Shown here: positions 1 through 64,000 of the stretch, one piece after another
Layout of the letters: each line of letters begins with the position of its first letter
Numbering within the stretch: the first letter of the stretch is position 1
Assembly (NCBI RefSeq): GCF_000407185.1
Contig: NZ_KE136481.1
Location: forward strand, 1-64,000
Origin: Enterococcus malodoratus ATCC 43197
Lineage (GTDB): Bacteria; Bacillota; Bacilli; Lactobacillales; Enterococcaceae
Direction: 5' to 3'
DNA length: 64,000 bases
Notes under the pieces: model-generated
The model's input: the letters and a program-made list of their open reading frames with translations, nothing else
What the model was told of the DNA's origin: nothing
Database searches by the model: none
Translations under genes and position numbers: made by a program

Positions 1-25
1 CGAAGTTTACTCAAAAGATTACTAG

Positions 26-141
26 TGTGGTGGCGATAGCGGGAAGGATACACCTGTTCCCATGTCGAACACAGAAGTTAAGCTTCTTAGCGCCGATTGT
101 AGTGAGGGGTTGCCCCTTGTGAGATTAGGACGTCGCCACGC
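26..141 (+). rRNA. rrf: 5S ribosomal RNA
   Basis: A complete 5S rRNA gene of about 116 nt. It shows the Gram-positive 5S core (ends pairing as GTGGTGGCGA with TCGCCAC, internal CCCATGTCGAACACAGAAG). It is followed directly by a tRNA cluster on the same strand, so this is the distal end of an rRNA operon whose 16S and 23S genes lie to the left of the window. Ends are accurate to a few bases. Confidence 0.95.
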
Positions 142-149
142 TGTATTAT

Positions 150-223
150 TCCGGCATAGCTCAGTTGGTAGTAGCGCATGACTGTTAATCATGATGTCGT
201 AGGTTCGAGTCCTACTGCCGGAG
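150..223 (+). tRNA. tRNA-Asn (GTT)
   Basis: Cloverleaf with acceptor arms TCCGGCA/TGCCGGA, anticodon loop CTGTTAA (anticodon GTT) and T-arm GTAGGTTCGAGTCCTAC. It begins 8 nt after the 5S rRNA and is the first tRNA of the cluster. No CCA is encoded. Confidence 0.95.
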
Positions 224-272
224 TTTCTCGAAAGAGAATTAATAGAGTATTGGGCCTTTGTGCTCCTATCTT

Positions 273-361
273 GGAGAGTTGTCCGAGTGGCCGAAGGAGC
301 ATGATTGGAAATCATGTAGGCGGGTATTCCTGTCTCAAGGGTTCGAATCCCTTACTCTCCG
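273..361 (+). tRNA. tRNA-Ser (GGA)
   Basis: A class II tRNA of 89 nt with a long variable arm (GCGGGTATTCCTGTC region). Acceptor arms are GGAGAGT/ACTCTCC and the anticodon loop TTGGAAA gives GGA. No CCA is encoded. Confidence 0.95.
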
Positions 362-376
362 TATCAACTTTTTACT

Positions 377-448
377 GGCCCGTTGGTCAAGCGGTTAAGA
401 CACCGCCCTTTCACGGCGGTAACACGGGTTCGAGTCCCGTACGGGTCA
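377..448 (+). tRNA. tRNA-Glu (TTC)
   Basis: Acceptor arms GGCCCGT/ACGGGTC contain one G-U pair. The anticodon arm CCGCC-CTTTCAC-GGCGG gives anticodon TTC. The T-arm is CGGGTTCGAGTCCCG. Confidence 0.95.
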
Positions 449-461
449 TTTAATTAAATAT

Positions 462-534
462 GGAGGTTTAGCTCAGCTGGGAGAGCATCTGCCTTACAAG
501 CAGAGGGTCAGCGGTTCGATCCCGTTAACCTCCA
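462..534 (+). tRNA. tRNA-Val (TAC)
   Basis: Acceptor arms GGAGGTT/AACCTCC; anticodon arm TCTGC-CTTACAA-GCAGA gives TAC. It ends 3 nt before tRNA-Asp. Confidence 0.95.
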
Positions 535-537
535 TTC

Positions 538-610
538 GGTTCCGTGGTGTAGGGGTTAACATGCCTGCCTGTCACGCAGGAGATCGCGGGTTCAAATCCC
601 GTCGGGACCG
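538..610 (+). tRNA. tRNA-Asp (GTC)
   Basis: Acceptor arms GGTTCCG/CGGGACC; anticodon arm CCTGC-CTGTCAC-GCAGG gives GTC. A CCA follows the discriminator G at 611-613, so the CCA end is genome-encoded here, unlike in most tRNAs of this cluster. Confidence 0.95.
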
Positions 611-642
611 CCATTTAATTAAAAACTTTAAACTATATTTAT

Positions 643-715
643 GGCGCGGTAGCTCAGTTGGTAGAGCAACGGATTGAAGCTCCGTGTGTCGGCAGTTCGA
701 TTCTGTCCCGCGCCA
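643..715 (+). tRNA. tRNA-Phe (GAA)
   Basis: Acceptor arms GGCGCGG/CCGCGCC; anticodon arm ACGGA-TTGAAGC-TCCGT gives GAA. Encoded CCA follows at 716-718. Only 1 nt separates this CCA from tRNA-Tyr. Confidence 0.95.
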
Positions 716-719
716 CCAT

Positions 720-800
720 GGAGGAGTAGCGAAGTGGCTAAACGCGACGGACTGTAAATCCGTTCCTTAGGGTTCAGTGGTTCGAATCCACTCTCCTCCA
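720..800 (+). tRNA. tRNA-Tyr (GTA)
   Basis: An 81-nt class II tRNA. Acceptor arms are GGAGGAG/CTCCTCC, the anticodon loop CTGTAAA gives GTA, and a long variable arm follows (CCTTAGGG region). Confidence 0.95.
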
Positions 801-808
801 TTTGTTTC

Positions 809-879
809 AGGGGCATAGTTTAAAGGTAGAACAGCGGTCTCCAAAACCGTTAGTGTGGGTTCAATTCCTGCTGCCCCTG
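809..879 (+). tRNA. tRNA-Trp (CCA)
   Basis: Acceptor arms AGGGGCA/TGCCCCT; anticodon loop CTCCAAA gives CCA. Length is 71 nt. Confidence 0.95.
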
Positions 880-893
880 TTCTTTATTGATAT

Positions 894-967
894 GGCGATC
901 GTGGCGAAGTGGTTAACGCACCGGATTGTGGCTCCGGCACTCGTGGGTTCGATTCCCATCGTTCGCC
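894..967 (+). tRNA. tRNA-His (GTG), copy 1
   Basis: Anticodon arm CCGGA-TTGTGGC-TCCGG gives GTG. The extra 5' G (position -1) faces the discriminator C, as is characteristic of tRNA-His. The acceptor stem GCGATCG/CGTTCGC carries one T-T mismatch. The 74-nt gene is base-for-base identical to the copy at 1351-1424. Confidence 0.94.
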
Positions 968-975
968 CTTTTTAT

Positions 976-1047
976 TGGGGTATAGCCAAGCGGTAAGGCA
1001 AGGGACTTTGACTCCCTCATGCGTTGGTTCGAATCCAGCTACCCCAG
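976..1047 (+). tRNA. tRNA-Gln (TTG)
   Basis: Acceptor arms TGGGGTA/TACCCCA; anticodon arm GGGA-CTTTGAC-TCCC gives TTG. Length is 72 nt. Confidence 0.95.
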
Positions 1048-1116
1048 TTTTCTTGGAAAAGTATCAAGAAACTTTCTTGAAAAATACTTGTTCTAAGGAG
1101 AAAACAATAGTATAAT

Positions 1117-1187
<71 letters not shown>

Positions 1188-1211
1188 TAGTACTAGAATA
1201 TTTATTGACAT

Positions 1212-1295
1212 GCCGGCGTGGCGGAATTGGCAGACGCGCTGGACTCAAAATCCAGTGCCCTCACGGGCGTGCCGGTTCGACCCCGGCCGCCGGTA
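1212..1295 (+). tRNA. tRNA-Leu (CAA)
   Basis: An 84-nt class II tRNA. Acceptor arms are GCCGGCG/CGCCGGT, the anticodon arm CTGGA-CTCAAAA-TCCAG gives CAA, and a variable arm follows. A strong terminator begins 4 nt after its 3' end. Confidence 0.95.
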
Positions 1296-1298
1296 TTG

Positions 1299-1333
1299 AA
1301 CTAAGATGTTATTACATCTTAGTTCTTTCTTTT
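1299..1333 (+). terminator. intrinsic terminator after tRNA-Leu
   Basis: A perfect 11-bp hairpin, AACTAAGATGT / ACATCTTAGTT with loop TATT, followed by CTTTCTTTT. It would end the main rRNA-tRNA transcript before the second tRNA-His. Confidence 0.85.
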
Positions 1334-1350
1334 GAATTGAATAGCACCAT

Positions 1351-1424
1351 GGCGATCGTGGCGAAGTGGTTAACGCACCGGATTGTGGCTCCGGCACTCG
1401 TGGGTTCGATTCCCATCGTTCGCC
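1351..1424 (+). tRNA. tRNA-His (GTG), copy 2
   Basis: Identical over its whole length to the tRNA-His at 894-967, including the T-T mismatch in the acceptor stem. It lies between two intrinsic terminators, only 17 nt after the first, with no recognisable promoter of its own. Expression therefore probably depends on readthrough of the upstream terminator. Confidence 0.93.
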
Positions 1425-1431
1425 CTAACTG

Positions 1432-1462
1432 AGACCCAGCATAAATTGTTGGGTCTTTTTTG
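1432..1462 (+). terminator. intrinsic terminator ending the tRNA cluster
   Basis: Hairpin GACCCAGC / GTTGGGTC with one G-U pair and loop ATAAATT, followed by TTTTTT. It closes the rRNA-tRNA operon. Confidence 0.88.
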
Positions 1463-1803
1463 TTATCTAATAGACTGATTTGGTTGAGAAACTTAGGTGA
1501 ATTTTTTACATTAAATCATACTTTACGGATCAATCATGGACTAGTTGCCATTTTTATTAATATCTAGTTCATCAGCCATTTCTTTCTGTCTATTAGGGAA
1601 TACGTGACCATGTCAATTGTAGTTATTATAATGATTCAGACTAACTAATAAGATGTATATTAAACATGAAAAAGGAGGAAAGATATCACAACGTATCCTT
1701 CCTCCATTCTAAATCTTGTTATATCAGCTCTTTCTAGACAAACTGTTAGACTTGCTTGTTCTTGCCATCCCTTAAAGTATATATCATCTCTTAGTGCTTC
1801 CGA
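1463..1803. other. gap between tRNA cluster and rtcB
   Basis: No gene is recognised here. Both strands were read and all frames are interrupted. The only identifiable element is the rtcB terminator at 1669-1705. A mobile-element remnant was considered, but no inverted repeats or transposase motif could be seen. Confidence 0.6.
1669..1705 (-). terminator. terminator downstream of rtcB
   Basis: On the minus strand the arms GGAGGAAGGATA and TATCTTTCCTCC pair with one mismatch around an 8-nt loop and are followed by TTTTT. It lies about 100 nt after the rtcB stop codon. Confidence 0.75.
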
Positions 1804-2970
1804 CTACCCTTTAAAATTATACAATGGTCGAATGACTTCCTTAACTTCCATTGTTTCATGCAAATTTGTCAGTAATTGTTTCTTAGACTTATATGCTTTA
1901 GGTGCTTCATCTAATGTTTTTTTTGAGACAGAAGTCGACCAAACGTGACGCATCATATGCTGATAGTTTTCGAGACTGATTGACGCTCTGGCTTGAGAAC
2001 GGCTCATCATCCGACCCGCACCGTGAGGGCCAGATTGATTCCACTCATTATTACCTTTTCCGACACCAATGATGGAGCCGTCTTTCATATTTAAAGGAAC
2101 GATCATTTTCTCGTTTCTTCTCGCAGAAGATGCTCCTTTACGTAGAATCAGGTGTTTCAAATCAATATAATTATGGGGACTATCAAAGCTTTCGACGACA
2201 TGTTTTTCCCATTTCATCGCTTTTAAGATTGTCAGGGCCATACTTTGACGATTGAAGGTCGCATATTGTTGCGCGATTCTCATATCAGATAAGTAATTGG
2301 TTAAATCGTTTTCTGATACATAAGACAATTCATACGGGATATTTAATTCTTCTCTTTGTTGAATAAGATCTTCTTTTTCAGCAGGATCAATTGCTGATCT
2401 TGATCGAAGTTTCAATTCTTGCCGTTGTTGCGTCAATTTTTGATAAGCGATCTCCTGATGATATTCCGCAATTTCATTGCCTAATATACGGCTGCCGCTA
2501 TGAATAACTAAATAAAAACCATCTGATCCCTCATTGACCTCAATAAAGTGATTTCCACCGCCTAGTGTCCCCAAACTCCGCAACGCTCGTCCACAGTGAA
2601 CAGGAGCCTGAACATTTTCTAAAGGAAATGTATATAAGGGTTTGTTGTGGGAATGATGCCCGCTGGGAATACGATTACGAATTGTTCGATCTAATTTATC
2701 AAAGTTTAGTTTGATGCCTTTTCTCATTTTTGTTACATAGAGTCCGCAGCCAATGTCTACGCCGACAAGGTTAGGGACGACTTGATCCTTTATGGTCATT
2801 GTCGTACCGATGACACAACTGGAACCGCTGTGGGTATCAGGCATGATTCGGATTTTAGCATCGGTTGCAAACTTCTGATTGCAAAGTGTCGTGATTTGAC
2901 CAAGCGTGCTGTCAGTTATGTTGTCTGTATAGACTGTTGCTGTAGTGTATTTTCCTTTTATTGTTAACAT
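1804..2970 (-). CDS. rtcB: RtcB-family RNA-splicing/repair ligase
   Basis: RtcB ligases join RNA 2',3'-cyclic-phosphate (or 3'-phosphate) ends to 5'-OH ends using GTP and Mn2+, acting in tRNA and rRNA repair. The 388-residue protein shows the family signatures in order: MPDTHSGSSCVIGTTM near the N-terminus, the metal-binding GVDIGCG (Asp and Cys), GGGNHFIEV and HSGSR (metal His), and GPHGAGR near residue 316 with the His that is guanylylated. It is of the short RtcB class and ends in the usual LYNFKG. The start has an AGAGG ribosome-binding site 7 nt upstream that lies inside a potential alternative hairpin. Two short ORFs and a terminator precede it on the same strand. No archease or RtcA partner is nearby. 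The tRNA cluster on the facing strand makes tRNA repair a reasonable guess at its role, but that is inference. Confidence 0.95.
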   Translation of the reverse strand: MLTIKGKYTTATVYTDNITDSTLGQITTLCNQKFATDAKIRIMPDTHSGSSCVIGTTMTIKDQVVPNLVGVDIGCGLYVTKMRKGIKLNFDKLDRTIRNRIPSGHHSHNKPLYTFPLENVQAPVHCGRALRSLGTLGGGNHFIEVNEGSDGFYLVIHSGSRILGNEIAEYHQEIAYQKLTQQRQELKLRSRSAIDPAEKEDLIQQREELNIPYELSYVSENDLTNYLSDMRIAQQYATFNRQSMALTILKAMKWEKHVVESFDSPHNYIDLKHLILRKGASSARRNEKMIVPLNMKDGSIIGVGKGNNEWNQSGPHGAGRMMSRSQARASISLENYQHMMRHVWSTSVSKKTLDEAPKAYKSKKQLLTNLHETMEVKEVIRPLYNFKG

Positions 2971-3007
2971 AGTTAATCCTCTCGTAGAGGAATAAACGAA
3001 TTCCTCT
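2971..3007 (-). promoter_or_regulatory. three-arm hairpin switch over the rtcB ribosome-binding site
   Basis: Read on the minus strand there are three arms. Arm 1 is AGAGGAAT (3007-3000), arm 2 is ATTCCTCT (2993-2986) and arm 3 is AGAGG (2982-2978). Arm 3 is itself the rtcB Shine-Dalgarno sequence. Arms 1 and 2 pair perfectly over 8 bp with a 6-nt loop, leaving the site open. Arms 2 and 3 can pair over 5 bp with a 3-nt loop, hiding it. Arm 1 starts only 2 nt after the stop codon of the 13-codon leader ORF, so a ribosome at that stop would cover it. The arms are seen in the sequence; the switching is inferred. Confidence 0.5.
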
Positions 3008-3009
3008 GG

Positions 3010-3051
3010 TTAATTAGTATTGTTCTCTGATTTCTTTCTTTTTCCACTCAT
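3010..3051 (-). CDS. 13-residue leader peptide upstream of rtcB (candidate)
   Basis: A short ORF encoding MSGKRKKSENNTN, rich in Lys/Arg and Asn codons. Its start is preceded by a strong GGAGG ribosome-binding site 8 nt away. The TAA stop lies 40 nt before the rtcB start and immediately before the hairpin arms described above. The layout resembles translational attenuators such as the erm leaders, in which ribosome position on a leader peptide decides access to the next gene. No homologue is known to me. Confidence 0.5.
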   Translation of the reverse strand: MSGKRKKSENNTN

Positions 3052-3114
3052 AGGAAACACCTCCGTAGATTTTCTAATTCTGATAAGTGTAATAAATTTA
3101 TAGTAATGAAATAT

Positions 3115-3151
3115 GCAAAAAAAAAACTGCCAATCGTATGATTGACAGTTT
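3115..3151 (-). terminator. intrinsic terminator between the 33-residue ORF and rtcB
   Basis: On the minus strand AAACTGTCAATC pairs with GATTGGCAGTTT (one G-U pair, 4-nt loop) and is followed by a run of ten T. It sits 17 nt after the stop of the 33-residue ORF. It could be a plain terminator for that ORF or an attenuator ahead of rtcB. Confidence 0.85.
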
Positions 3152-3167
3152 GACAAATAGGCTTTAT

Positions 3168-3269
3168 TTACGAAATTAGAGAGACTGGCGAATAAGACGC
3201 TCTGTTCGAATAAAACGAATGCAATAAATCAATCAATTGTATTTGGTTGGCTTTTTTGGTCTTAATCAT
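3168..3269 (-). CDS. 33-residue small ORF, unknown function
   Basis: Starts MIKTKKANQIQLIDLL and ends SYSPVSLIS. It has a good ribosome-binding site (AAAGGAGAG ending 6 nt before ATG), a promoter-like TTGACA/TAAAAT upstream and a strong terminator downstream, so it has every element of an expressed transcription unit. The peptide is basic at the N-terminus with an amphipathic middle and no clear signal peptide or membrane span. It may be a free small protein or a leader peptide for rtcB. I recognise no family. Confidence 0.5.
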   Translation of the reverse strand: MIKTKKANQIQLIDLLHSFYSNRASYSPVSLIS

Positions 3270-3300
3270 AATGCTCTCTCCTTTCTTTAAATTCTTTTTA

Positions 3301-3330
3301 ATTTTATCATCACTATTGTCGGTCTGTCAA
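3301..3330 (-). promoter_or_regulatory. promoter for the 33-residue ORF / rtcB unit
   Basis: On the minus strand TTGACA (3330-3325), an 18-bp spacer and TAAAAT (3306-3301). It is just downstream of the merR stop codon and 31 nt before the small ORF start. Confidence 0.6.
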
Positions 3331-3363
3331 GGTGATTTGCTTGAAAGGGAGCTAACCTTTCGT

Positions 3364-4203
3364 TTAGTTTCTTTCTTTACGTTTCACCGGGATTAGTACT
3401 TCAAAGACTTGATCTTCTGGCTGTTCAGAGGTCGTCTCATCTTGCCAAAGCAATTCCCAGATATCCCCATTCAATTCTAACTGATGCTCTTTCAGATAAT
3501 TTCTAAAACGGTTATTAAAGGTATTAATATGATGAATCTCATCTTTCATAAAACCAGACACATAGTCGCCAGCGGGACGTCTGACTACACGTTGCTGCTG
3601 ATAGAAATGTAATCGGTCCTCGGGTATCTTGATTAGGGCGCGATAGGGAGCGGCATGGAAGTTCTCTTGATAAAAGGCGGAGCCGTCAACTAGAAAACCA
3701 ATTGGATAGCCGCTGAATAAATCGCTGCTGTCGACGGAATTATAGAAACGCCCATAGATTTCTACGGAGTCAAAATCATCATAGCTTTCAATCGTATCGG
3801 AGATCACAAAAGACTCTGCTTCGCGATAAGAGTGGGTGATCGATTCTAAATTAAAGTTCTTTAGTGTCGTGTATCTTTCGATGTAACTATCTAAAGAGCC
3901 GCGAATAATATTCAATTTCTTTATCTGATCATCAACCTTTTCCTTTTGCCGCATAAAACCGTCTAAGACATAATCCACATTTCGATTTTTCAAAAATATA
4001 TGAATATCTTCCAATGAGACATCAAGATTTTTTAGCAGCAAAATGACATCTAGCTCAAAATATTGATCGATCCCGTAATAACGATAGCCATTTTCGCCAA
4101 CCTTTGCAGGTTTAAACAGATCAATTTGATCATAGTAAATCAAGGTTCGCCGACTAATACCAGCGGATTTTGCCATTTCACTAATTGTTAAATATCTTTT
4201 CAT
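3364..4203 (-). CDS. MerR-family transcriptional regulator (BmrR-like)
   Basis: A 279-residue regulator. Residues 1-75 form the MerR winged helix-turn-helix (LTISEMAKSAGISRRTLIYYD, then GYRYYG), followed by a coiled-coil dimerisation helix (about 80-120). The long C-terminal part has the length of BmrR-type ligand-binding domains that sense drugs. It is divergent from the ABC exporter genes, and their promoter contains a dyad in a 19-bp spacer, the hallmark of MerR activation. By analogy with the E. faecalis ChlR-EfrEF system, it probably induces the exporter in response to cationic or lipophilic drugs. That orthology is inference. Confidence 0.85.
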   Translation of the reverse strand: MKRYLTISEMAKSAGISRRTLIYYDQIDLFKPAKVGENGYRYYGIDQYFELDVILLLKNLDVSLEDIHIFLKNRNVDYVLDGFMRQKEKVDDQIKKLNIIRGSLDSYIERYTTLKNFNLESITHSYREAESFVISDTIESYDDFDSVEIYGRFYNSVDSSDLFSGYPIGFLVDGSAFYQENFHAAPYRALIKIPEDRLHFYQQQRVVRRPAGDYVSGFMKDEIHHINTFNNRFRNYLKEHQLELNGDIWELLWQDETTSEQPEDQVFEVLIPVKRKERN

Positions 4204-4223
4204 AAAAAATCTCCATTTTCTGC

Positions 4224-4254
4224 TTGACTGTGACGTTACGTTACAGTTTATTCT
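4224..4254 (+). promoter_or_regulatory. MerR-type operator-promoter of the ABC exporter
   Basis: The -35 TTGACT (4224-4229) and -10 TATTCT (4249-4254) are separated by 19 bp, 2 bp longer than optimal. The spacer is filled by the dyad ACTGTGACGT-T-ACGTTACAGT (4227-4247, 9 of 10 positions matched). MerR-family activators bind such dyads and twist the DNA so that RNA polymerase can use an over-long spacer. Confidence 0.8.
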
Positions 4255-4280
4255 ACCATAGGAGAAGGAGGGAAAAAAAG

Positions 4281-6023
4281 ATGAAATTATTCAAAATCTT
4301 TTTCAAGGAATATCAAAAGATGTTCTTCGGCACCTTCATCTTAATGATCGTGCAAGCTGTTGGAACACTGATGATTCCTTACTATGTTGCTGAAATTATT
4401 GATGAAGGTATTTTAACTCAAGATCAAGGAGCGATTTGGCGGAATGGTGCCCTCATGCTGGGCATTGCTGTGTTGACTGGTATTGTTTCAATTATCGCCA
4501 GCTATTATTCTGCGATCTTAGCGGGACGTTTCGGTTATTTCTTACGGAAACGCTTAGTCGATAAGACACAGCAGTTATCAATGGCGGATATGGATGAATT
4601 TGGTACATCGACATTGTTGGCTCGGACGACAAGTGATATTACGAATATTCAACAGATCATGATGATGGTCTTTCAAATGATCATTCCGGCACCATTGATT
4701 TGTCTGGCTTCGATCGTTTTAACGGGCGCAATTTCTTGGCGCTTTGTTTGGATTCCAATCACTTCGATCGTGTTGTTCTCAGTTGTTTCCATAATAGTGA
4801 TCAAGAAAGCCATTCCGTTAGCAGATGTGATGCAGCAGAGAATGGACAAAATGATGCAGATTCTGAGAGAATTTTATACAGGTGTTCGAGTAATTCGGGC
4901 TTTTAACAAGACCGATTTTGAAAAGAAACGGACTGATAAAACCTTTAGTAATTATGCGGATGTCATGATTCGTGTAAATAAACTATTCGCTGTTTTGAAT
5001 CCGACTGTCAATTTGGTAATGGGATTAGGTATGACGGCTGTATTGGCTTTTGGAGGTGTAATGGTCCTTCAAGGAAGTGTACCGATCGGGAGCTTGACAG
5101 CAATTAGTGAGTACACCATTCTAAGTCTATGGTTCTTAACGATGGCGGCTATGGTCATCGTGATGATTCCAAAGGCACTTGCTTCACTAGAACGGGTCGG
5201 CGAAGTGCTGGCTGCACAGGAAGAAATTGTTGATGGCCCAAAAGAAACATTTGAATTGAAAGAGAATGCACCTATCGCCATTTTTGATCATGTTGATTTT
5301 GCATACAACGGAGCAGAAGAAGCTGTGCTGTCAGATATTACGTTTAATATACCAAAAGGAGTTACAGCAATCGTTGGCGGTACAGGTTCTGGTAAAAGTA
5401 CGATTGCTAAAGCACTACTGCGCTTAAGAGATACGACTAAAGGTGAGATTCGTTTCTTAGGGGAATCAATTCAAAACGTTACACAAGAAGCTTTACGAGA
5501 TCGGATTAGTTATGTACCTCAAAAAGCATTCTTATTCAGCGGGACTGTCAGAGATAATTTCATTTTCGGAAATCCTCAAGCAACCGAGGGGGATATGAAA
5601 AAGGCTGCAGAAGTAGCTCAGGCGGATGAATTTATCAATGGGTTAGAAAATCAGTACGACGCATTTGTTGCTCAAAAGGGAAACAATTTTTCCGGTGGAC
5701 AAAAGCAGCGGCTAAGTATTGCCCGTGCATTGATCAAACCAGCTGATTTGTATTTCTTTGATGACAGCTTTTCAGCATTGGATTATCAGACGGATGCGAA
5801 ATTGCGGAAGGCTTTAAAGAGTTATCTGAAGGATGCCGCAATTGTTATCGTTGCGCAACGACTTTCTACTATTAAAGATGCTGATCAAATCATTGTATTA
5901 GAAGAAGAAAAAATTGTAGGCATCGGAACGCACATGACCTTACTTAAATCATGTAAGGTTTACCAAGAATTTGCTAAATCTCAAGGATTGGAGGGGAAGA
6001 AGCATGAGCATCAAGCAAGCTGA
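4281..6023 (+). CDS. ABC multidrug exporter subunit 1 (degenerate-site half-transporter)
   Basis: A 580-residue half-transporter: an N-terminal six-helix exporter domain (about 15-300) and a C-terminal ATPase domain. It has Walker A GGTGSGKST near residue 366, signature FSGGQKQRLS, and Walker B YFFDDSFSALD. Asp replaces the usual catalytic Glu after Walker B, the pattern of the degenerate site in heterodimeric exporters, so the partner encoded next should carry the active site. The start was set at 4281, which has a GAAGGAGGG site 10 nt upstream; an upstream in-frame start would lie inside the promoter. Its 3' end overlaps the next gene by 20 nt. It is similar in layout to EfrE/EfrA-type pairs that export dyes, fluoroquinolones and chlorhexidine. 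Confidence 0.88.
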   Translation: MKLFKIFFKEYQKMFFGTFILMIVQAVGTLMIPYYVAEIIDEGILTQDQGAIWRNGALMLGIAVLTGIVSIIASYYSAILAGRFGYFLRKRLVDKTQQLSMADMDEFGTSTLLARTTSDITNIQQIMMMVFQMIIPAPLICLASIVLTGAISWRFVWIPITSIVLFSVVSIIVIKKAIPLADVMQQRMDKMMQILREFYTGVRVIRAFNKTDFEKKRTDKTFSNYADVMIRVNKLFAVLNPTVNLVMGLGMTAVLAFGGVMVLQGSVPIGSLTAISEYTILSLWFLTMAAMVIVMIPKALASLERVGEVLAAQEEIVDGPKETFELKENAPIAIFDHVDFAYNGAEEAVLSDITFNIPKGVTAIVGGTGSGKSTIAKALLRLRDTTKGEIRFLGESIQNVTQEALRDRISYVPQKAFLFSGTVRDNFIFGNPQATEGDMKKAAEVAQADEFINGLENQYDAFVAQKGNNFSGGQKQRLSIARALIKPADLYFFDDSFSALDYQTDAKLRKALKSYLKDAAIVIVAQRLSTIKDADQIIVLEEEKIVGIGTHMTLLKSCKVYQEFAKSQGLEGKKHEHQAS

Positions 6024-7806
6024 TGAAAAACAAATGGCAGAAATGCCTAAAGAATTTAAGACTACTGGAATTCGTCTTTTCAAATTATTGACGGAGCAGA
6101 AAGTGCGGTTTCTGATTATCATTGTTTCCGCTGTATGCTTCGCTACACTGATGGCGATCACTCCTTTGATTTTAGGCTGGGGCTTGGATGAGATTATCGG
6201 ATTGATTCAAGCGCAGCAAGTTACAATCAAAAATCTATTTGCTGTACTACTTAAGCCAGTACTTTTCCTGTTCTTAGCATGGGGTGGTGTTTCATTATTT
6301 TCATTGCTGCAAGAATATACCATGGCCAGTGTTGCTGAAACACTGACTTTACGTTTAAGAAAAGCATTGACGGATAAGTTGAACCGGTTGCCAATGAAAT
6401 TTTTTGATCAATATAAAACTGGAGATATCCTTACTAGAGCGACATTGGATTTAGACAAAGTCTCAGAAGTCTTGCAGGTCGGTTTGATGCAAATGATCTC
6501 AGCGATTTTTTCGATTGTTATCGGACTAGGGCTGATGATCTATTTGAGTCCGCTGTTGACATTGGGAATTGTCGTCATTCTTTTAATAAGTCTCTTTTTG
6601 ACGAATCATTTAGCACAAAAAAATCAGGAGTATTTTTCGGAAAACCAAGCTGCTTTAGGAGCTGTAGGGACGAAAGCGGAGGAAAACTATTCAGGAAATC
6701 TCTTGATCAAAGCCTACAATCGCCAAAAGGAAACAACGGATGAATTGGATAAACTGAACGAGGCACAGTTTCAAGCATTCAAAAAAGCGCAGTTTGTCAG
6801 TTTCGCTATCAACCCGTTAATTCGTTTGATCAATCAGCTGGGATTCGTATCGAGTGCCGTTGTTGGCGGGATTATGGTGATCAACGGTCAATTATCCATC
6901 GGTCTTGTTCAAGCCTATCTGCAATACGTGAACCAAGTTTCTGAACCAATCACACAGGTTTCTTATGTAATTAATAGTTTGCAAAGTGCATTTGCGGCTT
7001 TAGAGCGGATATTTGAGATCCTAGATCAAGAAGAAGAGAGGGAAGACGTTTTAAACCTTTCTGTACCAGAAAAACTGAGAGGCGAAGTGACCTTCAAACA
7101 TGTGGCTTTCGGCTATACTCAGGATCGTCTTTTGATGGAAGATGTCAATTTTAAAGTGAAACCGAAACAAATGGTAGCGATCGTAGGCCCGACTGGTGCG
7201 GGTAAAACTACAATGATCAACTTATTGATGCGCTTTTACGAATTAACAGGCGGACAAATCGAAGTTGATGGTAAAAATGTCAATCACTTCTCTCGAGCGG
7301 CGATTCGTCAAAAATTTGGGATGGTTCTACAGGATACTTGGTTATTCGAAGGAACGGTAGCGGATAATATTGCATATGGCAATCCGGATGCATCGAGGCA
7401 GGAAATTGTACAAGCTGCTAAAGATGCCCAATGTCATCATTTTATCCGAACCTTACCAAAAGGGTACGATACGATTATTTCTTCAGATGGCAGTCAAATA
7501 TCTCAGGGGCAACAACAGCTGCTGACGATTGCCAGAGCGATCTTAGCAAATCCTGAATTGTTGATTTTGGATGAGGCAACCTCCAGCGTGGATACACGAA
7601 CGGAAGGGATGATTCAACAAGCGATGGATCAATTAACGACTGAACGAACAAGTTTCGTAATCGCACATCGTCTGTCTACTATTAAAAATGCAGATCTGAT
7701 TCTTGTCATGAAAGATGGTTCGATTATTGAACAAGGAAGCCATCGAAGTTTGATGGAAAAGGGCGATTTTTACGCAAACCTTTATAATAGCCAGTTTGCT
7801 GGATAA
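6004..7806 (+). CDS. ABC multidrug exporter subunit 2 (catalytic half-transporter)
   Basis: A 600-residue half-transporter with an N-terminal exporter membrane domain and a C-terminal ATPase. Walker A is GPTGAGKTT, Walker B is LLILDEATSSVD with the catalytic Glu intact, and the H-loop is VIAHRLST. Its own signature motif is altered (ISQGQQQLL instead of LSGGQ), as expected for the subunit that completes the degenerate site of its partner. Start 6004 was chosen for the GGAGGGGAAG site just upstream and for translational coupling to subunit 1. The two subunits should form one heterodimeric exporter. Confidence 0.88.
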   Translation: MSIKQADEKQMAEMPKEFKTTGIRLFKLLTEQKVRFLIIIVSAVCFATLMAITPLILGWGLDEIIGLIQAQQVTIKNLFAVLLKPVLFLFLAWGGVSLFSLLQEYTMASVAETLTLRLRKALTDKLNRLPMKFFDQYKTGDILTRATLDLDKVSEVLQVGLMQMISAIFSIVIGLGLMIYLSPLLTLGIVVILLISLFLTNHLAQKNQEYFSENQAALGAVGTKAEENYSGNLLIKAYNRQKETTDELDKLNEAQFQAFKKAQFVSFAINPLIRLINQLGFVSSAVVGGIMVINGQLSIGLVQAYLQYVNQVSEPITQVSYVINSLQSAFAALERIFEILDQEEEREDVLNLSVPEKLRGEVTFKHVAFGYTQDRLLMEDVNFKVKPKQMVAIVGPTGAGKTTMINLLMRFYELTGGQIEVDGKNVNHFSRAAIRQKFGMVLQDTWLFEGTVADNIAYGNPDASRQEIVQAAKDAQCHHFIRTLPKGYDTIISSDGSQISQGQQQLLTIARAILANPELLILDEATSSVDTRTEGMIQQAMDQLTTERTSFVIAHRLSTIKNADLILVMKDGSIIEQGSHRSLMEKGDFYANLYNSQFAG

Positions 7807-7835
7807 GCTCGACAATCATTGTCGGGCTTTTTTTA
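7807..7835 (+). terminator. terminator after the ABC exporter operon
   Basis: Hairpin GCTCGACA / TGTCGGGC with one G-U pair, followed by TTTTTTT, beginning at the stop codon of subunit 2. Confidence 0.85.
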
Positions 7836-7867
7836 TAAGAAAAAACCAAAAATTAGTTCAATGAGAA

Positions 7868-7882
7868 AATATTCTGAAAATT
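7868..7882 (+). promoter_or_regulatory. CodY-box-like site upstream of ilv promoter
   Basis: AATATTCTGAAAATT matches the CodY consensus AATTTTCWGAAAATT at 14 of 15 positions. It ends 2 bp before the -35 element of the ilv promoter. CodY senses branched-chain amino acids and GTP in low-GC Gram-positives and usually represses ilv genes. Confidence 0.75.
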
Positions 7883-7884
7883 CA

Positions 7885-7913
7885 TTGACTTTTAATCTTA
7901 TGAACTGTATAGT
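7885..7913 (+). promoter_or_regulatory. ilv operon promoter
   Basis: TTGACT (7885-7890), a 17-bp spacer, TATAGT (7908-7913). Transcription would start near 7920, about 40 nt before the leader-peptide start. Confidence 0.8.
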
Positions 7914-7961
7914 ATAAAAAAATGATTAAGATATTATTAGAAAAATGAGGAGCCGATTTAT

Positions 7962-8021
7962 ATGCGCAAATACAATAATTTCAATCAAATCGTCTTATTA
8001 ATTATTGAGTACAGGACTTAG
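7962..8021 (+). CDS. ilv leader peptide (attenuation)
   Basis: A 19-residue ORF, MRKYNNFNQIVLLIIEYRT, with a GAGGAG ribosome-binding site 10 nt upstream. It contains the run Ile-Val-Leu-Leu-Ile-Ile, the regulatory-codon pattern of branched-chain amino-acid leader peptides. Shortage of charged Ile, Val or Leu tRNA would stall the ribosome here. Its stop codon overlaps the edge of an RNA arm (8011-8018) that can pair with 8053-8060, so ribosome position can reshape the leader RNA. The following attenuator and ilv genes support this reading. Confidence 0.85.
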   Translation: MRKYNNFNQIVLLIIEYRT

Positions 8022-8121
8022 AACACGGAGAAAGCTTTTAACCGTTTGTTTGAGTCCTGTTTGCGTTACAAATGGGGTTCTTGCAAGAGCATCCCATTTA
8101 TTAATGGGATGCTCTTTTTTT
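8011..8121 (+). terminator. ilv attenuator with alternative pairings
   Basis: The terminator is AGAGCATCCCATT (8086-8098) paired with AATGGGATGCTCT (8103-8115), 13 bp, loop TATT, then TTTTTTT. Competing pairings are ACAGGACT (8011-8018) with AGTCCTGT (8053-8060), and AATGGG (8071-8076) with CCCATT (8093-8098). The last would break the terminator and act as an antiterminator. No T-box GGUGG motif is present, so this is peptide-type attenuation. Confidence 0.82.
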
Positions 8122-8142
8122 GAAGGTAGGGAGATGTAAATA

Positions 8143-9825
8143 ATGAGAAGTGATCAGATTAAAAAAGGAATTGATGCAGCACCCGCTAGAAGCTTGCTGT
8201 ATGCGACCGGTCAAGTTAAAAATATTCAGGATATGAATAAACCATTTATTGCTATTTGTAATTCCTATATTGACATTGTTCCGGGACATGTTCATTTACG
8301 TGAACTTGCTGATGTGGCCAAAGAAGCGATTCGAGAGGCAGGCGGCATTCCTTTTGAATTCAACACAATCGGTGTAGATGATGGAATTGCGATGGGACAT
8401 ATTGGTATGCGTTATTCTTTGCCAAGTCGAGAGTTAATTGCTGATTCAGCGGAGACAGTGATCAATGCCCATTGGTTCGACGGGGTATTTTATATTCCGA
8501 ACTGTGACAAAATCACACCGGGAATGATCATGGCGGCTGTAAGGACCAATGTACCTTCGATCTTTTGTTCGGGAGGACCCATGAAAGCTGGTATCGATCC
8601 AAAGGGTCATCAAACAACTCTTTCTTCCATGTTCGAAGCAGTTGGTTCTTTCAAAGAAGGTCAAATGAGTAAAGAAGATTTTCTATTCATGGAACAAAAT
8701 GCTTGCCCGACTTGTGGTTCCTGCGCAGGTATGTTTACTGCTAATTCAATGAATTGCTTACTAGAAATTCTTGGTCTGGCTTTACCCGGAAACGGTACGG
8801 TCTTAGCGGTCTCTGATGAACGGCGAGAATTGGTTCGTGAATCGGCAAAACATTTGATGGATCTAGTGAAGAAACAAATCAAACCACGAGATATTGTTAC
8901 AAAAGAGGCGATCGATGACGCTTTTGCTTTGGATATGGCAATGGGTGGTTCAACAAACACCGTCTTGCATACATTGGCGATCGCTAACGAAGCGGAGATT
9001 GATTATGATCAAGCGGACATCAATGAGATCGCGAAAAGAGTACCGTATCTCTCTAAAATCGCACCTTCATCTAGTTATTCGATGCATGATGTTCATGAAG
9101 CAGGTGGTGTTCCAGCAATCATTAATGAATTAGTTTCGATCGATGGCGCCATTCATTCAGATCGTGTCACTGTTACCGGCAAGACACTGCGAGAAAATGT
9201 GGCCTCTGCCAAAATCATGAATGAAGAAGTGATTCATCCGAAAAGTGCACCATACAGTCCAGTAGGCGGCCTTTCGATTTTATACGGAAATATCGCACCT
9301 GAAGGTAGTGTTATCAAAGTTGGCGGTGTTGATCCAAGTATCAAAGTCTTCAAAGGCCAAGCAATTTGTTTTGGCTCTCATGATGAAGCTGTTGAAGCAA
9401 TTGATAACCATACAGTTACCAAAGGTCATGTCGTAGTGATTCGTTACGAAGGACCTAAAGGCGGACCGGGGATGCCTGAGATGTTGGCACCAACTTCCAG
9501 CATCGTTGGACGTGGTTTAGGAAAAGACGTTGCTTTGATTACGGACGGACGTTTTTCAGGGGCGACCCGCGGGATCGCTGTTGGTCATGTTTCTCCGGAG
9601 GCGGCAGCTGGCGGACCAATCGCGTTGGTTCAAGATGGCGATGAAATTACCATTGATTTGACAAACAGGACGTTGAATGTCGCTGTTTCGGAAGAAGAAA
9701 TGGCGAAACGAAAAGAGAATTTGGAAAAGTTCCAGCCAAAAGTGAAAAAAGGCTGGTTGGCTCGCTACTCAGCAATGGTAACCTCGGCACATACCGGCGG
9801 TGTCATGAAACTACCAGAAGAATAG
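8143..9825 (+). CDS. ilvD: dihydroxy-acid dehydratase
   Basis: Dehydrates 2,3-dihydroxy-isovalerate and 2,3-dihydroxy-3-methylvalerate to the 2-keto acids in valine and isoleucine synthesis. At 560 residues it is full length. The Fe-S cluster cysteines are visible in [12 protein letters not shown] and [19 protein letters not shown], and the C-terminal [10 protein letters not shown] and [10 protein letters not shown] signatures of the IlvD/Edd family are present. The start has a GGGAG site 9 nt upstream. First structural gene of ilvDBNCA, directly behind the attenuator. Confidence 0.97.
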
Positions 9826-9837
9826 GAGGAATGGGGG

Positions 9838-11544
9838 GTGGAAGAAATGAAGCAAAAATTGGACGCTGAACATCAGCAAAATGGCGCAGATCTATTAATC
9901 AAGTGTTTGGAAAATCAAGGAGTTGAATTGATTTTTGGCTACCCTGGCGGTTCGGTCTTGCCATTATACGATTCACTCTATGATGAATCTATTCCGAATA
10001 TTCTCACACGTCATGAACAAGGAGCGGTCCATGCTGCAGAAGGTTATGCGAAAGCGACAGGCAAACCAGGGGTCGTGATCGTTACCAGCGGACCTGGGGC
10101 AACAAATGTGGTAACCGGTATTGCCGATGCAATGATTGATTCCGTTCCGTTAGTCGTAATCACTGGTCAAGTAACGACACCGGGAATCGGCAAAGATGCA
10201 TTTCAAGAGGCGGATATGTTAGGAATCACTGTTCCTATCACCAAAAATAATTATCAGGTCCGAGATATTGAAGAATTGCCGCGGATTGTTAATGAAGCAT
10301 TCCACATCGCGACGACCGGTAGAAAAGGACCTGTGCTCATTGACCTGCCAAAAGATATCACGACGTTAAAGGCCAATCCTAAAATTGATAATGTTGTTCA
10401 GCTGGAAAGTTATCAACCGACAACCACACCATCGATTCTACAAATCGAACGTTTGATGAACTTATTGAAGAAGGCAAAAAAACCAATCGTATTAGTTGGA
10501 GGCGGTGTTGTCGCTGCGAATGGCGGGAAAGAATTGCGCCAGTTTGTCGAAAAATACCAATTGCCGACAGTTAGTACTTTGTTAGGTTTGGGATTGCTTC
10601 CCTATGACCATCCGAATTTTCTTGGAATGGGCGGGATGCATGGCACCTATGCGGCTAACATGGCAATGATGGAAACAGATCTATTGATCAATATCGGCAG
10701 CCGTTTTGATGATCGGTTAGCCTGTTCGCCTGATGCCTTCGCACCGCATGCCAAGGTTGCTCATATTGATGTCGACCCGGTAGAGATCGGTAAAATTATA
10801 AAGACGGATGTTCCGATCGTTGGTGATGCAAAAATTGCTTTGGAGCAAATGCTTTCGATTGAAGTCGAAGCTCCTGAGTGTCAAGAATGGCGAGAGCTTT
10901 GCGAAGAACGTAAAGCAAAATATCCTTTGAAATATGAACGGGATGAGGAAATTATCAAGCCGCAAGAAGTAGTGGAGATCGTTGGTCGTATTACAGAGGG
11001 CAAAGCTTATGTCGTGACAGACGTAGGTCAGCACCAAATGTGGGCGGCGCAATATTATCCGTTTCAATTTCCAAAACAATTGATCACAAGCGGCGGCTTG
11101 GGAACAATGGGCTACGGAATTCCCGCTGGAATTGGTGTAAAGTTCGGCAAACCCAATGAATCTGTTGTTGTATTTGTTGGTGATGGCGGTTTCCAAATGA
11201 CCAATCAAGAACTAGCGATTTTGAATCAAAACAATCTGGATATCAAGTTCGTTTTGATGAACAATCAATCATTAGGAATGGTTCGTCAATGGCAGGAAAA
11301 ATTCTTCAACGAGCGCCGTTCACAATCTGTTTTTCACGAGCAGCCTGATTTCATGAAGATGGCTGAAGCTTACGGGATCGCTAATAAGAAGATTACAGAG
11401 CCGAATAACTTAGAAAAAGAATTAACAGAGGCATTTGCTACGCCAGGTCCAATGTTGATTGAGGTTATGATTTGTAATCGAGAGCACGTATTGCCAATGA
11501 TCCCGGCCGGAATGCCAAATGATCAAATGTTGGGGGTTGATTAA
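9838..11544 (+). CDS. ilvB: acetolactate synthase, large (catalytic) subunit
   Basis: Condenses two pyruvates, or pyruvate with 2-ketobutyrate, into acetohydroxy acids using thiamine diphosphate. The 568-residue chain shows the N-terminal TPP-binding FGYPGGSVLPLYD with the catalytic Glu in LTRHEQGAVHAAEGYA, a central FAD-type domain, and the C-terminal TPP/Mg motif GDGGFQMTNQEL. A GTG start at 9838 (GGAGG 8 nt upstream) is preferred; the in-frame ATG at 9847 is possible. It lies 12 nt after ilvD, and ilvN follows with no gap, which favours an anabolic synthase over catabolic AlsS. Confidence 0.96.
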   Translation: MEEMKQKLDAEHQQNGADLLIKCLENQGVELIFGYPGGSVLPLYDSLYDESIPNILTRHEQGAVHAAEGYAKATGKPGVVIVTSGPGATNVVTGIADAMIDSVPLVVITGQVTTPGIGKDAFQEADMLGITVPITKNNYQVRDIEELPRIVNEAFHIATTGRKGPVLIDLPKDITTLKANPKIDNVVQLESYQPTTTPSILQIERLMNLLKKAKKPIVLVGGGVVAANGGKELRQFVEKYQLPTVSTLLGLGLLPYDHPNFLGMGGMHGTYAANMAMMETDLLINIGSRFDDRLACSPDAFAPHAKVAHIDVDPVEIGKIIKTDVPIVGDAKIALEQMLSIEVEAPECQEWRELCEERKAKYPLKYERDEEIIKPQEVVEIVGRITEGKAYVVTDVGQHQMWAAQYYPFQFPKQLITSGGLGTMGYGIPAGIGVKFGKPNESVVVFVGDGGFQMTNQELAILNQNNLDIKFVLMNNQSLGMVRQWQEKFFNERRSQSVFHEQPDFMKMAEAYGIANKKITEPNNLEKELTEAFATPGPMLIEVMICNREHVLPMIPAGMPNDQMLGVD

Positions 11545-12021
11545 ATGAGACGAATGATTACTGCAATGGTTCACGACCAAGCAGGTGTGCTGAGTCGAAT
11601 CACTAGTGTCTTGAATCGCCGCCAAGTAAACATGGACAGTGTTTCTGTTGGTCGTACAGAAAAAGACGGCGAGTCACGTATGACGATTATTATTCAGGCA
11701 GATACTTTGGCTGAGGTGGAACAAGTTACCAAGCAATTGAATAAGCAAATCGACGTCGTTAAGGTTTCTGATGTGACAGATGAACCCCATCTGGAAAGAG
11801 AGCTGGCATTGATAAAAGTTAGCGCGCCAGCAGCCAGCCGCTCAGAGATCAAAGCGATGATTGATCCTTTTCGCGCAGATGTTGTGGATGTTGGATTAAA
11901 AACGATTGTGGTACAAGTTGCTGGATCGACCGAAAAGGTCAACGCATGTATTGATGTGCTACGACCTTATGGCATTAAACAATTAGCAAGAACCGGTGTG
12001 ACCGGATTTAGCAGAGGTTAA
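11545..12021 (+). CDS. ilvN: acetolactate synthase, small (regulatory) subunit
   Basis: Regulatory partner of IlvB, conferring valine feedback inhibition. The 158-residue protein has the N-terminal ACT domain (MRRMITAMVHDQAGVLSRITSV) and the C-terminal small-subunit domain (ELALIKVSAP...VDVGLKTIVVQVAG). Length is typical of Bacillus-type IlvH/IlvN. Its ATG directly abuts the ilvB stop codon, so translation is probably coupled. Confidence 0.96.
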   Translation: MRRMITAMVHDQAGVLSRITSVLNRRQVNMDSVSVGRTEKDGESRMTIIIQADTLAEVEQVTKQLNKQIDVVKVSDVTDEPHLERELALIKVSAPAASRSEIKAMIDPFRADVVDVGLKTIVVQVAGSTEKVNACIDVLRPYGIKQLARTGVTGFSRG

Positions 12022-12023
12022 AC

Positions 12024-12047
12024 GCAAAATTTATTTTTTAATTTTGC
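12024..12047 (+). other. hairpin between ilvN and ilvC
   Basis: A perfect 8-bp stem GCAAAATT / AATTTTGC with a T-rich 8-nt loop in the 60-nt gap before ilvC. It is AT-rich and lacks a trailing T-run, so it is more likely an mRNA processing or stability element than a terminator. Confidence 0.4.
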
Positions 12048-12063
12048 TATTAATATAGTTTAA

Positions 12064-13077
<1,014 letters not shown>

Positions 13078-13090
13078 TGGAGGTGCAGCG

Positions 13091-14347
13091 ATGGAATTAA
13101 TCAAAGATACCGAGGTTCGCAGTGCTTATCAATTACTGAAAAACTCTGTTAACCATACGCCGTTGCAATATGATCGTTATTTATCTGAAAAATATCAGGC
13201 GACCATCTTATTAAAGAGAGAAGACCTGCAAAAGGTTCGTTCATTTAAATTACGTGGAGCTTACTATGCGATTAAGAAACTTCCAGAAGCAGAATTAAAA
13301 AAAGGAGTAGTTTGCGCGAGTGCAGGAAATCATGCGCAGGGGGTCGCCTATACTTGTCACGAATTACGGACCAAGGCAGCGATCTTCATGCCTACTACAA
13401 CACCACAACAAAAAGTTTCTCAAGTAAATTTCTTTGGCGGTGAGTTTGCAGATATTCATTTAACTGGCGATACCTTTGATGCTTCTGCCGCTGCTGCAAG
13501 GAAATATTGCGAAGAAAACGACATGACTTTTATCGACCCATTTAATGATAGAGACATCATTGCTGGACAAGGGACGTTGGCCTTAGAAATGATGACAGAT
13601 GCTGAAAGTGAAGGCTATAAGCCAGATTACGTTATTACAGCGATCGGCGGCGGCGGATTAATCAGTGGGGTATCATCCTATGTAAAAAATACTTCACCAA
13701 CAACAAAAGTGATTGGAGTAGAGCCAAAGGGTGCTGCTTCAATGCAGGCGGCTTTTGAAGAAGAGCAGCCAGTCAAACTAACTGAGATCGACAAATTTGT
13801 TGATGGCGCTGCGGTCCAGCGTGTCGGTGAGATTACTTATTCTCATAGTAAGGAATATGTAGATGAGTTAATGTCTGTGGATGAAGGGTTGATTTGTTCG
13901 ACGATTCTCGATCTTTATGGTAAACAAGCAATCGTCGTTGAGCCAGCAGGTGCAATGAGTGTTGCCGCTTTGGATCTGATGAAAGAAAAGATCAAAGGGA
14001 AAACGGTGATTTGTGTTATCAGCGGAGGAAACAACGATATTAATCGGATGGCCGAGATCGAAGAACGTTCACTGATTTATGAAGGATTGAAACATTACTT
14101 TGTCGTGAATTTCCCACAACGTCCTGGTGCTCTGAAAGAATTTGTATCCGAAGTTCTAGGTGAAGGCGATGATATTACACGCTTTGAGTACACAAAAAAA
14201 GGAAATCGTGGAACGGGTCCTGTGGTGATCGGGGTATTATTGAAGAAGCCTGAAACACTAGCAGATTTATTGAAACGGTTGAAAGAGTTCGATTCCACGT
14301 ACATTGAATTGAGCCAAAACAAAACCCTATACAATTTATTGGTTTAA
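13091..14347 (+). CDS. ilvA: threonine deaminase (threonine ammonia-lyase)
   Basis: PLP enzyme converting threonine to 2-ketobutyrate, the committed step to isoleucine. The 418-residue protein has the PLP lysine in [11 protein letters not shown], the ASAGNHAQG loop and the glycine-rich phosphate site [10 protein letters not shown], plus a C-terminal regulatory domain (from about residue 335, [14 protein letters not shown]). Length fits the Bacillus-type biosynthetic enzyme. It is the last gene of the operon, 13 nt after ilvC. No leuABCD genes follow. Confidence 0.95.
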
Positions 14348-14350
14348 AAA

Positions 14351-14386
14351 AAGTGCCCGACAGCAGATTTTGTCGGGCACTTTTTT
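14351..14386. terminator. bidirectional terminator after ilvA
   Basis: AAGTGCCCGACA (14351-14362) pairs with TGTCGGGCACTT (14371-14382), with an A-run before and a T-run after. It can therefore serve both ilvA and the convergent small gene. Confidence 0.92.
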
Positions 14387-14388
14387 GA

Positions 14389-14643
14389 TTAATAGGGAAT
14401 CACAACAATCCAATCGGGATATTTTTCAACTTTCAGTTCTTTCAGCTTCAAATCAGGGTGCGCGATGATAATTGAAGGACTGTCGTAATTATTTTGGAAG
14501 TACTCTTTAATTTGAGCATCGGTCCATTGACGTGCAGGAAAATGATGAAAAGTTTTTCCATTATACATAAATACGAATCCAATACTCCAAGCTTGGCGCA
14601 GTTCCCGAGGAAATTCTTGCAGCTTTTCTTCGAATGCAATCAT
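14389..14643 (-). CDS. hypothetical protein, 84 residues
   Basis: Starts MIAFEEKLQEFPRELRQAW and contains a conserved-looking PARQWTDAQIKEYFQNNY segment. It is soluble, with no signal peptide or membrane span, and convergent with ilvA across a shared terminator. Its ATG has a weak upstream AAGGAG site (TTAAGGAGTTGATACG). No family is recognised. The coherent reading frame and terminator placement support a real gene. Confidence 0.65.
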   Translation of the reverse strand: MIAFEEKLQEFPRELRQAWSIGFVFMYNGKTFHHFPARQWTDAQIKEYFQNNYDSPSIIIAHPDLKLKELKVEKYPDWIVVIPY

Positions 14644-14727
14644 CGTATCAACTCCTTAAGTAAAATTCCATTTTTTCTATTATGAAGCAAATTCATTTAA
14701 TCGTCCAGTAAGTAAGAGACAAATTAT

Positions 14728-14756
14728 TTGGAGTTTGACCAATTCTGATGTATTAT
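14728..14756 (+). promoter_or_regulatory. candidate tuf promoter
   Basis: TTGGAG (14728-14733), a 17-bp spacer, TATTAT (14751-14756). The transcript would carry a leader of about 110 nt. A competing TTGACC at 14735 has no well-spaced -10. Confidence 0.4.
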
Positions 14757-14783
14757 GATCTCGGATAGTTACTTACAAAAAGT

Positions 14784-14860
14784 AAAAGTGTAAATCTTTT
14801 TCATTTAGTTCAAAATGTTTTACACTGTATCCGTAGGAAATTTTTACACTTTTTAGGAGG
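14784..14860 (+). promoter_or_regulatory. tuf leader with competing hairpins next to the ribosome-binding site
   Basis: AAAAGTGTAAA (14784-14794) can pair over 11 bp with TTTACACTTTT (14843-14853), which ends 2 nt before the AGGAGG site. The inner AGTGTAAA can instead pair with TTTACACT at 14819-14826. The octamer thus occurs once in one orientation and twice in the other. It may be an RNA switch for tuf translation or a protein-binding repeat; the role is inferred. Confidence 0.4.
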
Positions 14861-14870
14861 TTTGTTTATT

Positions 14871-16058
14871 ATGGCAAAAGAACATTATGATAGAAGTAAA
14901 CCACACGTTAATATTGGTACCATCGGTCACGTCGATCACGGTAAAACAACATTAACGGCAGCAATCACAACGGTATTAGGTAAGAAAGGTCTAGCAAACC
15001 CTCAAGACTACGCTAGTATCGATGCTGCACCCGAAGAACGTGAGCGCGGAATCACTATCAATACCGCCCATGTTGAATATGAAACTGAAAAACGTCACTA
15101 TGCCCATATCGATGCTCCAGGACACGCGGATTATGTAAAAAACATGATCACCGGTGCTGCTCAAATGGACGGTGCGATCTTAGTAGTATCAGCTACTGAT
15201 GGTCCAATGCCTCAAACTCGTGAACACATTTTGTTATCACGTCAAGTTGGTGTTAAGCACTTGATCGTTTTCTTGAACAAAGTAGATTTAGTTGATGACG
15301 AAGAATTGATCGACTTAGTTGAAATGGAAGTACGTGAATTACTTTCTGAATATGGTTTCCCAGGTGATGATATTCCAGTGCTTAAAGGTTCTGCTTTGAA
15401 AGCATTAGAAGGCGATCCAGAACAAGAACAAGTTATTCTTGATTTGATGGATACCGTTGATGAATATATCCCAACACCTGAACGTGACAATGACAAACCG
15501 TTCTTGTTACCAGTTGAGGATGTTTTCTCGATCACAGGACGTGGTACTGTAGCTTCTGGTCGTATCGACCGTGGCGAAGTTAAAGTCGGCGATGAAATTG
15601 AAATCATCGGGATCAAACCTGAAGTTCAAAAAGCAATCGTTACTGGACTTGAAATGTTCCGTAAAACATTGGATTATGGTGAAGCTGGCGATAACGTTGG
15701 GGTTCTATTACGTGGGATTACACGTGATGAAATCGAACGTGGCCAAGTATTAGCTAAACCAGGTTCAATCACACCACATACTAAGTTCAAAGCCGAAGTA
15801 TATGTGTTGACGAAAGAAGAAGGTGGACGTCATACTCCATTCTTCAACAACTATCGTCCACAATTCTACTTCCGCACAACTGACGTAACCGGAAATATCT
15901 TGTTGCCAGAAGGTACTGAAATGGTAATGCCTGGTGATAACGTAACAATCGACGTTGAATTGATCCATCCAATCGCAGTAGAAAAAGGAACAACTTTCTC
16001 TATTCGTGAAGGCGGACGTACCGTTGGTTCAGGTATCGTTACAGAAATCGAAGTTTAA
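14871..16058 (+). CDS. tufB: elongation factor Tu, second (streptococcal-type) copy
   Basis: Delivers aminoacyl-tRNA to the ribosome as a GTPase. The 395-residue protein has G1 GHVDHGKT, G3 DAPGH, G4 NKVD and all three EF-Tu domains. It reads like streptococcal EF-Tu at diagnostic places: [34 protein letters not shown] (most Tu proteins have DCPGH), [19 protein letters not shown]. It is alone, not in an rpsL-rpsG-fusA-tuf operon. Both points match tufB, known to have been acquired laterally by a subset of enterococci. ATG 14871 was chosen because AGGAGG lies 10 nt upstream. The main tufA should be elsewhere in the genome. Confidence 0.93.
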
Positions 16059-16068
16059 TCACATCATG

Positions 16069-16101
16069 AAGCATGTAGCGTTTGAGCTACATGCTTTTTT
16101 T
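16069..16101 (+). terminator. terminator after tuf
   Basis: AAGCATGTAGC (16069-16079) pairs with GCTACATGCTT (16086-16096), then TTTTTTT. Confidence 0.92.
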
Positions 16102-16178
16102 ATTGTATAGAAAAAAGCTGTCTTGCAACTCTTTTATTTGCTTGCTATGATAATTTAAAATGATTAGAAGGAGCAGGT

Positions 16179-17222
16179 ATGGAAAAAGTGTTTGTTAGCC
16201 CAATGACTTATCGTCAAGGAGAAGATATTTTGTGGAACCATCTAGATGACATTCTGGCTTTTGGTAAAAAAGGGTTATTAGTGACTGATGGCTTTGTTTA
16301 TCAAATGGTCGGAGAAAAGCTGCTGAAAAAATTGATTAATCAGGGCGGGAAAATTTCTTCTTGGTTGGTCGAAGAGGAAAGAGTCCAAGATGAGTTTGAC
16401 TATGTGATTGCCCTAGGCGGCGGCCGGGCGATTGACTTAGGCAAATCATTGGCCTTTGAGTCGAATCGCTGTTGTGTAGTTGTTCCTACATCCGCTTCAA
16501 CAGATGCTCCAACTTCACGGATTTCAGTGGAATATCGTGACGGTTATTTTAAAAAATATGCTTATTACGCTAAAAGTCCAGATCTCGTTTTAGTTGATAC
16601 CGCGATTTTGGTCAATAGTCCGGCTCATTTTTTGGCTTCAGGAATCGCTGATGGATTGGCGACTTCGATTGAAGCAAGAACGGTACGTGAAAATTTAGGT
16701 GTGAACACACTGGGGGCAATGCCAACATTGGCTTCAGCAGCGATTGCAGAAAAATGTCGTGAGGTTTTATTTGAATATTCAGAAGCAGCAGTAGAAGCAA
16801 ATAAGAAACAAGAGATCACACCAGCGTTCGAAGCAGTCGTTGAAGCGAATACTTTATTAAGCGGGATTGGGTTTGAGTCTGGCGGGTTAAGTATCGCGCA
16901 TGCATTGCATAATGCGATGGTTAGTTTGTGGGGAAGCGAAATAAAAGGAAGCCACGGCCAAATTATTGCTCTGACAACCTTGCAACACTTACAAATTGAA
17001 GACCGCAAGGAAGAGTTGGACGAGTATCAAAAATTATTTGAAAAATTGAACTTACCTGTTTCCTATGAGGAGCTATCGATTTTTCCGTCAGCTGAAGAAT
17101 TGAGAAAGGTTACTGAACTTGCTTTTTCCCCAGAGGATGGGATCATTCGCAGTCAATCACCAGCGACTAAAGAACAAGTGTACCAAACCTTGTTAACATT
17201 TAGAAAAACCCGTGAAATCTAA
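16179..17222 (+). CDS. gldA: glycerol dehydrogenase-like iron-type alcohol dehydrogenase
   Basis: Family members oxidise glycerol to dihydroxyacetone with NAD+, or related 1,2-diols and hydroxy acids. The 347-residue chain shows the NAD-binding GGGRAIDLGK (usual Lys replaced by Arg), the PTSASTDAPTS loop, and the metal ligands Asp in ASGIADGLAT and His in SIAHALHN and GSHGQII. It is slightly shorter than typical GldA (about 365). It is a single-gene unit with no dhaKLM kinase next to it, so the substrate is uncertain. The AAGGAG site is 7 nt before ATG. Confidence 0.75.
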   Translation: MEKVFVSPMTYRQGEDILWNHLDDILAFGKKGLLVTDGFVYQMVGEKLLKKLINQGGKISSWLVEEERVQDEFDYVIALGGGRAIDLGKSLAFESNRCCVVVPTSASTDAPTSRISVEYRDGYFKKYAYYAKSPDLVLVDTAILVNSPAHFLASGIADGLATSIEARTVRENLGVNTLGAMPTLASAAIAEKCREVLFEYSEAAVEANKKQEITPAFEAVVEANTLLSGIGFESGGLSIAHALHNAMVSLWGSEIKGSHGQIIALTTLQHLQIEDRKEELDEYQKLFEKLNLPVSYEELSIFPSAEELRKVTELAFSPEDGIIRSQSPATKEQVYQTLLTFRKTREI

Positions 17223-17240
17223 AATGATTTCACGGGTTTT
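17205..17240. terminator. bidirectional terminator between gldA and glnQ
   Basis: AAAACCCGTGAAATC (17205-17219) pairs with GATTTCACGGGTTTT (17226-17240). The left arm lies within the last codons of gldA; the element also serves the convergent glnQ. Confidence 0.9.
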
Positions 17241-17243
17241 GTG

Positions 17244-17993
17244 TTAGATATTCAATACTTTATTCAAGAAGTCTTGTGTTCTAGGATTGTGAGGGTTATT
17301 GAAGACTTGCTCTGGTGTACCATCTTCTAAAATTTTACCGCCATCGGTAAAAATGACACGGTCAGCAACTTCCTTCGCGAAGCCCATTTCATGAGTAACG
17401 ATTACCATGGTCATCCCTTGTAAAGCCAAATCCTTCATAACTTTCAGCACATCGCCAACCATTTCTGGATCGAGTGCGGAGGTTGGTTCATCGAACAGCA
17501 TGATATCGGGGTTCATTGCAAGAGCTCGAGCGATTGCTACACGTTGTTTTTGACCACCTGATAGGCTATCAGGATAGTCATCCTTCTTTTCGGCTAAGCC
17601 GACTTGGGTCAGCAACTCAACACCGCGCTTACCAGCAGATTCTTTTGATTCACCTTTCAAATCAAGTGGTGCTAGTGTGATATTTTCTAAAACGGTTAGG
17701 TGAGGGAACAAATTGAAATGTTGAAACACCATCCCGATATGTTGACGCACTAGGTTGATATCTGTATGTTTATCAGTCAAATCTTGTCCATCAATGATAA
17801 TTTCACCGGAAGTCGGTTCTTCCAAATGATTCATACAACGAAGAAAGGTACTTTTACCTGAACCAGATGGTCCGATGATACAAACCACTTCACCTTCGCT
17901 AATACTAATATTCAAATCATTCAAGACAGTGTTATCACCAAATTTTTTCACTAAATGATTTACGACAATTTTTTTATCCATCTTATTTTCCAT
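17244..17993 (-). CDS. glnQ: glutamine/glutamate-type ABC transporter ATPase
   Basis: Energises the polar amino-acid importer encoded just upstream. The 249-residue protein has Walker [11 protein letters not shown]-loop [11 protein letters not shown], signature [15 protein letters not shown], Walker [13 protein letters not shown] and H-loop VTHEM, all of the GlnQ/HisP type. Start 17993 has an AAGGTG site 7 nt upstream; Met at 17981 is an alternative. It follows glnP with no gap. Confidence 0.94.
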
Positions 17994-20159
17994 CTATTTC
18001 ACCTTCTTATCTAAACGGTTTGCTAACTTAGTCAAGATCGTGATCAAGATCAAGTACATGATCGCGATGATCAAGTAAACGTAAGAACTTTGGGTCGTCC
18101 GCGCCACAATAATTTTTCCTGTTTGCAGCAATTCTACGACACCGATCGCAGAAATAATCGTCGTATCTTTCAAACTAATAACAAATTGGTTGATGAAAGA
18201 AGGGATCATGATCTTCACGGCCTGCGGCAAAATAATTTTTTGCATCGTCCGATTATAGGACATACCTAAGCTTCGAGACGCTTCCATTTGTCCAACTGGA
18301 ACGGCGTTGATACCACCACGAACAATTTCAGCGATATAAGCACTGGCATTTAAAGTCAATGTAATAATCCCGGCTGCAAAATCAGGAATCTTGATACCGG
18401 TAATACCTGGCAGGCCAAAGAAAATAAAGAAGGCCAATACCATCATTGGAATACCGCGAATAATATCGATATAGATCCCAGCAAGGGTACGCAATCCACG
18501 AACTGGAGAAACACGGAACAATCCAAAGATGACACCTAGAACCAAGGCTAAAGCAAATGAAACTAAAGCTAATACGATCGTTTTCCATAAACCATCTAAC
18601 AATGATTTATAATTGTTTTTTAGCAATCCGGTAATCGTTGATTCATCCACAGCATCTTTTTTCTTTTCGGTGCTTCCAGAACCAATGTATTGGTTGACAA
18701 TCTTATCGTACTCTCCTGTACGTTTCAATTCTTTCAAACCTTCTGTGAACATTTCTCGCAGTTCAGCATTTTGCCCCTTTTTAACAGCGAAACCATACTC
18801 ACCACCAACTTCACGTTTAATTGGTGTTTTCAAATCTTGTCCTTGTTTCACGGCATAGCCGATAACAGGGTAATCATCCATCATTGCATCAATTGATCCA
18901 ACTTTCAATGCGTCATATAATTGATCAGCAGCATCGAAGCTTTTGACCGTATAACCGTATTCCTTTTTATGAGCTTCTAAGAAATCAGCACTTTCCGTTC
19001 CGACTTTTGCGCCGACTGTTTTGTCTTTCAAATCTTTGTAGGATTTGATGTCTTTGTTATCTTTGGCAACCGCTAATTGAATGCCGCTTTGGAAGTAGGG
19101 ATCGGAAAAATCATAATTTGCTTTTCGTTCATCCGTGATCGTCATTCCTGCGATCATTCCATCTGCTTGTCCAGATTCTAGTGCTTGCATGGCAGAAGAG
19201 AAGCCGATGAATTTGAAATCAATTTTGAATCCTTGCAATTCAGCAATTCGTTTCAGCAAGTCAACGTCGATTCCTTTGTATTCACCATCGCTGTCTTTGT
19301 ATTCAAATGGAGCAAAAGCAGAATCACTGGAAACTACATAGACATCTTTTTTGGGTTCAATTTTTTTCATTTCGCTTGCAGTCGATGAGTTGCCAGAACC
19401 AGTAGAAATGTATTCACTGACGATTTTATCATAGCTGCCGTTCTTCTTTAAATCCTTCAGACCTTGATTAAACTTCTGTAACAGCTCCTTATTTTCGCCC
19501 TTTTTAACAGCGAAGCCATAAGAACTGCCTTTTTCTGGATCGCCCACCAACTTAAATGGTTGACCGTTCGTTACAGCATAACCAAGTACGGGATAATCAT
19601 CAAAAATTGCTTCAACATTGCCGTTGGTCAATGCATTGTACATCGCATCAGCAGCTTCATACTGTTTGATATCATAGCCGTATTTATCTTTATTTTTTTC
19701 TAAAAAAGTGGCACTTTCGGTCCCGATCTTTGCTGCGACCGTTTTACCCTTCAAATCTTTGTAATCCTTGATATCTTTATTATCATTTTTGACAGCCATT
19801 TGAATCCCACTATCAAAATAGGGATCGGAAAAATCAAATGTTTTTTTCCGTTCATCGGTGATACTCATCCCGGCGATCATACCATCAAGTTGATCTGATT
19901 GTACCCCTTGAATAGAACTGTCGAAACCTAGTGGACGAAGATCAACTTTGAAATCTTGATCTTTCGCGATTTGTTTGATTAGATCTACATCAATTCCTAT
20001 GTATTCACCATCAGAATTTTGAAACTCAAAGGGAGCGAAGGTCAAATCCGTTCCGATTTTATATGTCTTTTCCGCGGCGTTGGTCTTAGTGGCGAAGCCA
20101 AGTGTGAAAATACTTGCCATTAAGAATATAACGAATGGGATAAATTTGGTTTTTCTCAT
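17994..20159 (-). CDS. glnP: fused substrate-binding/permease protein of glutamine-type ABC importer
   Basis: A single 721-residue chain. It has an N-terminal signal sequence (about 1-29), two tandem periplasmic-binding-type domains (about 30-265 and 272-505), and a C-terminal permease with its EAA-type loop EASRSLGMSYNRTMQKIILP. The two binding domains are plainly duplicates (FSDPYFDSGIQ/FSDPYFQSGIQ, KIGTESATFLE/KVGTESADFLE, FDDYPVLGYAV/MDDYPVIGYAV). This is the architecture of lactococcal GlnP, where the two domains have different affinities for Gln and Glu. Two GlnP and two GlnQ would form the importer. Ligand identity is inferred from the family. Confidence 0.93.
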   Translation of the reverse strand: MRKTKFIPFVIFLMASIFTLGFATKTNAAEKTYKIGTDLTFAPFEFQNSDGEYIGIDVDLIKQIAKDQDFKVDLRPLGFDSSIQGVQSDQLDGMIAGMSITDERKKTFDFSDPYFDSGIQMAVKNDNKDIKDYKDLKGKTVAAKIGTESATFLEKNKDKYGYDIKQYEAADAMYNALTNGNVEAIFDDYPVLGYAVTNGQPFKLVGDPEKGSSYGFAVKKGENKELLQKFNQGLKDLKKNGSYDKIVSEYISTGSGNSSTASEMKKIEPKKDVYVVSSDSAFAPFEYKDSDGEYKGIDVDLLKRIAELQGFKIDFKFIGFSSAMQALESGQADGMIAGMTITDERKANYDFSDPYFQSGIQLAVAKDNKDIKSYKDLKDKTVGAKVGTESADFLEAHKKEYGYTVKSFDAADQLYDALKVGSIDAMMDDYPVIGYAVKQGQDLKTPIKREVGGEYGFAVKKGQNAELREMFTEGLKELKRTGEYDKIVNQYIGSGSTEKKKDAVDESTITGLLKNNYKSLLDGLWKTIVLALVSFALALVLGVIFGLFRVSPVRGLRTLAGIYIDIIRGIPMMVLAFFIFFGLPGITGIKIPDFAAGIITLTLNASAYIAEIVRGGINAVPVGQMEASRSLGMSYNRTMQKIILPQAVKIMIPSFINQFVISLKDTTIISAIGVVELLQTGKIIVARTTQSSYVYLIIAIMYLILITILTKLANRLDKKVK

Positions 20160-20190
20160 AATAATCCTCCTAATTACTTATCATTTGTTT

Positions 20191-20220
20191 ATTATATGTT
20201 AGTTTAAGGATAAAATACAA
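20191..20220 (-). promoter_or_regulatory. glnPQ promoter
   Basis: On the minus strand TTGTAT (20220-20215), 18-bp spacer, TATAAT (20196-20191), about 30 nt before the glnP start and its AGGAGG site. Confidence 0.65.
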
Positions 20221-20328
20221 GTAGCTCATTGTGAGATAGAAAAAAATTTGAAAACTCGTAACATGATATGTAAGAAAATATCACATCAACATTTTAACGC
20301 TTTATTATATAGTAGGAATAAAAAATGG

Positions 20329-20354
20329 CGAAAATATGTTCGGTATGCTATAAT
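20329..20354 (+). promoter_or_regulatory. uvrB promoter with LexA (SOS) box
   Basis: CGAAAATATGTTCG (20329-20342) matches the Gram-positive LexA/DinR palindrome CGAACATATGTTCG at 13 of 14 positions. An extended -10, TGC-TATAAT (20346-20354), follows immediately, so bound LexA would cover the promoter. uvrB is a known SOS gene. Confidence 0.82.
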
Positions 20355-20404
20355 TTTGAAATGGAAAATCTTTGTTCATTTAATTTAAAAAGGGGGATTT
20401 TTGT

Positions 20405-22396
20405 ATGATTGAAAGAGCAACGGATAATACGTTTGACCTTCATTCAAAATATCAGCCTGCTGGCGATCAGCCTGAGGCCATTTCAGAATTAGCCGAGGGT
20501 GTCGTCAATGGAAAAAAGGCACAAATACTTTTAGGAGCTACCGGTACAGGGAAAACCTATACAATCTCCAATGTCATTAAGGATGTTAATAAACCAACCT
20601 TGATTATTGCCCATAACAAGACGTTAGCGGGACAATTGTATGGAGAATTTAAAGAGTTTTTTCCTAACAACGCGGTGGAGTATTTTGTCAGTTATTATGA
20701 TTATTATCAACCGGAAGCTTATGTTCCTTCGAGTGATACATATATTGAAAAGGATTCAAGTATCAATGATGAGATAGATAAATTACGACATTCGGCAACT
20801 AGTTCGTTATTAGAAAGAAATGATGTCATTGTGGTGGCCTCAGTTTCTTGTATTTTTGGGTTAGGCTCACCAAAAGAATATATGGAGCAAGTCGTGTCAT
20901 TACGCGTCGGAATGGAAATGGATCGGAATCAATTATTACGGAATCTGATTGACATCCAGTTTGAACGAAATGACATCGATTTTCAACGTGGTCGTTTTCG
21001 TGTTCGTGGTGATGTAGTAGAAATCTTCCCGGCTTCACGAGACGAACGAGCGTTACGTGTGGAGTTCTTTGGAGATGAAATTGAACGAATTCGAGAAGTG
21101 GATGCTTTGACAGGAGAGATTACCGGAGAGACGGAGCACGTAGCAATCTTCCCGGCAACCCACTTCTTGACTAATGAGGATCACATGGAAGTGGCCATCA
21201 GCAATATCCAGAAGGAGCTAGCAGATCGTTTAGAAATACTACGAAATGAGAACAAGTTACTGGAGGCACAGCGTTTGGAGCAACGAACCAATTATGATAT
21301 TGAAATGCTGCGGGAGATGGGTTATACGTCTGGTATCGAAAACTATTCACGTCATATGGATGGCCGTAAAGAAGGCGAGCCGCCATACACGCTGATCGAT
21401 TTCTTTCCAGATGACTTTTTAATGGTTATTGATGAATCACACGTAACAATGCCCCAAGTACGCGGTATGTATAATGGAGACAGAGCTCGGAAGCAAATGC
21501 TAGTTGATTATGGATTCCGGTTGCCATCAGCGTTAGACAACCGGCCATTAAAGTTAGAAGAGTTTGAAGAGCGTGTCAATCAAATCGTATACGTATCTGC
21601 AACTCCTGGTCCATATGAACATGAAAAAACGGATACTGTAGTAGAGCAGATCATTCGTCCGACAGGTCTATTAGATCCGGTCATTGACGTTCGTCCGATC
21701 ATGGGACAAATTGATGATCTCGTTGGAGAAATCAATGAACGAGCTGAACGCAACGAAAGGGTTTTTGTCACAACCTTAACGAAAAAAATGTCGGAAGACT
21801 TAACAGATTACTTCAAAGAATTAGGAATTAAAGTTAAGTATTTACACAGTGATATCAAGACGCTTGAACGTACAGAAATCATACGCGATCTACGTTTAGG
21901 AAAATTTGATGTACTTGTAGGAATCAATTTGTTGCGAGAAGGAATTGATGTACCAGAAGTTTCACTAGTTGCGATCTTGGATGCGGATAAGGAAGGTTTC
22001 TTACGAAGTGAGCGTTCGCTTGTACAAACAATTGGTCGGGCTGCGCGAAATTCTGAGGGTAAAGTTATCATGTACGCTGATAAGATTACAGATTCAATGC
22101 AGCGAGCGATGGATGAGACGACTCGGCGTCGGAAAATTCAGCAACAATACAATATTGATCATAATATCGAACCAAAAACAATCATTAAAGAGATTCGTGA
22201 TTTGATCTCGATCAGCAAGGTTGCTGAGGATGCCGAGACGTACGATACAACTTCTTATGATGAATTATCTAAAGAAGAACGTAAAGAGCTTATCGCTAAA
22301 ATGGAAGAAAAAATGCGTGAAGCTGCTAAAACGCTTGATTTTGAGACTGCGGCAACTTTACGTGATACGATTTTGGAATTAAAAGCAGCAGAATAA
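20405..22396 (+). CDS. uvrB: UvrABC excinuclease subunit B
   Basis: Central component of nucleotide excision repair; receives damaged DNA from UvrA and recruits UvrC. The 663-residue protein has Walker [11 protein letters not shown], the beta-hairpin region [12 protein letters not shown], helicase motifs ([29 protein letters not shown]) and the C-terminal UVR domain that contacts UvrC ([23 protein letters not shown]). The ATG has an AAAGGGGG site upstream. An SOS box precedes it; uvrA follows after 196 nt. Confidence 0.98.
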
Positions 22397-22440
22397 TTTA
22401 TAAAACGAAGAAATTGTCATGAATTCTATTTGTATCGGTT

Positions 22441-22467
22441 ACCTATCTGCATATTAAATAGATAGGT
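22441..22467 (+). other. hairpin between uvrB and uvrA
   Basis: ACCTATCT (22441-22448) pairs perfectly with AGATAGGT (22460-22467). There is no T-run, so it is a poor terminator; it may be a processing site or attenuating structure in a uvrBA transcript. No clear promoter or SOS box was found in the 196-nt gap. Confidence 0.35.
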
Positions 22468-22592
22468 AGTTGATACTATAGAATTTTATGGGCGATTTTT
22501 GTACAGAAATTATAGTCGAATGATAGAAGATCAGTGACAAAAGGTCATCCTCATTAGATGATGAATACAAAGAAATGAATTAGGAGATATAA

Positions 22593-25415
22593 ATGGCAAA
22601 TGATAAGATAGTAATTCATGGAGCGAGAGCTCACAATTTAAAGAATGTTGATGTCACGATTCCTCGTGACAAAATGGTGGTTGTTACTGGTTTGTCTGGT
22701 TCTGGAAAAAGTTCATTGGCTTTTGATACACTTTATGCCGAGGGACAACGACGCTATGTGGAGAGCCTATCCGCATACGCCCGTCAGTTTTTAGGCCAAA
22801 TGGACAAGCCTGATGTAGATAGTATCGATGGGCTTAGTCCTGCAATTTCTATTGACCAAAAAACAACGAGCAAAAATCCGCGGTCAACAGTAGGTACAGT
22901 AACTGAAATCAATGATTATTTGCGGTTGTTATATGCTCGAGTAGGGCATCCAATTTGTCCTAATGACCACATTGAGATTAGTTCGCAGTCAGTCGAACAA
23001 ATGGTAGACAAAGTTTTAGAATTACCTGAACGGACGAAAATTCAAATTTTAGCTCCGGTAGTTGCTAAGAAAAAGGGACAACACAAGAAAGTTTTCGAAA
23101 TGATTCAACGTGAAGGGTATGTCCGTATGCGTGTTGATGGCGAGTTGTATGATGTGACAGAAGCCCCTGAATTATCGAAAAACAAGAAACATGATATTGA
23201 GATTATCATTGATAGAATTGTCGTTAAAGAAGGAATCCGTTCGCGTCTGTTTGATTCTTTTGAAGCAGCGTTGCGTTTGGCGGAAGGATATGCAATTGTA
23301 GATGTGATCGGTGAAAAAGAAATGCTGTTCAGCGAACATTATGCGTGTCCTTATTGTGGTTTTACAGTTGGTGAACTTGAACCTCGACTATTTTCATTTA
23401 ATGCGCCATTTGGTGCGTGTCCAGATTGTGACGGACTAGGTGTGAAACTGGAAGTCGATATGGATTTAGTGATTCCTGACCAGAGTAAAACGCTAAGAGA
23501 AGGGGCATTGATTCCTTGGAATCCTATTAGTTCACAATACTATCCGCAGATGTTGGAACAGGCATGCTTGAGCTTCGGTATCGACATGGATACACCATTT
23601 GAAGAACTGCCTAAAGAACACCAAGACATTATTTTGAATGGTTCAAATGGCGAAAACTTCCACTTCCATTACGAAAATGACTTTGGCGGTGTTCGTGATG
23701 TTGAGGTACCTTTCGAAGGAATAATTAATAATATCAATCGTCGTTATGCTGAAACAAACAGTGATTTTACTCGTGATCAAATGCGTCTTTACATGACTGA
23801 ATTGACCTGCCAAACCTGTCAGGGATACCGTTTGAATCCACAGGCTTTGTGTGTTCAGATTAACGGTGAGAATATCGGAAAAGTCAGCGAAGATTCTATC
23901 AATGGGGCCTTAGGCTTTTTCGAGAATGTTGTTTTAAGTGAACAAGAAAAAATTATTGCTAGACCTATTTTGAAGGAAATAGAAGACCGTTTAAGCTTTT
24001 TGCGCAATGTAGGGCTTGATTACTTAACTTTGAGCCGCGCTTCGGGTACTTTATCAGGCGGAGAAGCTCAGCGAATTCGTTTGGCGACTCAAATTGGATC
24101 AAATTTATCTGGAGTTCTTTATATCTTAGATGAACCCTCTATTGGACTGCACCAACGGGATAACGATCGCTTGATTGAATCTTTAAAAAAGATGCGTGAT
24201 TTGGGCAATACTTTAATCGTAGTGGAACATGACGAAGATACTATGCGAGCAGCGGACTACTTGATTGATGTTGGTCCTGGTGCTGGTGATCAGGGCGGCG
24301 AAATTGTTGCTGCCGGAACACCGAAAGAAGTTGAGAAGAATCCAAATTCGTTAACAGGTCAGTATCTATCCGGTAAGCGTGAAATTGCCGTGCCGAAAGA
24401 ACGACGTAAAGGTAATGGTAAAAAAATCAAGGTTACTGGAGCTGCCGAAAACAATCTGAAAAATATCGATGCTGAGTTTCCTCTAGGAAAATTTGTTGCG
24501 GTTACAGGCGTTTCTGGATCTGGAAAATCAACTTTAGTTAATCAGATTTTGAAAAAAGCCTTGGCACAAAAACTTAATCGAAATTCGAATAAACCCGGCA
24601 AATTCAAAAAAATTACTGGATACAATAACATTGAAAAGTTAGTTGATATTGATCAAAGTCCGATTGGTCGGACGCCACGAAGTAATCCAGCGACTTATAC
24701 AAGTGTTTTTGATGATATTCGAGATTTATTCGCACAAACAAATGAAGCGAAAATCCGCGGGTATAAAAAGGGCCGCTTCAGTTTTAACGTCAAAGGTGGT
24801 CGATGCGAAGCGTGTCGTGGAGATGGAATTATCAAAATCGAAATGCACTTCCTACCAGATGTCTATGTGCCATGTGAAGTATGTCATGGAAAACGTTATA
24901 ATTCGGAAACGTTGGAAGTCCATTACAAAGGCAAAAATATCGCGGATATTTTAGAAATGACAGTAGAAGATGCGGTCGAATTCTTCAAACATATTCCTAA
25001 AATCCATCGCAAGCTCCAAACAATCGTTGATGTGGGACTTGGTTATGTCACAATGGGACAGCCGGCAACAACATTATCTGGTGGTGAAGCGCAACGAATG
25101 AAGCTTGCTAGTGAGTTACACAAGAACTCCAATGGTAAAAACTTCTATATTTTGGATGAACCAACGACAGGATTGCATACGGATGATATTGCCCGTCTTT
25201 TAAAAGTTCTTGAACGATTCGTTGATGCGGGTAATACTGTTTTGGTAATTGAACACAATTTGGATGTTATCAAATCAGCCGACTACGTCATTGACCTTGG
25301 ACCAGAAGGCGGCGACGGCGGTGGTACAATTTTAGCTACAGGGACGCCAGAAGAAATTGCTGAAGTCTCTGAGAGTTATACTGGACATTATTTGAAACGT
25401 GTTTTAAAAAAATAA
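22593..25415 (+). CDS. uvrA: UvrABC excinuclease subunit A
   Basis: Damage-recognition ATPase of nucleotide excision repair. The 940-residue chain is full length, with two ABC ATPase modules: Walker [10 protein letters not shown] near residue 33 and GVSGSGKST in the second half, signatures [12 protein letters not shown] and [12 protein letters not shown]. Zinc-finger cysteine pairs are seen in CPYCGF/CPDCDG and in [16 protein letters not shown]. The AGGAGA site is 8 nt before ATG. It is encoded after uvrB, as in many Firmicutes. Confidence 0.98.
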
Positions 25416-25432
25416 ATAACTGATAAAGCTTG

Positions 25433-25468
25433 ATGCAAGTGAAGGATTCTCCTTTGCTTGCATTTTTC
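25433..25468 (+). terminator. terminator after uvrA
   Basis: ATGCAAGTGAAGGA (25433-25446) pairs with TCCTTTGCTTGCAT (25450-25463) with two G-U pairs, then TTTTTCTTT. Confidence 0.85.
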
Positions 25469-25516
25469 TTTATGGTATGATTATCAAGGATTTAGAATGA
25501 GAAGGTGTAAGAAAAT

Positions 25517-26773
25517 ATGACTAAAAAACAAAAATTTGTACCGATTCTTTTAGGGAGCGATATCAATGTCTACGGCATGGCTCGTTCTTTTCATGAAGCC
25601 TACGGAATTGTTTCTGAGGCTTACGCCGGTTTGCAACTGGCACCGACTAAATATAGTAAGATTGTAAATGTTCACGTGGTCCCAGGTTTCGATAAAGATC
25701 CTGTATTCATTGAACAGATGCGTAAATTAGGAAAAAATACTTACAATGATCCTGATACTAGATATTTGTTAATTGCTTGTGGTGATGGCTATGCAGAATT
25801 AGTTTCGCAGCACAAGGAAGAACTATCTGAATGGTTTATTTGTCCTTATATTGAGTATGATTTGTTACAACAATTAATAAGTAAAGTTAGTTTCTATGAA
25901 ATTTGTGAGAAGTATGATTTGCCATATCCAAATACCTTCATTATTACAGAAGATATATTGGAAGCAGGTAAATTGAAACAAGATCTACCATTTGACTTCC
26001 CAGTGGCGTTGAAACCAGCCAATAGTGTTGAGTGGCTATCAATTGATTTCAAGGGGAGAAAGAAAGCTTTTATTCTAGACACGCGTGATGAGTTTGATAT
26101 AATTATCGAACGTATTTATCAAGCAGGCTACACTAGTGAAATGATTGCTCAGGACTTTATCCCTGGTGACGACAGCAACATGCGCGTTTTGAATGCTTAT
26201 GTTGATCAAAATCATCAGGTCCGTATGATGTGCTTGGGTCATCCGTTATTAGAAGATCCTTCTCCAGAGGCAATTGGTAATTATGTAGCAATTATGCCTG
26301 AATACAATGAAAAAATTTATCAAACAATCAAAGGGTTTCTAGAAAAAATCAACTATACTGGTTTTGCCAATTTCGATATGAAATATGATCCGCGAGATGG
26401 CGAGTATAAATTATTTGAAATCAATTTACGTCAAGGACGCAGCAGCTTCTTCGTAACATTGAATGGCTTTAATTTGGCACAGTATGCAACTGAGGATCGT
26501 GTTTTTGAGACGCCATTCATCGAAACAATCTACGGTAAAGCAGAGCCAGAAAAATCTATGTTATGGATGGGCGTTCCAAAAGGTGTTTTTGAAAAATTTG
26601 CTCGAAATAATGCAGATAAAGAAAAAGCCTTAGAAATGATTAAAAAAGATCAATGGGGTACAACTGTCTTCTATAAAAAAGACATGTCGTTGATGCGTTG
26701 GATCTTAATGAAATACATGTTTAGTAAATATAAAGGAAGATTCGATTTATACTTTAAAGAGAAAGAAGGATAG
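25517..26773 (+). CDS. asl: ATP-grasp ligase, probable D-aspartate ligase of peptidoglycan cross-bridge
   Basis: A 418-residue ATP-grasp enzyme. ATP-grasp features visible are [13 protein letters not shown] near residue 160, the [16 protein letters not shown] strand and the metal-binding [13 protein letters not shown]. It matches the E. faecium D-aspartate ligase Aslfm in size and in being followed by an aspartate/glutamate racemase. That enzyme attaches D-Asp through its beta-carboxyl to the lysine side chain of the peptidoglycan precursor in the cytoplasm; amidation then gives the D-iAsx cross-bridge. The start has a GAAGGTG site upstream, and the racemase begins 2 nt after its stop. Family membership is firm; exact substrate rests on context and recall. 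Confidence 0.83.
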
Positions 26774-26775
26774 GC

Positions 26776-27489
26776 ATGGAAAATTTCTTTAGTATCCTTG
26801 GTGGCATGGGGACGATGGCTACGGAAAGTTTTATTCGGATTTTAAACCAGCGTACACAGGCTCACAACGATCAAGAATATTTGAACTATGTGATGTTCAA
26901 TCATGCAACTGTTCCAGATCGAACAGCCTATATTTTGGATCATGAAGCAGCAAATCCACTACCGTTTTTATTAGACGACATCGAAAAGCAAAATTTATTA
27001 CAACCGGATTTTATTGTACTGACGTGTAATACAGCTCATTATTTTTTTGAACAATTACAAGGTGCAACCAAAATTCCACTACTGCATATGCCAAGAGAGG
27101 CCGTAAATGAGTTGGCTAAGCGCCATCAAACAGGTGAAAAAATTGCTGTGTTAGCAACTGCTGGAACCATGAGTGCAAAGGTTTACCAAAGTGAGTTGGA
27201 GTCAAAAGGATTTGAAGTTCTAGTTCCTGATCAAAAACTGCAAGATAAAATTAATCATCTGATTTATCATGATGTGAAAGAGAACGACTTTATTAATAGC
27301 GAGTTGTACTTGGAAATTCTTTCGGATGTTTTTGAAAAATATGCCTGTCAGAATGCTATATTAGGGTGTACAGAGCTATCTTTAGTTCAAGAACTGACAA
27401 AGGAAGTTCCTTATCCAGTAATCGATGCACAATCAATTCTGGCCGACCGTACAATTGAATTGGCATTAAAAAACAGATCTTCCAAATAG
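26776..27489 (+). CDS. aspartate/glutamate racemase family, probable aspartate racemase
   Basis: Supplies D-aspartate for the ligase encoded 2 nt upstream, by PLP-independent two-base racemisation. The 237-residue protein has both catalytic cysteine motifs, [10 protein letters not shown] near residue 84 and [10 protein letters not shown] near residue 196, and the N-terminal [12 protein letters not shown]. Cell-wall glutamate racemase MurI is usually larger and lacks this partner, so aspartate is the likely substrate. The terminator arm overlaps its last codons. Confidence 0.87.
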
Positions 27490-27505
27490 GAGATCTGTTT
27501 TTTTG
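27469..27505 (+). terminator. terminator after the racemase
   Basis: AAAACAGATCT (27470-27480) pairs with AGATCTGTTTT (27491-27501), followed by TTT. The left arm is coding sequence of the racemase C-terminus. Confidence 0.85.
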
Positions 27506-27868
27506 TATTATGAAAAGATAAAGATTTCCAAATATGTAGCAAAGACACGCCAGGAGTGTTATAATTTCTATGAGATAGCGAAGGAGGCTAACGTACAGTT
27601 TCTTTGGTGTCTTTTTATTTGGTTCAAAAATTCATTACGCTGTTTGAAGTAAGTCGGTTCTTATTTTGACGAATTCCATAGAACAACACGAGATTTGAGA
27701 ATCAAAAATTTTTTATAAAAATTACCTTTTTAAGCTTAAGTAGCAATCAACTCTAATTTTAACTGTGTGTAAAAAGATAAAGTTATTTTTTGTATAATGG
27801 CATAGGGCTTGAAAATAGAGAACACTTTTAATAAGTATTTTCCTAATTATGAGAAAGGAGTGACACAA
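27506..27868 (+). promoter_or_regulatory. long untranslated region upstream of rapZ
   Basis: No gene is recognised in these 363 nt. An extended -10, TGT-TATAAT (27557-27565), would start a transcript near 27572, giving a leader of about 300 nt; a second TATAAT stands at 27793-27798. AAAGACAC (27541-27548) and GTGTCTTT (27608-27615) are complementary. An AAGGAGG at 27581-27587 has no start codon at a usable distance. Confidence 0.45.
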
Positions 27869-28756
27869 ATGACCGAGAGTTTACATTTGGTTGTCATTAC
27901 TGGTATGAGCGGTGCAGGAAAAACCGTTGCGATTCAAAGTTTTGAGGATATGGGCTATTTTTGTGTAGACAATATGCCTCCGGGTTTAATTCCGAAATTT
28001 TGGGAGTTGATTCGCGAATCCGGAAAGGTAACAAGAATAGCCTTAGTGGTTGATTTACGTTCGCGCTCATTTTTTGAGGACATTCAAAAAATGCTAATAG
28101 AAATTGAAAATACTGGTTTTATTGATACAAGTATTTTATTTTTAGATTGTTCTGATGGGGAACTTGTTTCACGCTACAAAGAAACGCGTCGTGCGCACCC
28201 GTTGGCGATGGATGGTATGATTACGGAGGGAATTCGTAAAGAGCGTGCGATCCTAGAAGATTTGAAGAATCGAGCAACATTAATGATCGATACGACAGAT
28301 TTAACACCGCGACAATTACGGGAAAAAATTAATCAATCATTTAAACAAAAAGATGATGTAGGTTTCCATGTAGAGGTTGTTTCTTTTGGATTTAAATATG
28401 GTCTGCCAATTGATGCGGATATCGTGATGGATGTTCGATTCTTACCTAATCCGCATTACATTCCAGAATTGCGTCCGCAAACTGGGTTAGATAAGCCCGT
28501 ATATGACTATGTAATGTCGTTTCCAGAAACAGAAAGCTTTTATACAAACTTTGTTCGACTAATGATGGATATTTTACCAGGGTATATCAAAGAGGGAAAA
28601 AGTTCATTAACAATCGCTATCGGTTGTACAGGCGGACAACATCGTTCGGTTGCGCTAACTGAGCGGGTGGGCAAAGCTCTTAAGGAAGCAGATTATAAAG
28701 TGAATATCACACATCGTGATAAAGATAAGCGGAAAGAGACGGTGAATCGCTCATGA
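27869..28756 (+). CDS. rapZ: RapZ/YvcJ-family nucleotide-binding protein
   Basis: A P-loop protein of 295 residues with Walker [11 protein letters not shown] near residue 12, YFCVDNMPP, and the C-terminal [13 protein letters not shown] signature. In E. coli RapZ is an RNA-binding adaptor controlling glmS through small RNAs; in Bacillus, YvcJ binds and hydrolyses nucleotides and affects competence. ATG 27869 was chosen for the AAAGGAG site 8 nt upstream; an upstream TTG-started reading has none. Its stop overlaps the yvcK start (ATGA). First gene of rapZ-yvcK-whiA. Confidence 0.95.
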
Positions 28757-29751
28757 AAATGAAAACGTACCGTATTCGCAAACCCAAAATTGTTGTTATT
28801 GGCGGCGGCACAGGATTACCAGTCATTCTTAAAAGTTTGCGTAATCAAAGTGCAGACATTACAGCCGTGGTTACTGTGGCTGATGATGGTGGCAGCAGTG
28901 GTGAGTTACGAGACTCTGTTGACATGGCACCGCCAGGCGATTTAAGAAATGTGCTGGCATCATTGTCGGATATGCCAAAACTTTATGAAGATTTATTTCA
29001 GTATCGATTTCATGAGGATGATAAATTCTTGGCAAATCATACAATTGGTAATCTTTTAATAGCAGCGTTATCAGAAATGCGTAATAGTACTTATGAAGCG
29101 ATCCAACTGCTCTCCATGATGTTACATGTTGACGGGCACATTTATCCGTCTTCGGAAACACCTTTGGTTTTACATGCAGATTTTGATGACGGAACAAGTG
29201 CGATAGGAGAATCAAAGATTGCTCTTGATCGTAAGACGATTGAAAAGGTCTATGTTACAGAGAAAAATGGAGAGAAAGCTGTGCACGCGGCACGAAAAGT
29301 AGTCAGTGCTATCCACGAAGCGGACATGGTTGTACTGGGACCAGGTTCGTTATTTACGAGTATTCTACCTAATTTGGTAATTGAAGAATTGGGTGAAGCT
29401 GTCCGTACGACTGATGCAGAAGTTGTATATATTTGTAATATCATGACTCAAAAAGGTGAAACAGAACATTTTAGTGACGCTGATCACATCCGCGTTCTGC
29501 ATAAACATCTTGACAGTAAATTTATTGATACGGTTTTAGTTAATACGGAAAAAGTACCAGAAGGTTACATGGATCCTGAAATTTACGATGAATATCTGGT
29601 ACAAGTTACACACGATTTCAATGGCCTAAGAGAAGAAGGGTGTCGTGTTGTCTCAACAGATTTCTTGAAGCTGCGTGATGGCGGCGTATTCCACGATGGT
29701 GATAAAGTTGTAGATGAATTGTTCCGGATCGTTTTTGGAGCAAAGATCTAA
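28753..29751 (+). CDS. yvcK: YvcK-family gluconeogenesis/envelope factor
   Basis: A 332-residue member of the CofD/YvcK superfamily with the glycine-rich [14 protein letters not shown] and [12 protein letters not shown]. YvcK is needed for growth on gluconeogenic substrates and for normal cell-wall growth in Bacillus, and binds UDP-sugars; it is not a phospholactate transferase in bacteria lacking F420. It is translationally coupled to rapZ by an ATGA overlap. The start is [12 protein letters not shown]; Met at position 3 is an alternative. Confidence 0.95.
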
Positions 29752-29791
29752 AATACAAGTAAATTTTTACTATTGAAAAGGAGGGCTCGCC

Positions 29792-30727
29792 ATGTCTTTT
29801 GCAGCAGAAGTAAAAAAAGAATTAACAGGTCTGGCAGTCCAAAAGAATCTCGCGCAAGCAGAGCTGGCCGCTTTGATCCGCATGAACGGTTCTCTCAGTT
29901 TGAGCAATCATCAATTTGTTTTAAACGTTCAGACTGAAAATGCAGCGATTGCTCGTCGAATTTTTACTTTGTTAAAAGAACATTATGGTGTACGCAGTGA
30001 ACTGCTGGTACGTCGGAAAATGAAGTTGAAAAAAAACAATGTCTACATTGTTCGGCTAAAGCAGGAAACGCAAAAAGTATTGTTGGACTTGGATATCATG
30101 GACGGGATGATGTTTCAATCTCATATCACTAATGAAATTAAAAAGTCAGATGAAAAAACGCGCGCGTATCTAAGAGGAGCGTTCTTAGCTTCAGGGTCAG
30201 TTAATAACCCAGAAACAAGCCGCTATCATTTGGAGATATCTTCGATTTATGAGGAGCATAATCAGGACATTTGTGATTTGCTCAATCAGTTTGATCTGAA
30301 TGCGAGAACTTTAGAGCGACGAAATGGCTATATTACGTATCTTAAAGGTGCGGAGAAAATTGCAGACTTTTTGACATTGATCGGAGCAACAAATTCGATG
30401 TTAAAATTTGAGGACGTACGTATCGTTCGGGATATGCGCAATTCGGTCAATCGATTAGTCAATTGTGAGACAGCAAATATGAATAAAACAATTGATGCGG
30501 CTTCTAAACAAATCGATAATATCCATTTTATTGAAACCACAGTTGGATTGCAGTCCCTACCGGAGAAACTCCAAGAGATTGCCGAACTAAGGATTCAAAA
30601 TCCAGAAATTAGTCTAAAGGAACTCGGTGAAATGATCCCCTCAGGTGCGATTTCCAAATCTGGTATTAACCACCGAATCCGTAAAATTAATGATTTTGCT
30701 GAAAATCTACGAAAAAAAACCGTTTGA
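29792..30727 (+). CDS. whiA: WhiA-family DNA-binding protein
   Basis: A 311-residue protein with an N-terminal degenerate LAGLIDADG homing-endonuclease fold (about 1-215: [34 protein letters not shown]) and a C-terminal helix-turn-helix ([27 protein letters not shown]). WhiA is a sporulation regulator in Streptomyces and affects cell division and chromosome segregation in Bacillus. An AAGGAGGG site lies 7 nt upstream. The terminator stem overlaps the stop codon. Confidence 0.96.
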
Positions 30728-30745
30728 GTATCAAACGGTTTTTTT
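30713..30745. terminator. bidirectional terminator between whiA and the DsbA-like gene
   Basis: AACCGTTTGA (30718-30727) pairs with TCAAACGGTT (30731-30740) around a 3-nt loop, with A-run before and T-run after. The left arm contains the end and stop codon of whiA. Confidence 0.9.
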
Positions 30746-30747
30746 AT

Positions 30748-31263
30748 TTATTCCGCTATATAATTTTTTAGAGTAGATTCACTAATGGATTCATCAAAAA
30801 TATGATCATCTAAAATAACTGTTGGGACAAACTTAATATTGGCTTGTTCAGCTTCGTTACGAATCTCACTTTGTAAGCTTTGGTTTGCCTGTTGTGAGAA
30901 GTGTAACGTTTTTTCGGCGTATTCAGCGACGGCCTCTAATTCAAAATCTTGCCAAATTTCTTGTGTTTCGAAGGCTTGTTGGATTTGAATAAGCGCCTTT
31001 TCTGGATCAGCACTGATATACTCGTGCATCACATTTCCTCGTTGTAAACTTATTTTATCTTTATCTAATAATTTTACGATGCGCTGAATTTTCCCTTCGA
31101 CAACTGCTTGGTTCAGTGTTTCATAAGATTCTTCAAACCATTGTTTACAGTAAGGGCATCGAAGATTGATAAATTCAATCAAACGTTTAGGTGCTGCGTC
31201 CGAACCGATTTTGATTCCATTGAAATCGTTGACTAGATTTCCTTTAATAACCGAAATATCCAT
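30748..31263 (-). CDS. DsbA-family thioredoxin-fold protein
   Basis: About 171 residues with a CPYC active-site motif (NLRCPYCKQW, near residue 35) and the cis-Pro loop (KFVPTVILDD) of thioredoxin-like DsbA proteins. There is no signal peptide or membrane anchor, so it is probably cytoplasmic and redox- or stress-related rather than an oxidative folding enzyme. Start MDISVIKG at 31263 is preferred, because the upstream in-frame ATG at 31275 abuts the AAAGG sequence that should be the ribosome-binding site. Partner and substrate are unknown. Confidence 0.82.
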   Translation of the reverse strand: MDISVIKGNLVNDFNGIKIGSDAAPKRLIEFINLRCPYCKQWFEESYETLNQAVVEGKIQRIVKLLDKDKISLQRGNVMHEYISADPEKALIQIQQAFETQEIWQDFELEAVAEYAEKTLHFSQQANQSLQSEIRNEAEQANIKFVPTVILDDHIFDESISESTLKNYIAE

Positions 31264-31578
31264 GAAGAAACACATCCTTTCTCTTATTAGTGTACAAAAT
31301 ATTTTTAAGAAAACAAACTCTTTTCGTATAAATAAGTTAAAAAGACTGAAACACGTGTTTGAATTTGTGAAAGGTTAGTTTATAATAAGTCCGTTGTTAC
31401 AAAGATTATAAAGATGTCAGCTGATTTTTCTAAATGGGCTTTTTAATTATAGATGAACGAGTATGAACGGTATAAAGCTTTTAGTTTAGAAAATTCTAGT
31501 AAAAAAAGAATTAGCTGATTTTTACGATTATAGTTGGTATATGACAAGAAAATACTAACATCATTAAGGAGGAGAAAT
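31264..31578. promoter_or_regulatory. intergenic region with nifJ promoter
   Basis: A candidate promoter TTGAAT (31359-31364), 16-bp spacer, TATAAT (31381-31386) points to nifJ and would give a leader of about 190 nt. AGCTGATTTTT occurs twice in direct orientation (31418-31428 and 31513-31523). No gene is seen. Confidence 0.5.
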
Positions 31579-34500
31579 ATGCGTAAGAAAAAAACGATGG
31601 ATGGAAATACAGCTGCTGCTTATATTTCATACGCATTCACAGAGTTAGCCGCTATTTATCCAATCACTCCTAGCTCAACAATGGCTGAACTTGTGGACCA
31701 ATGGGCTTCACAAGGGAAGAAAAATATATTTGGTCAACCCGTCAATATTACTGAGATGCAATCAGAAGCGGGAGCTGCGGGCGTTGTTCACGGGGCACTG
31801 AAAACGGGGGCGTTAACAACCACCTATACGGCTTCACAGGGATTATTACTGATGATTCCCAATATGTATAAAATTGCTGGAGAATTGCTGCCTGGGGTTT
31901 TCCATGTTGCCAGTCGTGCAGTGACGACGAATGCACTAAATATTTTTGGTGACCATGGGGATGTAATGGCGGCGCGCCAAACGGGTTTTGCTATGCTGCA
32001 AGAAAGCAGTGTGCAAGAAGTAATGGATTTGTCGGCGGTAGCACATTTGGCCGCTATTGAGGACAGTCTTCCATTCATGAACTTTTTTGACGGTTTCCGT
32101 ACAAGTCATGAGATTCAAAAAGTAGAGGTAATCGATTATGAGGAATTAGCACCACTGATTGATCAAGAAAAACTTAAAGCTTTCCGAAAACGCAGTATGA
32201 ATCCAAATCATCCGACAATTAGCGGAACTAATCAGAATCCTGATGTCCATTTTCAACAACGAGAAACAGTTAATCGTTATTATGATGAATTGCCAGCGAT
32301 CGTGCAAAAATATATGTTTGAGATCAACAAACTTCGCGGAACGAATTATGACCTAGTAACTTATTATGGTGCAGCGGATGCAGAGGAAGTCATAGTGGCG
32401 ATGGGATCTGTTGCGCAAACGATTGAACAAACCGTTGATTATCTGAATGCCAATGGCCGAAAGGTCGGATTTTTAAATATCCATTTGTATCGTCCGTTTC
32501 CAACGGAGAACTTTTTAGAAAAACTTCCTGATACAGTCAAATCAATCGCTGTATTAGATCGTTCAAAAGAACCTGGTGCAGACGGAGAGCCGCTTTTATT
32601 AGACGTTCAAGGTGTGATGTATGAAGCGGATGTTCGTCCCAAAATCATTGGTGGTCGTTTTGGTTTAGGATCAAAAGATGTGACTCCTGATCAAATTATT
32701 GCTGTTTATGATGAGTTATTGAAGGGCAAGAAGGAAGCTAAAAAGCGATTCACGATCGGTATTATTGACGATGTAACTAATATGTCTTTGGATACAAAAG
32801 AAATCGTCGACTTAACAAATCCTAATACTTTCCAAGCGAAATTCTGGGGTTTTGGTTCTGATGGAACCGTTGGGGCAAATAAATCGGCGATTAAAATTAT
32901 TGGTGATCATACGGATAAATATGCTCAAGGTTACTTTAGTTATGACTCAAAGAAATCTGGTGGATTAACTGTGTCACATCTGCGTTTTGGGGATACTCCT
33001 ATCCGTTCAACCTATCTGGTTGAGAGCGCTGATTTTATCGCCTGTCATACGCCTGCGTATATTCACACCTACGATTTATTAAAAGGCTTGAAGCCAGGTG
33101 GAATATTTTTAATGAACACTATGTGGAATGATACTCAGATGGATAAGTTGCTACCGGCGAAAATGAAACGCTATATTGCCGAAAACGATATTAAGTTTTA
33201 TACGATCAATGCAGCAAAGTTGGCGATGGAAGTTGGTCTTGGTTCACGGATTAATACAGTGATGCAGACAGCTTTCTTCAGTTTGACTGGGATTATTCCC
33301 TTCGATGAAGTATTAGATATCTTAAAATCAGAGGCTGATAAAAGTTATCGTCGGAAATCTTTGGAGATCGTTGAAAAGAATATTGCGGCAATTGAACAAA
33401 CTGTGGAATTATTACATCAAGTGCAAGTTCCTGAAAACTGGTTGACTGTTGAAATTCCCACAAAGATTCACAAGTCTCCTGTGTCCCAATATGTCGAACA
33501 AATTGTGGAGCCAATTAATTCGCAACGAGGCAATGATTTAACTGTCAACGATCTAGTGGCGAACGGTATGACTGATGGCACCATTCCGACAGGCACCACC
33601 CAATTCGAAAAGCGTGGGGTAGCGTTGGAAGTTCCTCACTGGATCAGTGATCGTTGCACTATGTGTAATGAGTGCTCCTTCGTCTGTCCACATGCAGCGA
33701 TTCGGCCGTTCTTAGCTGATGAGGAAGAAATGGAAGAAGCACCAGAAGGATATATTGTACGGGAAATGCGTGGAGCGGATGGTTTGAAATACCGTATCCA
33801 AGTGTCAGTTGAAGATTGTACTGGTTGTGGTTTGTGTGTTGAAGCTTGTCCGGCCAAAGGCAAAGCTTTAGTTATGAAACCTTATGAAGAAGAGAAAGAA
33901 GAAGCTGTCAACTGGGCGTTTTCAATGACATTAAAACAAAAAACGAATCCAGCAAAAACAAATTCTGTATTAGGTTCGCAGTTCAATCAACCATTACTTG
34001 AGTTCTCTGGAGCATGTGCAGGTTGTGGTGAAACGCCTTATGTGAAACTAATGACACAAATGTTCGGAGATCGTATGATGATCGCTAATGCGACTGGTTG
34101 TTCGTCTATTTGGGGAGCAGCTGCACCGGTAAGTCCTTATACGACCAATGAAAAGGGTCAAGGACCAGCTTGGTCGAACTCGTTATTTGAAGACAATGCT
34201 GAGTACGGATACGGAATGTTTCTTGCTAACCAAACTCGTCGTCAAGAGTTGGCAGTGAAAATCGGTGAAATACTAAACTTTGTTTCTGATGACTTGCGCG
34301 AACTGATGGAGGACTGGATGGATCATATGTTTGAATCTGAAGGTACCCAGCAACGAGCAACCAAATTAAAAGCCGCACTTGAAGCTGAAGGTTTGTCAGA
34401 TCCAAAATTAGCGGATATATATGATAACCATGATCTGTTTGTTAAAACCAGTCAATGGATGTTCGGCGGAGATGGCTGGGCATATGACATTGGTTTCGGT

Positions 34501-35250
34501 GGGATTGATCATATCTTAGCCAGCGGTGCAGATGTGAATATTTTAGTCATGGATAATGAGGTCTATTCAAATACGGGTGGTCAAACGTCTAAGGCGACAC
34601 CAGCATCAGCAATTGCGAAATTTTCTGCAGGCGGTAAATATCAGTCGAAGAAGGATTTAGGATTGATGGCGATGACTTACGGGAATGTCTACGTGGCGCA
34701 AATCGCCTCTGGAGCTAATCAAATACAAACGATCAGAGCTTTGGAAGAGGCAGAAAAATTCCCTGGACCATCTTTAGTAATTGCTTATACACCTTGTATC
34801 AATCATGGTTTACGCGGTGGGATGAGTAAAACATTGCAAGAGGCTAAAGATGCTGTTAATTCAGGCTATTGGTCATTGTATCGCTACAACCCGGTTCAAC
34901 GTGATAAAGGAAAGAATCCAATGTCATTGGATTATAAAAAACCAAACTTTGATGAAATGATTGGTTTTATGAAACAACAAACACGTTTTTCAGCATTGGA
35001 AAGAATTCAACCGGATGATGCGCAACGGTTATACCAAAAAACGGTGAATGATGCTAAGACACGTTTTTATAACTATGCTCGAATAGCGGGACAAGAAGAA
35101 AAAATTCGTAGTAAACTTGAAGGTACGTCGGTAGAAACGAATGAAACGCCTGCTGATGTTAAGCCGAAACGAGAACGTAAAGCTGATCCAGAAGCGGAGG
35201 CGCGACGCGCAGCCCGCAGAGCAGCACGTGCTGCGAAACGTGACAAATAG
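31579..35250 (+). CDS. nifJ: pyruvate:ferredoxin (flavodoxin) oxidoreductase, single chain
   Basis: Oxidatively decarboxylates pyruvate to acetyl-CoA, passing electrons to ferredoxin or flavodoxin. The 1223-residue chain has all domains fused. Domain I has YPITPSSTMAE, followed by the gamma domain. The two [4Fe-4S] motifs are CTMCNECSFVCPHAA near residue 695 and CTGCGLCVEACP near 750. The C-terminal TPP domain has CAGCGET, NATGCSSIWG, and GDGWAYDIGFGG with NEVYSNTGGQTSK. It ends in an unusual Arg/Ala/Lys-rich tail of about 40 residues. ATG 31579 follows AAGGAGGAG by 5 nt. No ferredoxin or flavodoxin gene is adjacent. The enzyme is oxygen-sensitive, so it is probably used anaerobically. Confidence 0.96.
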   Translation: MRKKKTMDGNTAAAYISYAFTELAAIYPITPSSTMAELVDQWASQGKKNIFGQPVNITEMQSEAGAAGVVHGALKTGALTTTYTASQGLLLMIPNMYKIAGELLPGVFHVASRAVTTNALNIFGDHGDVMAARQTGFAMLQESSVQEVMDLSAVAHLAAIEDSLPFMNFFDGFRTSHEIQKVEVIDYEELAPLIDQEKLKAFRKRSMNPNHPTISGTNQNPDVHFQQRETVNRYYDELPAIVQKYMFEINKLRGTNYDLVTYYGAADAEEVIVAMGSVAQTIEQTVDYLNANGRKVGFLNIHLYRPFPTENFLEKLPDTVKSIAVLDRSKEPGADGEPLLLDVQGVMYEADVRPKIIGGRFGLGSKDVTPDQIIAVYDELLKGKKEAKKRFTIGIIDDVTNMSLDTKEIVDLTNPNTFQAKFWGFGSDGTVGANKSAIKIIGDHTDKYAQGYFSYDSKKSGGLTVSHLRFGDTPIRSTYLVESADFIACHTPAYIHTYDLLKGLKPGGIFLMNTMWNDTQMDKLLPAKMKRYIAENDIKFYTINAAKLAMEVGLGSRINTVMQTAFFSLTGIIPFDEVLDILKSEADKSYRRKSLEIVEKNIAAIEQTVELLHQVQVPENWLTVEIPTKIHKSPVSQYVEQIVEPINSQRGNDLTVNDLVANGMTDGTIPTGTTQFEKRGVALEVPHWISDRCTMCNECSFVCPHAAIRPFLADEEEMEEAPEGYIVREMRGADGLKYRIQVSVEDCTGCGLCVEACPAKGKALVMKPYEEEKEEAVNWAFSMTLKQKTNPAKTNSVLGSQFNQPLLEFSGACAGCGETPYVKLMTQMFGDRMMIANATGCSSIWGAAAPVSPYTTNEKGQGPAWSNSLFEDNAEYGYGMFLANQTRRQELAVKIGEILNFVSDDLRELMEDWMDHMFESEGTQQRATKLKAALEAEGLSDPKLADIYDNHDLFVKTSQWMFGGDGWAYDIGFGGIDHILASGADVNILVMDNEVYSNTGGQTSKATPASAIAKFSAGGKYQSKKDLGLMAMTYGNVYVAQIASGANQIQTIRALEEAEKFPGPSLVIAYTPCINHGLRGGMSKTLQEAKDAVNSGYWSLYRYNPVQRDKGKNPMSLDYKKPNFDEMIGFMKQQTRFSALERIQPDDAQRLYQKTVNDAKTRFYNYARIAGQEEKIRSKLEGTSVETNETPADVKPKRERKADPEAEARRAARRAARAAKRDK

Positions 35251-35254
35251 TTTT

Positions 35255-35285
35255 AAAGGGTCTTAGTTTACTAAGGCCCTTTTTC
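35255..35285 (+). terminator. terminator after nifJ
   Basis: AAAGGGTCTTAGT (35255-35267) pairs with ACTAAGGCCCTTT with one G-U pair, then TTTT. Confidence 0.88.
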
Positions 35286-35310
35286 CTGTTTAAATTTTAT
35301 GCTAGACCTG

Positions 35311-35327
35311 TACCACTGTGGTATAAT
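35311..35327 (+). promoter_or_regulatory. cdaA promoter with overlapping palindrome
   Basis: An extended -10, TGG-TATAAT (35319-35327), overlaps the perfect palindrome TACCAC-T-GTGGTA (35311-35323). The -35 is weak. A repressor bound to the palindrome would block the promoter; the regulator is unknown. Confidence 0.5.
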
Positions 35328-35361
35328 TGGATAGAATTTTGGATAGAAAGAGAGGTTATCT

Positions 35362-36246
35362 ATGCCTAATCGTCTAATTGAATTATTCAAACCGGAATAT
35401 TGGCTTAGCTTTTTTTCTGAGAATTTGTCAACTTGGGATATCATCGTCAACCTTTTAGATATATTTGTCGTCTGGTTTTTGATTTATCGTTTGTTTGAAC
35501 TTGTTCGTGGAACAAAGGCTGTCCAATTGATCAAAGGTGTGGCGATTTTTATTGGAATTCGAATCGTGGCTGAATTAATCGGGCTGCATACATTGTCGTG
35601 GCTGATGAACCAAATCATCACGTATGGTGTTATTGCAGCGATTGTTATTTTTCAACCGGAAGTTCGGCGGGGGCTAGAGCATTTGGGACGCAGTTCTTTC
35701 TTTAAAACAACAAGAAGAGAAGAACGCGATGATGAACGGATGATTTTAGCGTTTGATAAAGCGATTCAGTACATGTCCAAAAGAAAAATCGGTGCATTAG
35801 TAACGATTCAGCGATTTACTGGGTTAGAGGAATATATTGAAACCGGGATTGACTTGGATGCGGATATTACCGGAGAGTTATTGATCAACATCTTTATACC
35901 TAATACTCCCTTACATGACGGCGCTGTGATCGTCAAAAATGGAAAAATCGCTGTTGCTTCAGCATATTTGCCGCTTTCCGATAGCATGCTGATTCCAAAA
36001 GAATTCGGGACTCGGCATCGAGCCGCAGTGGGTATTAGCGAGGTAAGCGATGCGTTAACATTTATTGTTTCTGAAGAAACTGGTGGGGTTAGTATCACGC
36101 TGAATAATGATTTTCTTCATGATTTATCTCAGGAGGAATATCTTGCTGTGATGCGTAGAGAGTTACTGCCAGATGAAAAAAACGCTGGGAAAAAAAGTCT
36201 CTTACAAACCTTTTTGGAAGGGTCGACTAAAGGAGGCGAAAAATGA
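35362..36246 (+). CDS. cdaA: diadenylate cyclase (c-di-AMP synthase)
   Basis: Makes cyclic di-AMP from two ATP; this second messenger controls potassium uptake, osmolyte transport and wall homeostasis. The 294-residue protein has three N-terminal membrane helices (about 20-95) and a DisA_N catalytic domain with both signature motifs, LHDGAVIV and GTRHRAAVG. It is encoded with its membrane regulator CdaR and with GlmM, the conserved Firmicutes trio; both partners modulate the cyclase. Its stop overlaps the cdaR start (ATGA). A GAGAGG site lies upstream. Confidence 0.97.
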   Translation: MPNRLIELFKPEYWLSFFSENLSTWDIIVNLLDIFVVWFLIYRLFELVRGTKAVQLIKGVAIFIGIRIVAELIGLHTLSWLMNQIITYGVIAAIVIFQPEVRRGLEHLGRSSFFKTTRREERDDERMILAFDKAIQYMSKRKIGALVTIQRFTGLEEYIETGIDLDADITGELLINIFIPNTPLHDGAVIVKNGKIAVASAYLPLSDSMLIPKEFGTRHRAAVGISEVSDALTFIVSEETGGVSITLNNDFLHDLSQEEYLAVMRRELLPDEKNAGKKSLLQTFLEGSTKGGEK

Positions 36247-37346
36247 GAATTAAGTTTAAGAAAAGCAATATGCCTTACGTGCTGATTTCGTTAGTGTTTA
36301 GTTTGATTCTATTTTTTAACGTGAACGGCCAAAATTTCAGTCAATTGATTTCTTCTGAGGCTAACTATGAAGAATCTATTCAAAATGTACCAATTACGGT
36401 TCTTTATAATTCAGATGAGTACTTTGTTCATGGCTTCTCATCGAATGTGTCAGTTAAGTTAAGCGGTGCAAATCGAATTCAATTAAATAAAGAAATTGAT
36501 CCAGATACACGCGATTTTAGTGTTGTAGCCGATTTAACAAAATTGACTAGCGGTACTCATGAAGTTCGCTTGAAAACTAAAAATTTGTCTAGCTCCCTTT
36601 TTGCATCGATTGATCCAGAAAAAATATCTGTGACGGTTGAGAAGAAAGTGAAAAAACAATTCGATGTATCACCGATTTTGAGCAGTACAACAAGCAATAA
36701 TGGTTTAAAAATTGGAGAAATGTCGACTAAGCCGGAAAAAGTTGAAATTACAACTGGCGAAAACACGATGAAGGAAATCGATCGTGTGGTAGCCTCGGTC
36801 GATAGCAGTAAACTTAATACGGATCAAGAAAGTATCCAGGCGCCCGTTCAGGCATTGAATGCTAGCGGGGAGGCATTACCGATTCAATCAGATCCGCAAA
36901 ATGTGACTGTTTCATTTGAAATTCAAACACCAAGTAAAGAGGTGTCGCTTTATCCGATTCAAGAAGGCGATCTGCCTTCAGCTGTTGAAAGTGTCAAAAT
37001 CGATTTGAATCGCACAAAAGCAACAATTACTGGCGTACAGTCAGTGCTTGATAAAATAGACAGTATCGGTATTCCGGTTGATGTGAGCCAAATCCAAGGA
37101 ACCGTCAAAAAATTTATTGACGTACCTGTATCTGGTGACTATCAAGTCAATCCTAAAACCGTGAGCGCGCAAGTGACACCAGTACTTAAAAAAACACAAG
37201 ATTCAGAAACTAGCAGCACAAATCATTCTAGTTCGTCGGTAACTGAAGCTACGAGAAATTCGAGTGGTAGTTCAAGATCTTCTGAAACAAGTGCTACTCA
37301 AATGACGAGTAGTCAAGAAGAACCGACAAATCAATCAACTGACTAG
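36243..37346 (+). CDS. cdaR: CdaA regulatory protein CdaR (YbbR domains)
   Basis: A membrane-anchored extracellular regulator of CdaA. The 367-residue protein has an N-terminal membrane helix (about 10-30), then three YbbR-type repeats (about 50-310), and ends in a Ser/Thr-rich low-complexity tail of about 50 residues ([18 protein letters not shown] and onward). Such a tail is typical of extracellular linker or wall-spanning segments. It overlaps cdaA by 4 nt and lies 23 nt before glmM. Confidence 0.94.
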
Positions 37347-37369
37347 ATGAAGAAGGGAAATATAATTTA

Positions 37370-38725
37370 ATGGGTAAATATTTTGGAACAGACGGAGTAC
37401 GTGGAATCGCGAATAAGGAGCTAACACCTGAACTAGCGTTTAAGTTGGGCCGTTGTGGCGGTTATGTACTAAGTCAACATCAAGAGAGTGAAGGGCGTCC
37501 ACGTGTTTTAGTTGGGCGTGATACTCGAATCTCAGGTGAATTATTGGAAACAGCCCTAATCTCTGGCTTGTTATCCGTCGGTATTGAAGTTTTTCAGTTG
37601 GGAGTTATTTCAACACCGGGTGTTGCCTATTTGACAAGACTGCAAAAGGCTTCAGCAGGCGTTATGATCTCCGCTTCTCACAATCCAGCAGAAGACAACG
37701 GTATTAAATTTTTTGGTGGTGATGGATTCAAACTAGTTGATGAACAAGAAGCTGAGATTGAAGCGTTGATTGATGCTGAAGAGGATACATTGCCTCGGCC
37801 ATCTGCTGAAGGTTTGGGAACGCTGGATGAATTTCACGAAGGTTTATTGAAGTACTCTCAATTTTTAGTGCAAACAATTTCAGGTGATCTTTCTGGTTTA
37901 ACTGTTTGTGTTGACGCGGCTAATGGAGCGACTTCTACCAGTGTTAATCGCTTATTCGCTGATTTAGAAACGGACTTCTACACGATGGGAACCTCACCAA
38001 ATGGATTAAACATTAACGCTGGAGTGGGATCGACACATCCGGAAACATTGGCGAAAATGGTCGTTGAGAAAGGTGCAGATGCCGGGTTGGCCTTTGACGG
38101 CGATGGTGATCGAGTAATTGCAGTGGACGAATTAGGGAACATTGTTGACGGCGATCGTATTATGTTTATTTGTGCGAAGTACTTAGCTGAACGTAAACGT
38201 TTGAAAAAGAATACAGTTGTGACTACTGTAATGAGCAATCTAGGCTTTCATAAAGCAATTGAAGAAATTGGCCTAGAAGATGTGATCACCCAAGTGGGAG
38301 ACCGTTATGTTGTCGAAGAGATGCGTAAAAATGATTACAATCTTGGCGGCGAGCAATCTGGGCATGTGTTGTTCTTAGACTATAATACAACTGGTGATGG
38401 GATGCTTACAGGAGTTCAATTATTGAACATCATGAAACAAACCGGAAAGAAACTTTCTGAACTTGCTGGTGAAGTTACGATCTATCCGCAAAAGTTAGTA
38501 AACATTCGTGTAAGTGATAAATATGGTGCGATGGATGTACCTGCAATTAAAAAGGCCATTGATGAAGCAGAAGCTGAAATGAATGGCGATGGTCGTATCT
38601 TAGTTCGTCCTTCTGGAACAGAACCGCTGCTGCGGGTTATGGCAGAAGCGCCGACTGATGAAAAAGTTGATTATTACGTCGAAAAAATTGCGGCAGTTGT
38701 TCGTGAAGAAATTGGATTAGACTAG
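37370..38725 (+). CDS. glmM: phosphoglucosamine mutase
   Basis: Interconverts glucosamine-6-phosphate and glucosamine-1-phosphate on the way to UDP-GlcNAc. The 451-residue protein has the active-site phosphoserine loop [18 protein letters not shown] (Ser near residue 102), the metal-binding DGDGDRVI and the C-terminal phosphate-binding [12 protein letters not shown]. GlmM also binds and inhibits CdaA in several Gram-positives. Last gene of the cda operon. glmS, which supplies its substrate, is convergent immediately downstream. Confidence 0.97.
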
Positions 38726-38732
38726 CAATATT

Positions 38733-38766
38733 AAATACCCGACTTTAAAAGAGTCGGGTATTTTTA
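38733..38766 (+). terminator. terminator after glmM
   Basis: AAATACCCGACT (38733-38744) pairs with AGTCGGGTATTT (38752-38763), then TT. It stands back to back with the glmS terminator. Confidence 0.88.
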
Positions 38767-38770
38767 TATG

Positions 38771-38804
38771 AAAAAAAGGTTGAGAAAAATCTCAACCTTT
38801 TTTT
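38771..38804 (-). terminator. terminator after glmS
   Basis: AAAGGTTGAG (38775-38784) pairs with CTCAACCTTT (38791-38800); A- and T-runs on both sides make it usable on either strand. It lies 2 nt beyond the glmS stop codon. Confidence 0.88.
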
Positions 38805-38806
38805 GC

Positions 38807-40615
38807 TTATTCAACTGTAACTGATTTTGCTAGATTACGTGGTTTATCAACATCATATCCGCGTAATAACGTTGCATAATAGGCAATCAGTTGTCCTGGA
38901 ATTACAGAGACAAGTGGACGCAAGAATTGATGAACGATCGGTAAGATAATTTGATCGCCTTTTTTGCTTAATTCTTCTGATGCTATTACTAAGGTGTGGG
39001 CACCACGACTTTCTACTTCACGAAGATTTCCGCGAGTGTGAGGGGCTGTCACCGCCTCAGTAATGATACCGATAACTGGTGTACCTTCTTCAACTAACGC
39101 AATTGTTCCGTGTTTCAATTCACCAGCGGCGAAACCTTCTGCTTGAATATAAGAAATTTCTTTTAGTTTTAAAGCTACTTCCATGGAAACGTAGTAATCT
39201 TCTGAACGTCCGATATAGAAAGCATTACGAGTCGTTGCCAAATATTCTTCTGCGATTCCTTCGATCATCGTTTTTTCCGCGATCATTATATCCATCGCAT
39301 TGGCGGCAATTCCTAATTCTTTTGTCAAATCAAACTCTTCTGCAGCCGGAATATTTTTTGCTTCACCGACGGCTTTTGCCAAAACAGTTAATGCTGCAAT
39401 TTGAGCTGTATATGCTTTGGTAGATGCTACTGCAATTTCTGGACCCGCATGTAACAACATTGTATAACTAGCTTCGCGTGATAATGTTGAACTAGCAACA
39501 TTTGTCACAGTTAGGGAAGGATACCCCAATTTATTAGTCTTCACTAATACTTGACGACTATCTGCGGTTTCACCACTTTGAGTAAGATAAATAAAGAATG
39601 GTTTTTCTGAAAGTAATGGCATATTGTAGCCGAATTCACTAGATAAGTGAATCTCAACTGGAATGTTGGCTAAGCCCTCAATAATCTGTTTGCTGGCCCA
39701 ACCAGCATTGTTGCTTGTGCCACAGGCAACGATGTAAATGCGATCACTGGTCAATAAACTTTGCAACAACGGCTCTTCAATAACGACGGTTCCTGTTTCA
39801 TCTGTGTATTCACTGATGATCCGACGCATTGTAGCTGGTTGCTCGTCAATTTCTTTCAACATATAGTAAGGGTAGGTGCCTTTTTCCATATCGGCAAGAT
39901 CAATTTTTGCTTCATAAGGAGCACGTTGAATTTCGCTGCCAGCCTCATCTTCAATTTCTACGCGATCTTTTGTCACGATGACCATTTCGCCATCGTTAAT
40001 TTCTACGAATTGATTGGTCTGCTCTAACATTGCCATCGCGTCGCTGCAGACAACATTAAAACCATCACCTAATCCAATTAACAACGGGCTTTTGTTTTTG
40101 GCAACGTAAATGGTTTCACGATCATTCTTGTCGATTAAACCAAAAGCGTAAGAACCATTAATTTCCATTAATGCCTTACGAAAAGCTTCTTTAGTCGAAA
40201 TACCTTGTTCTGCAAAGTACTCAATCAAGTGAACAGCAATTTCCGTATCAGTTTCGCCGTAAAAATCGTCATTTGCTAAATACTTCCGTTTTAACTCGTC
40301 ATAATTTTCGATTACTCCGTTATGAACCAACACAAAACGTTTACTTTGTGAGGTATGGGGATGAGCATTCTCTTCGCTTGGTTCACCATGAGTTGCCCAA
40401 CGTGTATGGCCAATCCCAATTGTGCCGTGAACTTCCTCTCCAATTTTCTCGGCTAATTCCTTGATACGTCCTTGCGATTTGACTAAGTAATCTTCATTAT
40501 GATCAGCAACAAAAATACCAGCAGAGTCATAACCACGATACTCTAATTTTTCCAATCCATTAACTAAAATGCTAGTTGCCTGCTCATTTCCTACAATTCC
40601 CACGATTCCACACAT
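38807..40615 (-). CDS. glmS: glutamine-fructose-6-phosphate aminotransferase (isomerising)
   Basis: Makes glucosamine-6-phosphate from fructose-6-phosphate and glutamine, the entry to amino-sugar and peptidoglycan synthesis. The 602-residue protein has the N-terminal glutaminase with catalytic Cys2 ([25 protein letters not shown]), two SIS sugar-isomerase domains ([20 protein letters not shown]) and the C-terminal [13 protein letters not shown] with the substrate-binding Lys. A glmS ribozyme in the 5' leader indicates product feedback. Confidence 0.98.
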
Positions 40616-40684
40616 AATGTCTTCCTACTTTCCTATCATTATATGTTTCCGAGCTGTCTGACCATTTTTTTGTTCTTTTATAAA

Positions 40685-40782
40685 GTTTTTGTAATGATCT
40701 GTAGAGCACAGCTACCCTGAAGCTACCCGCCGAATAGTTCGATTAGCTTCTTCCTCGTCACCTCTAAAAGAGGTCTGGCGCT
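40685..40782 (-). promoter_or_regulatory. glmS ribozyme (glucosamine-6-phosphate riboswitch)
   Basis: On the minus strand the conserved core reads AGCGCCAGACCTC (self-cleavage expected between A 40782 and G 40781), then the P2 hairpin ACCTCT/AGAGGT, GACGAGGAAGAAGCTAATCGA, TTCGGCGGGTAGCTTC and a downstream P4-type stem. These match the glmS ribozyme, which cuts its own mRNA when GlcN6P is abundant. It ends about 70 nt before the glmS start. The 3' boundary is approximate. Confidence 0.9.
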
Positions 40783-41090
40783 ATCTTATTGGTATGATTA
40801 AGATTTTTTTGTATTATTATCGGAAACAATGACTAATATAATATAAACAATCCGACTAGTCAAATATTTTTTTATTTTTACTTAATTGGTATATATGGAA
40901 TTTGTGAAAAAGAATTGGAAAGCAAAGGGACTTCTGCATTTCATCTATTTATAGAATAGGGTAAAATAAGAAGTATCATTTGCTGAGCGATACTAATACA
41001 ATGACTTCTTATTGTTTGCAGATATTGTTCTCTATTGATTTAAATTTTTGTGAGTTTTTATTTCACAAAAAAATGAGAGGGGAAAACTAA
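40783..41090. other. intergenic region between glmS and the sppA operon
   Basis: No gene is seen. AATAAGAAGT (40965-40974) and ACTTCTTATT (41004-41013) form a perfect 10-bp outer stem; inside, GTATC and GATAC form a competing or nested stem. There is no T-run on the plus strand, while on the minus strand ATTTTA follows. It could be a leader structure of the downstream operon or a minus-strand terminator or small RNA. Confidence 0.45.
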
Positions 41091-41378
41091 ATGAATCAAC
41101 CAGAAAATCTAACAGTCGGTGAATTACGCAAATTTTTGACACAACTTGCTGAAGATCCAAAAATCACTGATGAAACGAAAATTTTCTTAGATACCGGATG
41201 GGATAGTATTCAGGAAATTAATCCGGACGCTTTAAGTATTGAAGAAGCACAATCATTCAAAATTGAAGATCCTTTAACCCATGAATTTTTTGGCGGATAT
41301 TCGTTACTAGAAAAAGCGGAAAAAATGAATGGCGATGGACCGATAGAGAAAGTTTTGGTTATTCGTAATCTATATTAG
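41091..41378 (+). CDS. hypothetical protein, 95 residues
   Basis: A small acidic soluble protein starting MNQPENLTVGELRKFLTQLAE, with no signal peptide or membrane span. A GAGAGGGG site is upstream and sppA follows after 17 nt, so it is probably the first gene of an operon with sppA, the RDD protein and the TPR-like protein. No family is recognised. Confidence 0.75.
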   Translation: MNQPENLTVGELRKFLTQLAEDPKITDETKIFLDTGWDSIQEINPDALSIEEAQSFKIEDPLTHEFFGGYSLLEKAEKMNGDGPIEKVLVIRNLY

Positions 41379-41395
41379 AATTTAGGAGGAAACTG

Positions 41396-42424
41396 ATGAA
41401 TAAAAGACGTTGGGTTGCTGTCGTTATCGCAATAGCACTGTTATTTTTTTCAGTGCTGTCATCAACGATTAGCCGCAGAAATGATAATAAAAAAGAACTA
41501 AGTCAAGTAAATGAACTATTATATGGATCGGATGAGCCGCAAGAAAAAGTCGAAGAGTCTGGCTCGAGCAATAAAAAAATTGTTAAGTTAGTAGTAGAAG
41601 GTACGATTGTGGATGACGGTACAAGTGGATTGTTTTCTAGCGGAGGGTATAATCATGAATCTTTTATGAAACAATTGGCTAAGATCAAAAAAGATTCGAC
41701 TGTAAAAGGAGTTTTGCTAGAGATTAACTCTCCTGGAGGCTCTGTTTATGAAACTGCGGAAATTACCCGTGCATTGAAAGAGCTTCAAAAGGAGAAAAAA
41801 ATTCCTATTTATGCTTCGATGGAAAGCCAGGCGGCTAGCGGGGGCTATTATATCGCGGCCAATTCTGATCGGATTTATGCTACAGAAGACACTATGACAG
41901 GTTCCATAGGCGTTATTATGTCTAGCATGAACTATTCTGGATTAATGGAAAAACTTGGAATTACAGATGCAACAATTAAAAGCGGTGCATTAAAAGATAT
42001 TGGCTCTTCTTCTCGTCCGCAAACGAAGGAGGATAAAGAAGTTTTGCAGACTTTCGTGGACAGCATGTATGGTCGATTTGTCAAGACTGTCGCTGAAGGA
42101 CGAAAGATGGATGAAGCTCAAGTGCGTAAATTAGCTGATGGAAGAATTTACGATGGAGCACAAGCTGTCGAGAATGGTCTGGTAGATAACATTGGGTATC
42201 CAGATCAAGCGCTGAAAGCCTTAAAGAAAGATAAAGGGTTGAATGATGCGAAAGTTGTTTCATATACTAGCGGATCTACTAATTTTATGAATACGTGGTT
42301 GGGTAATAGCTTAGCAGAGCTGCAAGGAATTAAACCATCACAAGAAGATCTAATTAGAAACATTGTCGAAAGCGTTGGCACACCACAAGCTCCTAAGGCA
42401 ATGTACCTTTACGGAGGTGAATAG
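41396..42424 (+). CDS. sppA: signal peptide peptidase SppA (Gram-positive type)
   Basis: A membrane-anchored serine protease that degrades cleaved signal peptides and other membrane or wall-side peptides. The 342-residue protein has one N-terminal membrane helix (about 7-25) and a ClpP-fold domain with LLEINSPGGSVYET, the nucleophile Ser in MESQAASGGYYIAA and the general-base Lys in SGALKDIGSSSRP, the Ser-Lys dyad of Bacillus SppA. An AGGAGG site precedes ATG. The RDD gene starts 2 nt after its stop. Confidence 0.95.
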   Translation: MNKRRWVAVVIAIALLFFSVLSSTISRRNDNKKELSQVNELLYGSDEPQEKVEESGSSNKKIVKLVVEGTIVDDGTSGLFSSGGYNHESFMKQLAKIKKDSTVKGVLLEINSPGGSVYETAEITRALKELQKEKKIPIYASMESQAASGGYYIAANSDRIYATEDTMTGSIGVIMSSMNYSGLMEKLGITDATIKSGALKDIGSSSRPQTKEDKEVLQTFVDSMYGRFVKTVAEGRKMDEAQVRKLADGRIYDGAQAVENGLVDNIGYPDQALKALKKDKGLNDAKVVSYTSGSTNFMNTWLGNSLAELQGIKPSQEDLIRNIVESVGTPQAPKAMYLYGGE

Positions 42425-42426
42425 AG

Positions 42427-42996
42427 ATGACTGAAGAAACTAGTCAAAGACCACCCGCAGTGGGTCCTGTTAGTCAGCTGCTTGAAAAGAAAAAGCGGAA
42501 AGCTCAGTTCCATCATTATCCTGATTATTTTTATGCGGGTTTTTGGATTCGATTTTTTGCGTATTTGTTAGATTTATTGTGTGTTTCAGCGATCACAGGA
42601 ATCCTATTAGGCCTACCTGCCAATTTATTAAATGTAACTAAGAGTTCTGAACTATTAAGTATTTATGGTTTTTTGGCATTATTGATCTATTTGGCGTATT
42701 TTATTTTAATGACAAAGCTAAATCATGGTCAAACGATTGGTAAGATGGCTTTTGGAATCAGAGTAGTCTGCTTTAGTGAGGAAGACTTAAGTTGGCAAAC
42801 TGTTTTTGTTCGTGAAGGGGCCTGTCGTTTTGTTCTACGTGGATCGATTTTTATGTTAGGTTACCTTGTAACTATTTTTACACCAAACAAACAACACATT
42901 GGCGACTATTTTTCTGACACCAGTGTTGTAACATTAAATTTGTTAGCGGCTAGAGAGGGTTTATACAAGAATGAGTCCGATAGAATTTCCCAATAA
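42427..42996 (+). CDS. RDD-family membrane protein
   Basis: A 189-residue protein with an RDD domain: FWIRFFAYLLDLLC (the Arg and Asp of the signature) from about residue 38, three to four hydrophobic spans, and GQTIGKMAFGIRVV. RDD proteins are thought to be small transporters or membrane factors. In related bacteria an RDD gene often follows sppA, though the functional link is unknown. Its last 26 nt overlap the next gene. Confidence 0.88.
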   Translation: MTEETSQRPPAVGPVSQLLEKKKRKAQFHHYPDYFYAGFWIRFFAYLLDLLCVSAITGILLGLPANLLNVTKSSELLSIYGFLALLIYLAYFILMTKLNHGQTIGKMAFGIRVVCFSEEDLSWQTVFVREGACRFVLRGSIFMLGYLVTIFTPNKQHIGDYFSDTSVVTLNLLAAREGLYKNESDRISQ

Positions 42997-43894
42997 TGAT
43001 CAGTATTATTTAACTCTTGCTGAAGAGGCCTTTTCAGAAGGAAACTATCTTCAGGCATTAGAAAATTACAAACTTGCATACCAAATAAGTCCTTCGCCTA
43101 AGCTTAACCGTCTGATTGCGAGTCTCGCTTTAGAACAAGGCGACTTTGTTGGATCTTTGGAATATGCACAAGAAATGGCAGATGACTATCTGGAGACACC
43201 AGAAGCAATCGATTTATATTTACAGATTCAGGTGTATTCTCAGAACTTTTTTGCCGCTCGTGAGTTCTTGTGGAGGGCACAAAAGGTTAGGCATCTAACT
43301 GAAGAGCAAAAAGAACTTTGGCTGATGCGTATTGACGATCAAGAGGCATTTTACCAAAAGCAGCAACAGGCAGCGGTGAGACAACTCGAAACGGAATTAA
43401 ATCAATTGCCTTCACTTGCATCAATGGAGCAATTAATGTTGGTTAGAAAGATCAAGCAACTTCCAGAAGAACTTCTGAAATCAATGTCCGAAAAGTTCAT
43501 GATCGATCCTAAAGTGTTTCCCTTAGTTCGCAGCTATTTATTTGAAAGTTTGGCTCGAGTTGGTAGTTCTGATAAAGTCCGCTATTTGACGATTCAAGAT
43601 GAAATCATGGAGCTGTCGCCAGCAGAGTCCGGCTCTGACGGAACGTTAGAAATTGAAATTGAAAATCGTTTGAATGAGCAACTAGGAGATGATGATCCGA
43701 TTCTTTTGAGTAATTTACTAGAACAGGTCAAGTTAGAAATGGCCTTCTTGTATCCTTTGCAAAGCTCCTTCATGAAACCTAAAGCATGGGTAGCCAGTTA
43801 TTTAACGGAATACTCTGAGCAATCGGAGCCTCTTGATGAGGGAATAGAAACCATTAGAAAGAAAATAAAACAACTGATGTTCGATTATCATTAA
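42971..43894 (+). CDS. TPR-like protein of unknown function
   Basis: A 307-residue soluble protein whose N-terminal half contains TPR-like helix pairs (YYLTLAEEAFSEGNYLQALENYKLAYQISPSP, then LEQGDFVGSLEYAQEMADD). The rest is helical and charged with no named domain. It overlaps the RDD gene by 26 nt in another frame, so translation is likely coupled and a role with SppA/RDD at the membrane is plausible. It ends in MFDYH. Confidence 0.8.
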   Translation: MSPIEFPNNDQYYLTLAEEAFSEGNYLQALENYKLAYQISPSPKLNRLIASLALEQGDFVGSLEYAQEMADDYLETPEAIDLYLQIQVYSQNFFAAREFLWRAQKVRHLTEEQKELWLMRIDDQEAFYQKQQQAAVRQLETELNQLPSLASMEQLMLVRKIKQLPEELLKSMSEKFMIDPKVFPLVRSYLFESLARVGSSDKVRYLTIQDEIMELSPAESGSDGTLEIEIENRLNEQLGDDDPILLSNLLEQVKLEMAFLYPLQSSFMKPKAWVASYLTEYSEQSEPLDEGIETIRKKIKQLMFDYH

Positions 43895-43997
43895 AAAATG
43901 CCGAGAGTAAAAGCTTTATATTTACAATTCACAATCAGTAGTGTAATATTTAATGGTATGCAAAATGCAAGTATATTAGTATTCGGAGGGAACAAAC

Positions 43998-45281
43998 GTG
44001 ACTGCAAATTTTGAAAAAACAGGCACCAATGATGGTGTGTTAACTTTCTCAATTGAACAAACTGAGATTCAAAAAGGATTAACAAATGCATTCAACAAAG
44101 TGAAAAAAAATCTAAATGTACCTGGCTTCCGCAAAGGGAAGGTATCTCGCCAAGTATTTAACCGGATGTACGGTGAAGAAGCGTTGTATGAAGATGCGTT
44201 GAACGATGTATTACCAACAGCTTATGAAGCTGCTGTTAAAGAAGCAGGCATTGATCCAGTCTCTCAACCAAAAATTGATGTAGACAGCATGGAAAAAGGC
44301 GAAGCTTGGGTCATCAAAGCAGAAGTAACTGTAAAACCAGAAGTAAAATTAGGAGACTACAAAGAACTAGAAGTTCCTAAACAAGATGTTGAGGTTTCAG
44401 ATGCTGATGTAGATGCTCGTTTGAAAACTGAACAAGAATCTCAAGCTGAATTAGTAATTAAAGAAGACGAAGCTGCCGAAAATGGCGACACAACTGTTAT
44501 CGACTTTGAAGGCTTTGTTGGTGAAGAAGCATTTGAAGGCGGAAAAGGAGAAAACTATTCTCTTGAATTAGGCTCTGGCTCATTTATTCCAGGTTTTGAA
44601 GAACAACTAGTTGGTCATAAAGCTGGCGAAAGCTTAGACGTAACAGTAACTTTCCCAGAAGACTATCAAGCTGAAGACTTAGCTGGTAAAGAAGCAATCT
44701 TCAAAGTAACGATTCACGAAGTTAAAGCAAAAGAGTTGCCTGAATTAGATGATGACTTTGCAAAAGACGTCGACGAAGAAGTAGCTTCTTTAGACGAATT
44801 AAAAGCTAAATACCGTGATGAATTGACAAAACAAAAAGAAGAAGCTGCGAAAGAAGCAAAGGATGAAGCTGCAATCAAGCAAGCTGTTGAAAATGCTGAA
44901 ATCGTTGAACTACCACACGTAATGGTGCATGATGAAGTACACCGTTCAATGGATGAATTCTTGAACAACATGCAACGTCAAGGTATTTCACCTGAAATGT
45001 ATTATCAATTGACTGGTTCTACTGAAGAGGATCTTCACACTCAATTTGAAGGTGAAGCAGAAGGCCGTGTTAAAACAAACTTAGTGATGGAAACAATCGT
45101 TGAAGCAGAAAAAATCGAGGCTTCTGAAGAAGACATCGCTAAAGAAATCAAAGAATTGGCTGGAATGTATCAAATGCCAGAAGATCAAATTCGTCGCGTC
45201 CTAACAGAAGATATGTTAGAGCATGACATTAAAATGAAAAAAGCTGTTGAATTGGTAACGGGAACAGCCGTAGAAAAATAA
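43998..45281 (+). CDS. tig: trigger factor (ribosome-associated chaperone)
   Basis: Binds nascent chains at the ribosome exit tunnel. The 427-residue protein has the ribosome-binding N-terminal domain with [13 protein letters not shown] (the L23-binding GFRxGxxP-like loop), an FKBP-type PPIase domain (about 160-245: [31 protein letters not shown]) and the C-terminal substrate-binding arms. Start is GTG at 43998 with a GGAGGG site 7 nt upstream. Single-gene unit with its own terminator. Confidence 0.97.
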
Positions 45282-45333
45282 TTTCTAATGCTGTGAACCT
45301 AACTAATAATTAGTGAAGCTAAGCAGAAATTTG

Positions 45334-45370
45334 AGTATGTAGCACATGTTTTGTGCTACATACTTTTTTT
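45334..45370 (+). terminator. terminator after tig
   Basis: AGTATGTAGCAC pairs with GTGCTACATACT around a 7-nt loop, then TTTTTTT. Confidence 0.92.
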
Positions 45371-45560
45371 ATAGGAGCATTTGAAATAAGTAACACAATT
45401 TTGAGCCCAGTAAATAACTTAGTTTTTCAGTTTTTTATAGATATTTATAACGAATAACTTCAAAATAATCCTTAAATTTGGTAATATTGAATTGTTAATA
45501 AATCGAGCTAATTTTCGTTTTTATATTTAATTAGTGCTTTCAGACCTTAAGGAGGAGAAA

Positions 45561-46913
45561 ATGAAGAAAAAAATTCTAGGAGTGAGCCTTTTAACGATAT
45601 TATTGTTAAGCTCTGCACCGATTGCTTTAGCCGAAGAAACTCAGCAGGCGAACGATGACCAAACGGTTGAGACAACCACGAACAGCGATTCGACGACGGA
45701 TACTTCGTCAGCTGCAACAAAAACAACCGAGAGTAACAGCTCAACGGAAGAAGAAATGGTAGTACCTGAGACACAAATTGATACGGCTGAAGGAACAATG
45801 AGCCTGCCGAAAGGGCGTTCGGATCTTTATCCAACGATCCAGTTATTTGCATCATTACCATCTGTTTCGGCGACAAATACGAATACACCAAGTAAAAGTT
45901 TCGTTGATATATCTTCCCATAACGGAAACATTTCCGTTGCGAACTTTCAAAAAATGAAAGACTATGGCGTTACGGGAGTTGTTGTCAAATTAACAGAAGC
46001 AACGAGCTACACAAATCCTAATGCGCAATCTCAAATCAATAACGCGATGTCAGCTGGAATGAAAGTTTCTGCTTATCACTATAGTTGGTTCACAAGTGAT
46101 GCACAAGCAGTTGCAGAGGCCAATTATTTTGCAGCTGCGGTCAAAAGATTTGGTCTTAGTAGTGGTACCGTGATGGTAAATGATATCGAGGAACCACAGA
46201 TCCTTGGTAAAGGAAACCATACCAATAATTCTAGAGCTTTCGAAAATCGATTAAAATCGCTAGGGTACGGAAATGTACGCCATTATATTGGTTTAAATTG
46301 GTTAACTACTGGGCGTATTAATGCTGCAACTATCGGTAATAAAAATATATGGGTAGCAGCATACCCTTATAATCTTTCGACTACGAACTTCTATACTCAA
46401 TATGGCGCTTGGCAGTGGTCTTCACAACTATCATTCCCAGGTGTTAGCGGTAATTTTGATATTAATGCGGATTATACATCGACTTTCAGTAATCCTACAC
46501 CAACACCACCGGCAAACAGTGTGCAAATGTATCGTGTGTACAATCCGAATAGCGGAGAGCATTTCTACACACAAAACGTTGCAGAAAAAAATAATTTGGT
46601 TTCAAAGGGTTGGAGATATGAAGGGATTGGTTGGAATGGACCGACTTCAGGAAATCCGGTCTATCGTTTGTACAATCCGAATGCAGGAGATCATCATTAT
46701 ACGCTGAATGCGAATGAGAAAAATAATCTAGTCTCTAAAGGCTGGCGTTATGAAGGTGTTTCTTGGTATTCTGGGGGATCAAATGCGTTGCATCGTTTAT
46801 ATAATCCTAATGCCAAAGCTGGTTCACATCATTATACGTTGAACACGAATGAGAAAAATAATTTAGTCTCTAAAGGCTGGCGTTATGAAGGCTTGGCCTG
46901 GTATGCAAAATAA
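45561..46913 (+). CDS. secreted GH25 muramidase with C-terminal repeats
   Basis: A predicted peptidoglycan-cleaving lysozyme of 450 residues. It has a signal peptide (about 1-27, cleavage near ALAEE), a Thr/Ser/Glu-rich linker (30-75), and a GH25 domain (about 114-306). The catalytic acids lie in FVDISSHNG and MVNDIEEP, and GAWQW and FDINAD close the domain. Three repeats of about 38 residues follow (RLYNPNAG-HHYT-EKNNLVSKGWRYEG-W), resembling DUF5648-type lectin or wall-binding modules. ATG 45561 follows AAGGAGGAG. The protein could act in cell separation or against competitors. It is alone, with no holin or phage genes nearby. Confidence 0.9.
   Translation: MKKKILGVSLLTILLLSSAPIALAEETQQANDDQTVETTTNSDSTTDTSSAATKTTESNSSTEEEMVVPETQIDTAEGTMSLPKGRSDLYPTIQLFASLPSVSATNTNTPSKSFVDISSHNGNISVANFQKMKDYGVTGVVVKLTEATSYTNPNAQSQINNAMSAGMKVSAYHYSWFTSDAQAVAEANYFAAAVKRFGLSSGTVMVNDIEEPQILGKGNHTNNSRAFENRLKSLGYGNVRHYIGLNWLTTGRINAATIGNKNIWVAAYPYNLSTTNFYTQYGAWQWSSQLSFPGVSGNFDINADYTSTFSNPTPTPPANSVQMYRVYNPNSGEHFYTQNVAEKNNLVSKGWRYEGIGWNGPTSGNPVYRLYNPNAGDHHYTLNANEKNNLVSKGWRYEGVSWYSGGSNALHRLYNPNAKAGSHHYTLNTNEKNNLVSKGWRYEGLAWYAK
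46713..46891 (+). repeat. internal 44-bp direct repeat in the muramidase gene
   Basis: 46713-46756 and 46848-46891 differ at a single base. They encode the NEKNNLVSKGWRYEG part of repeats 2 and 3. Near-identity at synonymous sites points to recent duplication or gene conversion; the first repeat (around 46585) is more diverged. Confidence 0.85.
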
Positions 46914-46915
46914 GA

Positions 46916-46950
46916 AAAAAAGTTCTCGAATTTTCGAGAACTTTTTTTCT
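46916..46950 (+). terminator. terminator after the muramidase
   Basis: AGTTCTCGA (46921-46929) pairs with TCGAGAACT (46934-46942), flanked by A- and T-runs. Confidence 0.9.
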
Positions 46951-47067
46951 TTAGAATTCCTTTTTAATTGCTCTTGGTTTCTTTGTCTTTTTAAGGCTTT
47001 ATGTTATTATAGATAAAGACTGCAATCGTGGAAACACTTGTAGAGAATGAAACAAGAGGTGAAAGCC

Positions 47068-48315
47068 ATGTATGAAAGCACAGGCGCAGGTGAAACAGTT
47101 CGCTGTTCGTTTTGCGGAAAGACCCAAGAGGAAGTAAAGAAAGTCGTTGCGGGTCCTGGAGTTTACATTTGTAATGAATGTATCGACCTTTGTAAAGAGA
47201 TTATAGATGAAGAATTCCATGAGGAAGCTATTCGTGAATTTATTGATGTGCCAAAACCGAAAGAACTATTAGATGTATTGAATCAATACGTTATCGGACA
47301 AGATCGAGCAAAAAAAGCTTTATCAGTTGCTGTGTACAATCACTATAAACGAGTGAATACTGAGAATGATGGAATAGATGAAGTCGAATTACAAAAGAGT
47401 AATATTTGTTTGATCGGACCAACTGGTTCAGGGAAAACATTCTTAGCGCAGACTTTGGCAAGAACATTGAACGTCCCATTTGCAATTGCGGATGCAACAA
47501 GTTTGACCGAGGCAGGTTATGTTGGTGAAGATGTTGAAAATATCTTATTAAAGCTGTTGCAGGCTGCGGATTACAACGTTGAACGTGCGGAAAAGGGAAT
47601 CATTTATATTGATGAAATCGATAAAATCACCCGTAAAAGTGAAAATGTTTCGATTACCCGTGATGTGTCAGGCGAAGGGGTTCAGCAAGCTTTGCTTAAA
47701 ATTCTTGAGGGAACTGTTGCTAGTGTTCCGCCTCAGGGTGGACGTAAACATCCGCATCAAGAATTTATTCAAATCGACACAACGAATATCTTATTTATCG
47801 TTGGCGGAGCTTTTGATGGGATCGAAACGATTGTTAAGAACCGTTTAGGTGAAAAGACGATCGGATTTGGTCAAAACAATAAGAAAATTGACGACGATGA
47901 AAGTGTTATGCAGCAGATCATACCAGAAGATTTGTTGAAATTTGGTTTGATTCCAGAATTCATCGGACGTTTACCTGTGACAACGGCATTAGAGAAATTA
48001 ACGACAGAAGATTTGGTTCGTATTTTAACAGAACCAAAGAACGCGCTTGTCAAACAATATCAAAAATTACTTTCGTATGATGATACTGATTTGGCTTTCG
48101 ACGCTGACTCGTTAAATGCAATTGCTGATAAAGCGATTGCTCGTAATACTGGAGCTCGCGGCTTACGTTCAATCATTGAAGATGTCATGATGGATGTTAT
48201 GTTTGACATTCCTTCTGATGAATCCATTGAAAAAGTAATTGTTACAAAGGATTCTGTTGAGGGTTCAGGAAAACCAATTATTCAGTACCATAACGACAAG
48301 AAAAAAGCAGGTTAG
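47068..48315 (+). CDS. clpX: ATP-dependent Clp protease ATP-binding subunit ClpX
   Basis: AAA+ unfoldase that feeds substrates to ClpP. The 415-residue protein has an N-terminal zinc-binding domain (CSFCGK and CNECIDLC), Walker A GPTGSGKT, Walker [11 protein letters not shown], the substrate pore loop GYVGEDVE and the ClpP-docking IGFGQNN (IGF loop). ATG 47068 was chosen for its AGAGGTGA site; an in-frame ATG 21 nt upstream has none. engB follows, as in many Firmicutes, but a terminator separates them. Confidence 0.97.
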
Positions 48316-48320
48316 TACGT

Positions 48321-48353
48321 AAGGGTTCACAAATTCCTTTGTGAACCCTTTTT
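48321..48353 (+). terminator. terminator between clpX and engB
   Basis: AAGGGTTCACAAA (48321-48333) pairs with TTTGTGAACCCTT (48338-48350), then TTT. The short T-run makes partial readthrough into engB likely, since no clear separate promoter fits in the 15 nt before engB. Confidence 0.82.
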
Positions 48354-48368
48354 GAAAGGCGTGGAAGA

Positions 48369-48965
48369 ATGAAAGTGCATAATGCAGAGATCGTTATCAG
48401 CGCGGTCTCACCAAAACAATATCCTGAAACTGATTTACCTGAAATAGCGTTGGCTGGACGTTCGAATGTAGGCAAATCTTCCTTCATCAATACGTTGATA
48501 GATCGAAAAAATTTGGCTCGTACCTCAGGTAAACCAGGAAAAACGCAGACTTTAAATTTTTATTTAATCGAAAATGCTTTGCATTTTGTAGACGTACCTG
48601 GTTACGGCTATGCAAAAGTCTCTAAGACTGAGCGGGCAAAATGGGGCGAAATGATCGAGACGTACATTACTACGCGAAAACAACTGCGTGCAGTAGTCTC
48701 ATTAGTTGATGTACGGCATGATCCTAGTAAAGAAGACATTCAAATGTATGAATTTCTGAAATACTATAACCTTCCAGTGATCGTCGTTGCAACAAAGGCT
48801 GATAAGATCCCTCGTGGGAAGTGGAATAAGCATACTAGTGCTATCAAGAAAAAATTAGATTTTGATCCAAATGATACTTTCATTCTTTTCTCTTCGGAAA
48901 CAAAAAAAGGAAAAGAAGAAGCTTGGCAGGCAATTGAAGCTGCAATCGAAAAGGATCAGGCTTAA
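48369..48965 (+). CDS. engB: ribosome biogenesis GTPase EngB (YsxC)
   Basis: Essential GTPase for 50S ribosomal subunit assembly. The 198-residue protein has G1 [11 protein letters not shown]3 DVPGYG, G4 ATKADK and the G5 region LFSSETKKG. Its last four codons, KDQA and stop, form the left arm of a palindromic terminator. The convergent small gene on the other strand uses the same palindrome to end in KDQA too. Confidence 0.96.
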
Positions 48966-48982
48966 GCCTGATCCTTTTTTTT
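48951..48982. terminator. bidirectional terminator encoding both C-termini
   Basis: AAGGATCAGGCTT (48951-48963) is followed directly by its perfect reverse complement AAGCCTGATCCTT (48964-48976), then T-run. The arms are coding sequence of engB and of the opposing 50-residue gene. Confidence 0.9.
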
Positions 48983-49114
48983 ATCTGTTTGTTCAATTTT
49001 TGGTTTTAAGAACTTTTGGATGTCCTCGTCCTTCTGCACTTTTTTGTCTGGATCAACTGCAAATGATTCAAACAACTTATCTAAATCATCGGTTTTCTCA
49101 AATTTCAGGCCCAT
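48962..49114 (-). CDS. 50-residue conserved-looking small protein
   Basis: A short gene on the minus strand starting [21 protein letters not shown] and ending KKKDQA. It has an excellent GGAGG ribosome-binding site 9 nt before ATG and ends in the terminator shared with engB. Charged and soluble. The N-terminal [11 protein letters not shown] motif recalls a family of very short streptococcal/enterococcal proteins of unknown function (possibly the SPJ_0845 family), from memory only. Confidence 0.75.
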
Positions 49115-49249
49115 CTAAAACACCTCCATTTTTAGTTTTAACACAATTTATTATAGTATACAATTTTTTGAAACTTAGTAATCAATTTCATAGGGTTTTT
49201 TAAATCTTTAAGATATAATTATAATAGAGTAATGAGAAAGGGGAAGGCA

Positions 49250-50578
49250 ATGGAAAAAAATCAGAAGTTATATAGCGTCAGCCAGCTTTACGATTTAAAG
49301 CAAGTCGATATTCAATCGAAGATCAATGATTGGCTAATCATGAGTCGTCTATTGCTGGAACCAGACATGATGTTGATTAACGGGAAAGAGCAGGCATTTG
49401 ATCTGAGACTGTTGCAACAAGTGATCGCAGACTTTGGTATGAAGGAAGATTTCTGGCTGCAACTAAAAAATGCGGAGGAAGAAACCACTATTCACGTCTT
49501 AGGCGATACCTTGTTTGAGAAATGCATTATCAACAAGAAAAACTTTTATTACTGGGAGAATGTCTATCTAGATTATTTAAAATCCCGGTTGATTGAGCAT
49601 GGTTTCTTTGCTTATATTCGTTCCTATGAAGAATACTTGTATCATAATACAAGCGAACTCTCAAAGCGTCGATCATTCGAGACGGCTGATGAGACCAATG
49701 CACTGCCAATGATGAAGGGACTTAATGGCGATATTGTAGTAGATTGCAATGTTTTTCCTGGTTATGATGTTTTCTATAAGGGTGTTTGCTTAACGGCGTG
49801 TTGGTGGTTGTTTTTGGGCGAACCTTACAAAAAGTTATTTGCTAGACAGCTTTTGTTGGATATTCAACAAGTTGAGCGAGTGGCAGAGCTTGGTTCGGGA
49901 GTCTTTTTTGAATTACACAAGGACCCTTTCCAATGGCAGGAAGAGGCGAACTTGAAATTTCAACAGTTGTTCCGTGATCAATTGGGTATCTCACAATTGT
50001 CTTATACAAACGGCGTCGGGTTATTGAAGCAACCGTATATTGAATTTGCATTTGAAGATACAGTCATTCAGACGGTACAATATCAAAACGATCAATTTCA
50101 GCCAACCGAAAAAAGTGATGCCTCATATTTTGTGACCCGTACTTATAATTTTTTGACCAATCAGTATCGAGTAAATCGAATGAAGGGCGGGCTAAACGCG
50201 TTAGCCTATTTTCCGTGGATTGATGATGAGAGTGAACGAATGATGAATTATCACATCCTGTATCCTGAGTTAACATTAGACAAAGGATTAGCGGCTTTCG
50301 AGTATTATATTCGAGATTCGATCGAATTTGAGATTCAAGACATGCGCTACAAAGAGTACACAGCTGTTTTACAATTATTTATTCCAAAGAAAGCTTTTTT
50401 GGATTTTCCGTTGGAAGAATTGAAGCTGGCACTAAAAGATATGACGATTCATCAGGTTAGTCGAAAAAATGATTCATTGACCTTTTCTTTGGAAAAGGAG
50501 GCGAAGCATTTGATTGTTTCGTTTATTGATCAGAAAAAAGTATCGGCTAAAAATCAATTGGATATTCTTGAAATTTGA
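49250..50578 (+). CDS. hypothetical protein, 442 residues
   Basis: A cytoplasmic protein (no signal peptide, no membrane span) starting MEKNQKLYSVSQLYDLKQ. It is rich in aromatic and acidic residues and mixed alpha/beta in look. No nucleotide-binding or catalytic motif could be identified. ATG 49250 was chosen for the AAGGGGAAGG site just upstream; an in-frame ATG at 49232 has no site. A TATAAT stands at 49214-49219. The 61-residue membrane protein gene follows after 81 nt. I do not recognise the family. Confidence 0.8.
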   Translation: MEKNQKLYSVSQLYDLKQVDIQSKINDWLIMSRLLLEPDMMLINGKEQAFDLRLLQQVIADFGMKEDFWLQLKNAEEETTIHVLGDTLFEKCIINKKNFYYWENVYLDYLKSRLIEHGFFAYIRSYEEYLYHNTSELSKRRSFETADETNALPMMKGLNGDIVVDCNVFPGYDVFYKGVCLTACWWLFLGEPYKKLFARQLLLDIQQVERVAELGSGVFFELHKDPFQWQEEANLKFQQLFRDQLGISQLSYTNGVGLLKQPYIEFAFEDTVIQTVQYQNDQFQPTEKSDASYFVTRTYNFLTNQYRVNRMKGGLNALAYFPWIDDESERMMNYHILYPELTLDKGLAAFEYYIRDSIEFEIQDMRYKEYTAVLQLFIPKKAFLDFPLEELKLALKDMTIHQVSRKNDSLTFSLEKEAKHLIVSFIDQKKVSAKNQLDILEI

Positions 50579-50659
50579 TAGGATGATATTTGGCTTGAAA
50601 ATCGAATTATTTTTCTTTGGAAAAGGTAATTCTTTAATATGAAAAAAGGAGAGGTTAGT

Positions 50660-50845
50660 ATGGATCGAAGATATATCAAGATTATGGGTAGTTGTTTACT
50701 GATTGTTGGACTGATTTTTGCGTTGCCGCTTGCAGCATTAGAGATTCCTTTATCAATTGCAGTTTTCTTTATTGGTATGATCTTATTTATGATCAAACCA
50801 AAACCTCAGCCAGTTCGTATTCATAGAAAAGATCGTTGGATGTAA
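50660..50845 (+). CDS. small membrane protein, 61 residues
   Basis: Starts MDRRYIKIMGSCLLIVGLIF and has two closely spaced hydrophobic segments (about 7-27 and 31-47) followed by a basic tail (KPKPQPVRIHRKDRWM). ATG 50660 follows AAAGGAGAGG; the in-frame ATG at 50639 lacks a site. It probably forms a membrane hairpin with a cytoplasmic positive tail. Function unknown; possibly cotranscribed with the preceding gene. Confidence 0.72.
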   Translation: MDRRYIKIMGSCLLIVGLIFALPLAALEIPLSIAVFFIGMILFMIKPKPQPVRIHRKDRWM

Positions 50846-50884
50846 AAAAAATCCACTCTCATATCGAGAGTGGATTTTTTTTTA
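50846..50884. terminator. bidirectional terminator between small membrane gene and fruA
   Basis: ATCCACTCTC (50851-50860) pairs with GAGAGTGGAT (50866-50875), flanked by runs of A and T on both strands. Confidence 0.92.
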
Positions 50885-50886
50885 GT

Positions 50887-52803
50887 TTATTGAGCTACTG
50901 GTTTTTTTACTAAACCATAGATAACACCTGAAACAATCGCGCCGATAGCGATAAACAACAGATATAGTAATGGGTGGCTCAACAACAGCACAACGAAGAT
51001 CCCACCGTGAGGAGCAAGCAATTTGATTCCAACTGCTCCGACTAAACCACCAGCTAGAGCTGAACCGACAACAAAACTTGGAATGACACGAATTGGATCG
51101 GCTGCTGCAAATGGAATTGCGCCTTCTGTAACGAAGGAAAGTCCCATGACGATATTTGTCAAACCGGCATCAACTTGGCTCTTTTCAAATTTGTTTTTGA
51201 ACAAACGAGTAGCAACAAAAATTGCCAATGGAGGAACCATCCCGCCGGCCATTACCGCTGCCATCACGATTGAACCACCTTGTGCAACAGATGAAGCTAA
51301 TGTTGCAGTACCGAAGACATATGCTGCTTTATTGATTGGACCACCTAAGTCAATAGCCATCATGCCGCCTAGCAAAGCACCCAATAAGATGGCGTTTGAC
51401 CCGCTAAGACCAGTTAAGAAACCATTTAATCCATCGTTAATTGCTTTCATAGGAACATTGACTAGAAGCATCAAGAAACCAGTAATCATTAATCCAAAGA
51501 AGGGATAAAAGAGAATGGCTTTGATTCCTTCAAGTGATTTAGGCAAGTTTTTAAATAGTTTCTTCAAGAAAATGATGACATAGCCGGCAAGGAAACCGCC
51601 AATCAACGCACCTAGGAAACCAGCACCACCGGCATTTGCTAAAGCACCAGCGGCAAAACCAGCGATTAAACCAGGACGATCAGCAATACTTGATGCGATA
51701 AATCCAGCAAGTACAGGAAGCATGAAGCCGAATGCAGCACCACCGATTTGGTTGAACCAGCTAGCAACTTGGTTGTAGTTCCCTAAGTTTGCCAATTCAG
51801 AATGTGGTACGCCCATAAACTGGTCGATCATGAATGATAAAGCAATCATGATTCCGCCACCGATAACGAATGGCAGCATGTGTGAAACACCGTTCATCAA
51901 ATCTTTATAAATCCGTTGACCTAGTGTTCCGTTATCGCTTTTTTCTTCCTCAGATGAAGCTTCTTCGCCATTGCCATGGTAGACAGGAGCAGTTCCGCTT
52001 AAAGCCAAGTTGATTAATTCCTCTGGCTTGCGAATACCATCGCTTACTGGACGGTTAACCAATTCTTTTCCATTAAAACGATTCATTTCAACCTTTTTGT
52101 CGGCTGCAACAATGACACCAGCTGCCCGAGAAATATCTTCGTCAGTTAGGCGATGTTTGATTCCTTCTGAACCATTTGTTTCAACCTTAATATCAACGCC
52201 CATTTCTTTTGCTTTTTTCTTCAAAGCATCTTCAGCCATGTAGGTATGAGCGATTCCAGTAGGGCAGGCAGTTACCGCAACAATATACTGACGGTTAGTA
52301 TCCTTGATTTTTTCTTCAGCTTCGGCTTTTTCTTCAGCCTCTTTTGCCTTTTCCGCCGCTTCAAAAGTAGCTTGGACTTGATCAGGCGTTTCCGCTGTTT
52401 TCAGTTTTGCAACAAAATCAGGATCGATCAAAAGTCGTGATAACGCTGCTAAAGCTTGGAGGTGAGTATCGTTGGCACCTTCAGGAGCAGCAATCATAAA
52501 GAATAGGTAGGTAGGTTGACCGTCTAATGATTCATAATCAACACCGCTTTTACTTTTTGCGAAAAGGACTGTAGCTTCCTTAACTGCACTGTTTTTTGCG
52601 TGAGGCATCGCGATACCATCGCCTAAACCAGTTGAAGTTTGTGCTTCACGATTTAAAATACCTTCTTTGTAAACATCAATATCCGAGATTCGACCGGCAT
52701 CATACATTTTTTGCACCATTTCATCGATTGCGGCTTTTTTAGTCGTCGCCTGCAGGTCCATAATCATGGCATCTTTGATCAATAAATCTTTAATATCCAT
52801 CAT
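50887..52803 (-). CDS. fruA: PTS fructose transporter, EIIABC
   Basis: Imports fructose and phosphorylates it to fructose-1-phosphate. The 638-residue chain is, in order: EIIA with the phospho-His in GIAMPHAK (His68), a charged Ala/Glu/Lys-rich linker (about 148-168), EIIB with the phospho-Cys in VTACPTGIAHTYMAE (Cys180), and a C-terminal membrane EIIC (about 300-635). The product feeds FruK, encoded just upstream in the same operon. ATG 52803 or the next codon's ATG is preceded by AGGAG. Confidence 0.96.
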   Translation of the reverse strand: MMDIKDLLIKDAMIMDLQATTKKAAIDEMVQKMYDAGRISDIDVYKEGILNREAQTSTGLGDGIAMPHAKNSAVKEATVLFAKSKSGVDYESLDGQPTYLFFMIAAPEGANDTHLQALAALSRLLIDPDFVAKLKTAETPDQVQATFEAAEKAKEAEEKAEAEEKIKDTNRQYIVAVTACPTGIAHTYMAEDALKKKAKEMGVDIKVETNGSEGIKHRLTDEDISRAAGVIVAADKKVEMNRFNGKELVNRPVSDGIRKPEELINLALSGTAPVYHGNGEEASSEEEKSDNGTLGQRIYKDLMNGVSHMLPFVIGGGIMIALSFMIDQFMGVPHSELANLGNYNQVASWFNQIGGAAFGFMLPVLAGFIASSIADRPGLIAGFAAGALANAGGAGFLGALIGGFLAGYVIIFLKKLFKNLPKSLEGIKAILFYPFFGLMITGFLMLLVNVPMKAINDGLNGFLTGLSGSNAILLGALLGGMMAIDLGGPINKAAYVFGTATLASSVAQGGSIVMAAVMAGGMVPPLAIFVATRLFKNKFEKSQVDAGLTNIVMGLSFVTEGAIPFAAADPIRVIPSFVVGSALAGGLVGAVGIKLLAPHGGIFVVLLLSHPLLYLLFIAIGAIVSGVIYGLVKKPVAQ

Positions 52804-52858
52804 AATTCCTCCAAATTCTAGTAGGGTACATATTTTTTAACAGAAGGGCAAACCAAGT

Positions 52859-53773
52859 CTACTTTACTTTCGTGATTTGTACTTCCGGTAATAAAGCTTG
52901 AATAAAATCTGCTGTGGCTAAATCATCTGAAAAAGTCGTAGCACTTCCGCAAGCGACGCCCCATTTGAATGCTTCAACAGGATCTTGCGTTTTGGTAAAA
53001 TTACCAACAAACCCAGCAATCATTGAATCACCAGCGCCGACGGAGTTTTTAACCGGACGCTTCAGGACATTCGACCGGTAAATACCATCCTTAGTAAATA
53101 GTAACGCTCCGTCGCCAGCCATAGAAACTAACGCATGCTGTGCACCTTCATCTAATAAGCGTTGACCGAACGGATAAATATCTTCAACCGAATTGAATGT
53201 TGTTTGATATAAATCGGCCAATTCATGATTATTAGGTTTTACCAATAGCGGGCCGTTTTCCAATGCATCCATTAAATCGGTCCCGGTAGTATCAATGACG
53301 AATGAAGCACCTTGTGATCTAATGATTTTTATTAATTCTTGATAAAAGCCAGTGGGAACACTGCCGGGTTTACTTCCAGATAAAACAACGATATCTTCCG
53401 CCGTTAAATTCCCTAAAACTTTTTTTAACGCGTCCATTTCGTTCTCTGAAACGATTGGCCCTTGTCCGTTAATTTCGGTTTCTTCGCTGGCTTTCAACTT
53501 GATATTGATTCGAGTGTCGTCAGCGACTGTCGTGAAATTTGTTTGAATGGTTTCGCGTTCCAACCATTCTTCGATGAAACGACCGGTAAAGCCGCCGAGA
53601 AAACCTAGAGCAGTCGAATCATTATCAATCCGTTTCAAAATACGTGAAACATTGATGCCTTTTCCTCCAGGCAATTTTAAATCGCTTTTCATTCGATTGA
53701 CATCACCAATTGTTAGTTGATCGACATGAACGATATAATCAATCGATGGGTTTAGTGTAACTGTATAAATCAT
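52859..53773 (-). CDS. fruK: 1-phosphofructokinase
   Basis: Phosphorylates fructose-1-phosphate to fructose-1,6-bisphosphate. The 304-residue PfkB-family kinase has MIYTVTLNPSIDYIVHV, the N-terminal signature GGKGINVSRIL and the C-terminal catalytic-base motif NSVGAGDSMIAGF. Its ATG overlaps the fruR stop by 4 nt. fruA follows after 55 nt. Length and context distinguish it from tagatose-6-phosphate kinase. Confidence 0.96.
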   Translation of the reverse strand: MIYTVTLNPSIDYIVHVDQLTIGDVNRMKSDLKLPGGKGINVSRILKRIDNDSTALGFLGGFTGRFIEEWLERETIQTNFTTVADDTRINIKLKASEETEINGQGPIVSENEMDALKKVLGNLTAEDIVVLSGSKPGSVPTGFYQELIKIIRSQGASFVIDTTGTDLMDALENGPLLVKPNNHELADLYQTTFNSVEDIYPFGQRLLDEGAQHALVSMAGDGALLFTKDGIYRSNVLKRPVKNSVGAGDSMIAGFVGNFTKTQDPVEAFKWGVACGSATTFSDDLATADFIQALLPEVQITKVK

Positions 53774-54522
53774 ACAGAAACCTCCTTCAAGGTAGTTTGT
53801 GCTGTGATTTGATCATGGATAACCAAAGGACAGGTATCTGTGAGGATCGAAGCTGCTGACAATGGAGCGACACTGACAAAGCTCGTTTGATTAAATTTGC
53901 TATGGTCAACAAGCACGAAGGCTTCTTCGGCTTGTTGGATCGCAGCACGTTTTAAAATCGCTTCCTCAGGATCAGGGGTGGAGTAGCCGCTCTCAATATG
54001 AATACCATTCATACCCATAAAGGCTTTATTGAAACGATATTGTTTCAATTGTTCTAAAGCCTGAGAACCTACAACGGCATCAGTGGTCAATTTTATTCGG
54101 CCGCCTAATACGATTGTCGCAATTTGAGCTTCTACTAAACGTGCCGCAAGACCAACTGAATTCGTCACGACTGTGATTGCTCGATTGATTAGAAAAGGAA
54201 TCATTTCTGAAGTCGTGGTGCCGGCATCTAAATAGATGACATCGCCTTCAGCTATACAATCCGCAGCATATTTGGCAACAATTTTTTTCTGTTGAACGTT
54301 TTTGGATGATTTTTCAGTCATACCAAGTTCTTGTTCAAGATGTTGTGGCCGTTTTGCACCGCCGTGGACGCGTTCCAATAAACCTAAGTCTTCCAACTCC
54401 TGCAGGTCGCGGCGAACGGTCGACTCAGAAGAGTCTAACCACAGCACTAAATCTTGTGATTTAACCAATCCATCGCGTTCTAGCCACTCAATAATTTTTT
54501 TATGTCGTTCTTCTGTAAGCAT
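53770..54522 (-). CDS. fruR: DeoR-family regulator of the fructose operon
   Basis: A 250-residue regulator with an N-terminal DeoR helix-turn-helix (MLTEERHKKIIEWLERDGLVKSQDLVLWLDSSESTVRRDLQELE) and a C-terminal sugar-phosphate sensor domain (DAGTTTSEMIPFL, KAFMGMNGIH). It probably responds to fructose-1-phosphate. Start 54522 follows GAAGGAGG and begins with the conserved MLTEER; a longer reading to 54603 would cross the promoter. It is first in the fruR-fruK-fruA operon and probably autoregulated. Confidence 0.94.
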   Translation of the reverse strand: MLTEERHKKIIEWLERDGLVKSQDLVLWLDSSESTVRRDLQELEDLGLLERVHGGAKRPQHLEQELGMTEKSSKNVQQKKIVAKYAADCIAEGDVIYLDAGTTTSEMIPFLINRAITVVTNSVGLAARLVEAQIATIVLGGRIKLTTDAVVGSQALEQLKQYRFNKAFMGMNGIHIESGYSTPDPEEAILKRAAIQQAEEAFVLVDHSKFNQTSFVSVAPLSAASILTDTCPLVIHDQITAQTTLKEVSV

Positions 54523-54544
54523 TTTCAATCCTCCTTCATTTGAA

Positions 54545-54602
54545 ATATTACCACAATTATTTTTGCATTTCAACCATAAACGGTCACAAACATCCAAAAA
54601 CA
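54545..54602 (-). promoter_or_regulatory. fru operon promoter and phased FruR-type repeats
   Basis: On the minus strand TTGAAA (54573-54568), 17-bp spacer, TAATAT (54550-54545). Just upstream of the -35, GTTT recurs exactly every 10 bp (plus-strand AAAC at 54578, 54588, 54598), with TGTTT at two of the three. Short direct repeats in helical phase are typical of DeoR-family operators. Confidence 0.68.
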
Positions 54603-54679
54603 TTTAAGGTGTTAAATTTGATTCATCTTATTATGAAGAAACTCTCATTTTCTGTATGATAGATATAGAGGTGAAGATT

Positions 54680-56140
54680 ATGGGAAAACAAACAATTTTA
54701 CAAGGATTTGAATGGTATCTTCCTGCTGACGGCAATCATTGGAAAACGTTGGCTGAAAAAGCAGAAGAACTACGTCGCTTTGGAATTAATGCTATCTGGA
54801 TGCCGCCGGCTTATAAAGGAGCTGAAGGCGCGAATGATGTTGGTTATGGAACCTATGATCTTTATGATCTTGGTGAATTCGACCAAAAGGGGAGCGTTCG
54901 AACCAAGTATGGAACGAAAGAAGAATATTTGAGCAGTATTGCTGCATTGAAAAAAGCTGGTTTGAAGGTTTATGCTGATATCGTTTTTGATCATTTTATG
55001 GGGGCCGATGAGACCGAAGTTGTCTCAGCAGTTTCTTATCAATTTGATGATCGAACCAAACCAAGTTCCGGGACAGAAGAAATTGAGGCTTGGACAAAAT
55101 TTACTTTTCCTGGTCGGCAAGGGAAATACAACGACTATCAATGGAATTGGAAGAATTTTTCTGGTGTTGATTATGATGCCCGTGAAAAGGATCATGCAAT
55201 CTTCAACTTCGCCGACAAAGGATGGGAACCAAAAGTTGACGATGAAAACGGCAACTTTGATTATTTGATGGGTTGTAATCTAGACATGGAAAATCCTGAA
55301 ACTATCGAACAACTGGATAAGTGGGGAAAATGGTACCAAGAGGTGACAGGAGTCGACGGATACCGCTTGGATGCAGTCAAACATATTCGATTTGACCTAT
55401 TTGTGGATTGGATTTTGCATCGACGCGAGGAAAAGGACGAAGAACTTTTTGTTGTTGGTGAATATTGGTCGGATGAGTTAGAAAAACTGCAAGAATATTT
55501 GGACTCATCAGGCAATCTAATTTCACTTTTTGATGTGCCATTGCATTTTAATTTGTTTCAGGCGGCCTCAACTATGGGTGAATTCGATATGCGGCAAATT
55601 TTTGCCGGAACGCTGATTGAAACCCGTCCCGACTGGTCCGTAACATTTGTGGATAATCATGATACGCAACACGGTCAGAGTTTAGAGTCATGGGTAGAAG
55701 GTTGGTTTAAGCTGCATGGCTATAGTTTGATTTTATTAAGAAATGAAGGGATTCCCGTTGTATTTTGGGGAGATCTTTACGGAACAGAAAATGCTGAAGC
55801 TGTTGGAGAGGGTTTAAACTCCATGATTAAATTGCGGGAGGAGTTAAACTTTGGGAGCCAAGCAGATTATTTCGACGATCCAGATGTGATTGGTTGGACA
55901 TTAACTGGCGAGTTTGACCAAGCTGAATCCGGTGCGGCAGTTATTATGACCAATGCCAAAGGCGGGGAAAAAGAAATGACTATCAGTGCCATTCATGAAG
56001 GAGAGACTTTTGTTGATTTGCTTGGAAATAATGAGGCGAAAATTGTTTTAGATGAAAATGGCCAAGGAACATTTCCGGTAAATGATGGTCAGGTTTCTGT
56101 TTATGTAAATGAAAAATTAGTCAAAAAAATACGAGGGTGA
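54680..56140 (+). CDS. cytoplasmic alpha-amylase (GH13)
   Basis: Hydrolyses internal alpha-1,4-glucosidic bonds of maltodextrins or glycogen-like glucans. The 486-residue protein has the four GH13 motifs: DIVFDHF, GYRLDAVKHI (nucleophile Asp near 231), VVGEYW (acid Glu) and FVDNHDTQHG. There is no signal peptide, so it acts inside the cell, like other cytoplasmic GH13_5 amylases starting with LQGFEWYLPADG. ATG 54680 follows GAGGTGA; the upstream in-frame ATG at 54656 has no site. Its last codons (IRG stop) are part of the terminator shared with clcA. Confidence 0.93.
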   Translation: MGKQTILQGFEWYLPADGNHWKTLAEKAEELRRFGINAIWMPPAYKGAEGANDVGYGTYDLYDLGEFDQKGSVRTKYGTKEEYLSSIAALKKAGLKVYADIVFDHFMGADETEVVSAVSYQFDDRTKPSSGTEEIEAWTKFTFPGRQGKYNDYQWNWKNFSGVDYDAREKDHAIFNFADKGWEPKVDDENGNFDYLMGCNLDMENPETIEQLDKWGKWYQEVTGVDGYRLDAVKHIRFDLFVDWILHRREEKDEELFVVGEYWSDELEKLQEYLDSSGNLISLFDVPLHFNLFQAASTMGEFDMRQIFAGTLIETRPDWSVTFVDNHDTQHGQSLESWVEGWFKLHGYSLILLRNEGIPVVFWGDLYGTENAEAVGEGLNSMIKLREELNFGSQADYFDDPDVIGWTLTGEFDQAESGAAVIMTNAKGGEKEMTISAIHEGETFVDLLGNNEAKIVLDENGQGTFPVNDGQVSVYVNEKLVKKIRG

Positions 56141-56160
56141 GCCTAGCTCATCCTCGTATT
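56118..56160. terminator. terminator encoding the ends of the amylase and clcA
   Basis: AATACGAGGGTGAG (56128-56141) pairs with CTCATCCTCGTATT (56147-56160) with one G-U pair. The run of A before it gives a strong T-run on the minus strand for clcA; on the plus strand the T-run is poor. Both genes end in Ile-Arg-Gly through the arms. Confidence 0.85.
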
Positions 56161-57722
56161 GCTTTATCTTGTTTTTTTGCAATCGCAGCATCGGATCGTT
56201 CCCGAATCAGCGTTCTAATCTTTTGTGTATATCCTTCATCTGTAAGAATCATCAACAAGTCTCCAACTTTCATAACGGTATCCCCATGAGTGAGTATTTC
56301 CGATGAACCGCGACGAATTGAGATCAACAGCATTTCTTTAGGCCAGTTAAAATCACGAACCATCGTGCCATCTAAGCTGCTCTCAGCTGTGACAGGGAAT
56401 TCAATGATGGTTTTGTTTCCGGTGATACTTGGAAGATGATCTTTGAGTAAACGTTCAAGCAATGATTCGTAAATTGGATTACCTCCTAGCAGATCATTAA
56501 TTACATAAGCCGTTAAGGAACAAACCGCCAGCGGCATCAAATGGGTAATGTTGCCCACCATTTCGGTTACTAAAATGATTGCTGTTAATGGAGCTTTTCC
56601 GATGGCAGTGAAATATCCAGCCATAGCAAAAATCGCAAAATCACGAATTAACATAGCATCCATACCAAACGATTGATGTAAAATGGTGCCATAAATTCCG
56701 CCAATTAAAGCACCTAGAGTAAGAATAGGTAAGAAAATCCCTCCTGGTAAATTCGCGCCATAAGAAATCATGGAGAAAATGAAACGTAAGAAAAATAGAA
56801 AAATCAACAATGACAATGAAAGATTATTTTCTCCAATGGATAAAACGATCTGATTACCGCCTCCTAAATAATGTGGGAAAAAGAAGGCTACTGGAATGAT
56901 CAGTAAAAATGGAACGATTCCATAAAGATGTTCTGGCAAATGAGTATGCTTATACAGTAGCGGTAAAGCTAAAAGTACTATTTGATAAACATAACCAAGT
57001 ACTCCTAAGATGGCTCCTAAAAAAATCAATAAGCCGTAATATTTCAAAGGTAGTGAAGGTACATCAGCAATAAATAGAACAGGTTTTAGGCCGAAAAAAT
57101 TTAACGAAACTAAGTTTGCTGTTAAAGCGGCTGTTAGTGAAGTAAGCCAAATTAATGGAGAGAAGTGATGATGCACTTCTTCAATTACAAACAGCAATCC
57201 AGCAATCGGCGCATTGAAGGCGGCTCCTAATCCAGCAGCAGCTCCGCTAGAAATAAAAATCTTCTTTTCAGAAGTTGATGCATGCGTGTATTCACCAAAG
57301 CCTTGCCCAACCATGGCTCCTAATTGAATTGAAGGGCCTTCACGTCCTAGAAATAATCCTGAACCGACGGATAATATACCGCCGACAAATTTTTTCCAAA
57401 GAATGGAAAACCAATTTAATTTGATTTCACCTTGTAAGGTTCCTTCGACCTGTGGAATTCCACTGCCCTTGATATTCGGATCAGATTTTATCAGCAAGCC
57501 AACAATCAATGCGAAAGTAAGCATAACTAGCATCCAAGGAATCAGCCAGAAAGGATTGTCGTGAAACCAAAGATAAAGAGTGACAACACGTTCCATCATC
57601 TCCTCAATTAGCAGACGAAATAAACTGACAATAATGCCTGCAATGGCTCCGATCAAAACCCCTTTCAAAATAAAAAAAACTTTAGTACTATCTAAACGTT
57701 TTATTTCATGTTCATTTTTCAT
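56148..57722 (-). CDS. clcA: ClC-family chloride channel/transporter with TrkA-C domain
   Basis: A 524-residue ClC protein, probably a Cl-/H+ exchanger used in acid or ionic stress. Selectivity-filter motifs are present: GSGIPQVEG, FLGREGPSIQLG (with the gating Glu) and GGIFLPILTLGALIG. About ten to twelve membrane helices (30-420) are followed by a cytoplasmic TrkA-C/RCK-C ligand-binding domain (about 440-515: LLISIRRGSSEILTHGDTV). Convergent with the amylase; single-gene unit. Confidence 0.93.
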   Translation of the reverse strand: MKNEHEIKRLDSTKVFFILKGVLIGAIAGIIVSLFRLLIEEMMERVVTLYLWFHDNPFWLIPWMLVMLTFALIVGLLIKSDPNIKGSGIPQVEGTLQGEIKLNWFSILWKKFVGGILSVGSGLFLGREGPSIQLGAMVGQGFGEYTHASTSEKKIFISSGAAAGLGAAFNAPIAGLLFVIEEVHHHFSPLIWLTSLTAALTANLVSLNFFGLKPVLFIADVPSLPLKYYGLLIFLGAILGVLGYVYQIVLLALPLLYKHTHLPEHLYGIVPFLLIIPVAFFFPHYLGGGNQIVLSIGENNLSLSLLIFLFFLRFIFSMISYGANLPGGIFLPILTLGALIGGIYGTILHQSFGMDAMLIRDFAIFAMAGYFTAIGKAPLTAIILVTEMVGNITHLMPLAVCSLTAYVINDLLGGNPIYESLLERLLKDHLPSITGNKTIIEFPVTAESSLDGTMVRDFNWPKEMLLISIRRGSSEILTHGDTVMKVGDLLMILTDEGYTQKIRTLIRERSDAAIAKKQDKAIRG

Positions 57723-57834
57723 GAATTTCCCTCCATACCATTACTTAATTTAGCGCGAATTCCTAAGAAAAACAAGAAGGAATCAATGAATTCGTTTTTT
57801 TGAAATGTTGCTAGTGTCATGAAAGTTTCTGAGA

Positions 57835-57843
57835 TGCTATAAT
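57835..57843 (+). promoter_or_regulatory. extended -10 promoter of pcrA
   Basis: TGC-TATAAT at 57835-57843, 33 nt before the pcrA start; the -35 is weak. Transcription would give a leader of about 25 nt. Confidence 0.6.
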
Positions 57844-57875
57844 GAAAAAGATTGAATAGAGAAAGGACGTTTTGC

Positions 57876-60128
57876 ATGCCAAACAAACAGGAGTTGTTAG
57901 CAGGACTTAACCCTAAACAAAAAGAAGCGGTTCTTCATACGGAAGGCCCATTATTGATTATGGCGGGAGCTGGAAGTGGAAAGACGCGGGTTTTGACACA
58001 TCGCATTGCTTATTTAATAGAAGAAAAAAATGTAAATCCGTGGAATATCTTAGCGATTACATTTACGAATAAGGCCGCAAGAGAAATGAAGGCGCGGGTT
58101 AATACCATTTTAGGTCAAGGCGGCGAGGATGTTTGGGTTTCTACCTTCCACTCGATGTGTGTTCGAATTTTACGACGTGATGTAGATGCGATCGGCTATG
58201 ATCGGAATTTTACGATCTTAGATGGTTCTGATCAATTGACATTGATGAAACGAATTCTGAAAGATTTGAATATTGATCCAAAAAAATATGATCCACGTTC
58301 TATTTTAGGAGCAATCAGCAATGCTAAAAATGAGTTGTTAACACCGGAATCTTACGCGGAGCGTCAAGGTTCTTTCTTTGAGGAGATCGTGGCTCGTTGC
58401 TATGATGCCTACCAAAAGGCCTTGAGAAATAATCAAAGTATGGATTTTGATGATCTGATTATGAATACGATTCGCTTATTCCAAGACAACGAGAATGTCT
58501 TAACTTATTATCAAAATAAATTCCATTATTTACACGTAGATGAGTACCAAGATACAAACCACGCGCAATATACTTTGGTAAATATGTTAGCTGCTCGCTT
58601 TCGTAATTTATGTGTGGTCGGGGATGCCGATCAAAGTATCTATGGCTGGCGTGGTGCAGATATGCAAAATATCCTTGATTTTGAAAAAGATTATAATGAT
58701 GCATCGGTTATTTTGCTGGAACAAAATTATCGATCAACTAAAAGCATTTTAGATGCCGCGAATCAAGTAATCAAAAATAACAGCAATCGGAGAGACAAAA
58801 GTCTTTGGACCGATAACCAAGCCGGAGAACAAATCACCTATTATCGTGCAGACAGTGAACGAGATGAAGCGCAATTTATCGTCAGTAAAATCAAAGATGA
58901 AATTCAAACGAACAACCGCAGTTACAATGATTTTGCCGTGCTCTATCGGACAAATGCTCAATCCCGAGTGATTGAAGATACTTTAGTGAAATCGAATGTA
59001 CCTTATACGATGGTTGGGGGCCATAAATTCTATGACCGCAAAGAAATTAAGGACATTATTGCTTATTTGAATATCATCAACAATCCGCGTGATGGTGTCA
59101 GCTTTGAACGGGTCATCAATACTCCGAAAAGAGGGATTGGTGCAGCCTCGGTTGAAAAATTACGAAATTTTGCCGCGATGCACGACTGGTCAATGGTAGA
59201 AGCGGCCCAAAATGTTGATTTAGCTAATATTTCGGGGAAAGCGGGACGGATGATCGGTGAGTTCGGTACGATGATTACGCAATTTCAAGAAATGGTTACT
59301 TATTTGCCAGTTACCGATATAGTCGATCAAGTATTAGAACGAACGGGCTACTTGGATGAGTTGAAAAATCAGCGTACTTTAGAGGCTGAATCTCGTTTAG
59401 AAAACTTAGAAGAATTCCGTACGGTCACGCAGGAGTTTGACAAACGTAATGAAACACAAGACGAAGAAGATGCGGATGCGCCTGAGGAAAAATTGGCGGT
59501 CTTCTTGAACGATTTAGCTTTAGTGTCAGATTTAGACGACTATCAAGAAGAAAGTGCCCAAGTTACTTTAATGACACTACACGCGGCTAAAGGATTAGAA
59601 TTTCCAATCGTCTTCTTGATCGGTATGGAAGAAAAAATCTTCCCGCTATCTCGTTCGTTGATGGAAGAATCCGAATTAGAAGAGGAACGTCGATTGGCAT
59701 ATGTGGGCATTACTCGTGCTGAAGAAAGTCTGTATTTGACTAACGCTTTTTCTCGAACACTGTATGGAAAAACACAATACAATCAGCCTTCGCGATTTGT
59801 AGCTGAAATTGATGACAGTTTGCTGAACCCCGTGGGTATGCAACCACAACCTAAATCAAAAAGCTATGCGAATCCATTTGAAAGCAAAATGATGAAGCCG
59901 AAGTATCAACATGCTACACGTGAACCAGTAATGAACAAAACAGCCTCTGGCGGAGAAAATGAAAATTGGAACCCTGGTGACAAGGTTCAGCACAAAAAAT
60001 GGGGAGTCGGCACAGTTGTAAAAGTCAGCGGCAATTCCAAAGATATCGAACTAGACATTGCTTTCCCACAGCAAGGTGTCAAACGATTGTTAGCAGCTTT
60101 TGCACCGATTGAAAAAATCTTAAACTAG
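57876..60128 (+). CDS. pcrA: ATP-dependent DNA helicase PcrA (UvrD/Rep family)
   Basis: A 3'-5' helicase for excision repair, for plasmid rolling-circle replication and for clearing proteins and RNA polymerase from DNA. The 750-residue SF1 protein shows motif [67 protein letters not shown] and [12 protein letters not shown]. The C-terminus has the Tudor-like RNA-polymerase-binding segment ([19 protein letters not shown]). ATG 57876 follows AAAGGA by 8 nt. ligA follows after 24 nt, the usual Firmicutes order. Confidence 0.97.
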
Positions 60129-60140
60129 CAACTAAAATAA

Positions 60141-62180
<2,040 letters not shown>

Positions 62181-62374
62181 GCTATTTTGTCCAGAAGATT
62201 GTTGACGTTTCTATTAACGAACGAGTATTATAAAAAGGCATCAAGTCTAGTAGAATACGTTTTTAACTAATTGTTTGAATTGACTATTTTTTCAAAAAAT
62301 TTCAAGAAAAAAACGTGAATTCTAACAGAGATATGATAAAATGATTGAAAATTGACAAAAGAAAGAGGGATATT

Positions 62375-62680
62375 ATGGCAATCAATGAAGAACAAGTGAA
62401 ACACGTAGCAAAACTTGCGAAGCTTTCTTTTTCAGATGATGAATTGACCGGTTTCACGGATCAATTGGGAAAAATAATCGACATGGTCGAACAACTTGGA
62501 AAAGTTGATACAGAAGGTGTGCCATTTACTTCCAATGTATTAGAAACAATCAATGTCATGCGTGAGGACGTAGCTGATGAAGGCTGGTCACGCGATGAGT
62601 TAATGAAAAATGTTCCGGAACACGAAGATGGCTTTATTAAAGTTCCGGCTATCATTGACAACGGAGAGGCTGGTGCATAA
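62375..62680 (+). CDS. gatC: Asp/Glu-tRNA(Asn/Gln) amidotransferase subunit C
   Basis: Small subunit stabilising GatCAB, which converts Glu-tRNA(Gln) and Asp-tRNA(Asn) to the amide forms. At 101 residues it has the family N-terminus [19 protein letters not shown] and the C-terminal helper segment. ATG 62375 follows AAAGAGGG; an upstream in-frame ATG at 62345 has no site. Its TAA overlaps the gatA start by one base. The tRNA-Gln and tRNA-Asn genes at the start of the window are its natural clients. Confidence 0.96.
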
Positions 62681-64000
62681 TGGAAAAATTATATGACAAA
62701 TCAATTGAAGAATTACACAGTCTGTTAGTTTCAAAAGAAATTTCAGCAACTGATTTAACAAGTGAAACATTCACTCGTATTAAGGATACCGAAAAAGATA
62801 TTGATGCCTTCATTACTTTAAATGAAGAAAAGGCTCTAGAAATGGCAAAAGCCATCGATGCAAAAGGTATTTCAGAAGAAAATGCCTTAGCCGGTATTCC
62901 AATTGGTATTAAAGATAATATCGTAACAAAAGGGCTTTTAACGACTGCGGCGTCTAAAATTTTATCGAATTTCGATCCGATTTATGATGCAACGGTTATG
63001 GAAAAACTTTACAGTTCAGATTTGATTCCTGTTGGGAAATTAAATATGGACGAATTTGCGATGGGCAGCTCAAGTGAAACTTCTTATTTCAAAAAAACTA
63101 AAAATGCTTGGGATCAAACAAAAGTTCCTGGCGGTTCTTCAGGTGGTTCTGCAGCAGCAGTGGCCGCAGGTGAAGTACCCGTTTCTTTAGGGAGCGATAC
63201 AGGTGGAAGTATTCGTCAACCAGCAGCATTTAATGGTGTGGTCGGTTTGAAACCTACTTATGGACGTGTGTCTCGTTTTGGCTTAATCGCTTTTGCTTCA
63301 TCTCTAGATCAAATTGGCCCATTTACGCGTACTGTCAAAGACAATGCATTAGCGTTGAATGCGATTAGCGGCTATGATCCAAAAGACGGTACTTCTGCGG
63401 GTGTTTCTGTACCTGATTTTGCGGCTGGTCTAACTGGCGATATCAAGGGTATGAAGATCGGTTTGCCAAAAGAATTTATGGCAGATGGGATCGAACCTGG
63501 TGTTAAAGCAGCAATTACTAAAGCTGTCGAAACATTCGAGGCATTAGGAGCGACTGTTGAAGAAGTAAGCTTGCCACATTCAAAATATGGAGTAGAAGTC
63601 TATTATATTATCGCTTCTTCTGAAGCAAGTTCAAACTTGCAGCGTTTCGACGGAATTCGTTACGGTTTCCGATCAGAAGATGTACAAAACTTAGAAGATG
63701 TCTATGTGAATACTCGTACTGAAGGTTTTGGGGATGAGGTAAAACGCCGTATCATGTTAGGAACTTTCTCACTTTCTGCAGGGTATTATGATGCGTACTT
63801 CAAGAAAGCTGGACAAGTACGGACGTTGATCAAACAAGACTTCGATAAAGTGTTTGCTGATTATGATTTAATTATTGGCCCAACATCACCAACAGTCGCA
63901 TTTGGCATTGGTGAAAATATTGATGATCCGATCACTATGTATTTAAATGATATTTTGACGATTCCTGTGAACCTAGCGGGATTACCTGGAATGTCGGTTC
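62680..64000 (+). CDS. gatA: Asp/Glu-tRNA amidotransferase subunit A (truncated by window edge)
   Basis: Glutaminase subunit of GatCAB. About 440 of some 485 residues lie in the window; the reading frame is open to the right edge, so the gene is partial only because the window ends. The amidase catalytic triad is visible: Lys in [14 protein letters not shown], cis-Ser and the Gly/Ser-rich [15 protein letters not shown], and the nucleophile Ser in [12 protein letters not shown]. It starts at ATG 62680 (TAATG overlap with gatC). gatB should follow. Confidence 0.97.

Follow-up and report, generated by a model that had tools for sequence, protein, structure and literature searches.

How the RNA ligase RtcB is switched on in Gram-positive bacteria is the question raised by the rtcB gene of the window, as we call the whole 64,000-nucleotide stretch of Enterococcus malodoratus DNA analyzed here. 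In E. coli, translation-impairing agents and lesions act through RtcR to induce rtcBA, which helps the cell survive tetracycline and tRNases, according to passages of one report (PMC5175333), and excerpts of another name broken tRNA as the rtc signal in Salmonella (PMC7790460). A model published in 2025 of how Rtc repair operates during antibiotic exposure likewise concerns E. coli, and its excerpted passages mention neither Listeria, Enterococcus nor attenuation (PMC12606134). The literature searched yielded no description of the signal that induces RtcB in Gram-positive bacteria, and the titles and abstract openings of the open-licence literature searched contained none of leader control of rtcB. 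In the window's genome, PF06956 (RtcR) and PF01137 (RtcA) had no matches, with positive E. coli controls, and archease was not found. The best TIGR03072 (PrfH) matches in the genome scored 119.3 and 95.7 bits, below the cut-off of 166.65, and both are probably ordinary release factors. The usual protein sensor is thus missing, because no RtcR, RtcA, archease or PrfH above the cut-off is present. An RtcR-controlled rtc operon was ruled out by the absence of RtcR and RtcA, and an RtcB2–PrfH ribosome repair pair was rejected on the sub-threshold PrfH scores. Elsewhere in the window, a 5S rRNA gene and 13 tRNA genes (26–1425, plus strand), with tRNA-His (gtg) occurring twice, converge with rtcB, and a glmS ribozyme lies at 40650–40793 on the minus strand (74.5 bits).

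The region preceding rtcB contains two small upstream open reading frames (uORFs), each with its own Shine–Dalgarno sequence (SD) and paired elements, as listed here in window coordinates:

1804..2970, minus strand: rtcB, RNA ligase of 388 aa (PF01139, E 6.3e-57), ATG at 2970
3301..3330, minus strand: promoter-like site TTGACA-18-TAAAAT, with TG preceding the second hexamer; 11/12 matches
3272..3286, minus strand: uORF1 SD region AGAAAGGAGAGAGCA, candidate for pairing with the uORF1 end (anti-antiterminator arm)
3168..3269, minus strand: uORF1, an open frame of 33 codons, MIKTKKANQIQLIDLLHSFYSNRASYSPVSLIS, with a strong SD
3228..3235, minus strand: candidate antiterminator arm TGATTGAT in the middle of uORF1, pairing with 3146–3139
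3171..3186, minus strand: uORF1 end segment, candidate partner of the uORF1 SD region
3124..3151, minus strand: intrinsic terminator of 12 bp, followed by a T run
3058..3064, minus strand: uORF2 Shine–Dalgarno GGAGGTG
3010..3051, minus strand: uORF2, 13 codons, MSGKRKKSENNTN, ATG at 3051, stop codon ending at 3010
3000..3007, minus strand: arm 1 AGAGGAAT, 2 nt past the uORF2 stop
Between arms 1 and 2, minus strand: loop TCGTTT
2986..2993, minus strand: arm 2 ATTCCTCT, predicted to open the SD by pairing with arm 1 or close it by pairing with arm 3
Between arms 2 and 3: spacer ACG
2976..2982, minus strand: arm 3 AGAGGAT, including the rtcB Shine–Dalgarno AGAGG (2982–2978)

The first-pass annotation had described the 13-codon ORF, its GGAGG site and the three mutually exclusive arms, and these coordinates and pairings are exact. 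Its central idea, a leader ORF tied to exclusive hairpins over the rtcB SD, is supported in kind; the anatomy was incomplete, with the promoter-like site, the 33-codon ORF and the terminator missed. The leader is real and conserved, and the ORF and arms noted earlier are half of a larger element. An mRNA start downstream of 3051 would have spoken against the earlier proposal; the predicted start lies upstream, at the promoter-like site 3330–3301, a kind of site that shows no excess over the whole region (7 found against 9.9 expected). The leader is single-copy, and no second copy was found elsewhere in the genome.

Conservation was surveyed at 41 loci (L numbers) whose RtcB is 59–100% identical to that of the window. 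They comprise 21 Enterococcus-type loci including the window (L001–L021), 18 loci from the order search (L053–L070), of which 16 are Listeria and two (L054, L060) belong to another family, and two Bacillaceae, Heyndrickxia and Cytobacillus (L038, L039). L026–L037, L040 and L041 are the same places as counted loci and were counted once; L024/L025, L042, L043, L045, L046, L048, L050–L052 and seven RtcB matches without loci, among them a 5'-truncated Listeria copy in genome G158, were left out. Every one of the 41 loci carries at least one module and 36 carry both. Only uORF1 and the terminator are present in L054, L069 and L070 (the last two at the L. costaricensis/L. ilorinensis record positions), and only uORF2 and the arms in L038 and L039. 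Since these five loci have just one of the two modules, the modules are separable. The earlier proposal had been made to depend on conservation of the ORF and arms in relatives; uORF2 and its arms are found at 38 of the 41 loci. Neither module was seen by eye at six loci with RtcB less than 50% identical (L022, L023, L044, L047, L049 and L080). L022 (G003) and L023 (G011), both of the window's genus, encode a different RtcB (43–45% identical) without the leader, and the L023 copy has one in-frame TAA within the match. A class-level search of 398 genomes at E ≤ 1e-135 returned the window alone, and the Bacillaceae evidence therefore consists of two loci. In all 17 loci L001–L017 the promoter-like site has TTGACA and a spacer of 18; its score is at least 9/12 in 24 of 39 leaders, with most Listeria leaders below that value. 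The leader sequences diverge, and the leader peptides differ completely between lineages.

In the module next to rtcB, arms 1:2 fold with −10.1 kcal/mol and arms 2:3 with −7.6 kcal/mol. When a ribosome was represented by masking 15 nt either side of the P-site codon, the modeled openness of the rtcB SD was 0.61 with the ribosome on the uORF2 start, 0.63 without a ribosome and 0.02 with the ribosome at the uORF2 stop. These values agree with the proposed behavior, in which a ribosome at the leader end closes the SD and an early one opens it, as does the preference of both hairpins for their own partners in 14 lineages. The start–stop difference is significant in the window (p = 0.013, 300 dinucleotide shuffles of the spacer), with the alternation rarer in the shuffles. 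The plain fold of the 116-nt region is of ordinary stability (z −0.49; 56 of 200 shuffles fold equally well or better), so the signal lies in the alternation and not in general stability. Overall, p < 0.05 was obtained in 21 of the 37 leaders tested, the window included and L008 being untestable. Switching was not significant in L005, L007, L009–L017, L038, L039, L059, L060 and L067. In L009–L017 the SD is about 0.40 open whatever the ribosome state, and any switching there would need to be kinetic.

uORF2 measures 9–14 codons in 37 of 38 leaders, and arm 1 begins 0–3 nt past its stop in 37 of the 38; because the folds were started at the stop codon, this distance shows an immediate arm 1 and not the absence of pairing further upstream. 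The exception is L008, in which the uORF2 frame continues through the arms. In the window and its relatives, the leader ORF thus ends at the arm that would decide the fate of the SD, as in translation attenuators of the erm, cat and toiL kind. The uORF2 stop lies 39 nt ahead of the rtcB start in the window, and this spacing reaches 91–98 nt in L018, L019 and L021. In an alignment of 18 Enterococcus sequences, the uORF2 start region (3064–3040; GGAGGTG...CC-ATGAGTGGAA) is nearly invariant, which seems to exceed the needs of an SD and a start codon.

The promoter-proximal module consists of a leader ORF with an SD ahead of an intrinsic terminator, both in the window and in 39 of 39 uORF1 leaders (with manual placement of the terminator in L054, L060 and L067). 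uORF1 is open in all 39, with 28–47 codons (33 in each of L001–L007, 35 in L008), and 77 of the 78 alternative frames are closed by a stop within 21 codons. Between L016 and L017, a one-base insertion shifts the uORF1 frame; the ORF is still open (42 and 37 codons, respectively), and the shifted uORF1 of L016 still ends close to the terminator. Compared with shuffles, the anti-antiterminator involving the uORF1 start region has p < 0.05 in 23 of 39 leaders; it is not significant in the window alone (p = 0.150) or in any of the eight leaders of its genus. For the antiterminator, p < 0.05 was reached in 11 of 39 leaders, with p = 0.050 in the window and no significance in the main Listeria group. 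An antiterminator exclusive with the terminator fits in the window's genus and several other groups.

At equilibrium, the complete terminator of the window is 0.93–0.96 formed in all states, and a ribosome on codon 1 brings it below 0.6 only in L004, L055, L066 and L067 among the 39 leaders. Such a folded terminator would be expected only if the choice is made during the passage of RNA polymerase. As the terminator is folded nearly always at equilibrium, the model of this stage used transcripts truncated ahead of the terminator 3' arm. In the truncated transcripts of the window, the terminator 5' arm is engaged upstream at 0.72 with a ribosome on codons 1–7 and at 0.28 without a ribosome or with one on codons 9–23; it is re-engaged at codon 27 (0.72) and codon 31 (0.53), and the value at the stop is 0.33. 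L010, L011, L015, L054 and L067 likewise show early-codon peaks above a low value without a ribosome. In L002, L004, L006 and L020, the ribosome-free leader already engages the 5' arm at 0.81–0.90, and the arm is released when a ribosome sits midway along uORF1. Within the main Listeria group (11 loci), engagement is highest in the unoccupied leader (0.78–0.89). The models thus suggest "early stall on, passage off" as the common pattern of this stage in Enterococcus, with a no-ribosome state that is mixed across relatives.

The four helices were further examined by a partner swap, in which the summed duplex energy of own partners was compared with that of partners from other lineages (one representative per lineage; 20,000 permutations; lineages defined by sequence similarity and genus label rather than by a tree). 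Own partners were favored in each case: −261.5 against a permuted mean of −196.6 for the uORF1 SD with the uORF1 end (p = 0.00005, 15 lineages), −158.0 against −124.3 for mid-uORF1 with the terminator 5' arm (p = 0.00005, 15 lineages), −162.9 against −97.2 for arms 1:2 (p = 0.00005, 14 lineages), and −144.2 against −119.2 for arms 2:3 (p = 0.0004, 14 lineages). Controls against rtcB coding segments gave p < 0.05 in 3 of 30, all three involving the terminator 5' arm, and none of eight cross-pairings inside the leader did so. When each lineage was counted singly, own partners outscored 90% or more of the swaps in 7 of 15 for the uORF1 SD and end, 5 of 15 for mid-uORF1 and the 5' arm, 7 of 14 for arms 1:2 and 1 of 14 for arms 2:3. 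Within groups, the 23 pairs of the anti-antiterminator are paired in 86.3% of cells in nine E. moraviensis-related sequences, against 53.0–65.0% when slid; the four doubly changed pairs among them are a count reached by 233 of 500 shuffles, and 4 of 500 attain the covariation score. Across eight sequences from the genus of the window, pairing of the antiterminator holds in 95.3% of cells against 12.5–54.4% when slid, with one doubly changed cell, as many as 129 of 500 shuffles reach.

In Listeria, part of this leader is already catalogued under another name. The Rfam model rli24 (RF01461) matches 13 of the 16 Listeria loci searched (L053, L055–L059, L061–L066 and L068, at about 1201–1365). It occurs in 13 of 25 Listeria genomes and starts 293–300 nt upstream of rtcB in all 13. 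Within the rtcB leader, rli24 starts at the uORF1 SD and reaches halfway into the terminator. Because of this span, rli24 is most simply explained as the prematurely terminated rtcB leader, although it is catalogued as a separate small RNA and the window itself has no match above the gathering score. In the Rfam drawing, the terminator 5' arm is the partner of the uORF1 SD, and the Listeria 5' arm might instead pair in this way. Among the 12 Listeria genomes without rli24, seven lack any rtcB match, the only one in G276 is distant, and in G123, G199 and G117 rtcB lies behind a divergent leader. The G158 copy (C1:290808-291572) encodes only RtcB residues 138–392 and is 5'-truncated, with neither the leader nor an rli24 match. 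In the literature searched, one report names rli24, placing it among small RNAs that are raised inside macrophages and occur in some of the lineage II strains (PMC3556495). The description line of RF01461 reads "Listeria sRNA rli22"; the excerpted passages of a Listeria review use the name rli22 for another RNA, describe a ribosome-mediated attenuator in rli60, and mention neither rli24 nor rtcB (PMC8079631).

Considering these results, we think it likely that two ribosome-sensing attenuators in series control rtcB, which would be expressed upon early ribosome stalling or when ribosomes do not complete the leaders. The first stage would act on transcription. A ribosome loads on uORF1 and, in passing through, would disturb its middle, so that the uORF1 SD pairs with the uORF1 end; with this anti-antiterminator in place, the terminator would form and transcription would stop ahead of rtcB. 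A ribosome stalled within about the first seven codons would cover the SD and leave mid-uORF1 available for holding the 5' arm of the terminator, with transcription continuing into rtcB. The second stage would act on translation. A ribosome at the uORF2 stop would mask arm 1, allowing arm 2 to close the rtcB SD, whereas after an early stall on uORF2, or with ribosomes missing, arm 1 would take arm 2 and the SD would open. With this proposed polarity, which follows the folding models, both stages would favor rtcB upon translation failure. Both uORFs are presumably translated, and we infer from the models the kinetic nature of the first stage and its behavior without a ribosome. Folding, conservation and analogy together indicate that the leader most likely senses translation failure; its signal may be general translation stress, such as that caused by ribosome-targeting antibiotics or cleaved tRNA or rRNA.

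Several known systems come close to this arrangement. In the excerpts available, vmlR of B. subtilis has a uORF start within an anti-antiterminator, an antiterminator, an intrinsic terminator and an SD hairpin, and a stalled ribosome causes readthrough and opens the SD (PMC9226507). It differs in having one three-codon uORF and in serving drug protection, whereas the rtcB leader has two longer uORFs, one for each level, and precedes the gene of an RNA-repair ligase. In E. coli, toiL upstream of topAI is a uORF that senses many kinds of stalls and frees a sequestered ribosome-binding site; its termination is Rho-dependent and inside the gene, in contrast to the intrinsic terminator before the gene and the second uORF of the rtcB leader (PMC12121999, in part). 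Tandem leader ORFs on one mRNA are known from Salmonella mgtCBR, in which they read different signals (ATP and proline) and both act on transcription; those of rtcB would act with the same polarity on transcription and, most likely, on translation (PMC3641672, in part). The proteobacterial rtcBA–RtcR system also turns rtcB on upon trouble in the translation apparatus or broken tRNAs. However, its sensor is a sigma-54 activator with a CARF domain, while the candidate sensor here is an mRNA leader (passages of PMC5175333 and PMC7790460).

The closeness to vmlR raises the alternative of an antibiotic-specific stall leader resembling those of erm or vmlR, in which one drug class stalls the ribosome at a given uORF codon and RtcB confers drug tolerance. 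The anatomy of the first stage is the same as in vmlR, whose induction tracks the antibiotics able to stall on its uORF (excerpts of PMC9226507). We nevertheless regard this reading as unlikely, given leader peptides that are wholly different between lineages and the uORF1 of L016, frame-shifted yet open. Leaders dedicated to drug arrest usually depend on a peptide or codon that is conserved. The alternative also overlaps with the general reading, since toiL answers several drug classes (PMC12121999, in part). A codon-specific sensor, as proposed in the first-pass annotation, would detect a shortage of intact tRNA-Lys or tRNA-Arg through ribosomes that stall on uORF2, and would thereby switch on tRNA repair. 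All 21 Enterococcus uORF2s do contain at least two Lys/Arg codons, four of 13 in the window, and Lys is frequent in uORF1 codons 2–9 (12 of 15 lineages; 0.15 against 0.07 elsewhere). On the other hand, Asn, Thr and Ile are about equally common in these uORF1 codons, and no residue occurs within them in all 15 lineages, in contrast to the conserved run of cognate codons expected of an amino-acid-specific attenuator. In the main Listeria subgroup, 10 of 11 uORF2s lack Lys and Arg and the eleventh has one, yet the arms are the same in kind. Furthermore, a codon-specific stall is unneeded in the window because the absence of a ribosome opens the SD as a start-bound one does. The Lys/Arg specificity is therefore probably wrong, and a codon-specific sensor appears quite improbable.

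Two further alternatives dispense with the sensing of ribosomes. Hairpins that work without translation, as a leader bound by a protein or small RNA, a thermosensor or a trans-acting small RNA (rli24), would account for the conserved helices, for the Rfam entry of the Listeria stretch as a small RNA with its SD–5' arm pairing, and for the grouping of rli24 with small RNAs raised inside macrophages (PMC3556495, in part). They would leave unexplained why each ORF has retained its SD and start codon, why uORF1 is open in every leader that has it, why uORF2 ends at arm 1 with a single exception, and why the paired elements are SDs and ORF ends; we give this explanation very little probability. Finally, uORF2 could simply feed rtcB by translational coupling or reinitiation, with the hairpin blocking read-in and nothing being sensed. 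The short distance between the uORF2 stop and the rtcB start in the window and the stronger SD of uORF2 would suit such coupling. It would not call for keeping arm 2 complementary to arm 1 as well as to the SD region, as is the case in 14 lineages, and the wide spacing in L018, L019 and L021 also argues against it, making this the least credible of the explanations considered.

Two attenuators in series that read translation failure would provide a testable answer to what induces RtcB in Gram-positive bacteria, and would reach the rule known from E. coli, that translation damage induces rtcBA, by other means. If this is true, the catalogued Listeria small RNA rli24 would gain a role, and a repair enzyme would join the genes run by stall-sensing uORFs. 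A bolder view, which we put forward only tentatively, is that these Bacilli could run RNA repair without a protein sensor by having the mRNA query the ribosomes twice and making RtcB when both queries report damage. Here uORF1 would test for initiation without elongation, uORF2 would test whether ribosomes reach the end, and rli24 would be the "all is well" product of the uORF1 query. Since RtcB would then be made on reports of damage, the ribosomes and tRNAs that it mends would themselves be the sensor, closing a feedback loop.
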